Translations under genes and position numbers: made by a program
Assembly (NCBI GenBank): GCA_002838945.1
Contig: PGXB01000006.1
Coordinates: forward strand, 1 to 64,000
Origin: a candidate division Zixibacteria bacterium HGW-Zixibacteria-1
Lineage (GTDB): Bacteria > Zixibacteria > MSB-5A5 > GN15 > PGXB01
DNA: 64,000 bases
Direction: 5' to 3'
Notes under the pieces: generated by a model
Seen by the model: only the letters and a program-made list of their open reading frames with translations
Databases searched by the model: none
What the model was told of the DNA's origin: nothing
Shown here: piece after piece, positions 1-64,000 of the stretch
How the letters are laid out: every line of letters begins with the position of its first letter
Position numbering within the stretch: the first letter of the stretch is position 1

Positions 1-2169
1 GATCGATTCGCCGCAGTCAACCAGACCGTCGTTGTTGCCCAGACCGTCATTGATAACATGATCGTCATAGATCACGAACGGCCCATCCGGTGCGATGATT
101 TGCACCGTGGAAATATATGGTTCTCTATTTTGTGCCGTGATGACGATATCGGCCAGCGCCGGGCTGTCAAACGGGGTAAGGGCCACATTGACCATGCCTG
201 AGCCATCGACATACCCTGCGCCGTGCAGGGCACCATTGACACTGATGCCGACATAAGAGCCGGGATCGGCATGAACGGCGAATGAAGTTGCCGTCAATAA
301 TACCGTAGCATCATGGGTGATATTATTCTGGGTCGGAATACCGAGATAGGTCATAACCGAGGGGTCGCCCATCAGGGTGTATATTTCCCAGTAGTATTGA
401 ACACGGCTGCCGCCGGCCGTTACGGCCAGGTTGCCGGCGAAAATAATGGCGCCATTGGTCACGAAATGATATTGTTCGGTCTCGCCATGATCATGGAAGA
501 CGCCATCATAGGCACCCTGGGTAGTCTGTTCGTAGGTCGGGCCGGTAGCCACGACCGGGCCGTAACCGACTCCCCAATAATAATCTTCGTACCAGTAAGT
601 GGAATTGGTGCCGCCGATATAGCCAATGCCGCCCTTGCCTGCCACCTGCAGGAAAGCCTCACCAAAACAGGGGGTGGATTCGCTGAAGGTGTTGGACAGA
701 CAGCAGTTACCGATACCGAGGAGATATTTGTGATAATTCTGGAGTCCAGGTATATCGCTGGTAACAAATGGAGGATCGGCATGGCCCACATGGCTGCAGT
801 GCGCCGTATAATTATATAATCCGACACCATCACTCACTGTCTGAATAATGGCCGCTGCGGCGCCGGATGCATCCGAGGCGGGGTAAAGCCAGACATTGGG
901 ATTAATACCATGATCCAGATTAAAATAAAGATTAGTGCCGTAGTTAATCTGGCCATTACCGTGAGTTGCAGCATAGGTACCATCAACGCCGGATACAAGA
1001 GTGACTTCCTGAAGGTATGACGGGTCCGGCATTTCGTATTTTTCATATTCCAGAGTTTTATCGATTTGAGGCTGCAATTGAGTCGTATTTTGGGCCGAAA
1101 AGCGACCATAATAGATTTCCGGAAGATTATCGCCGGTCAATTCGCAATATTTCAGGTCGGTCACATGAGAGCCGGCCGAACCCGACCAGGTCGGAACTTG
1201 CGCGACATCACCGACAAACAACACAAATGAAGGGGCCGGATCTTCCGGCGTGCCGGCATTATATAAGCTGCTGATGTGGTTCTTTATAGCTGTGGTGGAA
1301 GTTCCGATTATGTCGGTGTATGAGGTTATAACGGTAAATCCCTTCTTTGTTTTCCACTCAATAAACGGCTGGAGCTGTGTCTCAAACATCCGATCGGCAA
1401 TAATGAGATATTTTACCGGATATTTTACGAGGTTAAAAAAATCAGATTTCGTGGAGGATATAAATCCTTCATAATTGGTCAATTGATCATAGACCGGTTC
1501 AAAGAAGGGTGAATAACTCTTTTCCCAGATCGATTCGGTTTCGGCCCAATCAGGATTTTGATAAGTTACCCTGATCGTCAGGTTTTGATATACCCGGATT
1601 TTGTTTTCGGACGGGCTGTATTCCACCGGGGCGATGGAAATCCGGGCCACCCGAACACCTCTCATAACGCCTTCAATGGCCGTTTCCGCCATTGGCAAAG
1701 CGTAATATCCGCTGGTGGAATAGACACTGCGATCATATTCAAAGGGAACCGAGGCGGGGTCATCCGATTTGGAAATAGACGGCTGGGCAGGGATAATCGG
1801 GTCAATTATACCCAGGTCGGTAAGGGAGATTTCTTCGATGTTGTAGTCGATAATCTCCGCCGTCAATTCGCAGCCGAAAGGAATGGATAAGACCTTGTTA
1901 GCAATCGGCAGATTGGGTTCGCCGATATTAAATGAGCGGCCCAATCCGGGAATCTTAGCCAGGGTAAAATTCCCTTCCGGTGTCGTTACAGAATAAAAGT
2001 TAATTTCGCCGACTTCAAGTTGCAGGGTGAGTCCGGTCATATCTTGATTAATGAGGTTTACGCCGGACGGTGACTTGCTCAGTTCGACAGATTGGTCAGC
2101 CGTTGCCATGCCAGCAAATCCCATGCTGAGTATAACGGCCAGCCAGAATCCCATTACCAACCTTTTCAA
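1..2169 (-). CDS. Secreted gingipain-type cysteine protease (peptidase family C25), 3' end cut by window edge
   Basis: Open frame of 723 codons with no stop, running off the left edge. A predicted exported endopeptidase. The start is a TTG with GGAGG six bases upstream; no ATG fits the Shine-Dalgarno. A signal peptide ends near residue 24 (MGFAGMATA). Residues about 30-215 resemble the C25 propeptide (ends of the type NLTIRVTYQNPDW), and residues about 245-620 resemble the gingipain catalytic fold. The catalytic His is probably H457 (NYTAHCSHVGHADP, compare TGHGS in gingipains). The catalytic Cys is probably C490 (GNCCLSNTF). An Ig-like region begins near residue 640, and the usual sorting tail would lie outside the window. 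Oddity: the usual TGHGS is TAHCS here. Family assignment is firm from the His and Cys context; substrate is unknown. Confidence 0.85.
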   Translation of the reverse strand, partial: MKRLVMGFWLAVILSMGFAGMATADQSVELSKSPSGVNLINQDMTGLTLQLEVGEINFYSVTTPEGNFTLAKIPGLGRSFNIGEPNLPIANKVLSIPFGCELTAEIIDYNIEEISLTDLGIIDPIIPAQPSISKSDDPASVPFEYDRSVYSTSGYYALPMAETAIEGVMRGVRVARISIAPVEYSPSENKIRVYQNLTIRVTYQNPDWAETESIWEKSYSPFFEPVYDQLTNYEGFISSTKSDFFNLVKYPVKYLIIADRMFETQLQPFIEWKTKKGFTVITSYTDIIGTSTTAIKNHISSLYNAGTPEDPAPSFVLFVGDVAQVPTWSGSAGSHVTDLKYCELTGDNLPEIYYGRFSAQNTTQLQPQIDKTLEYEKYEMPDPSYLQEVTLVSGVDGTYAATHGNGQINYGTNLYFNLDHGINPNVWLYPASDASGAAAAIIQTVSDGVGLYNYTAHCSHVGHADPPFVTSDIPGLQNYHKYLLGIGNCCLSNTFSESTPCFGEAFLQVAGKGGIGYIGGTNSTYWYEDYYWGVGYGPVVATGPTYEQTTQGAYDGVFHDHGETEQYHFVTNGAIIFAGNLAVTAGGSRVQYYWEIYTLMGDPSVMTYLGIPTQNNITHDATVLLTATSFAVHADPGSYVGISVNGALHGAGYVDGSGMVNVALTPFDSPALADIVITAQNREPYISTVQIIAPDGPFVIYDDHVINDGLGNNDGLVDCGESI

Positions 2170-2371
2170 AGCATCCTCCACCTTCTGAAGGTTTTTGGTT
2201 AGCTCTCCTTACATTCAGTCTATAAAAAGCCCGGACATCAAGGGTAAAAATTGCAGAAATGACGGGCGTAGTTATAAGTATATGTTAAGCAATGGGTACA
2301 AGAAAAGTCATAGAAGTAATAAATACTCTCTTTAATGTGGTTTGTGCTTAGCTGTACCTCTTCTAATATAC

Positions 2372-2399
2372 AGTATAATATTTTGATTTTTAGTGTCAA
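2372..2399 (-). promoter_or_regulatory. Sigma70-type promoter for the C25 protease
   Basis: Read on the minus strand: TTGACA (2399-2394), a 16-base spacer, TATACT (2377-2372). This predicts a transcript start near 2365 and a leader of about 195 bases before the TTG start at 2169. The rest of the 316 bases between the two flanking genes shows no ORF or clear hairpin. Confidence 0.6.
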
Positions 2400-2485
2400 G
2401 ATATAAATTATCCCGGCGTCTATTATTAATCATTGTTTATCATCCGGTTCGGAATGAAATCAGGACCGAAAATGGGTTGTCGGAT

Positions 2486-3463
2486 CTAATTGCTGCCTCC
2501 TCCGGCGCCGCAGTCAATATTCCACTGCTCGCAATTGCAGCAATTACACTCGGTTCCCACATTGTAGAGATAGGAAATCATGCATGTGACATCCAGCAAA
2601 TTCATCAGACAATCACAATTGCAGTCGGCATTGCAGACAGGTGCCGGGCCGCTTTTATAGAGGTAGTTGATAATAAAAACGGCATCGAGAAGATTAAGGT
2701 ATCCGCTGCAGTCGGCATCGCCGGCGGACGACAGGCAATTTTGAAGAACCGTAACGGAACCGTTTGAAATACCTACCTGAGTTGTGTCGAGATAAGGATG
2801 GAGACTGTCGATCACCATGGTATCGGCAGGAGGACCGCCCACCTCCTCCCAGGTCTTACAGATAGTGTCGCCGGGGTACCAGGCGATGCAATTGTACCAT
2901 AATGTGTCATAGTAAAGTTCATAATTCAGCCCGATGGTCTGCCCCTTTTCATTGGAAAAACAAAAGTCATAAATATTTGCCATTATCTCTATTGAGGCGG
3001 TCTGAGTCTGGGCCGTATCGGGCAAATCGCCGATATCGACCAGGATCTTGATCAGCGGTATTTTGCCTGTCTGCGGATAACCGATGCCATGCACAATGGG
3101 CATCTGGATGGTGTTGGCCATGGCCTGTATTTCAAGGCCGGATTCATAAGCGGTATCGACGCTGATAAACTGCCAACCCGAAGTCAGCGTCCCGGTGGTA
3201 TCGCAATTAACGGTATTAAATTGAATCAGATCGGGGCGGTCGGTTACGAATGTTAATTCGAAAGCGACTACAGAATCTATATAATTCCGCATATAAATCG
3301 GAATGGCGACATTCTGGCGGCCTTCGCGGGCACTTATTTCGGAAACATTCACATCCAGAATATAGAATTGGGCAAAAGCAGAAGAGGCGAAGCAAAGGAC
3401 GATTATAATAAATGACAATGGCGTTAAGATAACTGTTCTAAGGGACTTACGACTTATCGGCAT
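2486..3463 (-). CDS. Secreted cohesin-like/dockerin protein with cysteine-rich C-terminus
   Basis: 325 residues from the ATG at 3463, chosen because GGAGGAG ends five bases upstream; an ATG 12 bases further up lies before that site. A signal peptide ends at about residue 32 (ASSAFA). Residues about 35-175 look like a cohesin-like beta-sandwich (ILDVNVSEISAREG... motif order), followed by a linker. A dockerin-like pair begins near residue 246 (AGDADCSGYLNLLD, then NADCNCDCLMNLLD). The second Ca loop keeps acidic or Asn ligands at positions 1, 3 and 5, but has Cys at 2, 4 and 6. The tail (ECNCCNCEQWNIDC) adds six more Cys. Probable role is surface or extracellular scaffold attachment. It lies behind its own promoter, upstream of and in line with the C25 protease gene. 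No enzyme domain was recognised. Confidence 0.75.
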   Translation of the reverse strand: MPISRKSLRTVILTPLSFIIIVLCFASSAFAQFYILDVNVSEISAREGRQNVAIPIYMRNYIDSVVAFELTFVTDRPDLIQFNTVNCDTTGTLTSGWQFISVDTAYESGLEIQAMANTIQMPIVHGIGYPQTGKIPLIKILVDIGDLPDTAQTQTASIEIMANIYDFCFSNEKGQTIGLNYELYYDTLWYNCIAWYPGDTICKTWEEVGGPPADTMVIDSLHPYLDTTQVGISNGSVTVLQNCLSSAGDADCSGYLNLLDAVFIINYLYKSGPAPVCNADCNCDCLMNLLDVTCMISYLYNVGTECNCCNCEQWNIDCGAGGGSN

Positions 3464-3575
3464 AGACTCCTCCATGCTGTTTTATTCGGAATCTTGATGT
3501 TAATCCCTTAGCAATCAGGCAAGTATAAATCTTTCCCCAATATTTTCAATTGCAGAAAATTATGTCTAACACTAT

Positions 3576-3603
3576 AAAATACGGAATAATAGAATTCTGT
3601 CAA
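3576..3603 (-). promoter_or_regulatory. Sigma70-type promoter for the cohesin/dockerin gene
   Basis: Minus strand: TTGACA (3603-3598), 16-base spacer, TATTTT (3581-3576). A second TTGACA sits just upstream. The leader would be about 105 bases. Confidence 0.45.
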
Positions 3604-3751
3604 GTGTCAAATTACGTAACAGTCTCCGAAATTTATTAGCAAAATACCTTTGATTCTTAGAAGTTTGGCCTTCTATCAATCTGTTATTTGCAATTGTTAT
3701 TTCCAGGGAGCATGTGGTTTCTTACACTCTTTTAATACAAATAATAGTTGG

Positions 3752-3779
3752 TTGACAGAATCCATATTTTGGATATATT
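3752..3779 (+). promoter_or_regulatory. Sigma70-type promoter for the C1A protease
   Basis: TTGACA (3752-3757), 16-base spacer, TATATT (3774-3779); both hexamers are close to consensus. Transcription would start near 3786. Together with the minus-strand promoter at 3576-3603 it makes the 449-base gap between the two divergent secreted-protein genes a bidirectional control region. Confidence 0.6.
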
Positions 3780-3797
3780 CTACTAATAGGAATAAAT

Positions 3798-3818
3798 ATG
3801 ATTCTTGCCTTTAACTAG
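3798..3818 (+). other. Possible six-codon upstream ORF in the protease leader
   Basis: ATG ATT CTT GCC TTT AAC TAG begins about 12 bases after the predicted transcript start and has AGGA six bases upstream. It lies out of frame with the protease. It may be a translated leader or chance. Confidence 0.2.
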
Positions 3819-3912
3819 TGACTTTAAGTACGAAAATATGGCCGATAATGGTTGTAATGGCTTGAAAGCGGCCGGCAAAGATATTCAGGAATTAGATGAG
3901 AAAGGGCTGAAA

Positions 3913-6705
3913 ATGTCGCATTTTTCCTTCACGGGCAGGCCGATCAAGTCGGCAGAGCTTATTTTGATTGGGTGTCTATTGATCCTGTTAATTGTTCCGC
4001 AATCTGTGCTGGGACAGCTTTCAAAGCAGGAAATTGAAGCACTTCAGCAACAGGCACTTGATGAAGACTGGACATTTTCTGTTGGTGAGAATCAGGCCAC
4101 TCAATATTCTCTTGATCAACTGTGCGGTCTCAAGGAACCGCTCAATTGGCGGGAAAATGCCGTTTTCGACCCGATGACCGAAAAAATGCTGCTACCTGCG
4201 GCCTTTGACTGGCGGGATTCCACCACTCTTCCTCCGGCCAGAAATCAGGGCGGCTGTGGCAGCTGTTGGGCGTTTGGAACGATGGGCCCGCTGGAATGCA
4301 ATATTAAATTAAAGGATAATGTGCTCGTCGATCTTTCGGAGCAATGGCTGGTCAGTTGTAATCAGGACGGCTGGGATTGTGCCGGGGGATGGTGGGCCCA
4401 TGATTATCATCAGTGGAAAACCGATCCCTGCGGTGGTACGGGAGCGGTCTATGAAGCCGATTTTCCATATACGGCCACAAATGGCACCTGCAATTGCCCT
4501 TATGATCATCATTATTTAATCGATGGCTGGGCATATGTCGGGAGTTCCTATGGAGTGCCATCTATAGATGCCATGAAACAGGCGATCATGCTGCATGGCC
4601 CGATAAGTGTCGCCGTAATTTCCAACAGTGCCATGCAGGCATATAATGGGGGTGTTTTTAATTCCTGTGCCACCGGTGATGTCAATCATGGCGTTACTCT
4701 GGTCGGTTGGGATGACAGCCAGGGGACATCAGGTGTCTGGATTATGCGAAATTCCTGGGGAACCGGCTGGGGTGAAGAGGGCGGCTATATGCGAATCCAA
4801 TACGGCTGCTCCAGTATCGGATACGGTGCCTGTTATATTAATTACCCCGGATCAAAAAATATTTCGTTTGATTATCCTGACGGTGTTCCGACGAATGTGG
4901 CGTACGGCCAGGTGACTTCGTTTGAAGTGGTTGTCAGCGGGGTTGGAGGCGCCATCCCGATTCCGAATACCGGGCGACTCTATTATTCGATCAATAATGG
5001 AATCCCGCAAAACAAGACCATGACGCAGTTGACCACCAATCATTACCAGGCTAACCTTCCGATTTTATCCTGCGGCGATCGAATCAGTTTTTATGTCAGT
5101 GTTGAGGAGATGACCGACGGGACCTATTTTAATCCCGATCCCTCATCGCCTTTTGAGGCTTTTGGAGTCGGTGATTCAGCCGTTGTTTTTGAAGATAATT
5201 TCGAGACCGACCAGGGTTGGATTGTGACCAGTACGGCCACGGCGGGGGTATGGTCGCGAGGAATTCCGGCCGGACTCGGTGATCGCGGCGATCCCACGGT
5301 TGATTTCGATGGTTCCGGGCGGTGCTATTTGACCGGCAACAGCGCCGGGGATTCCGATGTCGATGGCGGCAATACGATACTAATTTCGCCGACCTTCGAT
5401 CTGTCGGGAGGTGAGGGACAGATACATTATGCTTTCTGGTATTCCAATGATTTCGGAAACGCACCCAACAGTGACACATTTAAGGTCTTTATTTCCAATA
5501 ACAACGGCGCGAGCTGGACATTGCTGGAGAATATCGGGCCTGTCGAAGAAGCTTCCGGTGGATGGTACGAACATACTATCTGGGCCTCCGATTACATTGC
5601 CCTTACAGATCAAATGAAGCTCAATTTCAATGCTTCCGATGCCGGGTCCGGGTCGGTGGTCGAAGCCGCGGTCGATGATATCCGGGTAAAAATGTTTTCG
5701 TGCGGAACTCCGGGGCCGCATATCACCACGATTTCTTTGCCGGAGTGGACAGTCGAGAGGCCATATTCTCAGCAGCTTGAGGCTTCGGGCGGAACCGGCC
5801 TTTTAACCTGGAGCGATAAATTTGATGATCTTGCCGGGACCGGTCTGTTACTATCATCGAGCGGGCTGCTCTCGGGGGCACCGTCTGCGACCGGGGCAAT
5901 TTCATTTACGGCCATGGTTACGGATGAAGAGCTTGTGACGGGCGAGAAAATGTTATCGGTCAATATCAACCCGCATGTGAATGTTACCACTTCAACACTT
6001 CCCGCATGGACCCAGGGTCAGGTTTATTACCAGGATCTTGCAGCCGCCGGCGGCACCGGGGCATACAACTGGGGCGACAAGAACTCCGGTCTGGTTGGTA
6101 CAGGACTGGCTGTTGCGGATGAAGGTAATATCTCCGGGGTTCCGACGACGGTCGGCGTCCTGAATTTCATTGCTGTAGTCAACGATGGCTGCGGGGATGA
6201 AGGTGAGGCGCCGCTTTCGGTCACCATCAATCCGGCGGTGTCGGTCGAAACGGAATCGATGCCTGATGCCACCGAGGGATTACCCTATTCGAGTCAACTC
6301 GAGACGACCGGAGGGACCGGCGAAGTTATCTGGGCCGATAAGAATAATGATCTTGACAGGAGCGGCTTGACATTATCGCCTGATGGCCTGATCAATGGGA
6401 CGCCGCCGACAATTATGACGATAACATTTACGGCACAGGCGCAGGATATAACGGGCAGCAGTGACGAGCAGGTCCTGACACTCGAGATCGGTCCGGCCTG
6501 GATATGCGGTGATGCCGATGGTTCCGGCGCGATCAATCTGCTGGATGCCACGTTTATTGTCAGTTATATGTACAAAGGCGGGGCGGAACCGGCCGCTATG
6601 CAGTCGGCCGATGTCGATAACTCGGGCGCCGTTAACCTGCTTGATGTGACGCGGATGATTGCCTTCCTGTACAAGAGCGGCCCGGCGCTTGACTGCGGCT
6701 TATAA
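3913..6705 (+). CDS. Secreted papain-like cysteine protease (C1A) with jelly-roll, Ig-like repeats and dockerin
   Basis: 930 residues from ATG 3913. The frame is open from TTG 3805, but only the 3913 start gives a clean signal peptide (core LILIGCLLILLIVPQ, ending at VLGQ). ATG 3838 is the alternative. After a propeptide-like stretch, the papain domain (about residues 90-315) shows the full catalytic set: Q112 and C118 (NQGGCGSCWAF), H259 (NHGVTLVGW), N280 (RNSWGTGWGEEGGY). A jelly-roll/MAM-like domain covers about 425-595. Three He_PIG-type Ig repeats (LP.WT.G..Y...L.A.GGTG) cover about 600-855. A dockerin with two Ca loops (GDADGSGAINLLD, ADVDNSGAVNLLD) closes the protein. Probably an extracellular protease anchored through its dockerin. 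Confidence 0.9.
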   Translation: MSHFSFTGRPIKSAELILIGCLLILLIVPQSVLGQLSKQEIEALQQQALDEDWTFSVGENQATQYSLDQLCGLKEPLNWRENAVFDPMTEKMLLPAAFDWRDSTTLPPARNQGGCGSCWAFGTMGPLECNIKLKDNVLVDLSEQWLVSCNQDGWDCAGGWWAHDYHQWKTDPCGGTGAVYEADFPYTATNGTCNCPYDHHYLIDGWAYVGSSYGVPSIDAMKQAIMLHGPISVAVISNSAMQAYNGGVFNSCATGDVNHGVTLVGWDDSQGTSGVWIMRNSWGTGWGEEGGYMRIQYGCSSIGYGACYINYPGSKNISFDYPDGVPTNVAYGQVTSFEVVVSGVGGAIPIPNTGRLYYSINNGIPQNKTMTQLTTNHYQANLPILSCGDRISFYVSVEEMTDGTYFNPDPSSPFEAFGVGDSAVVFEDNFETDQGWIVTSTATAGVWSRGIPAGLGDRGDPTVDFDGSGRCYLTGNSAGDSDVDGGNTILISPTFDLSGGEGQIHYAFWYSNDFGNAPNSDTFKVFISNNNGASWTLLENIGPVEEASGGWYEHTIWASDYIALTDQMKLNFNASDAGSGSVVEAAVDDIRVKMFSCGTPGPHITTISLPEWTVERPYSQQLEASGGTGLLTWSDKFDDLAGTGLLLSSSGLLSGAPSATGAISFTAMVTDEELVTGEKMLSVNINPHVNVTTSTLPAWTQGQVYYQDLAAAGGTGAYNWGDKNSGLVGTGLAVADEGNISGVPTTVGVLNFIAVVNDGCGDEGEAPLSVTINPAVSVETESMPDATEGLPYSSQLETTGGTGEVIWADKNNDLDRSGLTLSPDGLINGTPPTIMTITFTAQAQDITGSSDEQVLTLEIGPAWICGDADGSGAINLLDATFIVSYMYKGGAEPAAMQSADVDNSGAVNLLDVTRMIAFLYKSGPALDCGL

Positions 6706-6726
6706 ATTTTTTGGGGATAAGAGGAA

Positions 6727-6756
6727 AGGGCCGGTAATATTCCGGCCCTTTTTTAT
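6727..6756 (+). terminator. Rho-independent terminator after the C1A protease
   Basis: AAGGGCCGG and CCGGCCCTT pair around a seven-base loop and are followed by a T run. It lies 20 bases past the stop codon. The next gene converges from the other side, so it could act in both directions. Confidence 0.9.
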
Positions 6757-6770
6757 GGCTGGAATTTATT

Positions 6771-7244
6771 TTACTTGCAGCTTTTGCGGAGAATATGGTT
6801 AATCGAATCGGATGTAATATAATTATGTGACATTGATGGCGGGTTTAATTCCACATCAAATTCATCATCATTTACCATAATATCTTCCACAAAACCACTC
6901 CTTCTAGGTAACATAGAGTAAGGTTTGTAATAAAGGTATGCATACAGACATGAATATGTGTGCCCAAGAACAAAACTCGAACGACAGATTGTTTCTTCGA
7001 TGTAACTAATCGAGTCTAGAATTCTTAAGAAATATCCCATAGTACTATCGATTCCCGAATTAGAAAACGCTATTTCTGCATCCCCCAATACCGGTCTCAT
7101 TAAACGCCTTTCCATGTTTTCAATTCCGTTGGAATATGTTTTTATATAAGAATCTGCACGAATTTGATCGACAGGATATGAATTTTGTGAGAGCAATAAA
7201 ATCACTGTCAGGATTATTAGAATAATTTCGTTGAGTCGTTTCAT
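6771..7244 (-). CDS. Hypothetical exported protein
   Basis: 157 residues with a clear N-terminal hydrophobic signal (MKRLNEIILIILTVILLLSQ). The rest is hydrophilic, with several Tyr and two Cys in the mature part (TICRS, SCLYAYL) plus one near the end (RKSCK). No family was recognised. The stretch is more AT-rich than its neighbours and the ribosome binding site is weak (GGGAAA, far from the ATG), so it may be an acquired or poorly expressed gene. It lies downstream of, and in line with, the vWA gene, but a strong hairpin at 7273-7299 separates them. Confidence 0.5.
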   Translation of the reverse strand: MKRLNEIILIILTVILLLSQNSYPVDQIRADSYIKTYSNGIENMERRLMRPVLGDAEIAFSNSGIDSTMGYFLRILDSISYIEETICRSSFVLGHTYSCLYAYLYYKPYSMLPRRSGFVEDIMVNDDEFDVELNPPSMSHNYITSDSINHILRKSCK

Positions 7245-7272
7245 AATTTACTACATTTCCCAAATAATATAT

Positions 7273-7299
7273 CCGGGACAGGCAGCTTGCCTGTCCCGG
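7273..7299 (-). terminator. Strong hairpin after the vWA gene
   Basis: A perfect 12-bp stem (CCGGGACAGGCA / TGCCTGTCCCGG) with a three-base loop lies 11 bases past the vWA stop. On the minus strand it is followed by AT-rich sequence (ATATATTATTT) rather than a pure T run, so termination is likely but not certain. Confidence 0.55.
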
Positions 7300-7310
7300 C
7301 ACCCCGCACA

Positions 7311-9197
7311 CTATTTCTCCGCCAGTTCATCCTGGTGCTTTTCTGCCTTGCTGATTAAGTCCATTAGCTGGACTATGTCTTCGGAGTCATGCTCGACGAA
7401 GACTTGTTTGGCCAGGTCGAACACGGCAGAGAGTTTTGACCCCTTCGCCCAATATGATTTTCTCAAAATCTCGGCGAACTCGGCTGCGGTTGCGGCCAGT
7501 CTGAAATCGACCGAAGCATTTTCAAAGCGCTCACCGAAATCGTTGCGCATGATCTGTCTATTAATTTCAGTCACGTTGTTGTCATCCGGGTCCTTGTAAC
7601 GGATAAAAATGGTCCCGATATGACTCGACCTTGCGAATTTATGAAACTTGATTTCGTATAGTGCCGTCACCTGATGCCCCGAGCCGATTTCACCGCCGTC
7701 CTCTTTGTCGTCGCGGAACTTGTCGTCATCGAGGTCCCGGTTTTCATAGCCGAGCAGGCGGTAGCTGCTGACCGTGTTCGAGTCGAAATCGACCTGAATT
7801 TTGACATCGCGAGCGATGACCTGCAATGTTCCGGTCAGATTGTCGAGAAAGATCTTTTTGGCTTCTTCGAAATCATCGACATAGGCATAAAAGCCGTTGC
7901 CTTTATTGCCCAGTTTTTCCATCAGGATATCATTAAAGTTGCCCATGCCGAAACCGACCGTGGTCAGCGTGATGCCTTTATCGGCATAGCTTTTAATCTG
8001 CTTGAGAATCTGATCCGGCCCGGTAACGCCGACATTGGCGACCCCATCGGAGCAGAGAATTATCCGGTTGATTTTGCCTTTCTCGAACATCTTGTCGGCC
8101 ATCTGATAACCGAGGCGGATGCCTTCTTCGGCATTGGTGGCGCCATCGGGAACCAGCCATTCGATGGCCGTCAGAATTTTTTCCTTTTCGTTGATTGAAG
8201 TCGGCTCGAGAATGACTCTGCCGGATGAACCATAGACGACGATACCGACCTGATCCTTCGAATTGAGATTATCGACCAGCATACGGAGCGATTTTCTGAC
8301 CAGGCCGAGGCGGTCCTCACGACCCATTGAGCCGGAGACATCGATTACAAAAACCAGATTGGCCGGCTTGCGGTTTTCTGGTCGGATATCGAAGCCCTTG
8401 ATGCCGATTCGCAGAAGCTGGCAGTTCTGACCGAAAATCGACGGGGCGCCCTCGATATGGACGGCAAACGGGCCATTTTCGGGCGAAGCATAGTTATACT
8501 TGAAATGATTGACAAATTCCTCGGTGCGGATGGCCTCATTGGGCGGCAGTTCACCACGCTCGAGGTAGGAGCGGGCCATTATGAAAGAGGCGTCATCGAC
8601 ATCGACCGCAAAGGTGGAAAGATGGTCATCTTCGGTATCGACAAAAGGATTGACGCCATAATTTTTGAAAAACATGGCATCGAAGGCTTCGCCGTTGACA
8701 ATCTGTGTCCCGCCGTGCGCGGGGGGGTAATACGCGGCCTCGTTACAACGACCGGCCTTCTTTGAAGCCTCAATTGCCATCGGTACAGCCATTTGGCTGG
8801 TCACCGAGAATCTGTCAATCTGGTCTTTTTCCGCGGTAACTTTGATAATTTTACTCAGATCCGCGACGCTTTGCTCCATTTTGACGTCTTGCTCGGTAAC
8901 AAGATCGACCAGGACCGAGACTTCAGTTATTTCAATGGTCTGGTAGCCAAGGGCCGTGAATTTGAGAGAATATTTCCCGGGTTGGACATTTTCAATAACA
9001 AATTTCCCATCCGGGCCGGTCATGGCGCCCTGAGTGCTGCCGACAATCATAACCGACGCTCCCGGAATGGGTTTGCCGGTTAATTTGTCGGTGACGGTGC
9101 CTTTGATTTTGCCGGTGGTTCCGGCAGTGATAATGAGGGGGAGCAGGGCCAGCAGGGCCATGACAATCATTATGCCTGTGAATGCTTTTGCCTTCAT
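7311..9197 (-). CDS. von Willebrand A domain protein (YfbK-like) with N-terminal carboxypeptidase-regulatory-like domain
   Basis: 628 residues; start fixed by AGGAGG eight bases before the ATG. A signal peptide or membrane anchor occupies residues 1-26. Residues about 28-110 form a CarboxypepD_reg-like beta domain (GKIKGTVTDKLTGKPIPGAS, GPDGKFVIENVQPGKYSL). A vWF-type N-terminal region with EEFVNHFKYNY follows. The vWA domain has a complete MIDAS (DVSGSMG near residue 284, then T and D positions in DGATNAEEG and CSDGVANVG). The C-terminus matches the YfbK C-terminal region (DUF3520). The family occurs at the cell surface or periplasm and its substrate is unknown. It is divergent from the PAS-LuxR gene, with 304 bases between them. 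Confidence 0.85.
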   Translation of the reverse strand: MKAKAFTGIMIVMALLALLPLIITAGTTGKIKGTVTDKLTGKPIPGASVMIVGSTQGAMTGPDGKFVIENVQPGKYSLKFTALGYQTIEITEVSVLVDLVTEQDVKMEQSVADLSKIIKVTAEKDQIDRFSVTSQMAVPMAIEASKKAGRCNEAAYYPPAHGGTQIVNGEAFDAMFFKNYGVNPFVDTEDDHLSTFAVDVDDASFIMARSYLERGELPPNEAIRTEEFVNHFKYNYASPENGPFAVHIEGAPSIFGQNCQLLRIGIKGFDIRPENRKPANLVFVIDVSGSMGREDRLGLVRKSLRMLVDNLNSKDQVGIVVYGSSGRVILEPTSINEKEKILTAIEWLVPDGATNAEEGIRLGYQMADKMFEKGKINRIILCSDGVANVGVTGPDQILKQIKSYADKGITLTTVGFGMGNFNDILMEKLGNKGNGFYAYVDDFEEAKKIFLDNLTGTLQVIARDVKIQVDFDSNTVSSYRLLGYENRDLDDDKFRDDKEDGGEIGSGHQVTALYEIKFHKFARSSHIGTIFIRYKDPDDNNVTEINRQIMRNDFGERFENASVDFRLAATAAEFAEILRKSYWAKGSKLSAVFDLAKQVFVEHDSEDIVQLMDLISKAEKHQDELAEK

Positions 9198-9311
9198 TTT
9201 CCTGACCTCCTGAAATTGATGTTGGTTTTGAACTTCTGATTGGATTACAGGCCGGGGCCGAAAATCTTCCCAAAAAACATGATTGTTGATTTGATTATTT
9301 ATATTATATTT

Positions 9312-9330
9312 GGAAAAAGGCGATTTTTCC
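9312..9330. repeat. Inverted repeat in the vWA/PAS-LuxR divergent region
   Basis: GGAAAAA and TTTTTCC pair perfectly around a five-base loop (GGCGA). On the minus strand it lies just upstream of a TATAAT (9308-9303) that could serve the vWA gene. A repressor or activator site is possible. The rest of this 304-base gap holds one plus-strand promoter and nothing else I can name. Confidence 0.35.
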
Positions 9331-9405
9331 GGGGAGTGACATCGAAATCAAGACCGCATTTTCGGATTCCTGGGTGGACTCGGCTTCTATTAAACTGATG
9401 AATAT

Positions 9406-9434
9406 TTGGCTATATATTTGAATCGCTATATAAG
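9406..9434 (+). promoter_or_regulatory. Sigma70-type promoter for the PAS-LuxR regulator
   Basis: TTGGCT (9406-9411), 17-base spacer, TATAAG (9429-9434), giving a start near 9441 and a leader of about 60 bases. Confidence 0.45.
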
Positions 9435-9501
9435 GTATGATGACCCCGAATAATAACATAATTACAGGGGGCGGCTGTTTCCGGCTGATTTTATTCAAGT
9501 T

Positions 9502-12147
9502 ATGAATCAATTTGAATCTGCAGAATTATTCAGGCGAGCCATGTCGGCTGTTCCATATCGATTCAGTTTAATCGATATAAACAGCTACCTGGTTGAAATA
9601 ACCAATATTGCCGGAAGTGAGAGCCTGTCCGGCTCAAGAACCTGCTATGACCTGAATCATAATGCGGATCAGCCTTGTGCGAATTCCGGGCTGGCCTGCC
9701 CGTTGGAAATCATCAGGAGTACCGGAAAGCCCGTTGTCGTGGAACATATTCATGTCGATGATAAGGGACAATCAATTATTGAAGAGGTTCACGGATATCC
9801 TGTCTTCGACGAAAACAGAGCAGTGACCCATATAATCGAAATTGTGCAGGATAGTGTTCTGCATAAATTGACCGACAGAGCGCTGAGCGACAGCGAGGAG
9901 CGTTTCCGGGTGGCTCTTAAAAACTCCAATATAGAAGTCTATAATCAGGATCGCGAGCTGAGATATATATGGATATATAATCCACAGCTCGGATTTCGCC
10001 CGGAAGAGATTATCGGCAGAACCGATGATGATTTCCTTGCCCTGCAGGAGGCCGCCAAATTGCGAGAGTTGAAGAAAGGGGTTCTTGACAGCGGCAACGG
10101 GCTTCGTGAAGAGATTTGTCTGACGATCAAAGGAAAGACTCGTTATTTTGATTTAACAGTGGAGCCGCTTCATGATGAGAATGGCGCTATAGTCGGCATA
10201 ACCGGGGCCTCGATGGATATAACCCAGAGCAAGCAGGCCGAATCCAGGCTGAGGCTTACGGCGCAGATTCTTGATCGCCTGAACCAGCTTGAGGGGATCA
10301 CCGATACCATCAAAGACATATTATTCATGATAAGGGATTTTACCGGCTTTGAAGCGGTGGCAATAAGATTGAAGGAAGGGGATGATTACCCTTATTATGT
10401 CGCCAATGGTTTTCCGGAGTTTTTTGTTGAGGCAGAAAGATATCTCTGTCAATATAATTCGAACGGACAGCCGGAACGCGATGCCGAAGGAAACGTTCTT
10501 CTTGAATGCATGTGCGGCAATATCATCGCCGGTCGGACCGATCCCAAATACTCATTTTTCACCAAAGGCGGCAGCTTCTGGACCAACAGCACCACTAAAT
10601 TGCTGGCCACGACCACAGATGAAGATCGGCAGACCCGGACCCGCAACCGCTGCAACGGGGAGGGATATGAATCGGTGGCCTTGATTCCGCTGATTTCGGA
10701 GGCACATCCGATCGGGTTGCTGCAGCTCAATGATCGCCGCAAAGGGATGTTCACAATTGATCTGATTGAATTTTTCGAGCGGATCGGGAACAGTATCGGG
10801 ATCGCTCTCTCTCAAAAGCAATCGGCCAATGCGCTTGTTGCCGAAAAGGAGAAGGCCGAAAGGTATCTCAATGCGGCCGGCATTATTATGGTTTCGATAG
10901 ATTCCGGCCAAAAAATCACCCTGATAAATAAGAGGGGCTGCCTGATCCTGGGATATGATGAAGATGAGTTAATCGGCAAAAGATGGTTTGACATATGTAT
11001 TCCGGAAAAGGATCGGAAGAGTGTCCAGGAATTCCTGGATGAGATAACTTCAGGCGACAGTGATGATATAAGAATCGATGAGTACCCGATTGTAACGAAG
11101 AACGGTGAAGAAAGGATATTCGCCTGGTACCACACCCTGGTTCGTAATGGCTCCAATGTAGTCTGCGGGATATTGATTTCGGGTGTTGACATCACCGAAC
11201 AAAAGAAGGCAGAGGATGCGCTGCACTTAAGTGAGGAAAGATACGCGAGGGCGCAGCGGGCCGCCAATATCGGAAGCTGGGACTGGAATATTGTAACAGG
11301 TGATCTGCACTGGTCCGACCGGATTGAGCCGATTTTTGGATTTGGAGAGGGCGAATTTGGCGCGACTTATGAGGCCTTTCTTAAGTGCATTCATCCCGAT
11401 GATCGACAGCTGGTAACTGATGCCGTAAATGCCTGTGTCAGAAATGGTCGTGACTATGATATCGAACATCGAATTGTCTGGCCGGATGGAACGATCAGAT
11501 GGGTTTTTGAAACCGGCGATGTGGTAAGAAACGGCGACGGTGAAGCTGTCCGTATGCTTGGCATCGTGAAGGATATTACCATCCGCAAAAAGGCCGAGGA
11601 GGCGCTGCAAAGATATCAGGAGGAACTTGAAGAACGGGTCAATGAGAGAACCCTGGAGCTGGCCAATTCCACCGAGCAGTTAAAAATAGAGCGGGAAGCT
11701 CTGGAGCGGAAGAATATAGCGCTGCGGGAAATCCTCGATCAGATTGATAATGAGAAAAGGTCGATTAAGGAACAGATTACTGCCAATGTGGAGCAGCTGA
11801 TTATGCCGACGTTGCGGAGACTGAAGGAATCCTCGCACCAGTCCAAGGCAAGGACGTTTGAAATTCTCGAGAAGGATATAGCCGACATTACATCACCGTT
11901 CATTGACACGCTAAAACACAACCTGGCCAAACTATCGCCGCGGGAAATGGAAATTTGCAGTCTGATTAAAAATGGTTTTTCAAGCAAAGATATCGCTTCG
12001 GCCCTCAACAGTTCGGTACAGACTGTTCAAAAACAGCGAAAGATAATCCGAAAAAAGCTTGGAATATCGAATAAAAGCATCAATCTGACCACTTTTCTTA
12101 AAAGCAGCGAGTTCTCGGAAAAAAATAAATATAATGATATAAAATAA
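9502..12147 (+). CDS. Multi-PAS/GAF sensor protein with C-terminal LuxR-type DNA-binding domain
   Basis: 881 residues, no signal peptide or membrane segment, so probably cytoplasmic. Order: a PAS-like N-terminus (1-130), PAS (about 132-250), GAF (about 252-445), PAS (about 450-575), PAS with PAC-like end (about 585-700), a coiled coil (about 700-810), and a LuxR/FixJ helix-turn-helix (LSPREMEICSLIKNGFSSKDIA, with recognition helix VQTVQKQRKIIRKKLGI). The GAF domain carries CMCGNIIAGRTDP and RTRNRCNGEGYES, Cys motifs shared with many PAS/GAF histidine kinases. No kinase, receiver or ATPase domain is present, so it reads as a one-component transcription regulator. The start lacks a good Shine-Dalgarno; M15 is an alternative. 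The signal sensed is unknown. Confidence 0.85.
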   Translation: MNQFESAELFRRAMSAVPYRFSLIDINSYLVEITNIAGSESLSGSRTCYDLNHNADQPCANSGLACPLEIIRSTGKPVVVEHIHVDDKGQSIIEEVHGYPVFDENRAVTHIIEIVQDSVLHKLTDRALSDSEERFRVALKNSNIEVYNQDRELRYIWIYNPQLGFRPEEIIGRTDDDFLALQEAAKLRELKKGVLDSGNGLREEICLTIKGKTRYFDLTVEPLHDENGAIVGITGASMDITQSKQAESRLRLTAQILDRLNQLEGITDTIKDILFMIRDFTGFEAVAIRLKEGDDYPYYVANGFPEFFVEAERYLCQYNSNGQPERDAEGNVLLECMCGNIIAGRTDPKYSFFTKGGSFWTNSTTKLLATTTDEDRQTRTRNRCNGEGYESVALIPLISEAHPIGLLQLNDRRKGMFTIDLIEFFERIGNSIGIALSQKQSANALVAEKEKAERYLNAAGIIMVSIDSGQKITLINKRGCLILGYDEDELIGKRWFDICIPEKDRKSVQEFLDEITSGDSDDIRIDEYPIVTKNGEERIFAWYHTLVRNGSNVVCGILISGVDITEQKKAEDALHLSEERYARAQRAANIGSWDWNIVTGDLHWSDRIEPIFGFGEGEFGATYEAFLKCIHPDDRQLVTDAVNACVRNGRDYDIEHRIVWPDGTIRWVFETGDVVRNGDGEAVRMLGIVKDITIRKKAEEALQRYQEELEERVNERTLELANSTEQLKIEREALERKNIALREILDQIDNEKRSIKEQITANVEQLIMPTLRRLKESSHQSKARTFEILEKDIADITSPFIDTLKHNLAKLSPREMEICSLIKNGFSSKDIASALNSSVQTVQKQRKIIRKKLGISNKSINLTTFLKSSEFSEKNKYNDIK

Positions 12148-12469
12148 TCCTGGCTCAAAAATACAATTATATATCCTTCCATTTTGCACAATCAGGCATG
12201 TAATTTGAAGCCGGCAAACCGTAACTCTTTATTAAATATACATTTAAGTATGTATTGTGTGGGGTATTGCGGATACCCATTTGCTCACCAATAATACCCT
12301 CTTGACTATTTATAAAAAAGCGATTTTTTGTGCTTAATTCTTGACGGGCGTTTCCAGATTTGGATTTTCGAGCGCCAAAGCTCAAAAAAAGGCCAGAGTT
12401 GCTTACAGCGAGATTCCAATTTGGAAAATCGTACGGGCGCCCGGAAGAGAAAGAATAAATGGGGCCGGG

Positions 12470-12507
12470 GGTGAGGCGGACAGGGGCTCAAAAGAATCTG
12501 CCTCACC
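12470..12507 (+). other. Hairpin in the leader of the ECF sigma gene
   Basis: GGTGAGGC (12470-12477) and GCCTCACC (12500-12507) pair perfectly. A looser inverted repeat (around CAGATTTGGATTTTC near 12357 and GATTCCAATTTGGAAAATC near 12413) lies upstream. The 421-base gap before the sigma gene holds these two structures, a TTGACT-like element near 12302 and no gene. The sigma frame stays open for 76 codons upstream, but that stretch looks non-coding. Confidence 0.35.
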
Positions 12508-12568
12508 TCCAACAAGTCTGCTGCAACTAAAGGAAAAATCGAAACAGGAATTTATAGGGAGAGCAGCT

Positions 12569-13192
12569 ATGATTGAAAAAGACTCAGTCGTTTTGGTTCA
12601 GGCGGATTCTGATCATAATGAGGCACAAACCAGGGAAATCGTAAGAAAAATCAAAAATGGGAATAAAGAGGCATTTTCGGAAATAGTAAAGTTGTATCGC
12701 AATCAGGTGGCGGCCCTGGCTTACAAGGTAGTCAATGACTATGATGATGCCGCGGATGTTGTTCAAGACGTCTTTGTAAAAACAAGCCAAAACATATGGC
12801 GCTATGACGAGAATAAAAAATTTTATACCTGGCTTTATCGCATCACGCTTAATGCATCAATAGATTATCTCCGGAAGCACCGGCGCCATCAGCATGAAGC
12901 TATAGACGAGGTCAGGGACAGGGCCGATTCGCGCGCGGCTACGCCCGATGCCGTTTATCGAAAAGAGCAGTTGAATCAGCATTTGTCAGAGGCTATCGCA
13001 TCATTGACGGGAAAACAGCGCTCGGCTTTTATACTCCGCGATGTCGATGGTTGTCATATTAAACATGTTTCGGACATTATGAATATGCCCGAAGCAACCG
13101 TGAGGTGGTACCTGTATCGGGCCAGGCAGACGATCAAAAGGGATTTAATGGTTCGATGCCCTCAATTGCTGTTTGCGATAGGACTGAAGTGA
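12569..13192 (+). CDS. RNA polymerase sigma factor, ECF family
   Basis: 207 residues. The start at 12569 follows GGGAGAG, and family homology begins just after it. Sigma region 2 spans about residues 35-105 (DYDDAADVVQDVFVKTSQNI, FYTWLYRITLNASIDYLRK). Region 4 spans about 140-190 (SLTGKQRSAFILRDVDGCHI, then MPEATVRWYLYRARQTIKR). There is no region 1 or 3, as expected for ECF factors. No anti-sigma gene follows, so control must be elsewhere or through the structured leader. A zinc-ribbon gene lies 56 bases downstream and is probably cotranscribed. Confidence 0.92.
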   Translation: MIEKDSVVLVQADSDHNEAQTREIVRKIKNGNKEAFSEIVKLYRNQVAALAYKVVNDYDDAADVVQDVFVKTSQNIWRYDENKKFYTWLYRITLNASIDYLRKHRRHQHEAIDEVRDRADSRAATPDAVYRKEQLNQHLSEAIASLTGKQRSAFILRDVDGCHIKHVSDIMNMPEATVRWYLYRARQTIKRDLMVRCPQLLFAIGLK

Positions 13193-13248
13193 ATTGAATC
13201 GTGAAAATTAATCAGGGAAGAAAAATAGCATAAACCCAGGGGGGGAAA

Positions 13249-13470
13249 ATGGGATCAATCGCAAAATCAGAAATTCTTGTCTGTGTTGCCTGCGGCGAAG
13301 AGTTTGTTTTCACGGGGGCAGCCCGCGAATATTTCTACAGTCTGGGATATACCGGCCAGCCGCTTCGATGCAAGGCCTGTTATAAGCAGCACAAGCATGA
13401 CAAGAATGCGACCAAAATCAAATTAAGGGTATTGCCCGGAGGCAGCGGCAACCTGTATTCCAGAGCCTGA
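13249..13470 (+). CDS. Small zinc-ribbon protein
   Basis: 73 residues with two Cys pairs spaced as a zinc knuckle (CVACGEEFVFTG and CKACYKQ), characteristic of the small zf-trcl type ribbons. GFYS-like aromatic residues (AREYFYSLGYTGQPLRC) lie between them. A strong Shine-Dalgarno (AGGGGGGGA) precedes the ATG. It follows the ECF sigma gene and precedes a terminator, so the two form a small unit. The family has no defined function; nucleic acid or protein binding is likely. Confidence 0.85.
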   Translation: MGSIAKSEILVCVACGEEFVFTGAAREYFYSLGYTGQPLRCKACYKQHKHDKNATKIKLRVLPGGSGNLYSRA

Positions 13471-13595
13471 GAGGCCTGACCTGCTCCCAAGAAAGTCGCC
13501 CGAAAGCGTCTGACATCAGGACATTCGACCGGACACTCTTAATAAGGCGCTCGATCATTTTCGGGCATGCTCAAGCAAGGGAACCAACCTGAAAC

Positions 13596-13628
13596 CGGCA
13601 GGATCAAATGATCCTGCCGTCTTTTTTG
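13596..13628 (+). terminator. Rho-independent terminator after the sigma/zinc-ribbon unit
   Basis: CGGCAGGATC and GATCCTGCCG pair perfectly around AAAT and are followed by TCTTTTTT. Confidence 0.92.
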
Positions 13629-13758
13629 TCGCAAATTTGCGCTTACGACCAACTGCAATCGCCAAGTCGATTAATAAAATGTGGCTTGACCTATAAAATG
13701 GCATACATTATCTTCGAATTCGAAAAGGGATAGTCGTCATTCATAAAAAGAGTCTATT

Positions 13759-14400
13759 TTGAAGAAATATTTATTCATATTTTTATTTGCCGTCGCCATG
13801 GCCTATTTCGAGGCGGCCGTGGTTATATATCTCAGGCAGCTCTATTATCCTGGCGGCTTCGCGTTTCCGCTGATCGATATCACTCAAAAATTTATCAAAT
13901 TAGAAATTCTCCGCGAACTATCCACTATAATCATGCTGCTCATGGTTGCCGCTTTGTGCGGAAAAAAATTCTGGGAGCGATTCGGATATTTCATTATTCT
14001 GTTCGGAATCTGGGATATTTTTTATTATGTCTGGCTTAAAGCGACAATTGATTGGCCGGCTTCGCTTCTTGACTGGGATGTGCTGTTCCTGGTGCCGCTG
14101 CCCTGGATAGGTCCGGTTATTGCACCGGTGGCGATCTCAATCGTGATGATTTTAATCGGATATTCCATAACAAGGCTTTTTAATAAGGGCCGGAAATTCC
14201 GGCCGACCCTGTTTTCATGGATTCTAGCCGTTGCCGCAACTATAATGATTATTTTTTCGTTTATATATGATTTCGGCGCAACATTGCATTATGATTTGCC
14301 CCGGCCATATTTCTACTGGCTGCTTATTTCAGGAATGACTTTATACATCTGGGCCTACCTGCACTCGTACGGTCGGACGAAAATGTTCGATCGCGCATAG
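13759..14400 (+). CDS. Hypothetical integral membrane protein
   Basis: 213 residues with five or six hydrophobic segments (about residues 4-24, 52-70, 76-95, 112-140, 153-172, 186-203). The start used is TTG (13759), because the first membrane segment begins there; ATG 13798 would cut into it. Conserved-looking polar or aromatic positions include YFEAAVVIYLRQLYYP and WDIFYYVWLK. I do not recognise a transporter or enzyme signature. It precedes the DASS transporter gene by 59 bases and may be cotranscribed with it. Confidence 0.7.
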   Translation: MKKYLFIFLFAVAMAYFEAAVVIYLRQLYYPGGFAFPLIDITQKFIKLEILRELSTIIMLLMVAALCGKKFWERFGYFIILFGIWDIFYYVWLKATIDWPASLLDWDVLFLVPLPWIGPVIAPVAISIVMILIGYSITRLFNKGRKFRPTLFSWILAVAATIMIIFSFIYDFGATLHYDLPRPYFYWLLISGMTLYIWAYLHSYGRTKMFDRA

Positions 14401-14459
14401 ACTGATTTTTTTGACTTGTCTGTTATCTTTCAATTCTTTTAATTAAATCAGAGCAGCCT

Positions 14460-15998
14460 ATGACTGAAATCGAAAAAGTAGTTCATCAATTCGAATTTAA
14501 GCAAAAGATAGGTCTTTATCTGGGGCCGGCTCTGGCTCTTATCATCCTCATATTTTTCGACCTTGATCCGGCAAATCCGCTGGTTACGCGGACGGCCGCG
14601 ATAGCCATTCTGATGGCGGTCTGGTGGATCACCGAGGCCATCCCGATCGCCGCCACGGCGCTGATACCGGTAGTGCTGTTTCCCTTGTTCGGCGTGATGA
14701 GCGGTAAAGATGTCGCCCCGATTTATTTTAACAATGTCATATTTCTGTTCATTGGAGGTTTTATTATTGCATTGGCCATGCAGAAATGGAACCTGCACCG
14801 CCGCATTGCTCTGAAAATCATGCTGCTGATCGGCGTCAGTCCCAAAAAAATGCTGTTGGGATTTATGGTGGCGACCGCTTTTCTGTCGATGTGGATATCC
14901 AATACCGCCACCACCATGATGATGATCCCGATAGTTCTGGCTGTAATCGACAAACTTGAGGATAATTTCGGCGCCGAATCGATCAGGAAATTTGCGGTCG
15001 GTCTTTTAATCGGAATCGCCTATGCCGCATCGATCGGCGGTATTGCCACGCTTATAGGCACGCCGCCCAATCTTGCCTTTATCCGCATTTTCAAAATATA
15101 TTTCCCGGAATCGCCCGAAATCAGTTTTGCGAGCTGGATTATGTTCGGCCTGCCGTTTTCGATTGTGTTTCTGCTTATTGCCTGGCAATTGCTGGTTTGG
15201 TTTTTTGTCCCTCGAAAGAGAGAATTCAAAGGGGATGCGCAAATATTTAAGGAGGAATACCGGAGTCTGGGGAAGACCAAGTTTGAAGAAAAGGTGGTTC
15301 TGGTGGTCTTTGCGGCGGTGGCCCTGCTGTGGATTTTTCGGCAGAATATAAGTATCGGCAATGTGACCATTCCGGGCTGGTCGAACCTGTTTCCCGAGAA
15401 TTCCTTTATCGATGACGGCACCGTCGCCATGACCATGGCCCTGCTTTTTTTCCTGATTCCATCCCGCTCGAAAGGAAAGGGCCCATTAATGGATTGGCAC
15501 ACCGCGGTCAAGCTTCCCTGGGGAATTGTCATACTTTTCGGCGGCGGGTTTGCCCTTGCGGCCGGTTTTGAACATTCCGGCCTTTCAACCTGGCTTGGGG
15601 GAAATTTAGCCGCATTCAGTCAGTTCTCACCCCTATTGATAATAATTACTGTTTGTCTGATGATGACTTTCTTGACTGAGTTGACTTCGAATACCGCCAC
15701 GACCCAGATGATTCTGCCGATTCTGGCTTCCTTGTCGGTGGCGATAAAAATAAATCCTCTGATGCTGATGATTCCGGCAACCCTATCGGCCTCATGCGCT
15801 TTTATGCTTCCGGTGGCCACTCCTCCCAATGCCATAATCTTCGGTTCGGGGCGGGTGACGGTTCATCAATTGGCCCGGACCGGAATCTTGTTGAATTTAG
15901 CGGGAGTCGTCATAATTACACTTGCAATTTATTTGCTTGGGGGTTATGTTTTTGATATAGATCCGGGCCAATTTCCAAATTGGGCATTTTTACAATAA
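14460..15998 (+). CDS. DASS/SLC13-family sodium:dicarboxylate symporter
   Basis: 512 residues, about eleven membrane segments plus re-entrant hairpins. The two SNT substrate/sodium motifs of the family are intact (WISNTATTMMM and ELTSNTATTQMI), each followed by its proline pair (GTPPNLAF and VATPPNAIIFGSG). The early signature WWITEAIPIAATALIP is also present. Members carry succinate, malate, citrate or related anions inward with Na+. The exact substrate cannot be told from sequence. The length is normal for the family. Confidence 0.92.
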   Translation: MTEIEKVVHQFEFKQKIGLYLGPALALIILIFFDLDPANPLVTRTAAIAILMAVWWITEAIPIAATALIPVVLFPLFGVMSGKDVAPIYFNNVIFLFIGGFIIALAMQKWNLHRRIALKIMLLIGVSPKKMLLGFMVATAFLSMWISNTATTMMMIPIVLAVIDKLEDNFGAESIRKFAVGLLIGIAYAASIGGIATLIGTPPNLAFIRIFKIYFPESPEISFASWIMFGLPFSIVFLLIAWQLLVWFFVPRKREFKGDAQIFKEEYRSLGKTKFEEKVVLVVFAAVALLWIFRQNISIGNVTIPGWSNLFPENSFIDDGTVAMTMALLFFLIPSRSKGKGPLMDWHTAVKLPWGIVILFGGGFALAAGFEHSGLSTWLGGNLAAFSQFSPLLIIITVCLMMTFLTELTSNTATTQMILPILASLSVAIKINPLMLMIPATLSASCAFMLPVATPPNAIIFGSGRVTVHQLARTGILLNLAGVVIITLAIYLLGGYVFDIDPGQFPNWAFLQ

Positions 15999-16123
15999 AT
16001 TTGGATGTAGATAGCGTATTTTATTTAAGATTATTATTTTCGTAAAATCGCCGGTATTATCGACGGCTTCAGGACGGTTTCGGTTGGCAAAGTTTATATT
16101 TCGGTCTAAGAAGACATAATTCA

Positions 16124-16164
16124 AACAAATAAATTTGTTATACGTAAGTCAGATGAAATAATAC
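16124..16164 (+). promoter_or_regulatory. Promoter with overlapping palindrome upstream of the Rrf2 gene
   Basis: The palindrome AACAAAT-AA-ATTTGTT (16124-16139) overlaps a -35-like TTGTTA (16135-16140). An 18-base spacer leads to TAATAC (16159-16164). The site is well placed for autorepression by the Rrf2 protein encoded 20 bases further on. Confidence 0.5.
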
Positions 16165-16184
16165 TTTATATTTTAGGGGGTTTC

Positions 16185-16592
16185 ATGATTTCATTAAAGG
16201 CTCAATATGGCCTGAAAGCCATAGTCTCGCTGGCAGCCCATTACGGTAAAGGAGCGCTGCAGGCGAAGGAAATTGCCAGCAGTCAGGATGTTCCTGTCCG
16301 CTATCTGGAGTTATTGCTTTCCCAATTAAGACGGGCGAGATTGGTTGATGCCACCCGTGGAAAAAAGGGCGGTTATTATCTGGCCAAAAAGCCAAATACA
16401 ATAACGGTATATGATATCGTTTCGGCATTCGAGGGAAGTATTCTATTTACCGCCGAGGGGCGCGAGGACGGCGGCCCGCTTTCATTTGTCTGGAAAGATG
16501 CGGAAAAAATGGCGGTAAAGTACTTCAAATCACTTAAGATTTCTGACCTTGTGCCGAAGCTTGGTTCAGTCAAGGAAATGTACCATATTTAG
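16185..16592 (+). CDS. Rrf2-family transcriptional regulator (CymR-like context)
   Basis: 135 residues with the Rrf2 winged helix (MISLKAQYGLKAIVSLAAHY, AKEIASSQDVPVRYLELLL, GKKGGYYLAKKP). It contains no Cys, so it cannot carry the Fe-S cluster of IscR or NsrR. A cluster-free Rrf2 next to a cysteine synthase gene is the CymR arrangement, where CysK can act as the partner that senses cysteine status. That role is inferred from context. Start set by AGGGGG seven bases upstream. The cysK gene follows after 57 bases. Confidence 0.9.
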   Translation: MISLKAQYGLKAIVSLAAHYGKGALQAKEIASSQDVPVRYLELLLSQLRRARLVDATRGKKGGYYLAKKPNTITVYDIVSAFEGSILFTAEGREDGGPLSFVWKDAEKMAVKYFKSLKISDLVPKLGSVKEMYHI

Positions 16593-16649
16593 ATGGCTTT
16601 TATCGTATTATCTTAAACCGATTACTGAAATCTGTTTAAGGTAATGGAA

Positions 16650-17582
16650 ATGGTGAAAATAGCTTCAGATATCACGCAACTAATTGGCCGAACGCCTCTA
16701 GTCAGGCTTAACAAACTGGCCAATGACCTTCCCGGTATTGTCATCGTCAAAATGGAGTCTTTTAATCCGTTATCATCGGTAAAGGACAGGATCGCCCATT
16801 CGATGATTGCCGATGCCGAGAAGAATGGCCTTTTAAAGAAAAATACGGTAATTGTCGAGCCGACTTCAGGAAATACCGGTATTGCGCTGGCATATATTGC
16901 GGCCGCCCGTGAATATAAGCTGATTTTGACAATGCCGGAGACAATGTCTATAGAGCGGCGAAGCCTGCTTAAAGCACTGGGAGCCAAACTGGTTCTGACA
17001 CCCGGGTCTGAGGGGATGCCCGGGGCGATCAAAAGGGCCGAAGAGATTCTGGCGGAGACGCCCAATTCTTTTATGCCGCAGCAATTTAAGAATCCGGCCA
17101 ACCCCCTGGTTCATCGGCTGACCACCGGGCCCGAGATCTGGGATGACACCGAGGGGGAGATTGATATTTTTGTTGCCGGCGTTGGTACCGGAGGCACCAT
17201 TACCGGTGTCGGCGGCTACCTGAAGGAGCGTAAGCCGTCGGTCAGAATTATTGCCGTGGAACCGGCCGCCTCGCCATTTCTGTCGCAGGGCATCAAAGGT
17301 CCCCATCCGATTCAGGGTATCGGCGCCGGCTTTAAACCGGACGTGCTTGATCTTGAAGTGATCGATGAGATCATGACAGTTGAGAATGAAGATGCCTTTA
17401 CCGCAACCAGGCGTTTGTCTCGGGAAGAGGGTATTTTATGCGGCATATCGGCAGGAGCCAATGTAGCGGCGGCCCTGAAAGTAGCCTCTAATCCGGAAAA
17501 TAAAAATAAATTAATTGTAACCATTATCTGCGATACCGGCGAAAGATATCTCTCAACACCGGTTTTCTCGGAATTGGAATAA
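16650..17582 (+). CDS. cysK: Cysteine synthase (O-acetylserine sulfhydrylase)
   Basis: 310 residues from ATG 16650, which has AAGG eight bases upstream; ATG 16644 is too close to it. PLP-dependent fold II enzyme making cysteine from O-acetylserine and sulfide. The PLP lysine is K45 ([11 protein letters not shown]). The substrate loop is [10 protein letters not shown], the phosphate-binding glycine loop is [13 protein letters not shown], and the C-terminal loop is [10 protein letters not shown]. Length is normal. The immediately upstream Rrf2 gene suggests control by cysteine supply. Confidence 0.95.
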
Positions 17583-17799
17583 TTCCCGGATATTTTCGAT
17601 TCAGTTTGAAACAGTGTTTCGTTTTGGGTCCCTGATTGAAACGGAACACCGTCCTGCTTGATTTATATATATGTACATTTCTGTCCTGAATTGGCTGTAA
17701 CATTTAAGCCGACATTCGGTTACAAATAAGATTTGAAAATGGCGAATTTTGGCATGATTCCTGTATTACTGACTGTGGTGTTTAGCTAAGTGAATGCAA

Positions 17800-17905
17800 G
17801 GGCGGGATAGGTGCAAAAAGGGGCATTGTTCGAAATCTCGTCTATGTCGCCCATTCTTGTGTGCCGCTTCGGAACTGATTGTCAGACCCGAAGCGGCTTT
17901 TTTTT
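17800..17905 (+). ncRNA. Candidate small RNA ending in a terminator
   Basis: In the 362-base gap after cysK, GGGCG-GG-ATAG (17800-17810) pairs with CTAT-GT-CGCCC (17842-17852) around a 2x2 internal loop. A strong terminator hairpin follows ten bases later (17863-17905). No convincing ORF lies here. It could be a small RNA, or a leader/attenuator for the downstream isomerase gene. I match it to no known RNA family. Confidence 0.3.
17863..17905 (+). terminator. Rho-independent terminator
   Basis: GCCGCTTCGG and CCGAAGCGGC form a perfect ten-bp stem with a 15-base loop, followed by eight Ts. It sits 280 bases beyond cysK and 40 bases before the isomerase start, so the downstream gene either starts from a promoter in the last 40 bases or is reached by read-through. 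Confidence 0.85.
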
Positions 17906-17944
17906 GCCGGTTTTCATTCCGAAAAAATTTTGTTATATTAGGCA

Positions 17945-18751
17945 ATGGCAAAAAAATACAGATTTGGCATTTCGACAACAGTCGATCACACCGTTGATAT
18001 TTTCACCCAGCTTGACATTTGCGCCGGGTCGGGATTCGATTTTATTTCGGTCAGCGCCAGACCGGAGCACAGCCATTTCCTGGACAAGGAAGCATTTGAG
18101 AAGGTCCTGAAGCGGGTAAATGATTTGGGATTATTTATTGAGTCGGCTCACTTTCCCTTTTGGGAAGGATATGATCCTGCCGCCGCTCAAAAAAGCGATC
18201 GGGAGGCGGCGATTGACAGGCTGATCGAGTATATGGAATTTGCGCTCAGTTATGCCGTGCCGACTGTAATTGTTCATCCGCATTATTATTTCAGTGACAG
18301 CCGGGAAGCCTGCCTGGAAAGAGCGGCCGAATCAATTGCAGAAATTCTATCATTAAAGCCGCGCAATATCAGGATGGTAATCGAGAATCTTCCGACCGCC
18401 AAAGGTTCCTGGATCTGTGAAAAGCTGCTGGAAATGTTCGATGACCACCAAATCGGTTTTTGTTTTGACAGTTCTCATGAGAATATGAGCGGTGAACCGT
18501 TTCATTTACTTTCAAAATTTTATCATCGTCTGACCACGACGCACCTATCGGATAATCATGGTCAATCGGATGAGCATCTTGTGCCCGGTGATGGGACAAT
18601 CGACTGGAAAGAATTGCGCCGGTATATTGATAAGTCGGCTCTCAGCAACATCTTATTTGAAGTGGGAACGGGCGAGAGGCTGACGGAGCCGTTGGAACAG
18701 TTTGTCGGAAGAGCCGGAAGGAAGGCGGCTGAGTTATTCGGGCCTATCTGA
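17945..18751 (+). CDS. Sugar phosphate isomerase/epimerase-like TIM-barrel protein
   Basis: 268 residues of the AP endonuclease 2/xylose isomerase-like barrel family. Metal ligands typical of the family are visible: H in ESAHFPFW, H in IVHPHYYF, E in VIENLP, D and H in FCFDSSHENM, H in TTTHLSDNHGQSDEHLVPG, and E near the end (LFEVGTGERL). Probable cytoplasmic sugar or inositol isomerase, or AP endonuclease-related protein; the substrate cannot be read from sequence. The Shine-Dalgarno is weak (AGG two bases before the ATG). Confidence 0.82.
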   Translation: MAKKYRFGISTTVDHTVDIFTQLDICAGSGFDFISVSARPEHSHFLDKEAFEKVLKRVNDLGLFIESAHFPFWEGYDPAAAQKSDREAAIDRLIEYMEFALSYAVPTVIVHPHYYFSDSREACLERAAESIAEILSLKPRNIRMVIENLPTAKGSWICEKLLEMFDDHQIGFCFDSSHENMSGEPFHLLSKFYHRLTTTHLSDNHGQSDEHLVPGDGTIDWKELRRYIDKSALSNILFEVGTGERLTEPLEQFVGRAGRKAAELFGPI

Positions 18752-18919
18752 AAAAATATTATTTTCGAAAATCATGACTGCAAGTATAATTTTCACTGGA
18801 ACAAATAGCTTGTACAAGCATAAGATTCTAAACGATGCCAAATTATATATTATTGGCAGGCAATATTTTGATAAAATTAATGACATGAAATCAGGGCATT
18901 ATTAACAGGGAGAGATCAG

Positions 18920-19876
18920 ATGGCTCCAAACGATAAAGTTCGTTCGAACAGCTTTTCGGCTACCATGGGGATATTTGGGATTCTGTTTCTTTTGGTTATT
19001 GCGAATACTGTTTTTGGTCAGCAAAAATCGGCGGCCGAGCATGTCCAGAAGGGGAATGAGCTTGTGAGCAGCGGTCAGCCGGATAAAGCTATCGGTGAAT
19101 TCAGTAAAGCCATCATGTTTGAACCGGGGAACGCCTTCGCCTATCTTCAGCGCGGTATCGCCCGAGGCATGACCGGCCAGATGAGAAAGGCGGTCGAAGA
19201 TTTCAATAAGGCGATCGAGCTTGATCCCAAAGTACCCGAGGCGTTTTTCAGCCGGGCCATGGCCAACGAACGGATGAACGAAACCGACCAGGCGATTGAA
19301 GACTACGGCAAAGCAATAGAATTGAATCCCAATTATGCCGAGGCCTATCATAATCGCGGCACGCAATATCATAAAAAAGGATTATTTAATCTGGCTATTG
19401 ACGATTTTAAAAAGGCCATTTTTTTGCAGCAGAATTATGCCAAGGCCTATTTTAATCTGGGCGTGGCTTACCGCAGTATCAGCGATACGACCATGGCCCT
19501 TCGCAGCTACACGGAGGCAATCGATATAGATCCTAAATTTATTGATGCCTATTATAATCGAGGACTCGCATTATATGATAAAGAGGATTACAAAAGCGCC
19601 ATAAAGGATTTCCAGAAGATTCTTGACCTCGATTCGACTCATGCGCATGCCTGGTTTAACCTTGGTGCCACTTTAGAAATCGATAAACAATATGGAAAGG
19701 CACTCGATTCTTACAAGAAATACACCCTTTATGCCCCCTTCCCGGAGCGTGACAAAGTCGAGGCATTGGAGAAACGCTTCCCGGATATTGAACGCAAAAT
19801 GCAGGGGCGGCCGAATCCTAAACTACCCCCTGACTTCGATATGAAACCGGCGGACTCAATGGGTGCCGGAAAATAG
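18920..19876 (+). CDS. Exported tetratricopeptide repeat protein
   Basis: 318 residues. The signal peptide (core MGIFGILFLLVIANTVFG) is cleaved near residue 34. About seven TPR units fill residues 38-275 (patterns such as A.AYLQRGIARGMTGQ and AEAYHNRGTQYHKKG, each closing with AI..F.KAI.L.P). The C-terminus is rich in Pro and Lys. TPR arrays bind proteins, so this is probably a periplasmic scaffold. A strong AGGGAGAG sits before the ATG. It ends 18 bases from the convergent methionine sulfoxide reductase gene. Confidence 0.9.
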   Translation: MAPNDKVRSNSFSATMGIFGILFLLVIANTVFGQQKSAAEHVQKGNELVSSGQPDKAIGEFSKAIMFEPGNAFAYLQRGIARGMTGQMRKAVEDFNKAIELDPKVPEAFFSRAMANERMNETDQAIEDYGKAIELNPNYAEAYHNRGTQYHKKGLFNLAIDDFKKAIFLQQNYAKAYFNLGVAYRSISDTTMALRSYTEAIDIDPKFIDAYYNRGLALYDKEDYKSAIKDFQKILDLDSTHAHAWFNLGATLEIDKQYGKALDSYKKYTLYAPFPERDKVEALEKRFPDIERKMQGRPNPKLPPDFDMKPADSMGAGK

Positions 19877-19894
19877 GCCGGCCGCTCAAAGCGA

Positions 19895-20368
19895 TTATTT
19901 TTGGATTAGTATTGCGGCGAGCCTGCCGACTTCGGTGAGAAATGCTTCGTCCTGTTCGGTAAAGGCCGACGGGATATGGGAGTCGATATCGAGTTCGGCA
20001 ATTATTCTATCTCCGCGAAAAATTGGTACGACGATTTCCGATCTCACGTTTATGCTGCAGGAAAGGTAATTGTTTTCGGCGGTTACATCATCAACAACAA
20101 ATGTTTTCCCGGTTTCCGCAGCCTGGCCGCAGATGCCCCGCCCGAAAGGGATGCGCACATGATCGGTCGGATCGCCGGCAAACGGGCCCAGCACCAGTTC
20201 ACGGTCATTATTTTTATCCACAACATAAAAGCCGACCCAATCATATCCGGGCAAGCTGTTTTTGAGCAGATTGCATATTGACAACAGCCGTGAGGAATCA
20301 TCATCCCCGGTGGAAGTGATTCTTTCGACTTTTTCGAGAAGCATCTTGAACTGGGTTTCTTTGTTCAT
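19895..20368 (-). CDS. msrC: GAF-domain free methionine-(R)-sulfoxide reductase
   Basis: 157 residues, one GAF domain. It reduces free methionine-R-sulfoxide. Family signatures are VRIPFGRGICGQAAETGK, VDDVTAENNYLSC, RSEIVVPI and LDIDS. C80 and C104 match, by my recollection of the E. coli enzyme, Cys94 and Cys118 (the catalytic one). The position of E. coli Cys84 is H70 here (DHVRI), so one resolving Cys seems to be missing. It is second in a two-gene unit behind an AhpD-like gene, 28 bases apart. Confidence 0.88.
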   Translation of the reverse strand: MNKETQFKMLLEKVERITSTGDDDSSRLLSICNLLKNSLPGYDWVGFYVVDKNNDRELVLGPFAGDPTDHVRIPFGRGICGQAAETGKTFVVDDVTAENNYLSCSINVRSEIVVPIFRGDRIIAELDIDSHIPSAFTEQDEAFLTEVGRLAAILIQK

Positions 20369-20396
20369 GACATTATTCCGGTGATAAAATCTGCGA

Positions 20397-20747
20397 TCAG
20401 GATTCCCTTTTCATTTCATCCCATATATCCCAGATACGCCTGATATGCGGGATAGTGATCGAGCCCCCGACCGCCAGCCCGACCGCGACCGTTTCTTCAA
20501 GTTCGGCATCAGTGACACCCTCTTCTTTGCACCTGATGAGATGATAAAGAATACAGTCATCACATCGCAGTACCAGGGATGCCACGAGGCCCATGAGTTC
20601 CTTGGTTTTGGCCCGCAAGGTGCCGTCCTTATAGATTTGCCAGTCAAGATTAAAAAATCTTTTGACATTTATTCCGGAATATTTAAATACGAGCTGATTC
20701 AGCCGCTCGCGTTCTTCCTGGAATTTTTCCGCTCTGTTTTTTTCCAT
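20397..20747 (-). CDS. Carboxymuconolactone decarboxylase/AhpD-family protein
   Basis: 116 residues, all-helical, with the CxxC-x3-H type centre of AhpD-like proteins (LRCDDCILYHLIRCKEEG). The preceding helix KTKELMGLVASLVLRC is also typical. These proteins act as thiol reductants for peroxidases or handle small aromatic lactones; the CDDC pair favours a redox role. GGAG seven bases before the ATG supports the start. Pairing with a methionine sulfoxide reductase suggests an oxidative-repair unit and raises the possibility that it supplies electrons to it (inference). Confidence 0.85.
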   Translation of the reverse strand: MEKNRAEKFQEERERLNQLVFKYSGINVKRFFNLDWQIYKDGTLRAKTKELMGLVASLVLRCDDCILYHLIRCKEEGVTDAELEETVAVGLAVGGSITIPHIRRIWDIWDEMKRES

Positions 20748-20916
20748 ATTCCGGCTCCATCATGATGGTTATTTTTACCAAAACCTACAAATGATATTCC
20801 CCGCAGCCAATAATCATATAAAATCAGAATTTTTGCAATCATTTTTTAATTTTCAGTTGTCAAGGTTCCAATATGTTTTTTACGGCGGGAATGGCTATGT
20901 TTCAACCGTTTTTCTG

Positions 20917-20946
20917 TTGACAACGTATGACAAGAAACCGTTTTAT
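20917..20946 (+). promoter_or_regulatory. Possible promoter at the start of the polysaccharide locus
   Basis: TTGACA (20917-20922), 18-base spacer, TTTTAT (20941-20946) in an AT-rich stretch; the -10 is weak. It faces the GT2 gene at 21008. Confidence 0.3.
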
Positions 20947-21007
20947 ATTTTTGAATCGAATCGTTGCTTAAAAAAATGAACTGAGACTGTATTAAAGGGG
21001 ATTATTG

Positions 21008-22015
21008 ATGGAAGTGTGGCCGAAGATATCCGTAGTTATTCCGGTTCTTAATGAAGAAAAATGTATAGCCGCAACCATCGGTTATTTATTGAGGCAGGAT
21101 TATCCCCGCGATAAGATGGAAATATTGGTCGCAAACGGTAGCTCGACGGATAAAACGGCTGAAATTGTCTCATCGATTGCCGCTGAAGACAGCCGTGTCA
21201 GGCTGCTTGATAATCCGGGAAATTTCTCGTCATCTGGAAGAAATATCGGAATTGAATATGCTTCCGGCGAAATTATTACTTTTGTCGATGGTCATACTTA
21301 TATCGCTGATGATCAGTTAATCAAAAACACGGCCCTGCTGATGAATGAAAAAGGCGTTTCGGTACTCAGCCGGCCCCAGTTTCTCGACACGCCTGACAAT
21401 GATTCCTTCCAACAGGCCGTTTCGCTTGCCCGTAAATCAATTATCGGGCACGGTCTCGATTCGACCATCTATATTACCGAGGATAAATATGTTGACCCCT
21501 CGAGCTCCGGTGCATCATACCGAAAAGAAGTTTTTGACAAAATAGGCCGTTATGATGAAAGAATGGATGCCGCCGAAGATGTGGAATTGAATTTTCGCGC
21601 GGCCAGGGGTGGGTACAAATCATTTACTTCAATGAAGCTGGCCGTCTTTTACTATCCGCGCGATTCGGTTCGGGGGTTGTTCCGGCAGATGAGGCGATAT
21701 GGCACCGGCAGATTTCGCCTGGCCCGAAAGCATCCCGGATCGTTATCAATCGGTACGCTGGTACCGGTTTTTATAACTTTCGGAATACCATTATTGGGGA
21801 TTCTATCCTTGTTTTTTGAAGCGTTACGGCTGCCGTTTTATCTGACCGCAGGGCTGTATATATTCGCGGTCCTTTTGTGGTCGCTGATTATTTCGGTGAA
21901 AAATGGAATCAGACATTTGTCGGTCTTGCCGGTGATTTATCTTACTATTTATGGCGGATTGGGATATGGGTTTGTACGGGAAATGGTCTTTCGGCTTTTC
22001 AGGAAAAAGCAGTAA
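21008..22015 (+). CDS. Family 2 glycosyltransferase (ExoA-like) with C-terminal membrane segments
   Basis: 335 residues; ATG 21008 has GGGG seven bases upstream. The GT-A domain (1-220) shows SVVIPVLNEE, the nucleotide loop NGSSTDKT, the metal site FVDGH, the acceptor/base region AAEDVELN and an RxxRYG motif (RQMRRYGTGRF). Three hydrophobic segments at about 245-330 anchor it in the inner membrane. It probably adds a sugar to a lipid-linked intermediate. It opens the plus-strand polysaccharide region. Confidence 0.88.
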   Translation: MEVWPKISVVIPVLNEEKCIAATIGYLLRQDYPRDKMEILVANGSSTDKTAEIVSSIAAEDSRVRLLDNPGNFSSSGRNIGIEYASGEIITFVDGHTYIADDQLIKNTALLMNEKGVSVLSRPQFLDTPDNDSFQQAVSLARKSIIGHGLDSTIYITEDKYVDPSSSGASYRKEVFDKIGRYDERMDAAEDVELNFRAARGGYKSFTSMKLAVFYYPRDSVRGLFRQMRRYGTGRFRLARKHPGSLSIGTLVPVFITFGIPLLGILSLFFEALRLPFYLTAGLYIFAVLLWSLIISVKNGIRHLSVLPVIYLTIYGGLGYGFVREMVFRLFRKKQ

Positions 22016-22139
22016 TTTCCTGCATTTTCGGTTCAGAGACAATTAAGTGGGGATAATAGCCTTAATTTTGTATATTATTAATTATTATTGTTAAAGGTAG
22101 ACGGCCAAAAAGCCAGATCATTATTGGGTGAATTAATTC

Positions 22140-23003
22140 ATGGTTCGGGACGATTATAAGAATATGAAGAAAATTCTTGTCATGGCCCTTTATTTAATTC
22201 TTGCTTTGTCCGGGTTTACCGGTGCGCAGGGAAACGATTACGTATATCCATCAGGTTATAGTATAAACTGCAATTATTTGCTAAGTTCTGATCTGGTAGC
22301 AATTTCCGATACCTTTACAATTTCCAGGACATTAACGAATAACGAGTTATTCGATCTGAATGGTTTATATTTTTCTGACAATTTGCCTTCGGAGTTTCTT
22401 GTTGTCGATCAGAAAGTAACTGTCAATGGAGTCCCATTGCCTTTCTTGTCGATCGGTCCGATCGAGGGACATATTGTTGACGGATATGGCAGCTACTCTT
22501 GGATTATCGATTCTCGCGGTGAGGCGGCCGGTGTCGATTATTCGGTCCAACCGGGAGAAATTATCAACCTGGAGTTGAAAATTGTCTGTAACTCATTGGG
22601 CAAATTCCAGCTTCCGACGCACTCCGCAGTATTCTCAGGGAATAATACCGGCTTTTTTGCTCTGTCCGATTCTCTTGAAATCGAAGTGGTTCTATCGCTT
22701 GATGTTGAAGATGATCTCCCGGGGACCTTGCCGGAAATTGCCTTGATTTCGAAGGCTTATCCGAATCCCTTTAATTCTACTGTTACGATCAAGTATTCCG
22801 GTCTCGGAATTGCGGGCAATCACATGACTCTTACCTTGTATGATTTGACCGGCAGGAAAATTTTCAGAGAAGATTTTGTCGCAAGAGAAAATACCGGCTA
22901 CGTTGCCTGGGAGTCAAATGAATCGATTAGTTCGGGCGTTTATTTATATAGCCTTACCGATGGGAGCCGAAATACCGGCGGTAAATTAATTCTTTTGAAG
23001 TAA
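22140..23003 (+). CDS. Secreted protein with C-terminal FlgD-like sorting domain
   Basis: 287 residues; ATG 22140 has GGGTGA eight bases upstream, and an internal ATG 22164 also gives a signal peptide (MKKILVMALYLILALSGFTGAQG). Residues about 35-190 form an unassigned beta domain of the conserved-repeat type (DTFTISRTLTNNELFDLNG). The last 80 residues are a FlgD-like/type-A sorting domain (SKAYPNPFNSTVTIKYS, LYDLTGRKIF, SSGVYLYSL, GGKLILLK), used in FCB bacteria for type IX-like export. It is nine bases from the DUF362 gene and likely cotranscribed with it. Confidence 0.8.
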   Translation: MVRDDYKNMKKILVMALYLILALSGFTGAQGNDYVYPSGYSINCNYLLSSDLVAISDTFTISRTLTNNELFDLNGLYFSDNLPSEFLVVDQKVTVNGVPLPFLSIGPIEGHIVDGYGSYSWIIDSRGEAAGVDYSVQPGEIINLELKIVCNSLGKFQLPTHSAVFSGNNTGFFALSDSLEIEVVLSLDVEDDLPGTLPEIALISKAYPNPFNSTVTIKYSGLGIAGNHMTLTLYDLTGRKIFREDFVARENTGYVAWESNESISSGVYLYSLTDGSRNTGGKLILLK

Positions 23004-23012
23004 GGGAATCAA

Positions 23013-24350
23013 ATGAAAGATAACGGAAATATTAACCGGCGGGAATTTATCAGGAAGGCCGGCAAATATTCGGCCGCCGCCTTTGTTGGAGGCTATCTTT
23101 TTGACTCCTTCTTTTATTCGGCGCCAGGCGCCAAAGCGGCTGTACTCTCGAATATATTTATTGCCAAAAACGGAACGCCGGCGGAAAATGTGGGCAAAGT
23201 GATTGATATGCGTTTCGGCGGCATCGAGAATTTCATCGGCCATGATGATGTCGTGGTAATTAATCCCAACGGCCAGTGGCAAAATCAGGGAGGTTCCAAC
23301 TGCGCCTGCTGCATGGGCATGATCGATTTAATTCTGAACCGTCCGGGTGGGTTCGGCGGAGAGATTATTTTTTGCGAAAATACGCAATTTCAGACGGAAG
23401 GATTCTGGACTGTCCCATTCCTGCTGCGAAACGGCCCATATAATTTCAATGATATGATAGCGTACTATCACAGCAATGGTCACTCGAATGTCAATGGAGT
23501 CAGAATCTGGAGAAATCAGGACGACCCATCAAACTGGCCGGTTATCAGCGGACCGCAGAATGGTCAGGGCTGGGTGCGTCCGTCATGGCAGTCACCGACT
23601 TCAAGCTGTCAATTATATTTGCCATATCCGGTTATCAGGTCGCCGTATTCGCAGCGTTTGATTGATTTAAAGAACGGAGTTTACGATAACGGTTATGCGG
23701 GCCAGCCGCCCATACGTTTTATAAAAATGCCCAATCTGAATAATCATGGCAGTAACGCTCAACAGGATTATGCCGGTGTCACCAGTGCCATCAAATCATT
23801 CCTGGGCATTGCTGAACTGGAAAATGACGTCCGTGGGCCGTTTAACGACGGCCACAGGAATATGCATACCTATGCCGATGGCTGTCATGGAGGCTCGGCG
23901 GCCGAGCGGGCCTTTTCGGCCGGGGAAGCGGTCGGGGCATGGATGACCCACTGCCGTAAGCCTGATATAACGTTAACGACCGCGGAATGGGTCGGCTGGG
24001 GAAGCCGAACCGATGCCGATGCGACGCAGGCGAAGACGGTCGGCCTGTGTGATGATCCGGTCAGTCTGGATTATTATATGAGTAAATATGTCCTATGGCC
24101 TCTGCATCCGTCGCAGCAATTATTTAATCCTGATTACAGTGTGGCCACCAACAATACCCGACAGACCATTAATGGCTGCATCAGCCAGGGATACGGAACG
24201 GCCAATGAAACCGAAATGGCTGCTTATGTTTATGACTTCAATGCCCCGAGGGTTTTTCGCTTCGATATTGATCGGAAAATAAATGAATTCCGGACAGGCC
24301 AGGCCACTCAGCAGGACGTACTGAATTTGATAGAGCAGTATAACCAGTAA
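23013..24350 (+). CDS. Tat-exported DUF362-family protein
   Basis: 445 residues. A twin-arginine signal (NRREFIRKAGKYSAAAFVGG) points to export in folded form. The body matches the DUF362 type (DDVVVINPNGQWQNQGGSN, then a CACCMGMIDLI Cys cluster). The later region has many Trp, Tyr and His and a Cys-containing loop (ADGCHGGSAAERAF). Tat export and the CACC cluster suggest a bound metal or cofactor, but no classical ferredoxin motif is seen. The function of the family is unknown. A terminator follows. Confidence 0.75.
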   Translation: MKDNGNINRREFIRKAGKYSAAAFVGGYLFDSFFYSAPGAKAAVLSNIFIAKNGTPAENVGKVIDMRFGGIENFIGHDDVVVINPNGQWQNQGGSNCACCMGMIDLILNRPGGFGGEIIFCENTQFQTEGFWTVPFLLRNGPYNFNDMIAYYHSNGHSNVNGVRIWRNQDDPSNWPVISGPQNGQGWVRPSWQSPTSSCQLYLPYPVIRSPYSQRLIDLKNGVYDNGYAGQPPIRFIKMPNLNNHGSNAQQDYAGVTSAIKSFLGIAELENDVRGPFNDGHRNMHTYADGCHGGSAAERAFSAGEAVGAWMTHCRKPDITLTTAEWVGWGSRTDADATQAKTVGLCDDPVSLDYYMSKYVLWPLHPSQQLFNPDYSVATNNTRQTINGCISQGYGTANETEMAAYVYDFNAPRVFRFDIDRKINEFRTGQATQQDVLNLIEQYNQ

Positions 24351-24408
24351 TATTAGCAATAAGTGTATTTAAGATAAGTCATTTGAAATCTTGAAGATTG
24401 GCGAAATA

Positions 24409-24450
24409 AAATGACGGCAAATCATATTTTGGATTAGTCGTCATTTTTTT
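24409..24450 (+). terminator. Rho-independent terminator after the DUF362 gene
   Basis: AAATGACG (24409-24416) pairs with CGTCATTT (24439-24446). An inner AATC/GATT pair extends the fold, and a run of Ts follows. Confidence 0.75.
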
Positions 24451-24485
24451 TTATATTATTTTTATAAAAGGAATTAATCCGGCAA

Positions 24486-25172
24486 ATGCTTGGCAAAATA
24501 AAAAATAGACTCAATAATCTGAAGAGCGGATTCAAATCGGGCGGGATAGAATATCTATTATATTCGATCGGCTCTCATTTACCCGAATGGCTGTTTCGTT
24601 ATTATCATTCTTATCTGATCGAAGGCGATGAACTGAAACTAATAACACGCGATTACAAAGATTATGAAATTCGTTTTGCGACTCTCGATGACGCCGATAA
24701 CCTGAACAGCGTCGAAATAGACCGAGACAAGGCGCGTCACCGGCTGAAGCGAGGCGATACCTGTGTTATAGCCCTGAAAGACGGGCGGCCGGTCAGTATA
24801 AGCTGGGCGGCCACGGGCCGGCTGTATAATCGATATGCCGGTTCGATTATTGATACCGGCGATGATGGTTTGTTTCTCTACGGAGTCTATAGTACCCCGG
24901 AAGAAAGAATGAAAGGTTTCTTTGCTTCCTGCTTCAAAATACAGGTCGAACATTATGCAGCGCAAAGCAGGGTAAAAAAATATGGTGTGGTGGAGATTCT
25001 TAATACTGCCTCGCTAAAGACCCATCTCAGGATGGGGTTTAAGATTACCGGTGAGACATATTACATTGCTCTCGCCGGAATGAGCGTTTGTTATTATAAG
25101 ACCTGGCCGAAGAAGACCGGGAAATTTCATATATTTTTCAGACGGCCGCCGGCTGGGCTGGAATGGGTTTGA
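24486..25172 (+). CDS. GNAT-family acyltransferase
   Basis: 228 residues. The first 60 are an amphipathic N-terminal extension (IEYLLYSIGSHLPEWLFRYYH). Residues about 65-215 read as a GNAT fold: EIRFATLDDADNL, a strand pair around CVIALKDGRPVSISWAA, the acetyl-CoA region LYGVYSTPEERMKGFFASC, and a C-terminal NTASLKTHLRMGFKITGE, which is the usual GNAT ending. The acceptor is unknown; its place before the rhamnose genes suggests modification of a sugar or lipid precursor. Confidence 0.75.
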   Translation: MLGKIKNRLNNLKSGFKSGGIEYLLYSIGSHLPEWLFRYYHSYLIEGDELKLITRDYKDYEIRFATLDDADNLNSVEIDRDKARHRLKRGDTCVIALKDGRPVSISWAATGRLYNRYAGSIIDTGDDGLFLYGVYSTPEERMKGFFASCFKIQVEHYAAQSRVKKYGVVEILNTASLKTHLRMGFKITGETYYIALAGMSVCYYKTWPKKTGKFHIFFRRPPAGLEWV

Positions 25173-25244
25173 AGACACATTGATATTGACTTGTCCGGTC
25201 CAACCTGTTATTGTTTCCATTGAGAATTGTTTCATTAAGTCGTC

Positions 25245-26303
25245 ATGAATCAAACAGATAGACATAACATAAGACTGGTTGTAACCGGTGGGGCCGGATT
25301 TATCGGGTCCAACCTTCTGAAATATTTGCTGCCTTTATATCGAAATTATTTATTCGTAAATATTGACTGCCTGACCTATGCCGGTAACCTGACCAATCTG
25401 GAAAACAGAGAAAAGGAAGAAAACTATATTTTCGAAAAAATTGATATCAGGGATTTTAATAGCCTTAAAAGTTGTTTTGATAAATATGATATTAATGCAG
25501 TAATACATCTTGCCGCCGAGTCGCATGTGGATCGCTCTATTCTTGGTCCCGAGGTATTTATAGATACCAATATCAAAGGGACCTTTAATCTGCTGGAACT
25601 GGCCCGGATGAAAGGCCCTGGTTTTCGTTTTCATCATGTTTCGACGGATGAGGTTTACGGTTCCAGGGATGAGGGCTATTTTTCGGAAGCTGCGGCCTAT
25701 AACCCAAGTTCTCCTTATGCCGCTTCAAAAGCTTCGGCCGATCACCTGGTTCGGGCCTATTATCATACTTATGGCCTGGACACCGTAATTTCAAACTGCA
25801 CCAACAATTTCGGACCATACCAGTTCCCTGAGAAATTGATTCCGCTGGTCATTCGTAATGCCCTTAAGAATGAGCCGATTCCGATTTACGGTGATGGCCG
25901 GAATATTCGGAGCTGGCTCTTTGTCGAAGACCATTGCCGGGCGCTTGATATGATATTTCATCGAGGAAAACCGGGTGCGACCTATAATATTCCAGGCAGT
26001 GCCGAACTTTCGAATATTGAGGTCGTCAGGCGGGTTTGTCGAATAATGGATCATATTATGAGTGACGGCCACCGGGAAGATTTGATAGTCTTTGTCGGCG
26101 ACCGTCCCGGGCATGACCGGAGGTATGCGCTGGATGGAGCCGGAATCAAGTCGGAACTCGGCTGGCGGGCCGGTCACACTTTTGATCAGGCCCTGGAACG
26201 GACTGTCCGCTGGTATCTTGAAAATCAGCAGTGGCTGGAAGAATGTATGACCGGCGAATACATGAGCTATTATGAAAGAAACTATACCGGGAGGCGGAAA
26301 TAA
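25245..26303 (+). CDS. rfbB: dTDP-glucose 4,6-dehydratase
   Basis: 352 residues. It converts dTDP-glucose to dTDP-4-keto-6-deoxyglucose, the second step of dTDP-rhamnose synthesis. NAD-binding GGAGFIGSN near residue 15, HLAAESHVDRS, the catalytic HVSTDEVYG and YAASKASADHL, and NNFGPYQFPEKLIPL all match this extended SDR. The stop overlaps the rfbA start (TAATG), showing translational coupling. Confidence 0.95.
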   Translation: MNQTDRHNIRLVVTGGAGFIGSNLLKYLLPLYRNYLFVNIDCLTYAGNLTNLENREKEENYIFEKIDIRDFNSLKSCFDKYDINAVIHLAAESHVDRSILGPEVFIDTNIKGTFNLLELARMKGPGFRFHHVSTDEVYGSRDEGYFSEAAAYNPSSPYAASKASADHLVRAYYHTYGLDTVISNCTNNFGPYQFPEKLIPLVIRNALKNEPIPIYGDGRNIRSWLFVEDHCRALDMIFHRGKPGATYNIPGSAELSNIEVVRRVCRIMDHIMSDGHREDLIVFVGDRPGHDRRYALDGAGIKSELGWRAGHTFDQALERTVRWYLENQQWLEECMTGEYMSYYERNYTGRRK

Positions 26304-27196
26304 TGACCGGGTCGGGAAAAGTAAAAAAGGGAATCATTCTTGCGGGAGGAAACGGTACGCGTCTTTTTCCCATGACTCAGGTTGCCTGCAAGCAGCTGCT
26401 TCCGGTTTATGATAAACCGTTGATTTATTATCCCCTGGGCACGCTGATGCAGTTCGATATCCGGGAGATTCTGATTATATCGACACCGACCGATATCCAC
26501 CATTTCCGGGACCTGTTCGGGGATGGCATGAATCTGGGGCTGTCGATTAAATACGCCGTGCAGGAGCGTCCTGAGGGTATTGCGCAGGCATTTATCATTG
26601 CCGGGGAATTTATCGGCGATGATCCGGTGGCCCTGATCCTGGGAGACAATATTTTTTATGGTGTGGCGGACTTTCGCGATGAGGTGCAGGGTTTCGATAA
26701 AGGGGCCCTGATTTTCGGTTATTATATGAAGGATCCGCGCCGCTACGGAGTGATAAGTTTTAATGATAACGGCGAGCCGGGTGCAATTGAAGAAAAGCCC
26801 GCCCATCCCGGCTCCAATTATGCGGTCACCGGGTTTTATATTTACGATGCCGACGTGGTCGGAATTGCCGCCGGTTTAAAACCTTCCGCAAGGGGAGAAC
26901 TGGAAATCACCGATATCAACAATGAATATTTAAACCGGGGCAGGCTTGGAGTAATCAGGCTGGGGCGGGGCGTTTCCTGGCTTGATACCGGGACCACCGA
27001 AAGCATGCTGACGGCGGCCAATTTTATTTCCACCATGGAAAAAAGGCAGGGCATAAAACTCGGCTGTATTGAGGAAATCGCCTTTTCCCGGGGTTTTATA
27101 GACAATTTGCAATTCCGGCGACTAATTGAGGCGATGCCTTTCAATGAATACCGGGATTATCTGGCCGGTATTCTTGAGGAGTATGATAATGCCTGA
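26303..27196 (+). CDS. rfbA: Glucose-1-phosphate thymidylyltransferase
   Basis: 297 residues. It makes dTDP-glucose from dTTP and glucose-1-phosphate. Signatures: LAGGNGTRLFPMT, KQLLPVYDKPLIYYPL, LGDNIFYG, VTGFYIYDADV, and GRGVSWLDTGT. GGGAGG lies upstream of the ATG. It overlaps rfbB by one base and rfbD by eight, so the three are one operon. Confidence 0.96.
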   Translation: MTGSGKVKKGIILAGGNGTRLFPMTQVACKQLLPVYDKPLIYYPLGTLMQFDIREILIISTPTDIHHFRDLFGDGMNLGLSIKYAVQERPEGIAQAFIIAGEFIGDDPVALILGDNIFYGVADFRDEVQGFDKGALIFGYYMKDPRRYGVISFNDNGEPGAIEEKPAHPGSNYAVTGFYIYDADVVGIAAGLKPSARGELEITDINNEYLNRGRLGVIRLGRGVSWLDTGTTESMLTAANFISTMEKRQGIKLGCIEEIAFSRGFIDNLQFRRLIEAMPFNEYRDYLAGILEEYDNA

Positions 27197-28073
27197 TCGT
27201 ATGCTCATCGTGGGAGGCACCGGTCTTCTGGGCGTAGATCTGACCCGTTTTTTCTCGACATCATATAAGGTCTGCTCTGTCGGTCACCGCGAAATGGATA
27301 TTACCAATGCTGATCAGGTCATGAGATTTTTCGATAATTTGGGGCCGCAATATGTTCTTCATGCCGCGGCTGTGGCGGATGTCGATAAGTGTGAAATTTA
27401 CAAAGACATCGCCATGAGTGTCAATGCCGACGGGACCAATAATATCGTTCGAGCCTGCCGCGAATGCGGCGCTTTTCTTGTTTATTACTCAACCGATTAT
27501 GTTTTTGACGGATTGAAGGGGGCGCCATATATAGAAAGTGACAGGGCGAACCCGATAAATTTTTACGGCCGGACAAAACTCGAAGGTGAATTGAGGGTCC
27601 TGAATAATGCGGACTCAGCCGCCGTTTTGAGGGTGGCATGGCTCTATGGCAGCAGTGAAAAAAGCTTTATTTATCGTCTGATTCAGGACAGTTTGCGGCA
27701 GGTGGCTGATAAGAAAGCTGGGTTGAGAGGTGAAGAAATAAAAATCGTGGCAGATCAGATCAGCACACCGACATGGACCTGGGACGTCGCCCGTCAGACC
27801 GAAGCGGTTCTGCGGGGGCGGCTGTCGGGGCTCTTTCACTGCACAGCAGAGGGCCAGGCGACACGAAAGGAAACGGCCGATTACGTTTTAAAGAAACTGG
27901 GATTGGATGTTGATTTGGCACTTTTTCGAAAAGATGAATTCGACTGGCTGGCGCCTCGCCCCGGTAATACGGCCCTTGAAAACGGCAGGTTAAAAAGATA
28001 CGATATAAATGTTATGCCGGATTACAGGGCAGGAATCGATCGGTATCTTGAGGAATGGAGGAACAATCATTAA
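27189..28073 (+). CDS. rfbD: dTDP-4-dehydrorhamnose reductase
   Basis: 294 residues from ATG 27189, chosen because GAGGAG lies seven bases upstream and the Rossmann motif starts at once (MLIVGGTGLLGVDL). The NADPH-dependent last step of dTDP-L-rhamnose synthesis. Typical RmlD motifs: REMDITNADQV, HAAAVADVDKCE, VYYSTDYVFDG, YGRTKLEGE, and LRVAWLYG. It overlaps rfbA by eight bases. Confidence 0.93.
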   Translation: MPDRMLIVGGTGLLGVDLTRFFSTSYKVCSVGHREMDITNADQVMRFFDNLGPQYVLHAAAVADVDKCEIYKDIAMSVNADGTNNIVRACRECGAFLVYYSTDYVFDGLKGAPYIESDRANPINFYGRTKLEGELRVLNNADSAAVLRVAWLYGSSEKSFIYRLIQDSLRQVADKKAGLRGEEIKIVADQISTPTWTWDVARQTEAVLRGRLSGLFHCTAEGQATRKETADYVLKKLGLDVDLALFRKDEFDWLAPRPGNTALENGRLKRYDINVMPDYRAGIDRYLEEWRNNH

Positions 28074-28545
28074 GGCGGAATGCAATATTGACGGGGTAAT
28101 CATCAGGCATCTCGAGAAACATGTCGATTCCCGCGGGTGGCTCATGGAACTGTTGCGTTCGGACGAGTACCCGGAGGGCTATGTCCCCGCCATGAATTAT
28201 ATATCAATGACTTTACCCGGAACCGCCCGGGGGCCTCATGAGCACCGAAGGCAGACCGATTATTTTTGTTTTTTCGGATCGTCGAATTTTCGCGTCTATC
28301 TTTGGGACAATCGCCCCGAATCGCGCACTTTCGGCAACAGATGGGTGTTTGATACCGATGCGGAGAATATGATTTCATTTACCATTCCACCGGGAGTGGT
28401 TCATGCTTATAAAAATATCGGTGACAAGGAGGGGCTGGTTTTCAATGCCCCTGACGGACTTTATCGGGGAACAGGGAAGAAGGAAGAGCCGGATGAAATT
28501 CGTTATGAGGACCTGCCCGGAGCATCTTTTGTATTGGGAATATGA
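28048..28545 (+). CDS. rfbC: dTDP-4-dehydrorhamnose 3,5-epimerase-like cupin
   Basis: About 165 residues of an RmlC-type cupin (IRHLEKHVDSRGWLMELLR, TARGPHEHRRQTDYF, FTIPPGVVHAYKN). Together with rfbB, rfbA and rfbD it completes the rhamnose pathway. It is the divergent, shorter RmlC form: PHEH replaces the usual GLHYQ. The start is uncertain. ATG 28009 lies deep inside rfbD, TTG 28048 is used here, and the best-placed Shine-Dalgarno (GGAGG, 28057-28061) is seven bases before an ATT at 28069 that overlaps the rfbD stop. Confidence 0.82.
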   Translation: MRNGGTIIKAECNIDGVIIRHLEKHVDSRGWLMELLRSDEYPEGYVPAMNYISMTLPGTARGPHEHRRQTDYFCFFGSSNFRVYLWDNRPESRTFGNRWVFDTDAENMISFTIPPGVVHAYKNIGDKEGLVFNAPDGLYRGTGKKEEPDEIRYEDLPGASFVLGI

Positions 28546-28698
28546 CAGTTTTTTTTATTAGATTAGAGCAAAATTAAAAATAATACCCAAATAGTGGGAA
28601 TTTTAGATATTTATCCGATAATTTTATTTGAGCCCAAAATATATTTTGATGTTTATCCGAGGTTATTGTCAAATAAGCGGGGATATTGAGGCGTAATT

Positions 28699-29763
28699 GT
28701 GGATATTAAGATGAATTATAAAATATATAAAGGGGATGTTTCCAAAGATAAGGACGACTTTATCGGATTTTGGAAAGAGAATTTCCCCAAATGGCCGGAG
28801 TCTAAATACAAGTGGCTCTACGAGAACAGCTTGTATGGGTTGGCTCATTTCTGGGTGGCGCGATGTGTTGAGAGAAACGATAAATTTGTCGGAACCACCG
28901 TGTTATTCCCAAAGCGGCTTTTTGTCGAAGGGAAACCGGTAAACGTGGGAGTTGCCGGGGATTTTGGTGTTGCCAGGGCGCATCGCGGATTTGGGCCGGC
29001 TGGCCGGGTTACGGCGATGACGATTAAATATATGTATGAATCAAGAATGGCCTTTATATATGCCACCCCCAATATTGTCTCGGAAAAGGTGGCCACGCGG
29101 CATGGAGCCCAGGTAATAGGCCGGATAGTCCGGATGGTGAAAGTCTTAAAGACCGCTCAATATCTAAGGAGATTTCTCAAAGTAGATTTTCCTGCAAAAG
29201 TCCTTGCTTTTCCCGTTGACAAAATACTGGAATTAATATCCCGGGACTACTTTTATAAATCAGGTAAAAAATACAATTTTGAAGTCCTGTCCGATTTTGA
29301 TGAACGGTTTGATCGACTCTGGGAGCGGGCTCTGAAGAATTACCCGCTTGTGGGGGAACGCACCAGGGATTTTCTCCACTGGCGGTTTGCTTCTTGCCCT
29401 TTTAAGAAATTTACAACGTTTGCTCTGACAAATAAGGATTCCGGGGAAATCGCCGGGTTCATTACATATCGATTCGAAAATGGGAATTTGATAATTGCCG
29501 ATCTTTTCTCCGAAAATACCGGAGATATTCTCGAATCCCTATTGGCTTCATTTCTCAAGTATCAGAGAAAGCATGGTACGGAAGTCGTAACATTTGTCTA
29601 TTTCGGCAATAAAAAAGTCATTGATGTTTTCTCGAAATTCGGTTTTTCACTACGCTCCGACAACCGGAGTATAGTGGTTAATTTCGATGAGAGTTATTCT
29701 CTCAATCCACTCGTATCGGATGAGAATAGCTGGCATTTTCTGGAAGGGGACAACGACGCCTGA
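28699..29763 (+). CDS. GNAT-type acyltransferase (double domain)
   Basis: 354 residues; GTG start with an in-frame ATG four codons later. The N-terminal half has a GNAT core (FVGTTVLFPKRLFV, VGVAGDFGVARAHRGFGPAG with the CoA-loop glycines, YATPNIVSEKVATRHG). The C-terminal half repeats a GNAT-like strand order (AGFITYRFENGNLIIADLF and NKKVIDVFSKFGFSLR). Pairs like this resemble FemAB or Eis-like enzymes. It lies behind the rhamnose operon after an AT-rich 153-base gap with no other feature. The acceptor is unknown. Confidence 0.72.
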   Translation: MDIKMNYKIYKGDVSKDKDDFIGFWKENFPKWPESKYKWLYENSLYGLAHFWVARCVERNDKFVGTTVLFPKRLFVEGKPVNVGVAGDFGVARAHRGFGPAGRVTAMTIKYMYESRMAFIYATPNIVSEKVATRHGAQVIGRIVRMVKVLKTAQYLRRFLKVDFPAKVLAFPVDKILELISRDYFYKSGKKYNFEVLSDFDERFDRLWERALKNYPLVGERTRDFLHWRFASCPFKKFTTFALTNKDSGEIAGFITYRFENGNLIIADLFSENTGDILESLLASFLKYQRKHGTEVVTFVYFGNKKVIDVFSKFGFSLRSDNRSIVVNFDESYSLNPLVSDENSWHFLEGDNDA

Positions 29764-29834
29764 GCGTCACCCGAATAAAAAACCAGTCTTCAAAATGGGC
29801 TTCATCGATCAATAGAAGGATTTTCCAAAGAAAT

Positions 29835-30902
29835 ATGTTAAGGAATCGGCTTTTAAGGGTTGCAGAATATCTGGCATTAAACCTGGGAATCTGGAAATTG
29901 TTCTATTCTATTTCGGGCATTTTCATGCGCCGCAAAATGCTGGTCGTTTTTACTTTTCACCGGGTTACCAGTAAGGAAAAATCACAAAAATATTTAATGG
30001 GATATGATCGGGGAATGGATCATAAATCCTTTGAGAAACAGATTAGGGCATTTAAAAAATATTATGATATCATCGGACTTGATGATTTTATTGCAATTAT
30101 CCAGGGCAAAAAGAAACCGGCGAATCATTCCGCTCTGCTTACTTTTGATGATGCCGATTCCGATTTTGCCTTATTTGCTCAACCTATAATGGAAAAATAT
30201 GGTTGTGAGAGTGTCAATTTTGCTCCCACCGATTTTATCGAATCGGATAAAAGATTTTGGCATCTGCGGATATCGAACATATTCCATAATCTGGATCAGG
30301 AGGGCTGGGACCATTTATGGAATAACAGTGAGGGACTGCCTTCGGATTTCAGATCGCTCATAGAGAGATCAACAATATCTTCGGAAAAAGACAAAGTATC
30401 GACCTGCCGGAGTTTCATGTTATATCTCAGGGACAAATCGGTGGCTGAAAGAACCGCCATTGTCGACAGGCTGGTGGAAATAACGGGATATGATTATACT
30501 CTCGGTATACAATGCATGACTTGGACGGAAATGGCTCGAATGGAAAAAAAAGGAGTTCGGATCGAGTCTCATACGGCATCTCATCGTGAATTAAGCCGGC
30601 TCGATCGTGAAAGTATTAAGACCGAATTGGCTGAATCACAAAAAACAATTCAGGGAAAACTGGGAAAAACCGCAAGGACCATCTGTTATCCTGCCGGATC
30701 CTATAATGATGACGTCCTGGATGTTTTGATGGAATCAAATTATATCGCCGGTTTTTCATCCCGCCATGGCACCTGCCGTTATCCGCTTAACGGCAAGGAA
30801 CTCTTTATGATTCCGAGATTCGGCGCTCACGGCGAAGACATATGTGAAATTCATGGATATCTTGGCAAAATACTCATAAAAAGACTCTTAAAGGGGCAGT
30901 AA
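29835..30902 (+). CDS. Polysaccharide deacetylase family protein (NodB-like)
   Basis: 355 residues. Motif 1 is LLTFDDADSD, with metal ligands in SHTASHRELSRLD (HxxxH). The arginine/proline region is TICYPAGSYND and the C-terminal motif is IPRFGAHGEDI. This CE4 family removes N-acetyl groups from polysaccharides and also occurs in exopolysaccharide loci. The first 40 residues hold a short hydrophobic segment (LGIWKLFYSISGIFM) but no clear cleavage site. The insert at residues 130-220 is longer than in minimal NodB domains. Confidence 0.86.
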   Translation: MLRNRLLRVAEYLALNLGIWKLFYSISGIFMRRKMLVVFTFHRVTSKEKSQKYLMGYDRGMDHKSFEKQIRAFKKYYDIIGLDDFIAIIQGKKKPANHSALLTFDDADSDFALFAQPIMEKYGCESVNFAPTDFIESDKRFWHLRISNIFHNLDQEGWDHLWNNSEGLPSDFRSLIERSTISSEKDKVSTCRSFMLYLRDKSVAERTAIVDRLVEITGYDYTLGIQCMTWTEMARMEKKGVRIESHTASHRELSRLDRESIKTELAESQKTIQGKLGKTARTICYPAGSYNDDVLDVLMESNYIAGFSSRHGTCRYPLNGKELFMIPRFGAHGEDICEIHGYLGKILIKRLLKGQ

Positions 30903-31012
30903 GCGAATTTGTCAGGCCTTCTTGCTTTAAGGAATATTCATCGGGTGACCGATAGATTCCCCGAATATACCGATATAATCTCCGGCGAACTTTTGAAATC
31001 TTTTTATTGATT

Positions 31013-31041
31013 TTGAAGGTTTGCTTTGGGTAAGTTATACT
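31013..31041 (+). promoter_or_regulatory. Sigma70-type promoter for the amino acid dehydrogenase
   Basis: TTGAAG (31013-31018), 17-base spacer, TATACT (31036-31041), about 70 bases before the ATG. It indicates a separate transcript starting inside the polysaccharide region. Confidence 0.55.
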
Positions 31042-31110
31042 ATATGAGCAGGGAATAAAAAAACTATATTGGATTGCATAATGGCATTATTCCGTGGTAA
31101 GGAGAAATAA

Positions 31111-32346
31111 ATGACAGAGAATAATATATCCGTTGTTGATATTAAAAGGATACCCGATGCGCCGTTATTCACGGTCGAAGTGAATGAAGAAGAAGCCGGA
31201 GTGCATGGCTGGATCGTAATTCATTCGCTTGGCGCCGGCGGCGCCTGCGGCGGGGTTCGGCTATATCCCGATGTTAATCGGGAAGAGGTTTACCAACTCG
31301 CCCGGGCCATGACCTATAAATATTCTTTTTTTGAAAAGGACACCGGGGGCGCCAAAGCGGGATTGCAAATGCCCTTCGATCTGCCGCCTGAAGAAAGAAA
31401 GCGGCGGCTGAGGATATTCGGCGCTCATATTTCGCCGCTTTTGCGCGCCAATATCTATCTGCCATGGACCGACATGAACAGCCGGATGGAAGATCTTAAC
31501 TGTATTCTGGAGGGAGCCGGAATCCCCGCCGGCGGCGGGGGTGATTCGGCTTATTATACGGCCCTTTCCACTTTTGCCGGGGTGATTGGGGCCGCCGAAT
31601 TTTATTCGATTCCACCCGACCGTTGCAAAATCACAATTGAGGGCCTTGGCAATGTCGGGCTATACCTTGCCCGCGAAATCGCGCGATGGGGAGGAAAGGT
31701 GATCGGGGCCACGACCCGTATCGGCGGCGTGGTCAATCCGAACGGGCTTGATATCGAACAGATTACGCAATTCCGCAAAGAAAAGGATGATGAGTGGGTA
31801 TTGCAGAAAGGGGACTGGGAGTCGATTACCCACGCGGAGCTGTTCGAATTGGGGATGGATATACATGTGCCCTGCGCCCGGGTCCATTCGTTGACGGAAA
31901 AAATTGCAGAAGCGTTAAAGGCCAGGGCCGTCGTGCCGGCCGCAAATGTTCCCTGTACACCGGGGGGCTCAGCCAAACTTATCGACAAGGGAATTCCCCT
32001 GCTGCCGGATTTCATTATTAATGGAGGCGGTATTGTCGGTACCGGTCTCGGCGAACTGGGCGGTTCCGATGAAGATGTCAGCAGGATTTTTTATGCCGAC
32101 TTCAAGGATATGATCGTCAGGCTGCTGCGAATGTCCGAGAAGAAGAAAATTTCCGCCGTCAGCCTTGCAGCCGATGAAAGTCACAGATATTTCAATCATC
32201 TCTGGCATTCCGGGCGAACCGAACCGGCCCTTAGTGATAAGATATACCGGGGATTGGAATGGCGCGGTCTGATGCCCAAAAGCTATCGCAAAGGAAAAGC
32301 TTCGGCAAAGCTGCATCGTATTATAAAAGAAAGATTTTCGGGTTAA
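31111..32346 (+). CDS. Glu/Leu/Phe/Val dehydrogenase family protein
   Basis: 411 residues; AAGGAG fits the ATG. N-terminal substrate domain with the glycine-rich loop LGAGGACGGVRLYP and the catalytic lysine in GGAKAGLQMP. A Rossmann domain follows (IEGLGNVGLYLAREIARWG), then AANVPCTPGG and DFIINGGGIVG. The early GGVR plus GGAKAG pattern is closer to leucine/valine-type than to hexameric glutamate dehydrogenases. It performs oxidative deamination, or the reverse, of an amino acid with NAD(P). The site is unusual for a catabolic enzyme: between polysaccharide deacetylase and flippase genes, with its own promoter. Confidence 0.88.
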   Translation: MTENNISVVDIKRIPDAPLFTVEVNEEEAGVHGWIVIHSLGAGGACGGVRLYPDVNREEVYQLARAMTYKYSFFEKDTGGAKAGLQMPFDLPPEERKRRLRIFGAHISPLLRANIYLPWTDMNSRMEDLNCILEGAGIPAGGGGDSAYYTALSTFAGVIGAAEFYSIPPDRCKITIEGLGNVGLYLAREIARWGGKVIGATTRIGGVVNPNGLDIEQITQFRKEKDDEWVLQKGDWESITHAELFELGMDIHVPCARVHSLTEKIAEALKARAVVPAANVPCTPGGSAKLIDKGIPLLPDFIINGGGIVGTGLGELGGSDEDVSRIFYADFKDMIVRLLRMSEKKKISAVSLAADESHRYFNHLWHSGRTEPALSDKIYRGLEWRGLMPKSYRKGKASAKLHRIIKERFSG

Positions 32347-32410
32347 GCGGATGTATGGCAAATCCAAAAATCACGGATTAGGAAAACGATAATTTCCCCG
32401 GGGAGTATTA

Positions 32411-33940
32411 ATGATCTCGGTCATCGGCCAGTTTTTTAAGAATATTTTTACCTCGACGGCGGGGATGGCCATCGGCATAATTATTTCTTTTTTTTTCACC
32501 CCGTATTTGATTTCGCGCCTTGGAAAGGACCAGTATGGTCTTTGGACCCTGGTCTTCTCCCTGGTGGCATATATGAGACTGGCCGATATGGGGATTCAGC
32601 AGTCGCTGGTCAGGTATGTTTCGAAATATTATGCCGCCCGGGATTGGACGCAACTGAATCAGGTCATAAGTTCTTCGGCCCGGATGTATTTATTTATCTC
32701 GACTTTGACCATCGTCGCGGCCCTGATAATCGACCTGTTTATTCTGCAGCTCTTTAAGATTCCGGCGGAATATTTTACCACGACTCAAATTATTGTTCTT
32801 GTTCTCGGGGCCAATCTGGCCCTGTATTTTGCGACGATACCATTTTGCTCGCTTGGGCCGTTCCATCGTTTTGACATTGTCAATTATTTCCTCATAAGCA
32901 CCAAGATTCTTGAGACACTGGGGATCATCGTCCTGCTTGAGTTCGGTCTCGGACTGATCGAGATGGCGGTTTTGATTCTGGCCTTGAATTTTGTCTCGGC
33001 CGCCTGGCGCTTTAATATCCGAAAGCAGATGTTTCCTGAGGTTCAATTTTCCAAGCAATATGTCAGTAAGGACAAGACACGGGAAATGATGAGCTATGGA
33101 ATATATTCATTCCTTATGGTGATTGCCTGGACGCTGATTTTTCAGACCGATAACCTCGTTATCGGCGGTTTCCTGTCGACTGCCGATGTCGCGGTCTTCT
33201 CGGTCCCGGCTATGATAATCACCCAGTTGCGCAATTCAATAATGACTATTGCCACGCCACTGATACCAGCCATCAGCCATTTTGAGGCCTTGAATGATTT
33301 CAAGAAGATTATGGACGTTTATTCGAAATCGACGCGTTATCTTTATTACCTGTCCGGATTTCTCTGTATCGTCATGCTTTTCTTCGGCGGGCCGTTCATC
33401 TTACTATGGGTGAAAAAGGAATTTGTCGACGCCATTGAAATTTTATATATTCTTATAATCGGGGCATCATTCACCTTTCCTCAAATCATCGCCAACTCGG
33501 TTTTGATGGGCATCTCAAAACATCGCCTCACGTTTTATATTCTCGGAGCCGAAGCCCTGGCGAATATAATATTGTCGGTTATACTGGTTCAATCTCACGG
33601 AATTGTGGGTGTCGCCTATGGAACGGCCATCCCGCAGTTGATAATCTATATTTTTATTTATCCGGTCATTTTTTACCGGGCGATGAAGACGCCTGTCAGG
33701 AATTTTTATTCAATAGCTACCGTGTCCTCTTTAAAAGCAATAGTCCTGATTCTGCCATCATCGTATATTATGAGTAAACTGATCCCGCCCGATACCTGGC
33801 TGAAACTGATTTTCGACTGCACTGCGGTATCGATTTTGATGCTGATCGGGTTGTTCACCATCATTCTGGAGAAGGATGATCGTGAAAGGGTGGCCGGTAA
33901 ATTTTCGTCGATAATCAGATACATCCGTATAATGAAATAA
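32411..33940 (+). CDS. Polysaccharide flippase (Wzx-like, MATE/MOP superfamily)
   Basis: 509 residues with 12-14 hydrophobic segments. It opens as family members do (FKNIFTSTAGMAIGIIISFF, YLISRLGKDQYGLWTLVFSL, LADMGIQQSLVRYVSKYYA). It would move lipid-linked repeat units across the inner membrane. GGGGAG precedes the ATG. The next gene is the polymerase/ligase candidate, as in Wzx/Wzy systems. Confidence 0.92.
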   Translation: MISVIGQFFKNIFTSTAGMAIGIIISFFFTPYLISRLGKDQYGLWTLVFSLVAYMRLADMGIQQSLVRYVSKYYAARDWTQLNQVISSSARMYLFISTLTIVAALIIDLFILQLFKIPAEYFTTTQIIVLVLGANLALYFATIPFCSLGPFHRFDIVNYFLISTKILETLGIIVLLEFGLGLIEMAVLILALNFVSAAWRFNIRKQMFPEVQFSKQYVSKDKTREMMSYGIYSFLMVIAWTLIFQTDNLVIGGFLSTADVAVFSVPAMIITQLRNSIMTIATPLIPAISHFEALNDFKKIMDVYSKSTRYLYYLSGFLCIVMLFFGGPFILLWVKKEFVDAIEILYILIIGASFTFPQIIANSVLMGISKHRLTFYILGAEALANIILSVILVQSHGIVGVAYGTAIPQLIIYIFIYPVIFYRAMKTPVRNFYSIATVSSLKAIVLILPSSYIMSKLIPPDTWLKLIFDCTAVSILMLIGLFTIILEKDDRERVAGKFSSIIRYIRIMK

Positions 33941-33960
33941 CGGCGGAGAATATTTGTCAT

Positions 33961-35337
33961 ATGGAACGAATTGATAAACAGTTTATCAGCACCGGGCAAA
34001 TTCTCTGGCTGTTCCTGTTGACAGTATGTATTGCGGCCGGAATCGCGAGTCTTTTTGTAAATGCCCTGATCATTGTTGCCGCCGTGATATTGATATTGAA
34101 TGTTGTCATTATGTTGAAATATCCCATCTGGGGTTTGCTGGCATATTTGATTGTTTTTTTGTTGAGACCTGGGGAAATGTTTCCCATCCTGGCCGCCCTG
34201 CGAGTGGAACTGGTTTCCGGCATATTTGTTCTCGTGACAGTAATCATCCGTCAGAAACTTGTGGAAGGAACCGTTTCCTTCCCGCGCGACCGGATCACTC
34301 TGTCAATAGTGGCCTTTCTGGTAGTCATGTGTATCACTATTTTCAGCTCGTATGAAAAAAGTATAACCATAGAGACGTGCATCAATTTCGTAAAACTGCT
34401 GATATTTTATTACCTGGTTGTTTCCATAATCGACAGCAAGCAAAAATTTGTGGCGTTCATGTCGGTCTTTCTCCTGTTAATTGCCTATATTGCTTTCGAT
34501 TCCTTCAAGTCCTACATGTCAGGCGGGTTTATCACCCGCATGGGTGTGGATCGTATGTACGGCAGCACCTCAGCCGGAGGCGACCCCAATACACTGGCAG
34601 CGACACTCGGGGCAACAATTCCGCTGGTGGTGGCTTCCGCCTATTATTTTAGGCACCTCCTCATCAAAATGGCGCTCTGGTTTCTGGCCCTTGGCATGGC
34701 CTATTTGATAACCATTACCGCTTCCAGGAGCGGCATGCTTGCCTTTATGGGTGTCCTTGGCGGCGGATTCATGTATTCCCGGCATAAAGTAGTGTTGGCG
34801 GTAGCCGCGGTATTGCTGGTTTTGGGAATCTGGTCGGTTCTGCCCGATCAATATCGGGAGAGGTATATGACTCTGAGCAATGTGGAAGACATTAATGAAA
34901 CTTCCTCGGGTCGAATTGAGATATGGGAAGCCGGCGTTAAAATGATTGCGGATCGTCCCATTCTCGGGGTCGGCGCCGGGGCCTTTGTTGCGGCCGCGGG
35001 GTCGGGCAATTACGGGTACAACAGCTTTATGCAGGCGCATAGTCTCTATATACAGCTTATGGCGGAAACCGGAATAATCGGCTTCATTGTCTGGTTCTTA
35101 TTCATATATTTCCTGGTAAGAAATCTTCGCATATTAAGCCGCGCCGTTCACGACAGAGTCGAGGAGTTGTGGGTGTCGATTTTTTGCAAGGGTTTCATCG
35201 TTTCCTTGATTGCCCTTTTCGTGTCAGGTGTATTCGGGCATAATCTCTATCGATATACATGGTATATGATGGCCGGGCTGGTGGTTGCCCTGGTCAATAT
35301 TTTCAAGGACCGTCTCTCTTTGAAGGGTTTGTCATAA
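33961..35337 (+). CDS. O-antigen ligase/polymerase (Wzy/WaaL-like) membrane protein
   Basis: 458 residues, about 11-12 membrane segments. The large periplasmic loop carries the Wzy_C signature (SSGRIEIWEAGVKMIADRPI, LGVGAGAF, then QAHSLYIQLMAETGIIGF with the conserved H). It polymerises or ligates polysaccharide repeat units on the outer face of the inner membrane. Its stop overlaps the next start (ATAATG), so translation is coupled to the CapK-like gene. Confidence 0.9.
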   Translation: MERIDKQFISTGQILWLFLLTVCIAAGIASLFVNALIIVAAVILILNVVIMLKYPIWGLLAYLIVFLLRPGEMFPILAALRVELVSGIFVLVTVIIRQKLVEGTVSFPRDRITLSIVAFLVVMCITIFSSYEKSITIETCINFVKLLIFYYLVVSIIDSKQKFVAFMSVFLLLIAYIAFDSFKSYMSGGFITRMGVDRMYGSTSAGGDPNTLAATLGATIPLVVASAYYFRHLLIKMALWFLALGMAYLITITASRSGMLAFMGVLGGGFMYSRHKVVLAVAAVLLVLGIWSVLPDQYRERYMTLSNVEDINETSSGRIEIWEAGVKMIADRPILGVGAGAFVAAAGSGNYGYNSFMQAHSLYIQLMAETGIIGFIVWFLFIYFLVRNLRILSRAVHDRVEELWVSIFCKGFIVSLIALFVSGVFGHNLYRYTWYMMAGLVVALVNIFKDRLSLKGLS

Positions 35338-36680
35338 TGGACTTGCTGGGCATATTATCCAGAAAACTGTTTATACCTTTCTATAACCGTCGCCATGGTC
35401 TTGATACCTCGCCCTATGTCCCGAATCTGATGAAATCACAATACCTATCCGAAGAGCAAATCCGCGAAAAGCAATGGAAAGATATTTCAAAATTGCTCCA
35501 TTTTGTCTATGAAAACAACGAATTCTATCGAAGACGCTTCGATCAGATTAACCTAACGCCCGGCGATATAAGGAATTTCGATGATTTTATGAAATTTCCG
35601 ATTCTATCCAAGGATGATATTCGGGAAAACGGGGACAGGCTTATATCGCGGGGGTACGCGGCCGAGAACATGAACTACAAGCGAACCGGGGGATCAACCG
35701 GCGTTCCTTTGAAGCTTTACTGGGACAAAGAAACAACTATTTTTAAACATGCCCTGGTCCACCGCCATAATAGCTGGGCGAATTACTATCCGGGAACCAG
35801 GCAGGCCGCTCTGTGGGGTGATACCGACAAGAAATACAGTCTGAAGCAGAAGCTATACTTGTCGCTTTATGTCCGGGTTATTTTTCTTGATACGTTGAAC
35901 ATGAATGATGACATGATGCTTGATTTTATCGAGCGGGTCCGGCATTTCAAACCGGAAGTGCTCTTCGGTCACGGCCATTCTCTCTTTGTCCTGGCCCGGT
36001 TTATGAAGGACCGGAGCATCGATGATATAAGATTTAAGGGCATAATATCAACGGCCGAGACATTGTTTCCTCACGAGCGGGCGGTAGTCGAGGATGTTTT
36101 TGGAAAAATCGTATTTGACCGGTATGGCTGTGAGGAGGTGTCGCTGATTGCCTCGGAATGTGAGGCGCATGACGGGCTCCATGTCGCCGCCGAGGGATTA
36201 TACGTGGAAATCGCCGATGGCGACGAACACAGCCCGGGGCGATTGATAATTACCGATCTGAGCAATCTTGGAATGCCGTTTATTCGTTATGAAATCGGTG
36301 ATCTGGCCACTACGAAGACAGGGAAGTGTCGTTGTGGCAGGGGCCTGCCCCGGATCGGGCGGGTTGTCGGCCGGACGACGGATCTGCTGTACACACCTGA
36401 AGGAAAGAAAATCTCCGGAGTTTCTATTCTGGATACATTTACTATCCATATCCCCGGTTTTAAACAAACCCAGATTGTGCAGGATAAAATCGATCATCTT
36501 TTCTTCAACATTGTGAAATCAAATGATTTCAACGAGAACAGCCTGAAAATGCTGGCCGAATCGGTACCCAGATTTTTCGGCCCCAGAATGAAATATGAAG
36601 TAAAATTTGTCGATCAGATACCATTAACCAGTCGAGGGAAGTTCCAATTTTCCGTCTGCAAAATAGATCCTCCCTTGTGA
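35337..36680 (+). CDS. Phenylacetate-CoA ligase-like adenylate-forming enzyme (CapK family)
   Basis: 447 residues from ATG 35337, with AAGGG nine bases upstream. The adenylation P-loop is present (KRTGGSTGVPLKLYWD), as are DRYGCEEVSLIASECEAHDG, PFIRYEIGDLA and a CRCGRGLPRIGRVVGR Cys-rich turn typical of PaaK/CapK enzymes. CapK-like proteins recur in capsule and exopolysaccharide clusters, where they probably activate a carboxylate for transfer to sugar; the substrate is not known. It is coupled to the polymerase gene. Confidence 0.9.
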   Translation: MDLLGILSRKLFIPFYNRRHGLDTSPYVPNLMKSQYLSEEQIREKQWKDISKLLHFVYENNEFYRRRFDQINLTPGDIRNFDDFMKFPILSKDDIRENGDRLISRGYAAENMNYKRTGGSTGVPLKLYWDKETTIFKHALVHRHNSWANYYPGTRQAALWGDTDKKYSLKQKLYLSLYVRVIFLDTLNMNDDMMLDFIERVRHFKPEVLFGHGHSLFVLARFMKDRSIDDIRFKGIISTAETLFPHERAVVEDVFGKIVFDRYGCEEVSLIASECEAHDGLHVAAEGLYVEIADGDEHSPGRLIITDLSNLGMPFIRYEIGDLATTKTGKCRCGRGLPRIGRVVGRTTDLLYTPEGKKISGVSILDTFTIHIPGFKQTQIVQDKIDHLFFNIVKSNDFNENSLKMLAESVPRFFGPRMKYEVKFVDQIPLTSRGKFQFSVCKIDPPL

Positions 36681-36799
36681 TTTGCCTCGGCAATTGTTCG
36701 GAAATTGAGCATATTGCCCCGGGATTGACCAGAGAAAAAGGCAAATTGCCTCTTAAGTCTCCGCAAATCAAGACATTAACAGATGAAGCGTCAAATAGA

Positions 36800-36829
36800 T
36801 AGACGATTTATTGCGGCCCGGCGTATAAT
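36800..36829 (+). promoter_or_regulatory. Promoter upstream of the beta-helix protein
   Basis: TAGACG (36800-36805), 18-base spacer, TATAAT (36824-36829). A second TTGACA lies near 36884. The 314-base gap holds these signals, a 26-codon ATG frame at 36848-36925 without a ribosome site, and no gene I can support. Confidence 0.45.
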
Positions 36830-36994
36830 GTGAAAGACTTATTAAGAATGGTCAGGCAAAATGCCGAAAACTTAAATGTTGACACCTTTGATTTAAGGAG
36901 TAATTATTGTGTTAAGTCCATGTAATAACTGGCGCTTGAAAAGAATAGGAATGGAAATTACATATATAAATGAAAATGATTTTGGAGGTATAAA

Positions 36995-39900
36995 ATGAAG
37001 ATGGTGAACAGGGGCAGCCGCGTTATAATTTATTCTCTGCCAATAATTTTAGTATTCTTATTTATATCGGCGCCGCCTTCTTTCGGCGGCCAGGTAACTT
37101 TGACATCGGCCAGTTTACCCTATCTTGTCAATACCGGCGATACCATCACTTTTTCCGGAACAAAGGCCACCAGCATGACGGACGGCCTTTATGTGAGGGA
37201 CGGGGCCACAAATGTCCTGATTAATCTTGGTACCGACACCCTGGTCTTTGGCGCCGACGGCGGTTCCAACCATATGGGTATCCGTGTCGCCCGTTCCACC
37301 GGCGCGTATCAAAATGTGGTCATCAGAGGCGGATGGGTCATTCACGGCGGTAATAATAATTCCGAAAGGAATTACTGTATCGAGCTGGCCGGCTGTAACG
37401 GTGTTCTGGTTGATGGAGTCAGCACCATCATATATGGTAACAATGCCAAATGTCTGACATCGGTTCCGCCCGAGGGCCGGGTTATTAATGCCACCAACGG
37501 TACCGCCACCAGTTGGCGGGGCACCAACAAAAATATTGAAATCAAAGGCGGCAGGTATATCAGCAATGTTCGCGGTTATACCAGCCGTTGTACTTATGAT
37601 GGCGCGGTCATTCACCTGGCCGGAAAAAGCGCCGTAACCGGCAGCGAGTACAATTTTAAGGTTCATGATCTGAAGGTCGAAAATGCGCCCTGCCAGGGTA
37701 TTGTGACCTATGGTGTGGTTGAGGTTTACCGATGTACCGTTACCGTGGACTCCCGGAACTTTATGTATAGCTTCCCGGCCAGCAGTTTCTGTTACAGCCA
37801 GGCCAATGCCTACTGCATTCTGGCAAGATTGGTCAATGCGGGAAGCAAATTCTATGATAATGTTTTATTGGCCGGGGAGACCTATTACGGCGCCGACGGC
37901 GGCTTCGAAGTCGAGGGCTGTATGGGGACAACCGCAAAGCCGATTGAATTTTTTAATAATTATATCAATGCTCACCGCGGATGGGATGTTTATTACGGCA
38001 ACACGATCAGGGCAAAAGGATTTAAAATGCGTCGTGCGGACGAGCATGATCCATTCACGGGCGATTTTTATAACGCCAACCGTCATATTAGAATTTATAA
38101 TAATGATATTCATGTTTATTCTCATACCGATACCACCAATTTCAAAGCATATGGCCCCGGCGCCTCAGGCTTTTACCTGCTGCCGCATGTCAACCGCCCC
38201 GACAGTGATATAATTATAGAAAATAATCATATTCGTTCCATTGTTCTGGATGACAACTCTTATGTTCAGCAGGCCGACATTCTCGCCACCGGGTTTGAGT
38301 TCATGGCGAATGACGACATACATCAGTATACCATCAGGAACAACCGCATGGAATCCAACGATGCCTTCTATCGCTTCGGGGGTTATGATCCGGGCGGGCG
38401 AGGCTATATTTGTTACAGGGATACGCTGATAGCGATTGACACCGCGGCCGGACCGACAACGCAATACAGCGTCAAATTCTGGCCCGGAGATATAAGCAAT
38501 CCGCTGACGGGGAATTACCTGCGAGATGCTTATTACGTTCCCGACACTTTGTACAAAATGATCCTGTTCAGGGGCGGGCTTTCGAATGCCGATATTACGC
38601 TACAGCGGACCCTCGAGATTTATGTCCGCGGCAATAACGGCCTGCCGATCGTAAATGCCGCGTGTTCGGTATGGAATGATTACAGCCGGCTGATGATAAC
38701 CGGGTTGTCCGATTCCGGCGGCCGGGTTTCCGGTGTTGTAAGCTATTTGTATGACAGAGCGGGAAGCGGCGATTCAAGCGCTTACAATGATTTCAGAATT
38801 AAGGCAATAAAGGGAGCCGATACCGATCTTCATACTACTTTCACTGTCGGACCCAACGCATCGGGCAAGACGGATACTCTCGACTTGAATAGCACGGTCG
38901 GAACCGGCGTCTGGGGAGCCGGCGGGGATACTCCCGAGGACAATGTTCCCCCGGAGCGAATTGATGATCTTGGCGCCGCTCCCGGAGATCGCTCCGATGA
39001 AGTCGTTTTGAGCTGGAGCGCTCCCGGTGATGACGGGTATGTCGGGACGGCATCCCAATATGATATCAGATATGCAACGGAATATTTTTCCGAATCAGGC
39101 TGGTACTCCGCCACACAAGTGGCGGGGGAACCGGCCCCGGGGTCGCCGGGCTATAATGAAAGTATGGTCATCACAGGCCTTAATCCCGAGACAACATATT
39201 ATTTCGGGATTAGGGCCGGTGATGACGCCGGCAATTGGTCGTCGCTATCCAATATCGCTATTTCCGGGGAAACCTCCGACCTCGAGCCGCCTTCCGCCAT
39301 TACCGATCTTGATGCGGTGCCCGGCTTTAATATGGGTCAGATTCTAATTACCTGGAGCGCCGTTGGCGATGATGGTTCGATCGGCGCGGCCTCTTCGTAT
39401 GAAATCAGATATTCACTGAATGCAATCACCGAGGCCAACTGGAACGAAGCTTCTTTATACAATATTTCCCCGACACCGCGGCCGGCCGGATATACTATAT
39501 CGGTCCTGATGAACAGCCTTCAGCCCGGGGAAAGTTATTATATCGGGATCGTGGCTTATGATGACGCCAACAATCCCTCGCCATTGTCGAATATTGTTTC
39601 CGAAGTGGCACAGGTCGATATTTCTCTCGGTGCCGAGGATACCATCCAGATTGTGGCTCCAGGCGATAAATCGGTTGTCAACAGCCAGAGGCCGAGCCTG
39701 GTGATTCAAAATATCGATGAATCTCCGAATAATGTCTATTATTTTGAACTTGCATCCGACCCTGATATAAATAATATTATTATTGCTTCCATTGAGATCC
39801 AGAATCCCGGTGATTATACGACGTACCTGGTGGATGATGATCTGCCGTCAGGATCGACATATTACTGGCGGGCCAGGTCGGGTTCGGACTATATCAGTGT

Positions 39901-40174
39901 GGTTTCCAGTTTTACGGTTTTGCCGATGACCCATGTATTTCCCAACCCGTTCGAAATATCGCAAGCCGATTTTGCCACTTTTAAGGAAATTCCCTTAAAC
40001 TCAAATCTGATAATCATGACAGTTTCGGGTGCGACGGTAAAGACATGGTCGGATATTTCCGGCGATATTACATGGGACGGCAGCAATGAATCGGGCGCCA
40101 AAGTGGCTTCCGGCGTATATCTCTGGTACATTGAGGGGACGGATATTAAAGGCAAGCTGGTTGTGAAACCATAG
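36995..40174 (+). CDS. Secreted right-handed beta-helix protein with two fibronectin III domains and FlgD-like sorting domain
   Basis: 1059 residues; GGAGG eight bases before the ATG. A signal peptide ends near residue 32 (PPSFGG). Residues about 60-490 are a parallel beta-helix with short N-rich turns (NVVIRGGWVIHGGNNN, HIRIYNNDIHVYSHTD, DIIIENNHIRSI). Two fibronectin III domains follow (PPERIDDLGAAPG, PPSAITDLDAVPG; each ends Y.FGI.A.DDAGN or YYIGIVAYDDANN). The C-terminus is a FlgD-like sorting domain (HVFPNPFEISQ, GVYLWYIEGTDIKGKLVVKP). The fold is typical of polysaccharide lyases, epimerases or adhesins, but no catalytic set could be named. Its place suggests work on the polysaccharide outside the cell. 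Confidence 0.85.
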   Translation: MKMVNRGSRVIIYSLPIILVFLFISAPPSFGGQVTLTSASLPYLVNTGDTITFSGTKATSMTDGLYVRDGATNVLINLGTDTLVFGADGGSNHMGIRVARSTGAYQNVVIRGGWVIHGGNNNSERNYCIELAGCNGVLVDGVSTIIYGNNAKCLTSVPPEGRVINATNGTATSWRGTNKNIEIKGGRYISNVRGYTSRCTYDGAVIHLAGKSAVTGSEYNFKVHDLKVENAPCQGIVTYGVVEVYRCTVTVDSRNFMYSFPASSFCYSQANAYCILARLVNAGSKFYDNVLLAGETYYGADGGFEVEGCMGTTAKPIEFFNNYINAHRGWDVYYGNTIRAKGFKMRRADEHDPFTGDFYNANRHIRIYNNDIHVYSHTDTTNFKAYGPGASGFYLLPHVNRPDSDIIIENNHIRSIVLDDNSYVQQADILATGFEFMANDDIHQYTIRNNRMESNDAFYRFGGYDPGGRGYICYRDTLIAIDTAAGPTTQYSVKFWPGDISNPLTGNYLRDAYYVPDTLYKMILFRGGLSNADITLQRTLEIYVRGNNGLPIVNAACSVWNDYSRLMITGLSDSGGRVSGVVSYLYDRAGSGDSSAYNDFRIKAIKGADTDLHTTFTVGPNASGKTDTLDLNSTVGTGVWGAGGDTPEDNVPPERIDDLGAAPGDRSDEVVLSWSAPGDDGYVGTASQYDIRYATEYFSESGWYSATQVAGEPAPGSPGYNESMVITGLNPETTYYFGIRAGDDAGNWSSLSNIAISGETSDLEPPSAITDLDAVPGFNMGQILITWSAVGDDGSIGAASSYEIRYSLNAITEANWNEASLYNISPTPRPAGYTISVLMNSLQPGESYYIGIVAYDDANNPSPLSNIVSEVAQVDISLGAEDTIQIVAPGDKSVVNSQRPSLVIQNIDESPNNVYYFELASDPDINNIIIASIEIQNPGDYTTYLVDDDLPSGSTYYWRARSGSDYISVVSSFTVLPMTHVFPNPFEISQADFATFKEIPLNSNLIIMTVSGATVKTWSDISGDITWDGSNESGAKVASGVYLWYIEGTDIKGKLVVKP

Positions 40175-40324
40175 CGCTCTTCCTCAGCCTAAACATTAAT
40201 CCGATATTTTGACAGAAACGGCAGGCTAATTTGCCCATTTGTTTAATGTTGCACATTAAATCCGCAATTCTTATTTTCTTAATCTGGCAAGGCTGTTTCA
40301 ATGGTGCGCGAAAGACTATTTCTC

Positions 40325-40448
40325 TATGAAAATTCTGGTATTGGATGAAGAGTTCCCGTTTCCTCCGAACAGCGGTAAACGGATACGAAGTTTTGACCTT
40401 CTGAAGCGATTGGCCGGCTTGAAACCTGTCCCAGTTCGTATAAGTTGA
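40325..40448 (+). pseudogene. Frameshifted N-terminal remnant of a GT4 glycosyltransferase
   Basis: The ATG at 40325 begins MKILVLDEEFPFPPNSGKR, a typical GT4 N-terminus. One extra G in GGG (40380-40382) shifts the frame into a stop (TTT TGA). Removing it restores IRSFDLLKRLA, the expected continuation. After that the family similarity ends. The matching C-terminal piece lies at 41874-42245, beyond an intact GT2 gene. Confidence 0.75.
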
Positions 40449-40699
40449 TAGGGAAAAATTACTGAAAGACAAGGTTTCCATGAGAGCAGACAGTGAGGTT
40501 CTACCCGAAAACGGCTTCTGGAAGGTTGGTAACTCTGAGGCGCTGTGATTCTTGTGTCCGTAGAACTGAACACTCAGATAAAGGAGCGAATTCTTAACGA
40601 TTCGAAGAGACTTCGGTATTATTCTGATGTTCATAAGGATAAATTATGTTTTTGGGGACCTTTTTGCAGGTAATCTCGGGTAAATAGGGAAATGGGCTG
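40449..40699 (+). other. Degenerate stretch between the GT4 remnant and the GT2 gene
   Basis: No intact gene. Short open pieces without starts are visible, one with VSMRADSEVLPENGFWKVG and one with RILNDSKRLRYYSDVHKDK, each closed by stops. I do not recognise either. They look like residues of a decayed gene or a recombination scar. No terminal inverted repeats or transposase motif were found. Confidence 0.4.
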
Positions 40700-41881
40700 A
40701 TGATTGTTTTAAGTGTGATAATTGTAATCGTGTTGATAGTGCTGACGGTGGGGGTTTTATACTTATACTTTCTTGCCTTTGCCGGGTTGGTTACCCATAA
40801 GAAATATCCTGAATTTTCAGGTAATTATCGTTTTCTTATACTTATTCCGGCATATAACGAACAGCCCGTTATCGGGCGTACGCTGCAAAGCCTGCGAGAC
40901 CTTAATTACAAGGGTAAAGTGGAAATAGCTGTTATTGCGGACAATTGCAGTGATAATACTGCAGCGATAGCGAGAGATTTCGGAGTAAAGGTGCTGGAAA
41001 GGTATGATGATGTTAACAGGGGAAAGGGATATGCGCTGGAGTGGGCCATCAAATTGTATAACCTGGACAATTATGATGCTGTTGCAATTGTCGATGCCGA
41101 TACGAGAGTAGAAAGTAATATGCTCCAGGCGATGGCCGAATCTCTTACCGCCGGCACCGGCGCCGTTCAGCTTTACTATGGTTTTCTGGAGGAACTGAAA
41201 ACCGGCGTGTCATACCTTCAAAAGATGGCTAATATTGTGGAAAATAAATTCTTCTATAAAGGCCGCGCCCAATTGGGATTGCCAATACTTCTGCGCGGCA
41301 CCGGCATGGCCATTAAATCATCGGTACTGAAAGCTCACCCCTGGGACTCCCATTCTATAACCGAGGATGTCGATTATGCGGTTAACCTTCTTGTTGACGG
41401 CGTTAAGATCGATTTCAATGTCAACAGTATGGTGATGGCGGCAGCAACGTCATCTTATCAGCAATCGCACAGTCAGAGACTTCGCTGGGCATCGGGCACT
41501 TTCGAATTAATAAAGAACAAGATGCTGCCGCTTATAAAAATGGGGCTGACAAAATCACGTCCGGATTTAATCGAATTGAGCTTCTCCTTTTTACTTCTAA
41601 GCAGGCCATTGCTGATTTATATAGCGTTCATTATGTTGGTGCTGAGCCTGTTTACCGGCAGCGCACGGGGCACTTTAATGTTATGGGCTGGCACTCTGGT
41701 AGGGTTATTGGTGGCGTATCTGCTGGCGGGTATTTTCTTTATGAAAGAAAAAGGGCGGGTTTTAAAATCGCTTCTGCAGGTTCCGGTATATGCCTGCTGG
41801 TTTGTTATGGTACAGGTTAAGGCAATCATTAAGTCGGGCAAGATGGATTGGAAACGGACGGAAAGAAAAATAGATGAATGA
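40700..41881 (+). CDS. Family 2 glycosyltransferase, processive-type, membrane bound
   Basis: 393 residues. An N-terminal membrane segment (VIIVIVLIVLTVGVLYLYFL) is followed by a GT-A domain: ILIPAYNEQPVIGRTL, IADNCSDNT, the DxD-type AIVDADTRV, TEDVDYAVNL, and the QRLRW motif (SHSQRLRWASGTF) of synthase-like GT2 enzymes. Two or three C-terminal membrane segments follow. It probably polymerises or extends a polysaccharide on the inner membrane. It sits between the two halves of a broken GT4 gene, and its stop codon overlaps the downstream fragment's ATG. Confidence 0.88.
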   Translation: MIVLSVIIVIVLIVLTVGVLYLYFLAFAGLVTHKKYPEFSGNYRFLILIPAYNEQPVIGRTLQSLRDLNYKGKVEIAVIADNCSDNTAAIARDFGVKVLERYDDVNRGKGYALEWAIKLYNLDNYDAVAIVDADTRVESNMLQAMAESLTAGTGAVQLYYGFLEELKTGVSYLQKMANIVENKFFYKGRAQLGLPILLRGTGMAIKSSVLKAHPWDSHSITEDVDYAVNLLVDGVKIDFNVNSMVMAAATSSYQQSHSQRLRWASGTFELIKNKMLPLIKMGLTKSRPDLIELSFSFLLLSRPLLIYIAFIMLVLSLFTGSARGTLMLWAGTLVGLLVAYLLAGIFFMKEKGRVLKSLLQVPVYACWFVMVQVKAIIKSGKMDWKRTERKIDE

Positions 41882-42245
41882 TAATACCGTAACCGGCTCT
41901 GTCGAGGATGTTCGTCCATATATGGAAGAAGGCGACGTGTATATCGTTCCGCTTCGCATCGGCGGCGGCACCCGCCTTAAAATTCTTGACGCTCTGGCCA
42001 TGAGGAAGGCGGTGGTCAGCACCACGATAGGCGCCGAGGGATTGGATTTGAAGGACGGCACGCATCTGCTTATTGCCGACACTCCGGAGCGCTTTGCGGC
42101 CCGGGTCCTAAGACTTCTGGATGATTCACGACTGGCGGTTTCACTGGGCGAAGCGGGAAGAAGCCTGGTTGAAGAAAAGTATGGCTGGGATTGTCTGGCC
42201 GGTAAACTGGAGAAGTTTGTTGTCAGAGTGGCGGGGGGTAAGTGA
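41874..42245 (+). pseudogene. C-terminal remnant of a GT4 glycosyltransferase
   Basis: 123 codons beginning in the GT2 stop region (ATGAATGA). The piece is the donor-binding end of a GT4 enzyme (VTGSVEDVRPYMEEGDVYIV, PLRIGGGTRLKILDALAM, VVSTTIGAEGLDLKDGTHLL). The N-terminal acceptor half and first part of the second Rossmann fold are absent. It could still be translated by coupling, but it cannot be a working enzyme alone. The downstream GT4 start overlaps its end (GTGA). Confidence 0.75.
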
Positions 42246-43333
42246 GGATACTGCATTTGAGGAGCTCGGAATTCTTCGGTGGTCCGGAGCGGGCCATTGT
42301 CGGGCAATGCCGGCACCTGAAGAAATTCGAGATGATTTGCGGCTCATTTATCAGAAAGGGGCGAACCAATCGGTTTCTTGACGAATGCGAAGCGGCCGGC
42401 ATCAGGACCTTGGCGATCCCCGACAGTTTTGCCGGTGATTTTCGTATAATTAAAAAGATCAGGAAGATCATTGAGACAAACAGGATTGACCTGATAGTCT
42501 CGCATGACTATAAGTCAAATTTTTTTACATATTATTCCGTAAAAAAGACATCCGCGAGGCAGGCGGCACATTTTCGGGGATGGACGGCAGAAGATTTTAA
42601 GGATAAAATATATAATCGGATTAACTGGTTCTATCTGAAAAAAATTCCGGTTGTTCTGACGGTGTCGGAACCGACAAATTGTCTTCTTGTGAGCCGCGGG
42701 ATCGATCCCGGGCGGATCAGGGTGGTATTCAATGCGATTGAGTGTGAGGATAATATAACCAGGGATAGAAATTACGCGCGGAAGCCTGGTGAAAAATTGA
42801 ACATCGTTGCAGCCGGACGGTTGAGTCGGGAAAAAGGTTATGATGTATTGCTGGAGGCAGTATCGCTGATCAAGAAAACTGCTCCGCCGTTTGTCATCTC
42901 CATCTATGGCCATGGTCCGGACGAAGAAATGCTCAAAAGCAGGGCCGAGCAGCTTGACATTATGGACAGAATCGAATTTTGCGGATTTGTCGATGACATT
43001 AAGCCTGTTTTAAGAAAGGCTGATTTTATGATTTTGCCCTCGCGCTCGGAAGGCATGCCCAATGTCATTCTGGAAGCGTGGTCGCAGAAATTGGGTGTAA
43101 TATCGACGGCTGTGGGAGGTGTGCCCGAGATGATCAAATCCGGCCGAGACGGCCTTCTGGTCCCACCCGAAGATGCCGCCGCTCTCGGTGACGGACTTCT
43201 GCGGGCATTGAATAATCCCGCCGAAATGGACACTTACGGCGAACGGGGTTATGATATCGTCAGGAAGAAATACAGTTATCAAAAACAAGCCGAATTGCTT
43301 GAGAAAATTTATATAGATTTAACGAATCTATGA
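42242..43333 (+). CDS. Family 4 glycosyltransferase
   Basis: 363 residues, GTG start with a G-rich ribosome site overlapping the end of the GT4 remnant. GT-B fold: N-terminal loop LRSSEFFGGPERAIVGQ, SHDYKSNFFTYYSVKK, VSEPTNCLLVSRGID, the hinge IVAAGRLSREKGYDVLLEA, the catalytic-site region ILPSRSEGMPNVILEAWSQ (EX7E), and VGGVPEMIKSGRDGLLVPP. A retaining enzyme transferring from a nucleotide sugar; donor unknown. Confidence 0.93.
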   Translation: MRILHLRSSEFFGGPERAIVGQCRHLKKFEMICGSFIRKGRTNRFLDECEAAGIRTLAIPDSFAGDFRIIKKIRKIIETNRIDLIVSHDYKSNFFTYYSVKKTSARQAAHFRGWTAEDFKDKIYNRINWFYLKKIPVVLTVSEPTNCLLVSRGIDPGRIRVVFNAIECEDNITRDRNYARKPGEKLNIVAAGRLSREKGYDVLLEAVSLIKKTAPPFVISIYGHGPDEEMLKSRAEQLDIMDRIEFCGFVDDIKPVLRKADFMILPSRSEGMPNVILEAWSQKLGVISTAVGGVPEMIKSGRDGLLVPPEDAAALGDGLLRALNNPAEMDTYGERGYDIVRKKYSYQKQAELLEKIYIDLTNL

Positions 43334-43420
43334 TTTGGACCATGGCAATGTCGTAATAAAATTATTTGCCGATAATATAAATATAAAAAATTGAGACTGT
43401 ATCAAAAATGGAGTATTCCC

Positions 43421-44551
43421 ATGGGCGGACCAATTGTAAATGATAATGAGAAGATTCCGGTTGCTTATGTCATAGATAATTTCTATCGTGGCGGCGGCAC
43501 CGAGAACCAGCTGGCCATACTGATTGATCATCTCGACAGAGCCCGTTTTACGCCGTATGTATTCAATCTCAAGCCCAAATGGGGGGACAACGGCATCGAT
43601 ATTGACTGCGAAGTTATTTATCTGAATGTATCCAGCCTGTTGTCGCTCAGTATGATTAAAGCGGTTCTGAATATTGCACGTTTTCTGCGAAAGAAGAAGG
43701 TAAAAATTCTGCAATTGTATTTTCTCGAAAGCAGACTCGTAGGAACGCTGGCCGGCCGGCTTGCGCGAATGAAAAAGATAATTTTCTGCCGCAGGGAGAT
43801 GGGCTGGTGGTACACGTCCGGCAAGCTCAAACTGACGCAGATAATGGCCAAATTGTCGCATTATTGTCTGGTCAATGCCCATGCCATCAAGAAGCTTGTA
43901 GTTGAAACCGAGAAATTCCCGGCTGAGAAAATCGAGGTCATCCATAACGGGGTCGAACTGAAACGGCGCGGCGAGGGCAAGCCCAAGGTTAAGGCGGATT
44001 TTGGAATCCCGGAAAATGCTCCGGTGGTTGTTATAGTGGCCAATTTAAGGCCGGTAAAGAGAATCGACCGTTTGATCAATTGTGCGGCCAAAATGGAGAA
44101 TAAAGCGGCCCATTTCCTGATTGTCGGCGAAGGGCCTCTCCTGAACGATTTAAAATCACAGGCCGAATCGCTTGGAATTGGAGAACGCGTGCATTTTTAT
44201 TATGCCAGAGAAGGTGTCCATGACATCCTGAAATTGAGCACGATCGGGGTGCTGACCTCCGATTCGGAGGGTTTGTCGAATGTCCTGATTGAATACGCTT
44301 TTGCCGGTATTCCCACGGTGGCGTTCGACACCGGCGGTAATCATGAGGTCATAGAAGACGGGCTAACCGGTTTTATAATTCCCCGAGGGGATGAAAAAAT
44401 GATGTCGGAAAAAATAGACCGGCTCTTAAAAAACCATGAGGAATCGAACCGAATGGGGGAAACTGCCCGCCAAAACGCCCAGGCAAAGTTCAGTGTGCCT
44501 GCCATGGTCAAAAAGACTGAAGATTTTTATATCAAAATTCTCAGCGAATAA
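43421..44551 (+). CDS. Family 4 glycosyltransferase
   Basis: 376 residues from ATG 43421, with GGAG seven bases upstream; the frame is open from TTG 43391. GT-B fold: VAYVIDNFYRGGGTENQLAI, VNAHAIKKLVVETEKFP, VVIVANLRPVKRIDRLI, TSDSEGLSNVLIEYAFAGIP (EX7E) and TGGNHEVIEDGLTGFIIP. Resembles EpsF/EpsD or PEP-CTERM-locus type transferases. No membrane segment. It lies 88 bases after the previous GT4 gene. Confidence 0.93.
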   Translation: MGGPIVNDNEKIPVAYVIDNFYRGGGTENQLAILIDHLDRARFTPYVFNLKPKWGDNGIDIDCEVIYLNVSSLLSLSMIKAVLNIARFLRKKKVKILQLYFLESRLVGTLAGRLARMKKIIFCRREMGWWYTSGKLKLTQIMAKLSHYCLVNAHAIKKLVVETEKFPAEKIEVIHNGVELKRRGEGKPKVKADFGIPENAPVVVIVANLRPVKRIDRLINCAAKMENKAAHFLIVGEGPLLNDLKSQAESLGIGERVHFYYAREGVHDILKLSTIGVLTSDSEGLSNVLIEYAFAGIPTVAFDTGGNHEVIEDGLTGFIIPRGDEKMMSEKIDRLLKNHEESNRMGETARQNAQAKFSVPAMVKKTEDFYIKILSE

Positions 44552-44613
44552 GTTTTATTATGATAAAATGACATTTATGTCACTGCCAATATTTAACAAA
44601 GGGAGTAGATGTT

Positions 44614-45210
44614 ATGCGAAAATTGGTTAAATGGACAATCTATGGTATAATATATATCCTTGTTCTGCCGTTTGGCCTTCTGTCTCTGCTTTGGTACAAG
44701 ATATTCGGATCTCAGGCAATATATTATTGCTGCGCCGAAACATTCAGTCTGCTCCCGGTTCATCTGGGAATATTGGTGCGTTGTGCCTTCTATAATCAAA
44801 CGCTCAAAGAGGCCCACCATGATCTGGTTGTTCTTTTTGGGGGCTATCTGTCCAAGATGGAATCTCGAATCGGCAGAAAAGTGATCATCGCCGGGCATGC
44901 GACGATCGGTCTGGTGGATATCCGGGATTATGCAGCAATCGGTAATAACACCAATATTCTCTCCGGCCGACATCATCATAATTTTGAAGAAACAAGTCAG
45001 GAAGTTTTTTCCGGCGAAGACCGCTTTGCTGTTATTAAAGTCGGACAACATGCTTTTATTGGCGATAACAGCGTGATAATGGCACATATAGGAGATTATT
45101 CTATAATCGGCGCCGGCAGCGTTGTGGTCAAGGAAATTCCCGATTATGTTATTGCCGTCGGCAATCCGGCCAAAGCGGTGAAGGAACGACCGAGAAATGG
45201 GAAACAATAG
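44614..45210 (+). CDS. Left-handed beta-helix (hexapeptide) acyltransferase
   Basis: 198 residues; GGGAG eight bases before the ATG. A hydrophobic N-terminal segment (WTIYGIIYILVLPFGLLSLL) suggests membrane attachment. Hexapeptide turns begin about residue 85 (IGRKVIIAGHATIGLVDI, IGNNTNILSGRHHHNF, IKVGQHAFIGDNSVI, IGDYSIIGAGSVVVKEI) and end with the common IAVGNPAKAVKERP. The catalytic His is probably in SGRHHHNF. It most likely O-acetylates a sugar of the polysaccharide. Confidence 0.9.
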   Translation: MRKLVKWTIYGIIYILVLPFGLLSLLWYKIFGSQAIYYCCAETFSLLPVHLGILVRCAFYNQTLKEAHHDLVVLFGGYLSKMESRIGRKVIIAGHATIGLVDIRDYAAIGNNTNILSGRHHHNFEETSQEVFSGEDRFAVIKVGQHAFIGDNSVIMAHIGDYSIIGAGSVVVKEIPDYVIAVGNPAKAVKERPRNGKQ

Positions 45211-46231
45211 TCGGCCTGTACCAATTATGAAGCGGCTGATTATTAATTTTGTCCTGATTCTTGCGGACTGTCTTGGTCTAAACCGGCTTTTCAGGCGGTG
45301 GAATTCGGATAAAATCAGAATTTTAATGTACCACGGCGTTTCGGATGACAAACTGCCTTCATTTTACTGGACCCTCCTGGGCCGGGACAAATTTCTGCAA
45401 CAGATGGATTATGTGAAAAGAAAATACAATGTTGTTTCGCCTGAGTTTCTTTATAAAGAAGGTAATAGTGCCCCGAATAAAGTTGTCATTACTTTTGATG
45501 ACGGCCTGCTGAATAATCACACTGTTGTTCTCCCAATCTTAAAAAGTTATGAAATGCGCGCGATATGTTTTGTCCTGCCTTTGTTGTCCGAGAAAAACGA
45601 TCTTATGTGGACCGATAAATTATATGCCGTGCTTATGAGCTGCCGACCGGGTGATCTGGATTTTACCAATTTTGGCCTGGGAAAAATTGAAATCGGCTCC
45701 GACTTGGATAGGCGCGCCGATACCGTCAAGAATCTGCAAAATCAACTTAAGGCAGTTCCTCATTCCAGGCGTACGGATGTACTGAATAATATTTTTAATA
45801 AATTCGACCTTCTCGAAGGTGAGGATTATGCCGCTTTTAGATTAATGAACCGGGACCTGATCAAAGAACTCGCTCAAACCGATCAATATTTTATTGGCGC
45901 TCATACTAATTCCCACCCAATCCTTTCGACCATGACTCCCGATGAGCAGGAAAAAGAAATCAGATCAGGAATGGATAAGCTGGCCGAATGGGGAATAGAG
46001 TCTGTTCCGGTTTTTGCGTATCCCAACGGGCGGGCCGATGATTTTAATAATGAAACAGTGGCGCTGCTCAAAAAATATGATTTCAAAGCGGCCCTGACAA
46101 CCATTGACGGGCTTTATGATCCTTCGGACGACAAATTCCGGATAAAACGTATTAATATCGGGGCCGATACCGGAAAATGGGAATTTCGGGCGAGGCTTTC
46201 CGGCTTTTTTTACTTTTTGCAGGGAAGGTAG
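45197..46231 (+). CDS. Polysaccharide deacetylase family protein (second copy)
   Basis: 344 residues, overlapping the acyltransferase gene by 14 bases. CE4 motifs: ILMYHGVSDDKLP, VVITFDDGLLNNHTVVLPIL, the metal His pair IGAHTNSHPILSTM and VFAYPNGRADDFNNETV. It keeps the TFDDG form that the first deacetylase (TFDDAD, at 29835) has lost. The N-terminus has a weak hydrophobic stretch (LIINFVLILADCLG). ATG 45227 is a possible later start. Confidence 0.88.
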   Translation: MGNNSRPVPIMKRLIINFVLILADCLGLNRLFRRWNSDKIRILMYHGVSDDKLPSFYWTLLGRDKFLQQMDYVKRKYNVVSPEFLYKEGNSAPNKVVITFDDGLLNNHTVVLPILKSYEMRAICFVLPLLSEKNDLMWTDKLYAVLMSCRPGDLDFTNFGLGKIEIGSDLDRRADTVKNLQNQLKAVPHSRRTDVLNNIFNKFDLLEGEDYAAFRLMNRDLIKELAQTDQYFIGAHTNSHPILSTMTPDEQEKEIRSGMDKLAEWGIESVPVFAYPNGRADDFNNETVALLKKYDFKAALTTIDGLYDPSDDKFRIKRINIGADTGKWEFRARLSGFFYFLQGR

Positions 46232-46242
46232 GTTGGTGATCC

Positions 46243-47937
46243 ATGGCAGATGTTATAAAAATTGATTCTCTCGAGGGATTCGAGAAACTAATGCCGGTCT
46301 GGAGTGAGCTTCTGGAGCGGAGTGACTTTGATTCGATATTTATTACATATGAATGGCTCCATACATGGTGGCAGGTCTATGGTGGTTCGCACGACCTTTT
46401 TATTCTCGCTGTCAAAGACAGCGATTCCTTCATCGGCCTGGCGCCATTAATGCGGACCAATTATGGCGGTAAGAAAATAATTCAATTCATCGGCACGCCC
46501 AATGCCGATTACTGCGATTTCATAGGCACAAATAAGAATATTATCATCTCAAGTGTTTTATCTTTCCTGAAACAACATATTCTTGATTGGGACAGCATCG
46601 AATTTTCCCAGATACCGGAAGAATCAATATCACGCACAGCGCTTGAATCTTATGCCCGGCAGGAGAACATGCTCTTCAGAATGAAGGTCATTGAAACCTG
46701 CTATGCGTTTAAATATGATGGAGGCGAGGAGAAGCGGAAGGATTTTTCATTGAAACGGGGAACATCCTTAAAGAGATTCATAAATTTTTTCGAGAAAATG
46801 GATGGTCTCGGTCTGGAACATTATCGGGATGCCAATCAAATCGCTGAGATGCTGCCGCAATTCTATCACAGTCATTCCGTAAGATGGAAGGACCGCCTCG
46901 TCGGGGGGAAGTTCGAAAGCCGGGAAAACCGTCAGTTTCATGATGCCCTGGTTAAGGCTCTTGCCCCAAAGGTCATACTCCGACTGATAGTTCTCAATCA
47001 TGGGAATACCCCATTGGCTTATCTGTATGCCTTTGACTATAAGAAGCGCTTGAATCTTTATAATATCGCGACTGAGTCTTACTATGAAAAAAAATCGGCC
47101 GGTGTTATACTACTGCATTTATTGACTGAACAGACCGTGCGAGAGGGGCATGATGTAATCGACTTTTCAAGAGGCGAAGGCGGCCACAAGGAAAGATTTG
47201 TCAACAGCAGTTCAAATAATTATCAGATAAAAATTTATTCCAGCCGGCGGCCTTATTCAGCTGCCGGGTTTTATGATGGTATCAAAAAAAATCGGATAAT
47301 AAGAAAATTGATTGAAAATCATCGGACAAAGACTCTTAAGGCGGCATTCTCGGCTCATTATCACCGCGGCGGATTGGGTGGTATTATTGAACTCGGCCTG
47401 AAGAAATTATTTAAATCGATAATAGACTATAGATCGGTTCGAATATTCGGATTGGAGAAAGCTGTCCGGACATTCGAGGCCAGGGACGATACTCGAATTG
47501 AGCATCTGGGGCCGGAAAATATAGAAACAATTGGCTCCTTTTTGGGATTTGCCATGGATTCCGACAAATATAGGGCGATAATGGACAGGTTCTCCAACGG
47601 CGGTGAGTGTTATATTGTAAGGCATAGTGATACAATCGCTTGCATGGGGTGGGCGGTATTCGGAAGGGAAGTCATCCCGGAATGTGAATGTAAAATAGAT
47701 TTGGCCGCTGACGAGGTGATATTGTCCGACTTTTTTACATCGCCAATATTCCGCGGAAGGGGGTTCTTTGCATATTTGAGCGCTTTTGTTATTGAACAAA
47801 TGGCTTCACGGAATAAAAAGGTTCTTGCGCCCTGTTTTTCACATGACCTGAAATCGCAAAAGACCCTGGAGAAGATCGGATTTTCCCCGATTTCCAAGCT
47901 TCAAAGGCTTGATATTCTTGGGATCAGGCTGATTTAA
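46243..47937 (+). CDS. FemAB/BioF2-like acyltransferase fused to a GNAT domain
   Basis: 564 residues. The N-terminal part (about 1-340) matches the CelD/BcsL-type GNAT fold used in polysaccharide loci (YEWLHTWWQVYGGSHDLFIL, SFIGLAPLMRTNYGGKKIIQ, GTPNADYCDFIG, PLAYLYAFDYKKRLNLYNIA, VIDFSRGEGGHKERFVNSS). A linker follows, and residues about 405-560 form a second, shorter GNAT (YIVRHSDTIACMGWAVFG, DFFTSPIFRGRGFFAYLSAF with the CoA loop RGRGFF, LEKIGFSPISKL). Two acyl-transfer domains in one chain suggest two successive decorations or one catalytic and one binding domain. Confidence 0.82.
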   Translation: MADVIKIDSLEGFEKLMPVWSELLERSDFDSIFITYEWLHTWWQVYGGSHDLFILAVKDSDSFIGLAPLMRTNYGGKKIIQFIGTPNADYCDFIGTNKNIIISSVLSFLKQHILDWDSIEFSQIPEESISRTALESYARQENMLFRMKVIETCYAFKYDGGEEKRKDFSLKRGTSLKRFINFFEKMDGLGLEHYRDANQIAEMLPQFYHSHSVRWKDRLVGGKFESRENRQFHDALVKALAPKVILRLIVLNHGNTPLAYLYAFDYKKRLNLYNIATESYYEKKSAGVILLHLLTEQTVREGHDVIDFSRGEGGHKERFVNSSSNNYQIKIYSSRRPYSAAGFYDGIKKNRIIRKLIENHRTKTLKAAFSAHYHRGGLGGIIELGLKKLFKSIIDYRSVRIFGLEKAVRTFEARDDTRIEHLGPENIETIGSFLGFAMDSDKYRAIMDRFSNGGECYIVRHSDTIACMGWAVFGREVIPECECKIDLAADEVILSDFFTSPIFRGRGFFAYLSAFVIEQMASRNKKVLAPCFSHDLKSQKTLEKIGFSPISKLQRLDILGIRLI

Positions 47938-48138
47938 AAAATTCTACATGGTTAAATGACAAAGAGATAGAAAATATTGCGTTTTTGCCGATAATTTTAG
48001 TATTGATATTTTAATGAACATAAAAGTCGGTTTTTTTTGGCTTTTATTGATTAAATGTACAATATTATAAATGTATTTTCGTATGTAATTTTATTGAAAA
48101 TGAAAAAATAGTCAAAATCTCATAAGAGGGACCCTAAA

Positions 48139-49107
48139 TTGGACTTTAATAAAAACAGCCTTCGTATTGACGCCGAAAAAGTTACGGCTGAGTTGTGTGA
48201 GTTGATTCTCAAACAGGTGCGCGGCACCATGAAAAAGGGCGGGGCGGTCGTCGGTATTTCCGGCGGGATTGATTCTTCCGTCGTGTCGGCCCTTTGTGCC
48301 AGAGCCCTGGGGCCTGAAAAGGTTCTGGGAATTATGATGCCTGAAAAGGAATCGGCCGGTGAAAGTAAGGATTTGGCGCAGATACTGGCCGGCAAATTCG
48401 GGTTTGAAACGACCGTCGAGACCATCTCAGGCGGTTTGGAGGGAATGGGCTGCTATGCCAGAAGGAACGAGGCTATTTTATCGGTCTTTCCGGATTTTAA
48501 TGAGGAAAAGGACAAATGCAAGATCACCATCCCGACCAATATTCTCGAAAAAGATACCTATAATTTCTTCACCCTGGTTGTTGAAAAGCCGGACGGGACC
48601 ATTTTATCAAAGCGCATGCCTCCGGCGGCCTATCTTCAGGTTGTGGCCGCCTCCAATTTCAAGCAGCGGCTTCGCATGACCACTCTTTATTACCATGCCG
48701 AGAGACGCAACTGGGCGGTGGCCGGCACCGGTAACAAGGATGAACATATGCAGGGATTTTTTGTTAAGTATGGCGACGGCGGCGCCGATCTCAAGCCGAT
48801 TGCTCACCTTTTCAAGATCCAGGTTTATCAATTGGCCGAGTACCTTGGCGTTCCGAAAGAAATAATCGGGCGGACACCAACCACCGACACATACAGCGCT
48901 GAAGTCACCCAGGAAGAATTCTTTTTCGGGCTGGATTTTTACCGGATGGATATGCTCTGGCATGCACTGGAGAATAATGTTTCTCCGGAAAAGGCCGCCG
49001 GTGTGCTCGGTTTGTCGGTCGAACAGGTAAAACGCGGTTACGCGAATATTGATAGAAAAATTAAAGCGACGGAATATTTAAGAATGCCACCGCTCGAGGT
49101 GGAATAG
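48139..49107 (+). CDS. NAD+ synthetase (NadE)-like ATP-pyrophosphatase, first copy
   Basis: 322 residues, TTG start after GAGGGA in an AT-rich 200-base leader. The adenylating P-loop is intact (GISGGIDSS, SGGIDS at 41-46), as are NFKQRLRM, GTGNKDEHMQGFFVKYGDGG and IAHLFKIQVYQLAEYLGVP. There is no nitrilase domain, so ammonia must come from elsewhere. It differs from true NAD synthetases in an extra 30-40 residues before the NxKxRxRM motif and in the acceptor loop (TPTTDTYSAEVTQEEFFFG instead of PTADL...DE..LG). It is first in a four-gene cassette with an acyl carrier protein, an acyl ligase and a second NadE-like gene, which argues for a role beyond NAD synthesis. Confidence 0.85.
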   Translation: MDFNKNSLRIDAEKVTAELCELILKQVRGTMKKGGAVVGISGGIDSSVVSALCARALGPEKVLGIMMPEKESAGESKDLAQILAGKFGFETTVETISGGLEGMGCYARRNEAILSVFPDFNEEKDKCKITIPTNILEKDTYNFFTLVVEKPDGTILSKRMPPAAYLQVVAASNFKQRLRMTTLYYHAERRNWAVAGTGNKDEHMQGFFVKYGDGGADLKPIAHLFKIQVYQLAEYLGVPKEIIGRTPTTDTYSAEVTQEEFFFGLDFYRMDMLWHALENNVSPEKAAGVLGLSVEQVKRGYANIDRKIKATEYLRMPPLEVE

Positions 49108-49175
49108 ACAATTATTTGTAATCGTTAAATTCATAAGTACGTATTCTTGGTAAGTAAGGAATAGAAAGGGAAGAC

Positions 49176-49439
49176 ATGGCCATTGCAGATCAGGTTCAGG
49201 TCCAGAAAAAGCTGAAAGATTTCATCACCGAAACATTCCTTGTGGGAAGTGATATAAGCAATATTGCTGAAAATGATTCTTTCATGGAAAAGGAAATTAT
49301 CGACTCCACCGGTGTCCTGGAATTGACCGCATTTGTGGAAACAGAATTTGGAATCAATATCGAGGACAATGAAATGATCCCGGACAATCTTGATTCCATC
49401 GCAAAACTGGTAAAATTTATTGCCAGGAAATCAGGCTGA
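49176..49439 (+). CDS. Acyl carrier protein
   Basis: 87 residues, four-helix carrier fold. S44 in IIDSTGVLEL is the phosphopantetheine site (DST in place of the usual DSL). Acidic helix II and III residues (ETEFGINIEDNEMIPDNLDS) are typical. A strong AAAGGGA precedes the ATG. It lies between the first NadE-like gene and the AMP-forming ligase, so it is a dedicated carrier for this cassette and not the fatty acid synthesis ACP (inference). Confidence 0.93.
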   Translation: MAIADQVQVQKKLKDFITETFLVGSDISNIAENDSFMEKEIIDSTGVLELTAFVETEFGINIEDNEMIPDNLDSIAKLVKFIARKSG

Positions 49440-49508
49440 TATTTCGAGCAGTTGGCTGCCCGGGTATCGGTACTCCCCGCATATCACAACCAGTAATGTG
49501 AATAATCC

Positions 49509-51095
49509 ATGAATATCTTTGGCATATTAGAAAATGGGGCCGCCGGATTTCCGGATAATTGCGCTATGGTTCATCAGGACCGCCGCATTACTTATCGGGA
49601 ACTTTATGGCCTTGCCGACAGAATCGGATCTTATCTCAGCGGAATTGATCTGAAGAAAGGTTCGCGGGTTGCGCTGCTTTTCGATAATTCGATAGAGTAT
49701 GTCGCTGTTTTCTTCGGTATTTTCAGGGCCGGATATGTGGCTGTGCCTGTCGACACTTCATTAAAGCCTGAGAAAATGGGCTTTATTATTAAGGACTGCG
49801 GGGCGGAAATACTGTTTCTCCAGTCGAAGTTCGTCAGGCATCTGGATAAAATTATCGGGGAATCTTCCTCTCTGACAATGGTTATTTCCAATAAGAAAAT
49901 CAAGCCGGAACGGAGCGGAATTAAAATGGCGGGCCTTGATGAAATACTGGAAAGCGGACCGGACCATAAAATTCATTCCGAATCATCGGAGTTACCAACA
50001 GGCAAAATGCCGACTGTGGAGGAAATGTACTCAAAGGTATCCGAATCACCCACCGATCTTGGGGCGATTTTTTATACCTCGGGCAGTACCGGGGCGCCCA
50101 AGGGGGTCATGTTGTCGCATCGGAACCTTGTTTCCAACACGGTTGCCACTGTCGATTATCTCAAGCTTTCCGAAAAAGATAAAATCATGGTGATCCTGCC
50201 GTTTTATTACATTTATGGCAACTCTCTGTTGCTGACGCATATTCTGATCGGCGGTACTCTGGTTATTGACAATAGATTCCTGTATCCCGAGGTGATTCTG
50301 GATACCATGGAAAAGGAAAAGGCAACCGGGTTCTCGGGGGTTCCATCGAATTTTATTATTCTGCTGAATAACTCGACTTTCCCGACTCGAAAGCTGGAGC
50401 ACCTTCGCTATTTCACGCAGGCAGGCGGGGCCATGGCGCCGGAAATTGTCAGGAAGCTTATCAATGCCTTTTCGCATAAAGAGATTTATATCATGTACGG
50501 CCAGACCGAAGCCGCTCCTCGGGTTTCCTGGCTGCCGCCGGAGCGGTTAATGGATAAAATCGGTTCGATTGGAATACCGGTGCCGCGAGTCGAGATAAAA
50601 ATAGTTGATGATAACGGTCAAGAATCTCCGCCCGGAGAATCAGGGGAACTGATCACCCGCGGCGACAATGTCATGCTGGGCTACTGGAATCAGCCCGAGG
50701 AGACGAAACAGGTTGTCCGGGACGGCTGGTTATATACCGGTGATCTGGCGCGTAAGGATGAAGAAGGGTATATATATATAACGGGGCGTAAAAAGGAAAT
50801 TATCAAGACGGGCGGCAACAGGGTCAGCACCAAAGAAATCGAGGAATGTCTTCTCGAGCATGAGAGCGTCCTGGAAACGGCTGTGTTCGGCATACCCGAT
50901 GAATTATTGGGCGAAGCCATTAAGGCTGTCGTCGTTTTGAAGGATGGCTGCCGAGCCTCCGTCAAAGAAATTCAGACTTATTGCAAGACCCGGCTGGCCG
51001 ATCATAAGTCACCCAAAGTAGTGGAATTCATGGAAGCTTTGCCCAAGTATCAATCCGGCAAAGTAAATAAGATGCTTCTCAAGAATATTGTATGA
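49509..51095 (+). CDS. AMP-forming acyl ligase (ANL superfamily)
   Basis: 528 residues. All ANL motifs are present: YTSGSTGAPKGVMLSH (A3), YIMYGQTEAAPRVSW (A5), DGWLYTGDLARKDEEGYIYI (A7), GRKKEIIKTGGNRVSTKEIE (A8) and the C-terminal catalytic lysine in PKYQSGKVNKMLL. It activates a carboxylic acid as its adenylate and should load it on the ACP encoded 69 bases upstream. It resembles the acyl-CoA ligases associated with PEP-CTERM/exosortase A exopolysaccharide loci (family knowledge; no exosortase is seen here). Confidence 0.92.
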   Translation: MNIFGILENGAAGFPDNCAMVHQDRRITYRELYGLADRIGSYLSGIDLKKGSRVALLFDNSIEYVAVFFGIFRAGYVAVPVDTSLKPEKMGFIIKDCGAEILFLQSKFVRHLDKIIGESSSLTMVISNKKIKPERSGIKMAGLDEILESGPDHKIHSESSELPTGKMPTVEEMYSKVSESPTDLGAIFYTSGSTGAPKGVMLSHRNLVSNTVATVDYLKLSEKDKIMVILPFYYIYGNSLLLTHILIGGTLVIDNRFLYPEVILDTMEKEKATGFSGVPSNFIILLNNSTFPTRKLEHLRYFTQAGGAMAPEIVRKLINAFSHKEIYIMYGQTEAAPRVSWLPPERLMDKIGSIGIPVPRVEIKIVDDNGQESPPGESGELITRGDNVMLGYWNQPEETKQVVRDGWLYTGDLARKDEEGYIYITGRKKEIIKTGGNRVSTKEIEECLLEHESVLETAVFGIPDELLGEAIKAVVVLKDGCRASVKEIQTYCKTRLADHKSPKVVEFMEALPKYQSGKVNKMLLKNIV

Positions 51096-51118
51096 TTTTT
51101 TATAGCAAGGAGTGAATA

Positions 51119-52132
51119 ATGAAATTTTCAAAGAATATCATCAAGACCGATCCGGAGTATGAAGCCGGCCTGGTTCAGGATTTTCTGGCCGCTCAGGTCA
51201 AAGGAATTCCCAAAAGGGACGGCATCATTGTTGGTGTCAGCGGCGGCGTCGATTCGGCGGTCGTGGCGGCATTGGCCGTTAGAGCGGTTGGCAAGGAAAA
51301 TGTCATGGGTATGATATTGCCGGAGAAGGAATCCAATCCGATCTCGGCCGAATATGCCCTCAAAGCCATCAACAAGCTCGGGATCAGACATCTCAAAGTT
51401 GACCTGACCGCTAATGTTGCAAGTTTTAAGGCCTATGAAAACCGCGATAAGGTTATCAAGGAAATATTTCCCGATTACGGCCCGAACCATAAATTCAATA
51501 TCCATTTGCCACAGAATCTCCTCGATGTCGACCGCTATAATTATTACACGCTTCGTGTCGATGATGGCAAAGGCAATGTTCAGGAAAAACGGCTTACCAA
51601 GAAGCAGTTACTTGCCATAACGGCCGCGGCTAATGTCAAAATCAGGTCAAGAATGATCGCACTGTATTATTGGGGAGAGCAATACAATTACATGGTGGCG
51701 GGAACGACCAATAAGACCGAATTCATTCTGGGAGATTACTGCAAATACGGCGATGGCGGGACCGATGTGGAATGTGTTTCGCATCTTTACAAGATGAATA
51801 TTTACGAATTGGCCGAGTATCTCGATGTTCCGGTCGAAATCCGTGAAAGGACACCCAGCCCGGATACTTTCAGTCTGCCGGTTTCTGATATCGATTTTTA
51901 TTTCTGCCTGCCGTTCCATCTTCTTGATCCTTTGCTATACGCCTGGGAATATGGTATCAGCGCCTTCGAAGCGGCCAAGGTCCTTGATTTAAGCGAGGAG
52001 CAGGTAAAGAGAGCCTTCCGTGACTTCCAGTCAAAGCACACTTCGACGGAACATATCCGGGTTCTTCCCGGGTCAATCGAGCGCGACTGGATCAAATATA
52101 CAGATCGGAAGGCACTCAAGCCGACGGTTTGA
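51119..52132 (+). CDS. NAD+ synthetase (NadE)-like ATP-pyrophosphatase, second copy
   Basis: 337 residues; AAGGAG before the ATG, 23 bases after the ligase gene. P-loop VGVSGGVDSAVVAAL (41-46), NVKIRSRM, GTTNKTEFILGDYCKYGDGG, VSHLYKMNIYELAEYLDVP. It shares with the first copy the insert before the NxKxRxRM motif and the altered acceptor loop (TPSPDTFSLPVSDIDFYFC). The two differ in most other places, so this is an old paralogue pair and not a recent duplication. A glutaminase domain is absent. Likely an amide- or C-N bond-forming enzyme acting with the ACP and ligase (inference). Confidence 0.85.
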   Translation: MKFSKNIIKTDPEYEAGLVQDFLAAQVKGIPKRDGIIVGVSGGVDSAVVAALAVRAVGKENVMGMILPEKESNPISAEYALKAINKLGIRHLKVDLTANVASFKAYENRDKVIKEIFPDYGPNHKFNIHLPQNLLDVDRYNYYTLRVDDGKGNVQEKRLTKKQLLAITAAANVKIRSRMIALYYWGEQYNYMVAGTTNKTEFILGDYCKYGDGGTDVECVSHLYKMNIYELAEYLDVPVEIRERTPSPDTFSLPVSDIDFYFCLPFHLLDPLLYAWEYGISAFEAAKVLDLSEEQVKRAFRDFQSKHTSTEHIRVLPGSIERDWIKYTDRKALKPTV

Positions 52133-52307
52133 TTGATTTTATACGGAGTAGGCAATCTTGTCTATTTCTGGTAATTTTGGATGGTTTTTATCTTTACAAA
52201 ACTGATTGGACTGATTTTATTAAAAGCAAAAGGGAACCTTTTCCTTTGTTCAGTTTAAAATGATTTCGGAGCGATTGCCGAATTAAAGTAATGAAATTTG
52301 ATTTTCG

Positions 52308-53882
52308 GTGCGGAAAGGCCTGACATCGTTGAATAACAACCAGAAGAAAAATAATAAAAATAATAAGATTCCTGACCAGAGTCGGAATATGTTCGATGTC
52401 ACTGAAATATTAGCCATAGTCTGGCGCAGAAAGTGGCTCATCTTTCTCCCGGTAATATTGGTAACAGCGGTTACATTTGCGGGCTCATACCTGATTACTC
52501 CCGAATATGAATCCTCGGCGATTCTCTGGCTGGGAAACCCAGTTAAGCTGTCGGGCGAGTTGCAGCAGATGCTTGGAAGCGGCCAGCAGGGCTATCGCTC
52601 CATGCATGACGAACAACTTGAACTAAACAGTATGCAGAACGAGATCACCTCGTCGCCTTTTATCAGTCAACTGGCGACAAGGCTGAAACTGGACCAGGAT
52701 CCGACTCTTGAAAAGGATGCGCGAAAGGTCCTGGCGGCACAGCCCGAATTAGCGCTTGACCAGGTCAAACTTGATATTCTTACTAATAAGCTCAGGGATA
52801 AAATTGTTGTTACATATGCCGGCAAAGACCAGATCATGATAACGGTACAGTCAACCGACCCTTTCATAGCCCGGGACATGACCCAGACGTTGAGCGAAGT
52901 TTTCATGGCCGAAAAGATGAAACAGGAACTCGGGGTGGTCCGAATGTCCCAGGATTTCTCGTATGAACAATTGGCCAAATACGAAAAGGATCTTAATGAT
53001 AAAATAGACGCTAGGACCGAGTTGGAAAAGGGGTTCATGAAAATTCAACTCGACGAGGTGGTTGCTTCCGATGAAAACATCAAGGCGATAAGCTCTGAAA
53101 TCGAAAGCTCCAACCTTGACATTGAAGATGCCAAGGCCGAGGAACGCCGCCTGATTACGGAACTTTCCGAACAAGCCGGTCTGGCTGCCAGAAATCTGGT
53201 CCTGGCCGAATCGGACAATCTGAAAAGGCTCAATAAGGAGATTTCCGATCATCTCGAGACCGTAGCCAATTTAATGATCAAATATACCTGGAGCGCTCCC
53301 GAAATCCTGAATTACAAGACGCGGCTATATCGGATGTTGCGGGACATCGAGGATGAACACAAGCGCCTGGTTGGGCAGCAGTTCAATAATTATGACAGCT
53401 CCGTCCGCGACCTTTTGCTGCGTTTATTTAACATCCGCACCGAATTGGATGTCACCTATTCCAAGGTCAATCATCTTAAACTGGCCCTGGCCGACCTGAA
53501 CAGCAAAATAGGCATGAATCCGGAATATGCGGCCAGGCTTGATCAGCTTGACAGGGAGATCGTGGCAGCGCGGGATCTTCGCGATAAATTCAAATCACAG
53601 CAGGAAAGCTCTCAAATATCTCAGGCCTTATTGCGAGAGGCAAAATACAGGGTTATCGAACCGGCCAAGGTGCCGCTGGAGCCATTTAAACCTCAGCGCT
53701 CAAAGATTATTGTTCTCGGTTTTCTGCTGGGTATAGCCATCGGCGGCGGCGCCGTGCTTTTGACCGAGATGTTCGACAAATCATTCCGAAAGGTAGAAGA
53801 GGTCGAGCAACTGGTAGGATTCCCTGTTATTGGCGTCATTCCGCAGATTCAATCGATAAAGAAGTTAAAGCTTGGCAGTTAA
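52308..53882 (+). CDS. Polysaccharide chain-length determinant/export protein (Wzz/GNVR family)
   Basis: 524 residues; GTG start used, TTG 52329 and ATG 52389 possible. A basic, Asn-rich N-terminus is followed by membrane segment 1 (about 48-68, WLIFLPVILVTAVTFAGSYL) and a Wzz domain. A long coiled-coil region spans residues about 200-440. Membrane segment 2 (about 468-488, IIVLGFLLGIAIGGGAVLL) and a short cytoplasmic tail ending VEQLVGFPVIGVIPQ follow. No tyrosine kinase domain is attached, so a separate kinase would be needed if there is one. It closes the polysaccharide region. Confidence 0.9.
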   Translation: MRKGLTSLNNNQKKNNKNNKIPDQSRNMFDVTEILAIVWRRKWLIFLPVILVTAVTFAGSYLITPEYESSAILWLGNPVKLSGELQQMLGSGQQGYRSMHDEQLELNSMQNEITSSPFISQLATRLKLDQDPTLEKDARKVLAAQPELALDQVKLDILTNKLRDKIVVTYAGKDQIMITVQSTDPFIARDMTQTLSEVFMAEKMKQELGVVRMSQDFSYEQLAKYEKDLNDKIDARTELEKGFMKIQLDEVVASDENIKAISSEIESSNLDIEDAKAEERRLITELSEQAGLAARNLVLAESDNLKRLNKEISDHLETVANLMIKYTWSAPEILNYKTRLYRMLRDIEDEHKRLVGQQFNNYDSSVRDLLLRLFNIRTELDVTYSKVNHLKLALADLNSKIGMNPEYAARLDQLDREIVAARDLRDKFKSQQESSQISQALLREAKYRVIEPAKVPLEPFKPQRSKIIVLGFLLGIAIGGGAVLLTEMFDKSFRKVEEVEQLVGFPVIGVIPQIQSIKKLKLGS

Positions 53883-53915
53883 TCTTTATTTTCCTGCACC
53901 CCCCCAGAAAAGACT

Positions 53916-53955
53916 TGAAATAATATCTTATTTCATTATGCCACAATAAATTGTG
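53916..53955. repeat. Two palindromes after the chain-length gene
   Basis: TGAAATAA-TATC-TTATTTCA (53916-53935) is a perfect hairpin 34 bases past the stop. CACAAT-AA-ATTGTG (53942-53955) follows at once. Neither has a T run; they may mark the end of the operon or be protein-binding sites. They open the 420-base gap before the giant repeat protein. Confidence 0.4.
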
Positions 53956-53995
53956 CCGGCAGCACAGCTGGATTGATTTATCGTAATGATTAAGA

Positions 53996-54036
53996 TGCAA
54001 AATTCTGCATAAGTCGTTGGTCTGCAAATTCCTGCA
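53996..54036. repeat. Pair of TGCA-N6-TGCA elements
   Basis: TGCAAAATTCTGCA (53996-54009) and TGCAAATTCCTGCA (54023-54036) are near-copies spaced 27 bases start to start, about two and a half helical turns. They lie upstream of a possible promoter for the giant secreted protein and could bind a regulator. Confidence 0.35.
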
Positions 54037-54143
54037 ACTAATAAAAAAAAACAGTTTTTTATTCATTTTTTTGTTGCCAAAGCCCAAAAATTTCATATTA
54101 TTAAATAAGTGTAAGGGTATTTCTTACAATAAGATACCAGCGG

Positions 54144-54171
54144 TTTACATACGTAACGCAGAGTTTAATAT
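54144..54171 (+). promoter_or_regulatory. Possible promoter of the giant repeat protein
   Basis: TTTACA (54144-54149), 16-base spacer, TAATAT (54166-54171). The leader would be about 125 bases, AT-rich, with no other recognisable element. Confidence 0.35.
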
Positions 54172-54302
54172 CTGCAATCTTAAAAGAAGCGTTTATTATT
54201 TATAGTAGATAAAGTTATACTTATATTTCGGCACAATAAATAAGTCGTTTGGTTCTGAACAGAAATTACTAAACAAATACCGACCTCGAGAAAGGGTAAC
54301 TG

Positions 54303-57300
54303 ATGCATTGTCGCTATTGTCCGCCGCCAGGCACCCTTAGAACCGAAAAGAGAAGACGATTGTGGCTTTCAATCATGCTGCTTCTTTTCGGATTTTTTAT
54401 TGGTGCACAGCTTAATGCAGCAACTGTCTTCACCGATAAGACAGACTATCCCCCGGATGACACGGTACTGATAACAGGAACCGACTTCTGGGCCAATGAG
54501 ACTGTCACCGTGCAGGTGACGCATTATGATGGAAATACCCCTGCAACGCCCGATTATGATCCCTGGAATACAGTGGCCAACAGCTACGGTATTTTCGATA
54601 CATACTGGGTGGTCCCCGAGGATGCATTGTCGGAGACTCTGCTGGTAACAGCCCAGGGTCAAACATCGGGGCTTATTGCAACCACAATATTTGCCGATGC
54701 CAATACCATTCTGGTTCCCTTGACAAATATGGAAGATCCGTTCTGTCCGGGTGATTCGTTCGAATATTGTGTGGCACTTTATCAGCGCTGTCCACGCAAT
54801 GTCTATGAGCCGCTTCCTAACCGGCCGATTTTGTTTTTCATAAACGACGGCACCTGCGGCGTTGATGTTTCCCAGGAAGCCGATGATACTGTCTGGACCG
54901 ACGAAAACGGCGTTGCATGTTTTAACACCGTTTTGCCGGATAATGAAGACCCCTATACAATTCGAGTTAAATTCCGCGGCGAAGACAAGCCGTACAGCTA
55001 TGAGCCTCCCAACAGCGCCTGCGATCCCACAGAGAGGGTAGCGTTATCAACTGCAAATGTTTGCGAGGACGTAGTGCTGGATTATTCTTCTCCGGCCTGC
55101 GGCGGAATTCCTCCGGTGGCGACCTGCCCCGGCGATACATCGGTTTTTCTCTGCAGTTTGGGTTCTGTGTGTATTCCCGGTTTTGGCGCGGCCGATCCGG
55201 ATGGCGACCTGGAATCGATCGTGGTTTCGCTCGGGACTCTCAGCAGCGGGACAGTATGTTTCACTCCGACCGGAGCGGGTTCTTATACGATAACATTGAT
55301 TGCGACCGATTCAACAGGGTTGGCGGACACCTGTGAAACAGTCGTAACAGTGGCGCTTAACAATGCTCCGGTATGCAGTTTACCCTCAGGCGGTAGTTAT
55401 TTCATTTGCGGCGACACAACTTTCAGTTTCCCGGTTTCGGCGACCGATGTCGATGGTAATCTGGTCGGTTGTACCAAGACTTCCGGTCCGGGAACCCTGT
55501 CAGGCGGTAATTGGACCTTCACAACCACCGGTCCGGGCGTTTACAGCGCCGGTCTTACGTGCACCGATGCCTGCGGCGCGGCGTGCTCCGGGACGGTCAA
55601 TATTACGGTTACTTATAATAATGCGCCGGTGTGCAATCTGCCCGCGGACGGCAGTTATTTTGTATGCGGCGATACAACTTTCAGTTTCCCGGTTTCGGCG
55701 ACCGATGTTAATGGTAATCTGGTCGGTTGCACCAAGACCACCGGCCCGGGAACCCTTTCGGGCGGTAACTGGACCTTCACGACCACCGGTCCGGGCGTTT
55801 ACAGCGCCGGTTTTATCTGCACCGATGCCTGCGGCGCGGCATGTTCCGGGACGGTCAATATTACGGTTAATTACAACAGCGCACCGGTTATCACCTGCCC
55901 GGCGAATATCTCTGTCGAGTGTAATGCCTCGACCGATCCTTCGAATACCGGCTCTCCCACTGTCACCGATGACAACGACCCGACTCCGGTCGTTGCTTAT
56001 TCCGACAGCGAGACGGCGGGAAGCTGCCCCCAGGAAAAGACCATAACACGAACCTGGACCGCAACAGATAATTGTGGGGCGGTCTCTCAGTGCCAGCAGA
56101 TCATTACGGTGGAAGATAACACGGCTCCGGTTATTACCTGTCCGGCCAATATAACAATTGAATGTAATGAATCCACAGATCCGACCAGTACCGGTTCAGC
56201 CACAGCGGTTGATAATTGTGATCCGGCTCCGGTCGTGGCATTTTCGGATGTGGCCAATAACGGCACGATTACACGCACCTGGACGGCAACCGATGCCTGC
56301 GGCAACAGTTCGCAGTGTACACAAACAATTACAATTGATGATACTACACAGCCTGTTATCACTTGTCCGGCTAATGTTACCATTGCCTGCGATGCTTCAA
56401 CTGATCCGTCCAATACCGGTTCGGCAACCGCCACCGATAATTGCGATGCCAATTCAGTAATCACCTATACCGACAGCGAGACGGCGGGAAGCTGCCCGCA
56501 GGAGAAGACGATTACAAGGACCTGGAAGGCGACCGATGATGCCGGTAATTTTGCGACTTGCCAACAGGTCATTACGGTGGAAGATAATATTGCTCCGGTC
56601 ATTACCTGTCCGGCGACTGCGACTGTCGAATGCGATGGGTCCATTGATCCTTCAGTGACCGGTTTAGCTACTGCGGTCGATAATTGTGATGCCTCACCGC
56701 AAATAACATATTCGGATAATAATTTTGGGGATACAATAACGCGGACATGGATCGCGACCGATGCCTGTGGCAACAGCTCTTCATGCCAGCAGTTGATAAT
56801 TTTTGAAGATACGACATCTCCTGTGCTGGTTTCGTGTCCTCCGGATCTGACCATCCAGTGCGACCAATCTCTGGCGCCGTCCATAACCGGTATGGCCACG
56901 GCTAGCGATAATTGTGATCCCAGCCCGGTAGTCACTTTTACCGACAGTGAAACTCCGGGTGGCTGCCCGCAGGAAAAAACCATTACAAGAACATGGATTG
57001 CGACCGATGCCGACGGCAATTCGGCGACAATATGTCAGCAGACAATAACCGTTATCGATACCACGCCTCCGGCGATTACATGTCCGGCCAATGTCGAGGT
57101 CGAATGCGGCCAGCCGACTGATCCGTCGAGTACCGGATATGCCACGGCGATCGATAATTGCGATCCTTCGCCGATAATAACCTATTCCGATACCAGAAAT
57201 AATGGTGTCACTACCAGACTCTGGACGGCGACCGATGCCTGCGGCAACAGCGCCCAGTGCACTCAGACGATCACTGTTGACGATACGACCCCGCCGGTCA

Positions 57301-60300
57301 TAACCTGTCCGGCCAATGTTACCATTGCCTGTGATGCTTCGACCGTTCCACCCAATACCGGTTCAGCGACAGCCACCGATAATTGCGATACCAGTCCGTC
57401 GATTACCTATACCGATAGCGAGACTGCCGGAAGCTGCCCGCAGGAGAAGACAATAACGCGGACGTGGACCGCCACCGATGCCGGCGGCAGTGGATCGAGT
57501 TGTCAACAGGTCATCACGGTCGTGGATGATACCGCACCGGTGATCACCTGTCCCGCCGATGTTACTATTGAATGCGATGAATCGATTGAACCGTCCAACA
57601 CAGGTATGGCTACGGCGGTCGATAATTGTGATTCGGCGCCGGCGTTGACATATTCCGATGTCGACAACGGCGGAAATATCGTTCGCACCTGGACGGCCAC
57701 GGATGCCTGCGGCAATAGTTCTTCATGCCAGCAGCTGATTAATTTCGAAGATACGACGCCTCCTGTGCTGGTTTCCTGTCCTCCCGATATGACAATACAG
57801 TGCGATCAATCTTCGGCCCCATCCTCCACCGGACAGGCCACCTCAGAAGATAATTGCGATCCTAATCCTGTGGTTACTTATTCCGACAGTGAAACTCCGG
57901 GCGACTGCCCACAGGAGAAGACTATTTCAAGAACATGGATTGCGACCGATGCCGACGGTAATTCGGCGACAATTTGCCAGCAAACAATTACCATTGTCGA
58001 TACCACGCCGCCGGCAATTACATGCCCGGCCAGTGTCGAGGTTGAATGCGGCCAGCCGAACGATCCGGATCACACCGGTTATGCGACGGCAGTCGATAAT
58101 TGCGATCCTTCTCCGATAATAACTTTCTCCGATACCAGAAATAACGGTGTCACCACCAGACTCTGGACCGCGACCGATGCCTGTGGCAACAGCGCCCAGT
58201 GCACGCAAACTATCACGGTTGACGATGGTACGCCACCGGTTATAACCTGCCCTGCGAGCATCACAGTCGAATGTGGGACTTCGACTGATCCGGCCAATAC
58301 CGGTTCGGCGACGGCCACTGATAATTGTGATCAGAATCCGGCTATTACAAAGACCGATTCAGAATCGGCCGGAAGTTGTCCTCAGGAGAAAGTCATAACG
58401 CGTACGTGGAAAGCAACCGACGGCAGCGGCAATTTCGCTGAATGTCAGCAAACCATCACCGTTGTGGATACGACACCGCCTGTAATTACTTGTCCGGGCG
58501 CTTATGTCGTGGGGTGCAGCGGATCGACCGATCCCGGCGTTACCGGGAATCCGACAATCAGTGATAATTGCGACCCAAGTCCGATAGTCAGCTATACCGA
58601 TTCGCTATCCGGGACCACAATCATAAGGAAGTGGACGGCGGCGGATCATTGCGATAATGCCGCCTTCTGTCTGCAGACAATAACCCAGGCTCAAAACTCG
58701 CCGCCCGTTGCGACCTGCCCGGGTAATACGACAATGTTCCTCTGTGCCCTGACCGATACGGCCCTGGCCGGCTTTACATACAGCGATCCCGATGATAATA
58801 TCGCAACGATCGATCTTGCCGGCGGAACGCTTGACGGCAATATCGCCCGCTTTACTCCGGTCGAGGGCGTCAATATTCTGACCCTGATTGTTCAGGACGA
58901 ATGCGGTGAAGTTGATTCCTGCACAACCGAGGTGCTGGTTACTTTGAATAATCCGCCTTATGCAGGGGTAGATTTCGACACAACGGTATTTAAATGCACC
59001 CGCGAGGAAATCTGTCTGACTGGTTTTGGCTGCACTGATTCGGATGACAATCTGGCCAGTTGCTATGCTGTCGGCGGCGTGCTCTCCGGCGGTGTGATTT
59101 GCTTTACACCCAACAACGGTGTAAATGTCATAAAGCTGATTGCGGTCGACGAATGCGGTGCGGCGGATACGGCTCTAATCACGGTCAATGCGATTTTGAA
59201 TAATGCGCCGTTTGTTACCTGTCCCGGTTTCCAAACTGAAAATGTCTTTGAGCTTCCGGCCGAAATCTGTGTCACCGGTTTCGGTTGCAGTGATCCTGAC
59301 GGCAATCTGACCAACTGCTCGGTTACCGTGACGGATGGCGACGGGAGCATTTCCGGCACGTTTGACGGCAATTCGGTTTGTTTCACGGCTGATGCCATGG
59401 GCATGTATACTATTATGTTGACAGCAACTGATCAATGCGGCGCCACCAGTTCCTGCTTTACGGAGGTCTTTGTTAAGAAGGTCTCCAGCTGCCCGATTGT
59501 CAGAATCGAAAAGACCCACAATACTTTCCAGGGTTATTTCGAGAATGTTTCGATTACGATAGAAAACAGCACCTATGACTTCGAGGGGTTTGACTTCCTG
59601 ATTGCCTATGACGCCTCGGCTCTCAGTGCGGTGTCGGTTACGGCAGGCGCATGGATTGAAGATTGTGAGTGGGAGTATTTCACCTACCGATTCGGGGTAA
59701 ACGGAAATTGCGGAAGCGCCTGTCCCTCGGGATTACTGAGGATCGTGGCAATTGCGGAAATGAATAACGGCGCTCATAGTCCACTCTGTTACGGGCCGCC
59801 CGATGGGGCCGAGTATGAGCTGGCCGTCATGCGATTCCTTGTCACGAACGACAGAACCTTCGAATGCCAGTATGTGCCCATATCGTTCTTCTGGAATGAT
59901 TGCGGTGATAATGCCATTTCCGGTATGAATGGAGAGATTTTATACGTAAACAACATTGTTTACGATTTCCTCGGAAATGTAATCTGGGATGAGGAAGATG
60001 ATGTAAATTATCCCGAAGGCAACAGAATTCCTTATATCGGAGCGCCTGATTTATGTCTTAATCCTGATCCGCTCAAGCCGAGCGCCGTTCGCTGTATCGA
60101 ATTCGTGTTCGGCGGGGTGGATATCATCTGCGCCGACAGTATCGATGCACCGGGCGACCTTAACCTGAATGGGGTTGCGAATGAGATTGCCGATGCCGTT
60201 GTTTTTACGAATTACTTTGTCTATGGCACAAAGGCATTTAATGTCAACGTCGAAGGGCAGAGAGCGGCTTCGGATGTCAATGGCGACGGTGTCATCCTGA

Positions 60301-60914
60301 CCGTATCCGATCTTGTATATTTAATCCGCATTATCTGCGGGGACGCTTTGCCGCTTCCTAAGGTTGCCCCTCATGTCAAGGCCGAATTCAGCATTCAGAA
60401 TGGTGTGGTTTCCGTTGAAAAGCCGCTGGGCGCCGCCCATATCGTTATCAAGGGCAATGCCAAAGTGGTTCTTGGCAAAGACGTTTCGCATATGGAAATG
60501 GCCTATAATTTCGACGGCGTCAACACCAACGTCCTGATTTACAGTTTCACTCAGGATTATTCGTTCAGCGGCGAAATCCTGGTTACCGACGGTGAAGTCG
60601 TCTCGATTGACGCGGCCGATTATGACGGCATTGCCTGTCAGGCGAAATTCCTGCCGGCTACATTCAGTCTGACCGGTTATCCCAATCCGTTTAATCCGGT
60701 CACCAATATTGAAATGAATATGCCGGTTGCAGCCGACTGGACAATCGATATTTATAATGTTGCCGGACGCAAGATCGCGGAATTCAGCGGCCACAATGAA
60801 GCCGGTACGGTAAAGATTCAGTGGGATGCCTCCGATCAGGCTTCGGGGATATACTTCTTCAAAGCCGAAGCCGGCCAATACTCGGCATCCAGAAAAATGC
60901 TTCTTTTGAAATAG
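54303..60914 (+). CDS. Giant secreted repeat protein (HYR-like repeats, cohesin-like domain, dockerin, FlgD-like sorting domain)
   Basis: 2203 residues; AAAGGG seven bases before the ATG. A long signal peptide (core LWLSIMLLLFGFFIGAQ) ends near residue 40. Order: N-terminal beta domains (40-350); two near-identical 86-residue units (353-524); twelve HYR-like repeats of about 78 residues (528-1460, pattern PVITCPANVTIECDASTDP then TATDNCD and TRTWTATDACGNSSQC); three further Cys-bearing Ig-like units (1460-1735); a cohesin-like domain (about 1740-1860); a dockerin (APGDLNLNGVANEIADAV, ASDVNGDGVILTVSDL); and a final FlgD-like domain (SLTGYPNPFNPVTNIEM, SGIYFFKAEAGQYSASRKML). The paired Cys in each repeat suggest disulfides. 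Probably a cell-surface fibre or adhesin. Confidence 0.9.
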   Translation: MHCRYCPPPGTLRTEKRRRLWLSIMLLLFGFFIGAQLNAATVFTDKTDYPPDDTVLITGTDFWANETVTVQVTHYDGNTPATPDYDPWNTVANSYGIFDTYWVVPEDALSETLLVTAQGQTSGLIATTIFADANTILVPLTNMEDPFCPGDSFEYCVALYQRCPRNVYEPLPNRPILFFINDGTCGVDVSQEADDTVWTDENGVACFNTVLPDNEDPYTIRVKFRGEDKPYSYEPPNSACDPTERVALSTANVCEDVVLDYSSPACGGIPPVATCPGDTSVFLCSLGSVCIPGFGAADPDGDLESIVVSLGTLSSGTVCFTPTGAGSYTITLIATDSTGLADTCETVVTVALNNAPVCSLPSGGSYFICGDTTFSFPVSATDVDGNLVGCTKTSGPGTLSGGNWTFTTTGPGVYSAGLTCTDACGAACSGTVNITVTYNNAPVCNLPADGSYFVCGDTTFSFPVSATDVNGNLVGCTKTTGPGTLSGGNWTFTTTGPGVYSAGFICTDACGAACSGTVNITVNYNSAPVITCPANISVECNASTDPSNTGSPTVTDDNDPTPVVAYSDSETAGSCPQEKTITRTWTATDNCGAVSQCQQIITVEDNTAPVITCPANITIECNESTDPTSTGSATAVDNCDPAPVVAFSDVANNGTITRTWTATDACGNSSQCTQTITIDDTTQPVITCPANVTIACDASTDPSNTGSATATDNCDANSVITYTDSETAGSCPQEKTITRTWKATDDAGNFATCQQVITVEDNIAPVITCPATATVECDGSIDPSVTGLATAVDNCDASPQITYSDNNFGDTITRTWIATDACGNSSSCQQLIIFEDTTSPVLVSCPPDLTIQCDQSLAPSITGMATASDNCDPSPVVTFTDSETPGGCPQEKTITRTWIATDADGNSATICQQTITVIDTTPPAITCPANVEVECGQPTDPSSTGYATAIDNCDPSPIITYSDTRNNGVTTRLWTATDACGNSAQCTQTITVDDTTPPVITCPANVTIACDASTVPPNTGSATATDNCDTSPSITYTDSETAGSCPQEKTITRTWTATDAGGSGSSCQQVITVVDDTAPVITCPADVTIECDESIEPSNTGMATAVDNCDSAPALTYSDVDNGGNIVRTWTATDACGNSSSCQQLINFEDTTPPVLVSCPPDMTIQCDQSSAPSSTGQATSEDNCDPNPVVTYSDSETPGDCPQEKTISRTWIATDADGNSATICQQTITIVDTTPPAITCPASVEVECGQPNDPDHTGYATAVDNCDPSPIITFSDTRNNGVTTRLWTATDACGNSAQCTQTITVDDGTPPVITCPASITVECGTSTDPANTGSATATDNCDQNPAITKTDSESAGSCPQEKVITRTWKATDGSGNFAECQQTITVVDTTPPVITCPGAYVVGCSGSTDPGVTGNPTISDNCDPSPIVSYTDSLSGTTIIRKWTAADHCDNAAFCLQTITQAQNSPPVATCPGNTTMFLCALTDTALAGFTYSDPDDNIATIDLAGGTLDGNIARFTPVEGVNILTLIVQDECGEVDSCTTEVLVTLNNPPYAGVDFDTTVFKCTREEICLTGFGCTDSDDNLASCYAVGGVLSGGVICFTPNNGVNVIKLIAVDECGAADTALITVNAILNNAPFVTCPGFQTENVFELPAEICVTGFGCSDPDGNLTNCSVTVTDGDGSISGTFDGNSVCFTADAMGMYTIMLTATDQCGATSSCFTEVFVKKVSSCPIVRIEKTHNTFQGYFENVSITIENSTYDFEGFDFLIAYDASALSAVSVTAGAWIEDCEWEYFTYRFGVNGNCGSACPSGLLRIVAIAEMNNGAHSPLCYGPPDGAEYELAVMRFLVTNDRTFECQYVPISFFWNDCGDNAISGMNGEILYVNNIVYDFLGNVIWDEEDDVNYPEGNRIPYIGAPDLCLNPDPLKPSAVRCIEFVFGGVDIICADSIDAPGDLNLNGVANEIADAVVFTNYFVYGTKAFNVNVEGQRAASDVNGDGVILTVSDLVYLIRIICGDALPLPKVAPHVKAEFSIQNGVVSVEKPLGAAHIVIKGNAKVVLGKDVSHMEMAYNFDGVNTNVLIYSFTQDYSFSGEILVTDGEVVSIDAADYDGIACQAKFLPATFSLTGYPNPFNPVTNIEMNMPVAADWTIDIYNVAGRKIAEFSGHNEAGTVKIQWDASDQASGIYFFKAEAGQYSASRKMLLLK
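55359..55874 (+). repeat. 258-bp tandem duplication inside the giant gene
   Basis: Unit 1 is 55359-55616 and unit 2 is 55617-55874. The encoded 86-residue units differ at nine positions by my count, and long runs of DNA are identical, so the duplication looks recent or is kept alike by conversion. Confidence 0.9.
56352..58235 (+). repeat. 942-bp higher-order repeat of four HYR-like units
   Basis: Units 3-6 (56352-57293) and 7-10 (57294-58235) match one to one in order. The marker starts are VTIACDAST, then VECD or IECDES, then SCPPD(L/M)TIQCDQS, then VEVECGQP. Unit 11 begins the same cycle again at 58236. Both blocks are exactly 942 bp (314 residues). Synonymous changes are common, so the copies are older than the 258-bp pair. 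Confidence 0.85.
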
Positions 60915-60942
60915 GGATTTGATAAAAGAGAGGCAAGCTAAA

Positions 60943-60970
60943 ATGGCCCCCGATTGGGGGCCATATTTTT
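60943..60970 (+). terminator. Rho-independent terminator after the giant gene
   Basis: ATGGCCCCC and GGGGGCCAT form a perfect nine-bp stem around GATT, followed by ATTTTTT. Confidence 0.9.
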
Positions 60971-61055
60971 TGTGTCATTTATGTTTCAGAGAGTTTGTAA
61001 TCAATAAATATCATTACCGTATGGAAATATTCGGGGATCGGGACGTTAACAGTAC

Positions 61056-62813
61056 CTACATTTTCAACTGGTGCTTGGCAAGTTCGCGATAGAGGGGAGA
61101 GCTTACCATCAGCTCTTCATGCCGGCCTTCGTCGATAATTTTGCCTTTGTCGAGTGTTATGATTCTGTCGGCATGTTGAATGGTGGAGAGACGGTGCGCA
61201 ATGATGATGGCGGTCTTATCCGCGAGGATCTCTTTTAATGCTTCCTGAATAAGATGTTCGGATCTTGAATCAAGCGCCGAGGTTGCCTCATCAAGAAAGA
61301 TAATCGGCGGATTTTTTAATATCGCCCGGGCCAGGCAGATTCTCTGTTTCTCGCCTCCGGATATGGTGACGCCGCGCTCGCCGACTTCGGTCTGATATTG
61401 CTCGGGAAGAGATGAAATAAAATCATGAATGTTCGCAATTTTGGCAGCTTCGATAACTTTATCCAGACTCGCCTCGGGAAAAGAATAAGCAATATTATTA
61501 TAGATGCTTGTCTTAAACAATAATGGGTCCTGATCGACCAGACCGATATTGCCGCGAAGGGACTTAAGAGAAATATTCCGAATATCGATTCCGTCAATCG
61601 TTATATTGCCTGATTGGAACTCGAAAAAGCGCATCAGAATATTTACCAGGGTTGTTTTGCCCGAACCCGACGGTCCCACTATGGCGACTTTTTCTCCGGG
61701 GCGGATATCGAGCCGGAGCGCTTCAAAAACAGGGCTGCCGGTATTATAGGCGAATGATAAGTTGTCAATTTTAATATGACCTTTGGCCTTTTCCAGAATA
61801 ACGGGTTCCGGGGGATCGGTAACTGCCGGAGAAATATCCATGTATTCAAAAAAACGGTTGACGGAAGCCATGGTCGATTGCACCTGGACATGGATCGAGG
61901 CGATATTTTGTATCGGAGAGTACAGATAGGAGAGAAGCATATAAAAAGCAATCAGAGCGCCCAGTTTCATCGAGCCGCCGGCAATCAGATAAGTTCCCCA
62001 GGAGAGAACCACAATGGGCCCGGTCATATTGACAAAATTGACAAGGTTGACGGTAAGAGAATTAGTCACACTGTGTTTTATATAAAGCTTTGTCATCTTC
62101 TCAAGAACTGTGTCGACTTTCTTTTTTTCCGCCAGCTCCTGGCTGAATGCTTTCACCGTCTTAATAGAGAGAAATGATTCCTGCAGCTTAGCTGAGAACG
62201 AAGCAACGGTCTCCTGTAGATTTTTCGCTATTAAGTGTATTTTGGATCCGAATTTCAGGGCCAGCAGGAAAGTAAGGGGAACCGGTATAATGGCTATTAA
62301 GGTCAGAATCCAGTCGGTCATAAAAAGGTAAATCGAAATCGCCGCGAGCATCATGATATTGGTCAGGAACACCAGAAGGATAGAGGTGAGCAGACTCTGT
62401 ATGTACTGAACATCGGACAGTACTCGAGACATCATTTCGCCGACCTGATGACTCTGATGGAAATCAAGGGTGAGCATTTCGAGGTGGCCAAAAAGTTGCG
62501 AGCGCATTCTGGCGATAATGTTGGCGCCGATGTATCCTACCAGGTAATCCCGGATATATGAAAAAATGACATTAAAGAGATAGATTCCCAAAAGCACCAA
62601 CCCGAAATAGATGACGGGCATAACATCTATTCCATTTTTGGCCTGGGCGGTTAATGAGGGTATTAAATCGTCGATAAGGTACTTGACGGCCAGCGGCATC
62701 GCCAAGACCAGGGCAGCAATCAACCCCATGATTATGAGAGTCAGGAGTTCAAGGTGCCAATGCGGCTTAAGATAACCCCACAGACGCACTATTGTCTGTT
62801 TTTCAATTTTCAT
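61056..62813 (-). CDS. ABC transporter, fused permease and ATPase (MsbA/exporter type)
   Basis: 585 residues. Six membrane segments cover residues about 18-310. The ATPase domain has Walker A (GPSGSGKTTL), Q-loop (LVDQDPLLF), signature (TISGGEKQRICLARAIL), Walker B with catalytic Glu (IIFLDEATSALD) and the switch His (IIAHRLSTIQHAD). It works as a homodimeric exporter for lipids, peptides or drugs; no N-terminal peptidase domain is present. It starts 19 bases after the radical SAM gene with no own Shine-Dalgarno, so it is probably coupled to that gene. This favours a modified peptide or lipid as cargo (inference). Confidence 0.93.
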   Translation of the reverse strand: MKIEKQTIVRLWGYLKPHWHLELLTLIIMGLIAALVLAMPLAVKYLIDDLIPSLTAQAKNGIDVMPVIYFGLVLLGIYLFNVIFSYIRDYLVGYIGANIIARMRSQLFGHLEMLTLDFHQSHQVGEMMSRVLSDVQYIQSLLTSILLVFLTNIMMLAAISIYLFMTDWILTLIAIIPVPLTFLLALKFGSKIHLIAKNLQETVASFSAKLQESFLSIKTVKAFSQELAEKKKVDTVLEKMTKLYIKHSVTNSLTVNLVNFVNMTGPIVVLSWGTYLIAGGSMKLGALIAFYMLLSYLYSPIQNIASIHVQVQSTMASVNRFFEYMDISPAVTDPPEPVILEKAKGHIKIDNLSFAYNTGSPVFEALRLDIRPGEKVAIVGPSGSGKTTLVNILMRFFEFQSGNITIDGIDIRNISLKSLRGNIGLVDQDPLLFKTSIYNNIAYSFPEASLDKVIEAAKIANIHDFISSLPEQYQTEVGERGVTISGGEKQRICLARAILKNPPIIFLDEATSALDSRSEHLIQEALKEILADKTAIIIAHRLSTIQHADRIITLDKGKIIDEGRHEELMVSSPLYRELAKHQLKM

Positions 62814-62832
62814 ATCGGGTGCGGCACATATA

Positions 62833-63954
62833 TTACGGCTGCCGGACTTTGTTCATTTCCTCTTCGGTTTCTCTGATATTTTCAAGCAATTGAGAGATGT
62901 TGGAAGGATCTTCACATTTAATACCCTGTTGCTTTTCAATTTGATATATGCAGAATGGATTATTAGCACGCTCCCCGCTGGCCGAAACCGAAGTGGTTGT
63001 GCAGCCGCCGCGGCAAAGCGGAAGATAGCGGCAATCATGGCAGAAACCGGTGGCGGTCTCTTTGGTAAACTTGCGATTGTAGGCGAACCCGTTAGGATTG
63101 TTCCATATTTCGGTAAATGAGGAGTTCCGAATATTACCTTCAACAAACTGCTCCTGCATCGACAGGCATCCCTTGACATTGCCGTTGGAGCAAATACCGG
63201 CCACCCTTGTTCCGGCATAACAACCCAAATATACATTATTCTTCCCAAGCAAATCATAGCCCATGCAGCCATAATAACCTATATTTTCACCGGCATTGAT
63301 TTGGACGCGATCGTCTTTCTTCAGGTCGATGATTTTGCGGATAAAACGGGGATAATTTTCAAGCGACATGACCAATTCTCGACGGTCTTTCATTCTGCCG
63401 GTGCTGGTGGTCATCTGTATCCGCCACTGTTTAGCCCCGATTTTGACTAATATGTCATGCATGGCGTCCAGTTCATCCAGATTAATATTCGAAATCTGAC
63501 TGACCACGCAATATGGGACACCCTCCTCAGTCATCATTTCCATGGCCCGAACAACCTTCGTCCAGCTGTCATCACGTTGCCTTATATAGTTATGCGTTTT
63601 CGCTGTCCCGTCGAAACTCACTCCGACATTGGTGAAACCGAGCTGCCTGAAATCATTGATAATATCTTTTGTAACGGCATAACCATTAGAGATAATATAT
63701 GACTTCACCCCTTTTTCCACAACATGGGCGGCCAGTTCCCGCCAATCAGGGCGCAGCAGCGGTTCTCCGCCGGACAGGGTAAGTTCCTCACAGCCAAGCG
63801 CCGCCAGCTCATCGATAAGTCCAAATGCTTCCTGTTTCGAGAGCTCATCGGGGCGGATTTTTCCGGCCGAGGTCCCGCAGTGGAGGCATCTCATGTTACA
63901 GGCAAAAGTTATTTCCCAGACAACAGCCTTGGGATAAAATCTGAATTCCGTCAT
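62833..63954 (-). CDS. Radical SAM enzyme with SPASM-type C-terminal domain
   Basis: 373 residues; AGGAG five bases before the ATG. The SAM-binding 4Fe-4S motif is C19-x3-C23-x2-C26 (CNMRCLHC), followed by the GGE motif (LTLSGGEPLLR). The C-terminus has the SPASM cysteine pattern (CYAGTRVAGICSNGNVKGC, FCHDCRYLPLCRGGCTTTS, FCIYQIEKQQG), which holds auxiliary Fe-S clusters. Enzymes of this type mature ribosomal peptides or act on protein side chains. The partner ABC exporter is directly downstream. No precursor peptide is visible; it may lie beyond the right edge. Confidence 0.92.
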   Translation of the reverse strand: MTEFRFYPKAVVWEITFACNMRCLHCGTSAGKIRPDELSKQEAFGLIDELAALGCEELTLSGGEPLLRPDWRELAAHVVEKGVKSYIISNGYAVTKDIINDFRQLGFTNVGVSFDGTAKTHNYIRQRDDSWTKVVRAMEMMTEEGVPYCVVSQISNINLDELDAMHDILVKIGAKQWRIQMTTSTGRMKDRRELVMSLENYPRFIRKIIDLKKDDRVQINAGENIGYYGCMGYDLLGKNNVYLGCYAGTRVAGICSNGNVKGCLSMQEQFVEGNIRNSSFTEIWNNPNGFAYNRKFTKETATGFCHDCRYLPLCRGGCTTTSVSASGERANNPFCIYQIEKQQGIKCEDPSNISQLLENIRETEEEMNKVRQP

Positions 63955-63962
63955 ATCTACTC

Positions 63963-64000
63963 CTATACTGTGCTCTTGGCCTTTTGCTGCCGGGAGCGGG
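63963..64000 (-). other. Possible 3' end of an upstream gene
   Basis: One minus-strand frame is open from the window edge and ends in a TAG that overlaps the radical SAM ribosome site (TAGGAG). Only about 11 codons are visible (ending QQKAKSTV), so this is weak. Confidence 0.2.

Follow-up and report, generated by a model that had tools for sequence, protein, structure and literature searches.

A NadE-like protein pair encoded with an acyl carrier protein and an acyl ligase in a zixibacterial polysaccharide locus: a variant of the unit on S. meliloti pSymB and a possible acyl-carrier amidation system

The closest described relatives of the gene unit reported here are located on pSymB of S. meliloti. 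The acyl-CoA ligase homologue SMb20650 encoded there is reported to be cotranscribed with the acyl carrier protein (ACP) SMb20651 and, in E. coli, to acylate the holo form of this carrier, whereas growth on oleate is not supported by SMb20650 [PMC7232532]. On the pSymB sequence, the corresponding locus has the gene order asnB - ACP - ligase - nadE, and since its ligase gene is the only PF00501 gene of pSymB, it must by elimination be SMb20650. The NadE homologue of this locus is 48% identical to the first NadE-like protein (NadE1) of the present unit. AsnB-type sets are also found on plasmids of Mesorhizobium, Shinella, a record labelled Roseateles, and (unannotated) Azospirillum. For the partners NadE and AsnB, no description was found in the literature searched, which was limited to papers free of subscription, and the search for PRK00876, or for an NAD synthetase together with an exosortase and an ACP, likewise yielded nothing.

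The window, i.e., the whole analysed stretch of 64,000 nucleotides from a Zixibacteria genome, contains four genes of this kind in tandem on the plus strand. NadE1 (48139-49107, with a TTG start), a NadE-like N-type ATP pyrophosphatase of the NF002048/PRK00876 family, is followed after 68 bases by a dedicated acyl/peptidyl carrier protein with a DSTG phosphopantetheine site (49176-49439), after a further 69 bases by an ANL acyl-AMP ligase (49509-51095), which is predicted to charge the ACP with an acid, and after another 23 bases by a second NadE-like enzyme, NadE2 (51119-52132), in the slot that is held by AsnB in most relatives. The order of the four open reading frames, their common strand, the short gaps, and the setting in a polysaccharide locus agree with a preliminary description made from the sequence alone. 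Its statement that such a unit had not been described before holds, as far as found, for the NadE and AsnB partners, but not for ACP and ligase, for which SMb20651 and SMb20650 are published. The window unit is a variant of a partly known unit. The nearest NadE1 sequences (88% identical) come from Candidatus Zixiibacteriota drafts.

NadE1 and NadE2 are 40% identical to each other and reach 435 and 345 bits, respectively, with NF002048/PRK00876 (cut-off 313). One NF002048 protein above the cut-off was also observed in the archaeon Methanosarcina acetivorans, a control genome. Both window proteins retain SGG(I/V)DS and KYGDGG, as had been noticed beforehand, and the SGGxDS loop with the ATP/Mg residues is kept in 96-100% of the NadE1 and NadE2 groups. 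In each of the two groups, 98-100% of the sequences preserve the equivalents of E. coli R140, T160, E165, K173, D180, and K189. The identity of these residues in E. coli was confirmed on the K-12 sequence (NC_000913), and the site list follows UniProt, with R140, K173, and D180 as contacts to deamido-NAD. As these three contact residues are preserved in the family, there is still room for a pyridine-nucleotide-like acceptor.

The acceptor loop, which reads PTADL in canonical NadE, is changed to PTTDTY in NadE1 and mostly to PSPDTF in NadE2, and its DT(Y/F) part is found in 97-100% of each group; the change to DT(Y/F)S had been recognised in the preliminary description. H260-K261 is replaced in the family, and the canonical NadEs of Zixibacteria lack this HK, too. 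Y106, R109, R159, K175, and K307 are invariant in NadE1 and NadE2 and absent from canonical NadE, as is a family-specific insert (positions of about 104-166 in NadE1). The shared insert claimed previously is thus real, but with around 50-60 residues it is larger than the 30-40 residues given then. AlphaFold2 models, for which plasmid sequences were left out of the input alignments, are confident (pLDDT of 90 for NadE1 and 87 for NadE2) and exhibit the NadE fold in both cases, and the insert of NadE1 takes the form of three beta strands (126-159) in its model. The top structural matches of both models are NAD synthetases, among them the NMN synthetase of Francisella (3fiu), with Foldseek TM-scores by query length of up to 0.67 and 0.64 for the two proteins. 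NadE1 is predicted to be an ammonia-dependent amide-forming enzyme.

The name given to the family suggests NAD synthesis as its function. However, a separate canonical nadE is situated on another contig of the window genome (G000:C17:15868-16674), and a separate canonical or glutamine-dependent NadE was found in 70 of the 73 genomes of this phylum group that carry NF002048 proteins. In the other three carriers (G052, G070, and G112), no canonical nadE was detected; G070 and G112, both of which contain NadE1, are drafts that are more than 90% complete. When placed in a tree alongside 22 canonical proteins, NadE1 and NadE2 together occupy a branch of their own (99% SH-aLRT, length 1.44), within which NadE2 separates from NadE1; the E. 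coli row of this tree is a poorly cut sequence with a very long branch. Indirect evidence comes from S. meliloti, for which good growth in minimal salts media is reported even in strains devoid of both pSymA and pSymB [PMC4207669]. The normal nadE in the genome, the separate branch, and the growth of these strains make NAD synthesis by the family unlikely. Both the nadE search and the tree including the two proteins support the earlier claim that they are not the NAD synthase of this genome, and we consider it very likely that they belong to a dedicated unit and do not act as the NAD synthase of the cell. The NCBIfam name 'NAD(+) synthase' of NF002048 is probably wrong for proteins of this type.

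Concerning the two central genes, the ACP has no match in Pfam at 1e-3. Its scores with the ACP families of NCBIfam (AmcB 51 bits, OlsHI ACP 49 bits) are below the respective cut-offs, and it also matches peptidyl carrier proteins in the PDB; the carrier site DStG is conserved among 73 relatives. The ligase matches PF00501 with 308 and PF13193 with 72 bits, its ANL motifs are intact, and R300, R338, and K518 are conserved. With TIGR03098, the family of exosortase-associated ligases, it reaches 396 bits and thus remains below the cut-off of 592, so that it was not assigned to the XrtA set. Its subtype is characterised by LPFYYIYG and MYGQTEAAPR, with a conserved Arg following the YGQTEA motif. 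At the position of the A4 Asp of NRPS, the window ligase has Ile, whereas Asp is present in the ligases of pSymB, of KSB1, and in some others, so that an alpha-amino acid is neither favoured nor rejected as the ligase substrate. Two ligase subtypes, with and without A4 Asp, occur in the unit (L080:13424-14971 versus 49509-51095 of the window), and the Arg after YGxTE is kept in both of them. Malonate as a substrate was rejected as being without support, since the malonyl-CoA synthetase motif ERYGMTE [PMC7232532] is replaced by MYGQTEA in the window ligase.

In all, 179 loci were mapped by means of profiles. Partners were counted within 4.5 kb of NadE1, and a NadE1 locus was regarded as well flanked if at least 4.5 kb were available on both sides (n = 34). 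At each of these 34 loci ACP or ligase is present, and at 25 of them both are; AsnB occurs at 16, NadE2 at 8, neither of the two at 10, and both together at none. Of all members of the unit, NadE1 is the most constant. In the KSB1 and Anaerolineae loci, the gene order is shuffled and the gene set retained. In 12 of 13 genomes, picked mostly for having no ligase visible beside NadE1, a ligase exists elsewhere. As this set is shared by loci of Zixibacteria, KSB1, Anaerolineae, and Alphaproteobacteria, a chance arrangement is excluded. Conservation of the cassette in relatives is hereby established; of the four-gene arrangement as originally proposed, however, the NadE pair represents only the minority variant, AsnB being the commoner partner.

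Some loci depart from this pattern: at L141 (G106), L167 (G100), L168 (G101), and L169 (G099), a NadE2-like gene, an ACP, and a ligase occur with no NadE1 nearby. In 15 genomes, the gene immediately preceding NadE1, in the same orientation, encodes a secreted, lipoprotein-like protein of around 280-300 residues (L143:360-1301 and another 14 loci like it; median distance to NadE1 133 bases); the one member compared with Pfam had no match there.

The AsnB partner, a protein of 660 residues recognised from its sequence, scores as an asparagine synthase, and the partners keep the glutaminase Cys2 and SGGxDS. Near NadE1, AsnB is found at 28 and NadE2 at 14 of all 70 loci, and never both. The idea that the unit is basically built around a NadE pair was discarded, because AsnB takes that slot at more loci. 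The exclusion extends to entire genomes: of the 14 genomes that lack NadE2, 12 possess a close AsnB (63-97% identity), which is located away from the unit in four cases, as compared to 1 of 14 genomes with NadE2 (Fisher p 7e-5, calculated across related and hence not independent genomes). The single exception, G014, possesses NadE2 (G014:C212) plus a close AsnB of 69% identity (G014:C306:4586-6556), and in G005 and G042 a close AsnB is absent genome-wide. No AsnB-type amidotransferase was matched in the window genome at E 1e-20. Independent switches between AsnB and NadE2 amount to 3 on supported branches and 5 on all branches, which is too few for significance; almost none of the independent pairs point in the wrong direction. 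That NadE2 has functionally replaced AsnB is the somewhat more probable interpretation. In vivo, free ammonia is the substrate of single-domain NadE [PMC3376133], such that this exchange would change the nitrogen donor; it would then constitute an example of a pathway swapping glutamine for free ammonia.

Upstream of the unit, the window contains glycosyltransferases, a polysaccharide deacetylase (45197-46231, plus strand; PF01522 70 bits), and a fusion of FemAB-like and GNAT domains as a candidate acyltransferase (46243-47937, plus strand; PF13480 72 bits, PF00583 24 bits). Downstream, a chain-length determinant of the Wzz type follows (52308-53882, plus strand; PF02706, and TIGR03007 with 156 bits, below the cut-off). 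Wzz is situated near NadE1 in 19 of 70 loci. A FemAB/GNAT gene adjoins the unit also in L039/L124 and in L077, in L039 again with a deacetylase ahead of FemAB/GNAT and NadE1, but it is not universal. In three plasmid loci, a GNAT-like gene of approximately 360 residues lies 5-16 bases upstream of asnB; support for this family from Pfam is weak (E 0.004-0.07 for two members), and homologues are found near the units of S. meliloti and M. ciceri. Polysaccharide genes are absent near some plasmid copies, and no annotated sugar genes exist within 12 kb of the M. ciceri plasmid copy. Given the GNAT-like and FemAB neighbours, a coherent though hypothetical end step would be the N-acylation of an amino sugar: the deacetylase could expose the amino group, and a FemAB/GNAT or GNAT-like transferase might plausibly act after the unit.

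The same region includes a gene of the Glu/Leu/Phe/Val dehydrogenase family (31111-32346) and, after Wzz, a gene for a secreted protein of 2203 residues (54303-60914) with HYR and PKD domains, which ends in a Por secretion (type IX) sorting tail. Matches to the exosortase family (PF09721) lie outside the window on other contigs (G000:C10:26562-27320 and G000:C5:97823-98260).

Taken as a whole, these features are best explained by a conserved acyl-carrier amidation unit, an interpretation to which we assign about even chances. As reported for the S. meliloti homologues, the ANL ligase would activate a carboxylic acid with ATP and load it on the holo-ACP. Either while bound to the carrier or immediately before it is loaded, the acid would be amidated, with NadE1 adenylating a carboxylate that is then attacked by ammonia; a second amidating enzyme would be NadE2 (free ammonia) in the window and AsnB (glutamine-dependent) in most relatives. 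Finally, the neighbouring GNAT or FemAB-like transferase would move the amidated acyl group off the ACP and onto an amino sugar in a surface polysaccharide. The formation of a C-N bond on a carrier-bound acid, as proposed in the preliminary description, is the reading that fits best; amidation of an ACP-bound cargo in particular might equally well be true or not, and the transfer of the amidated group to polysaccharide is put forward tentatively. In its widest form, the proposal is possible rather than probable: the family named NAD(+) synthase would as a whole serve acyl-carrier amidation, with both NadE1 and NadE2 acting on ACP-bound acids, and in one bacterial lineage a NadE paralogue would have replaced AsnB, and thereby glutamine by free ammonia, giving polysaccharides with acyl groups that are amidated doubly, or amidated and then converted.

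Other functions have to be weighed against amidation on the carrier. NadE1 and/or NadE2 might amidate the uronic acid of a sugar nucleotide to a uronamide, with only ligase and ACP handling a separate acyl group. AsnB-type amidotransferases of polysaccharide loci have been compared with the uronamide-making WbpS [PMC3684757]. In outline a nucleotide-diphosphate uronic acid may resemble deamido-NAD, three contact residues to which are kept, and genes similar to UDP-sugar dehydrogenases occur near the unit in 5 genomes; NadE1, however, tracks ACP and ligase rather than sugar enzymes, and the M. ciceri plasmid copy is devoid of annotated sugar genes in its neighbourhood, so that uronamide formation appears unlikely. 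Equally doubtful is a different adenylation chemistry on the carrier-bound acid, either with a nucleophile other than ammonia or by conversion of an amide made by AsnB or NadE2 to a nitrile or amidine in the manner of QueC. A unit with two adenylating enzymes calls for two reactions, and the invariant residues and the insert that canonical NadE lacks would suit an altered reaction, whereas nothing positive points to another nucleophile. Least of all do we expect additional NAD(+) synthases, present here by chance or for a local supply of NAD. The name of NF002048, the conserved ATP site along with some deamido-NAD residues, and the two genomes more than 90% complete without another detected nadE would fit such a function, but the canonical nadE in 70 of 73 carriers, the strict linkage of NadE1 to ACP and ligase, the occurrence of two paralogues side by side, the tree, and the growth of pSymB-less S. 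meliloti in minimal medium led us to dismiss an extra NAD synthase copy as the main reading.

If acyl-carrier amidation is correct, it would provide a function for a widespread family annotated as NAD(+) synthase. NadE would join the small number of amide-forming enzymes with a possible role on carrier proteins, and the S. meliloti operon with its published ACP and ligase would be explained.

In comparison with known systems, the ammonia-dependent NadE (PF02540) resembles NadE1 and NadE2 in fold, SGGxDS loop, Mg/ATP residues, and probably in ammonia as donor; it differs in its separate branch, the PTADL loop, the missing insert of 50-60 residues, and the lack of linkage to the unit. The structurally neighbouring NMN synthetase of Francisella demonstrates that the acceptor can change in a NadE homologue [PMC3376133]. 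In this case, however, the acceptor is still a pyridine nucleotide. To our knowledge, the enzyme has no carrier protein or ligase as partner.

The XrtA/PEP-CTERM exopolysaccharide set comprises a TIGR03098 ligase and an AsnB-type amidotransferase (TIGR03108), and families of this system also match Wzz and glycosyltransferases of the window locus. The ligase and AsnB of the units score well, but below the cut-offs (399-476 bits for the unit AsnBs with the amidotransferase family), and the exosortases of the window genome lie on other contigs; we know of no NadE in that set. OxyD and the glutarimide AMT are AsnB-like malonamyl-carrier amidotransferases of polyketide pathways, with the acid on CoA or ACP. 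This likeness concerns the mode of working only: no polyketide synthase was seen at the unit, and NadE-like enzymes are not known to us from those pathways.

The S. meliloti-type unit is most similar to that of the window, with the same kinds of genes on one strand in tight spacing and a NadE 46-50% identical to NadE1 in the rhizobial copies. An NF002048 protein, an ACP, and an ANL ligase are common to both, and AsnB is missing from the window unit. Despite this general similarity, there are two clear differences: the S. meliloti-type unit possesses AsnB where the window has NadE2, and the pSymB ligase belongs to the other subtype, with LPLAFDYG and YGLTECKR and with Asp at the NRPS A4 position.
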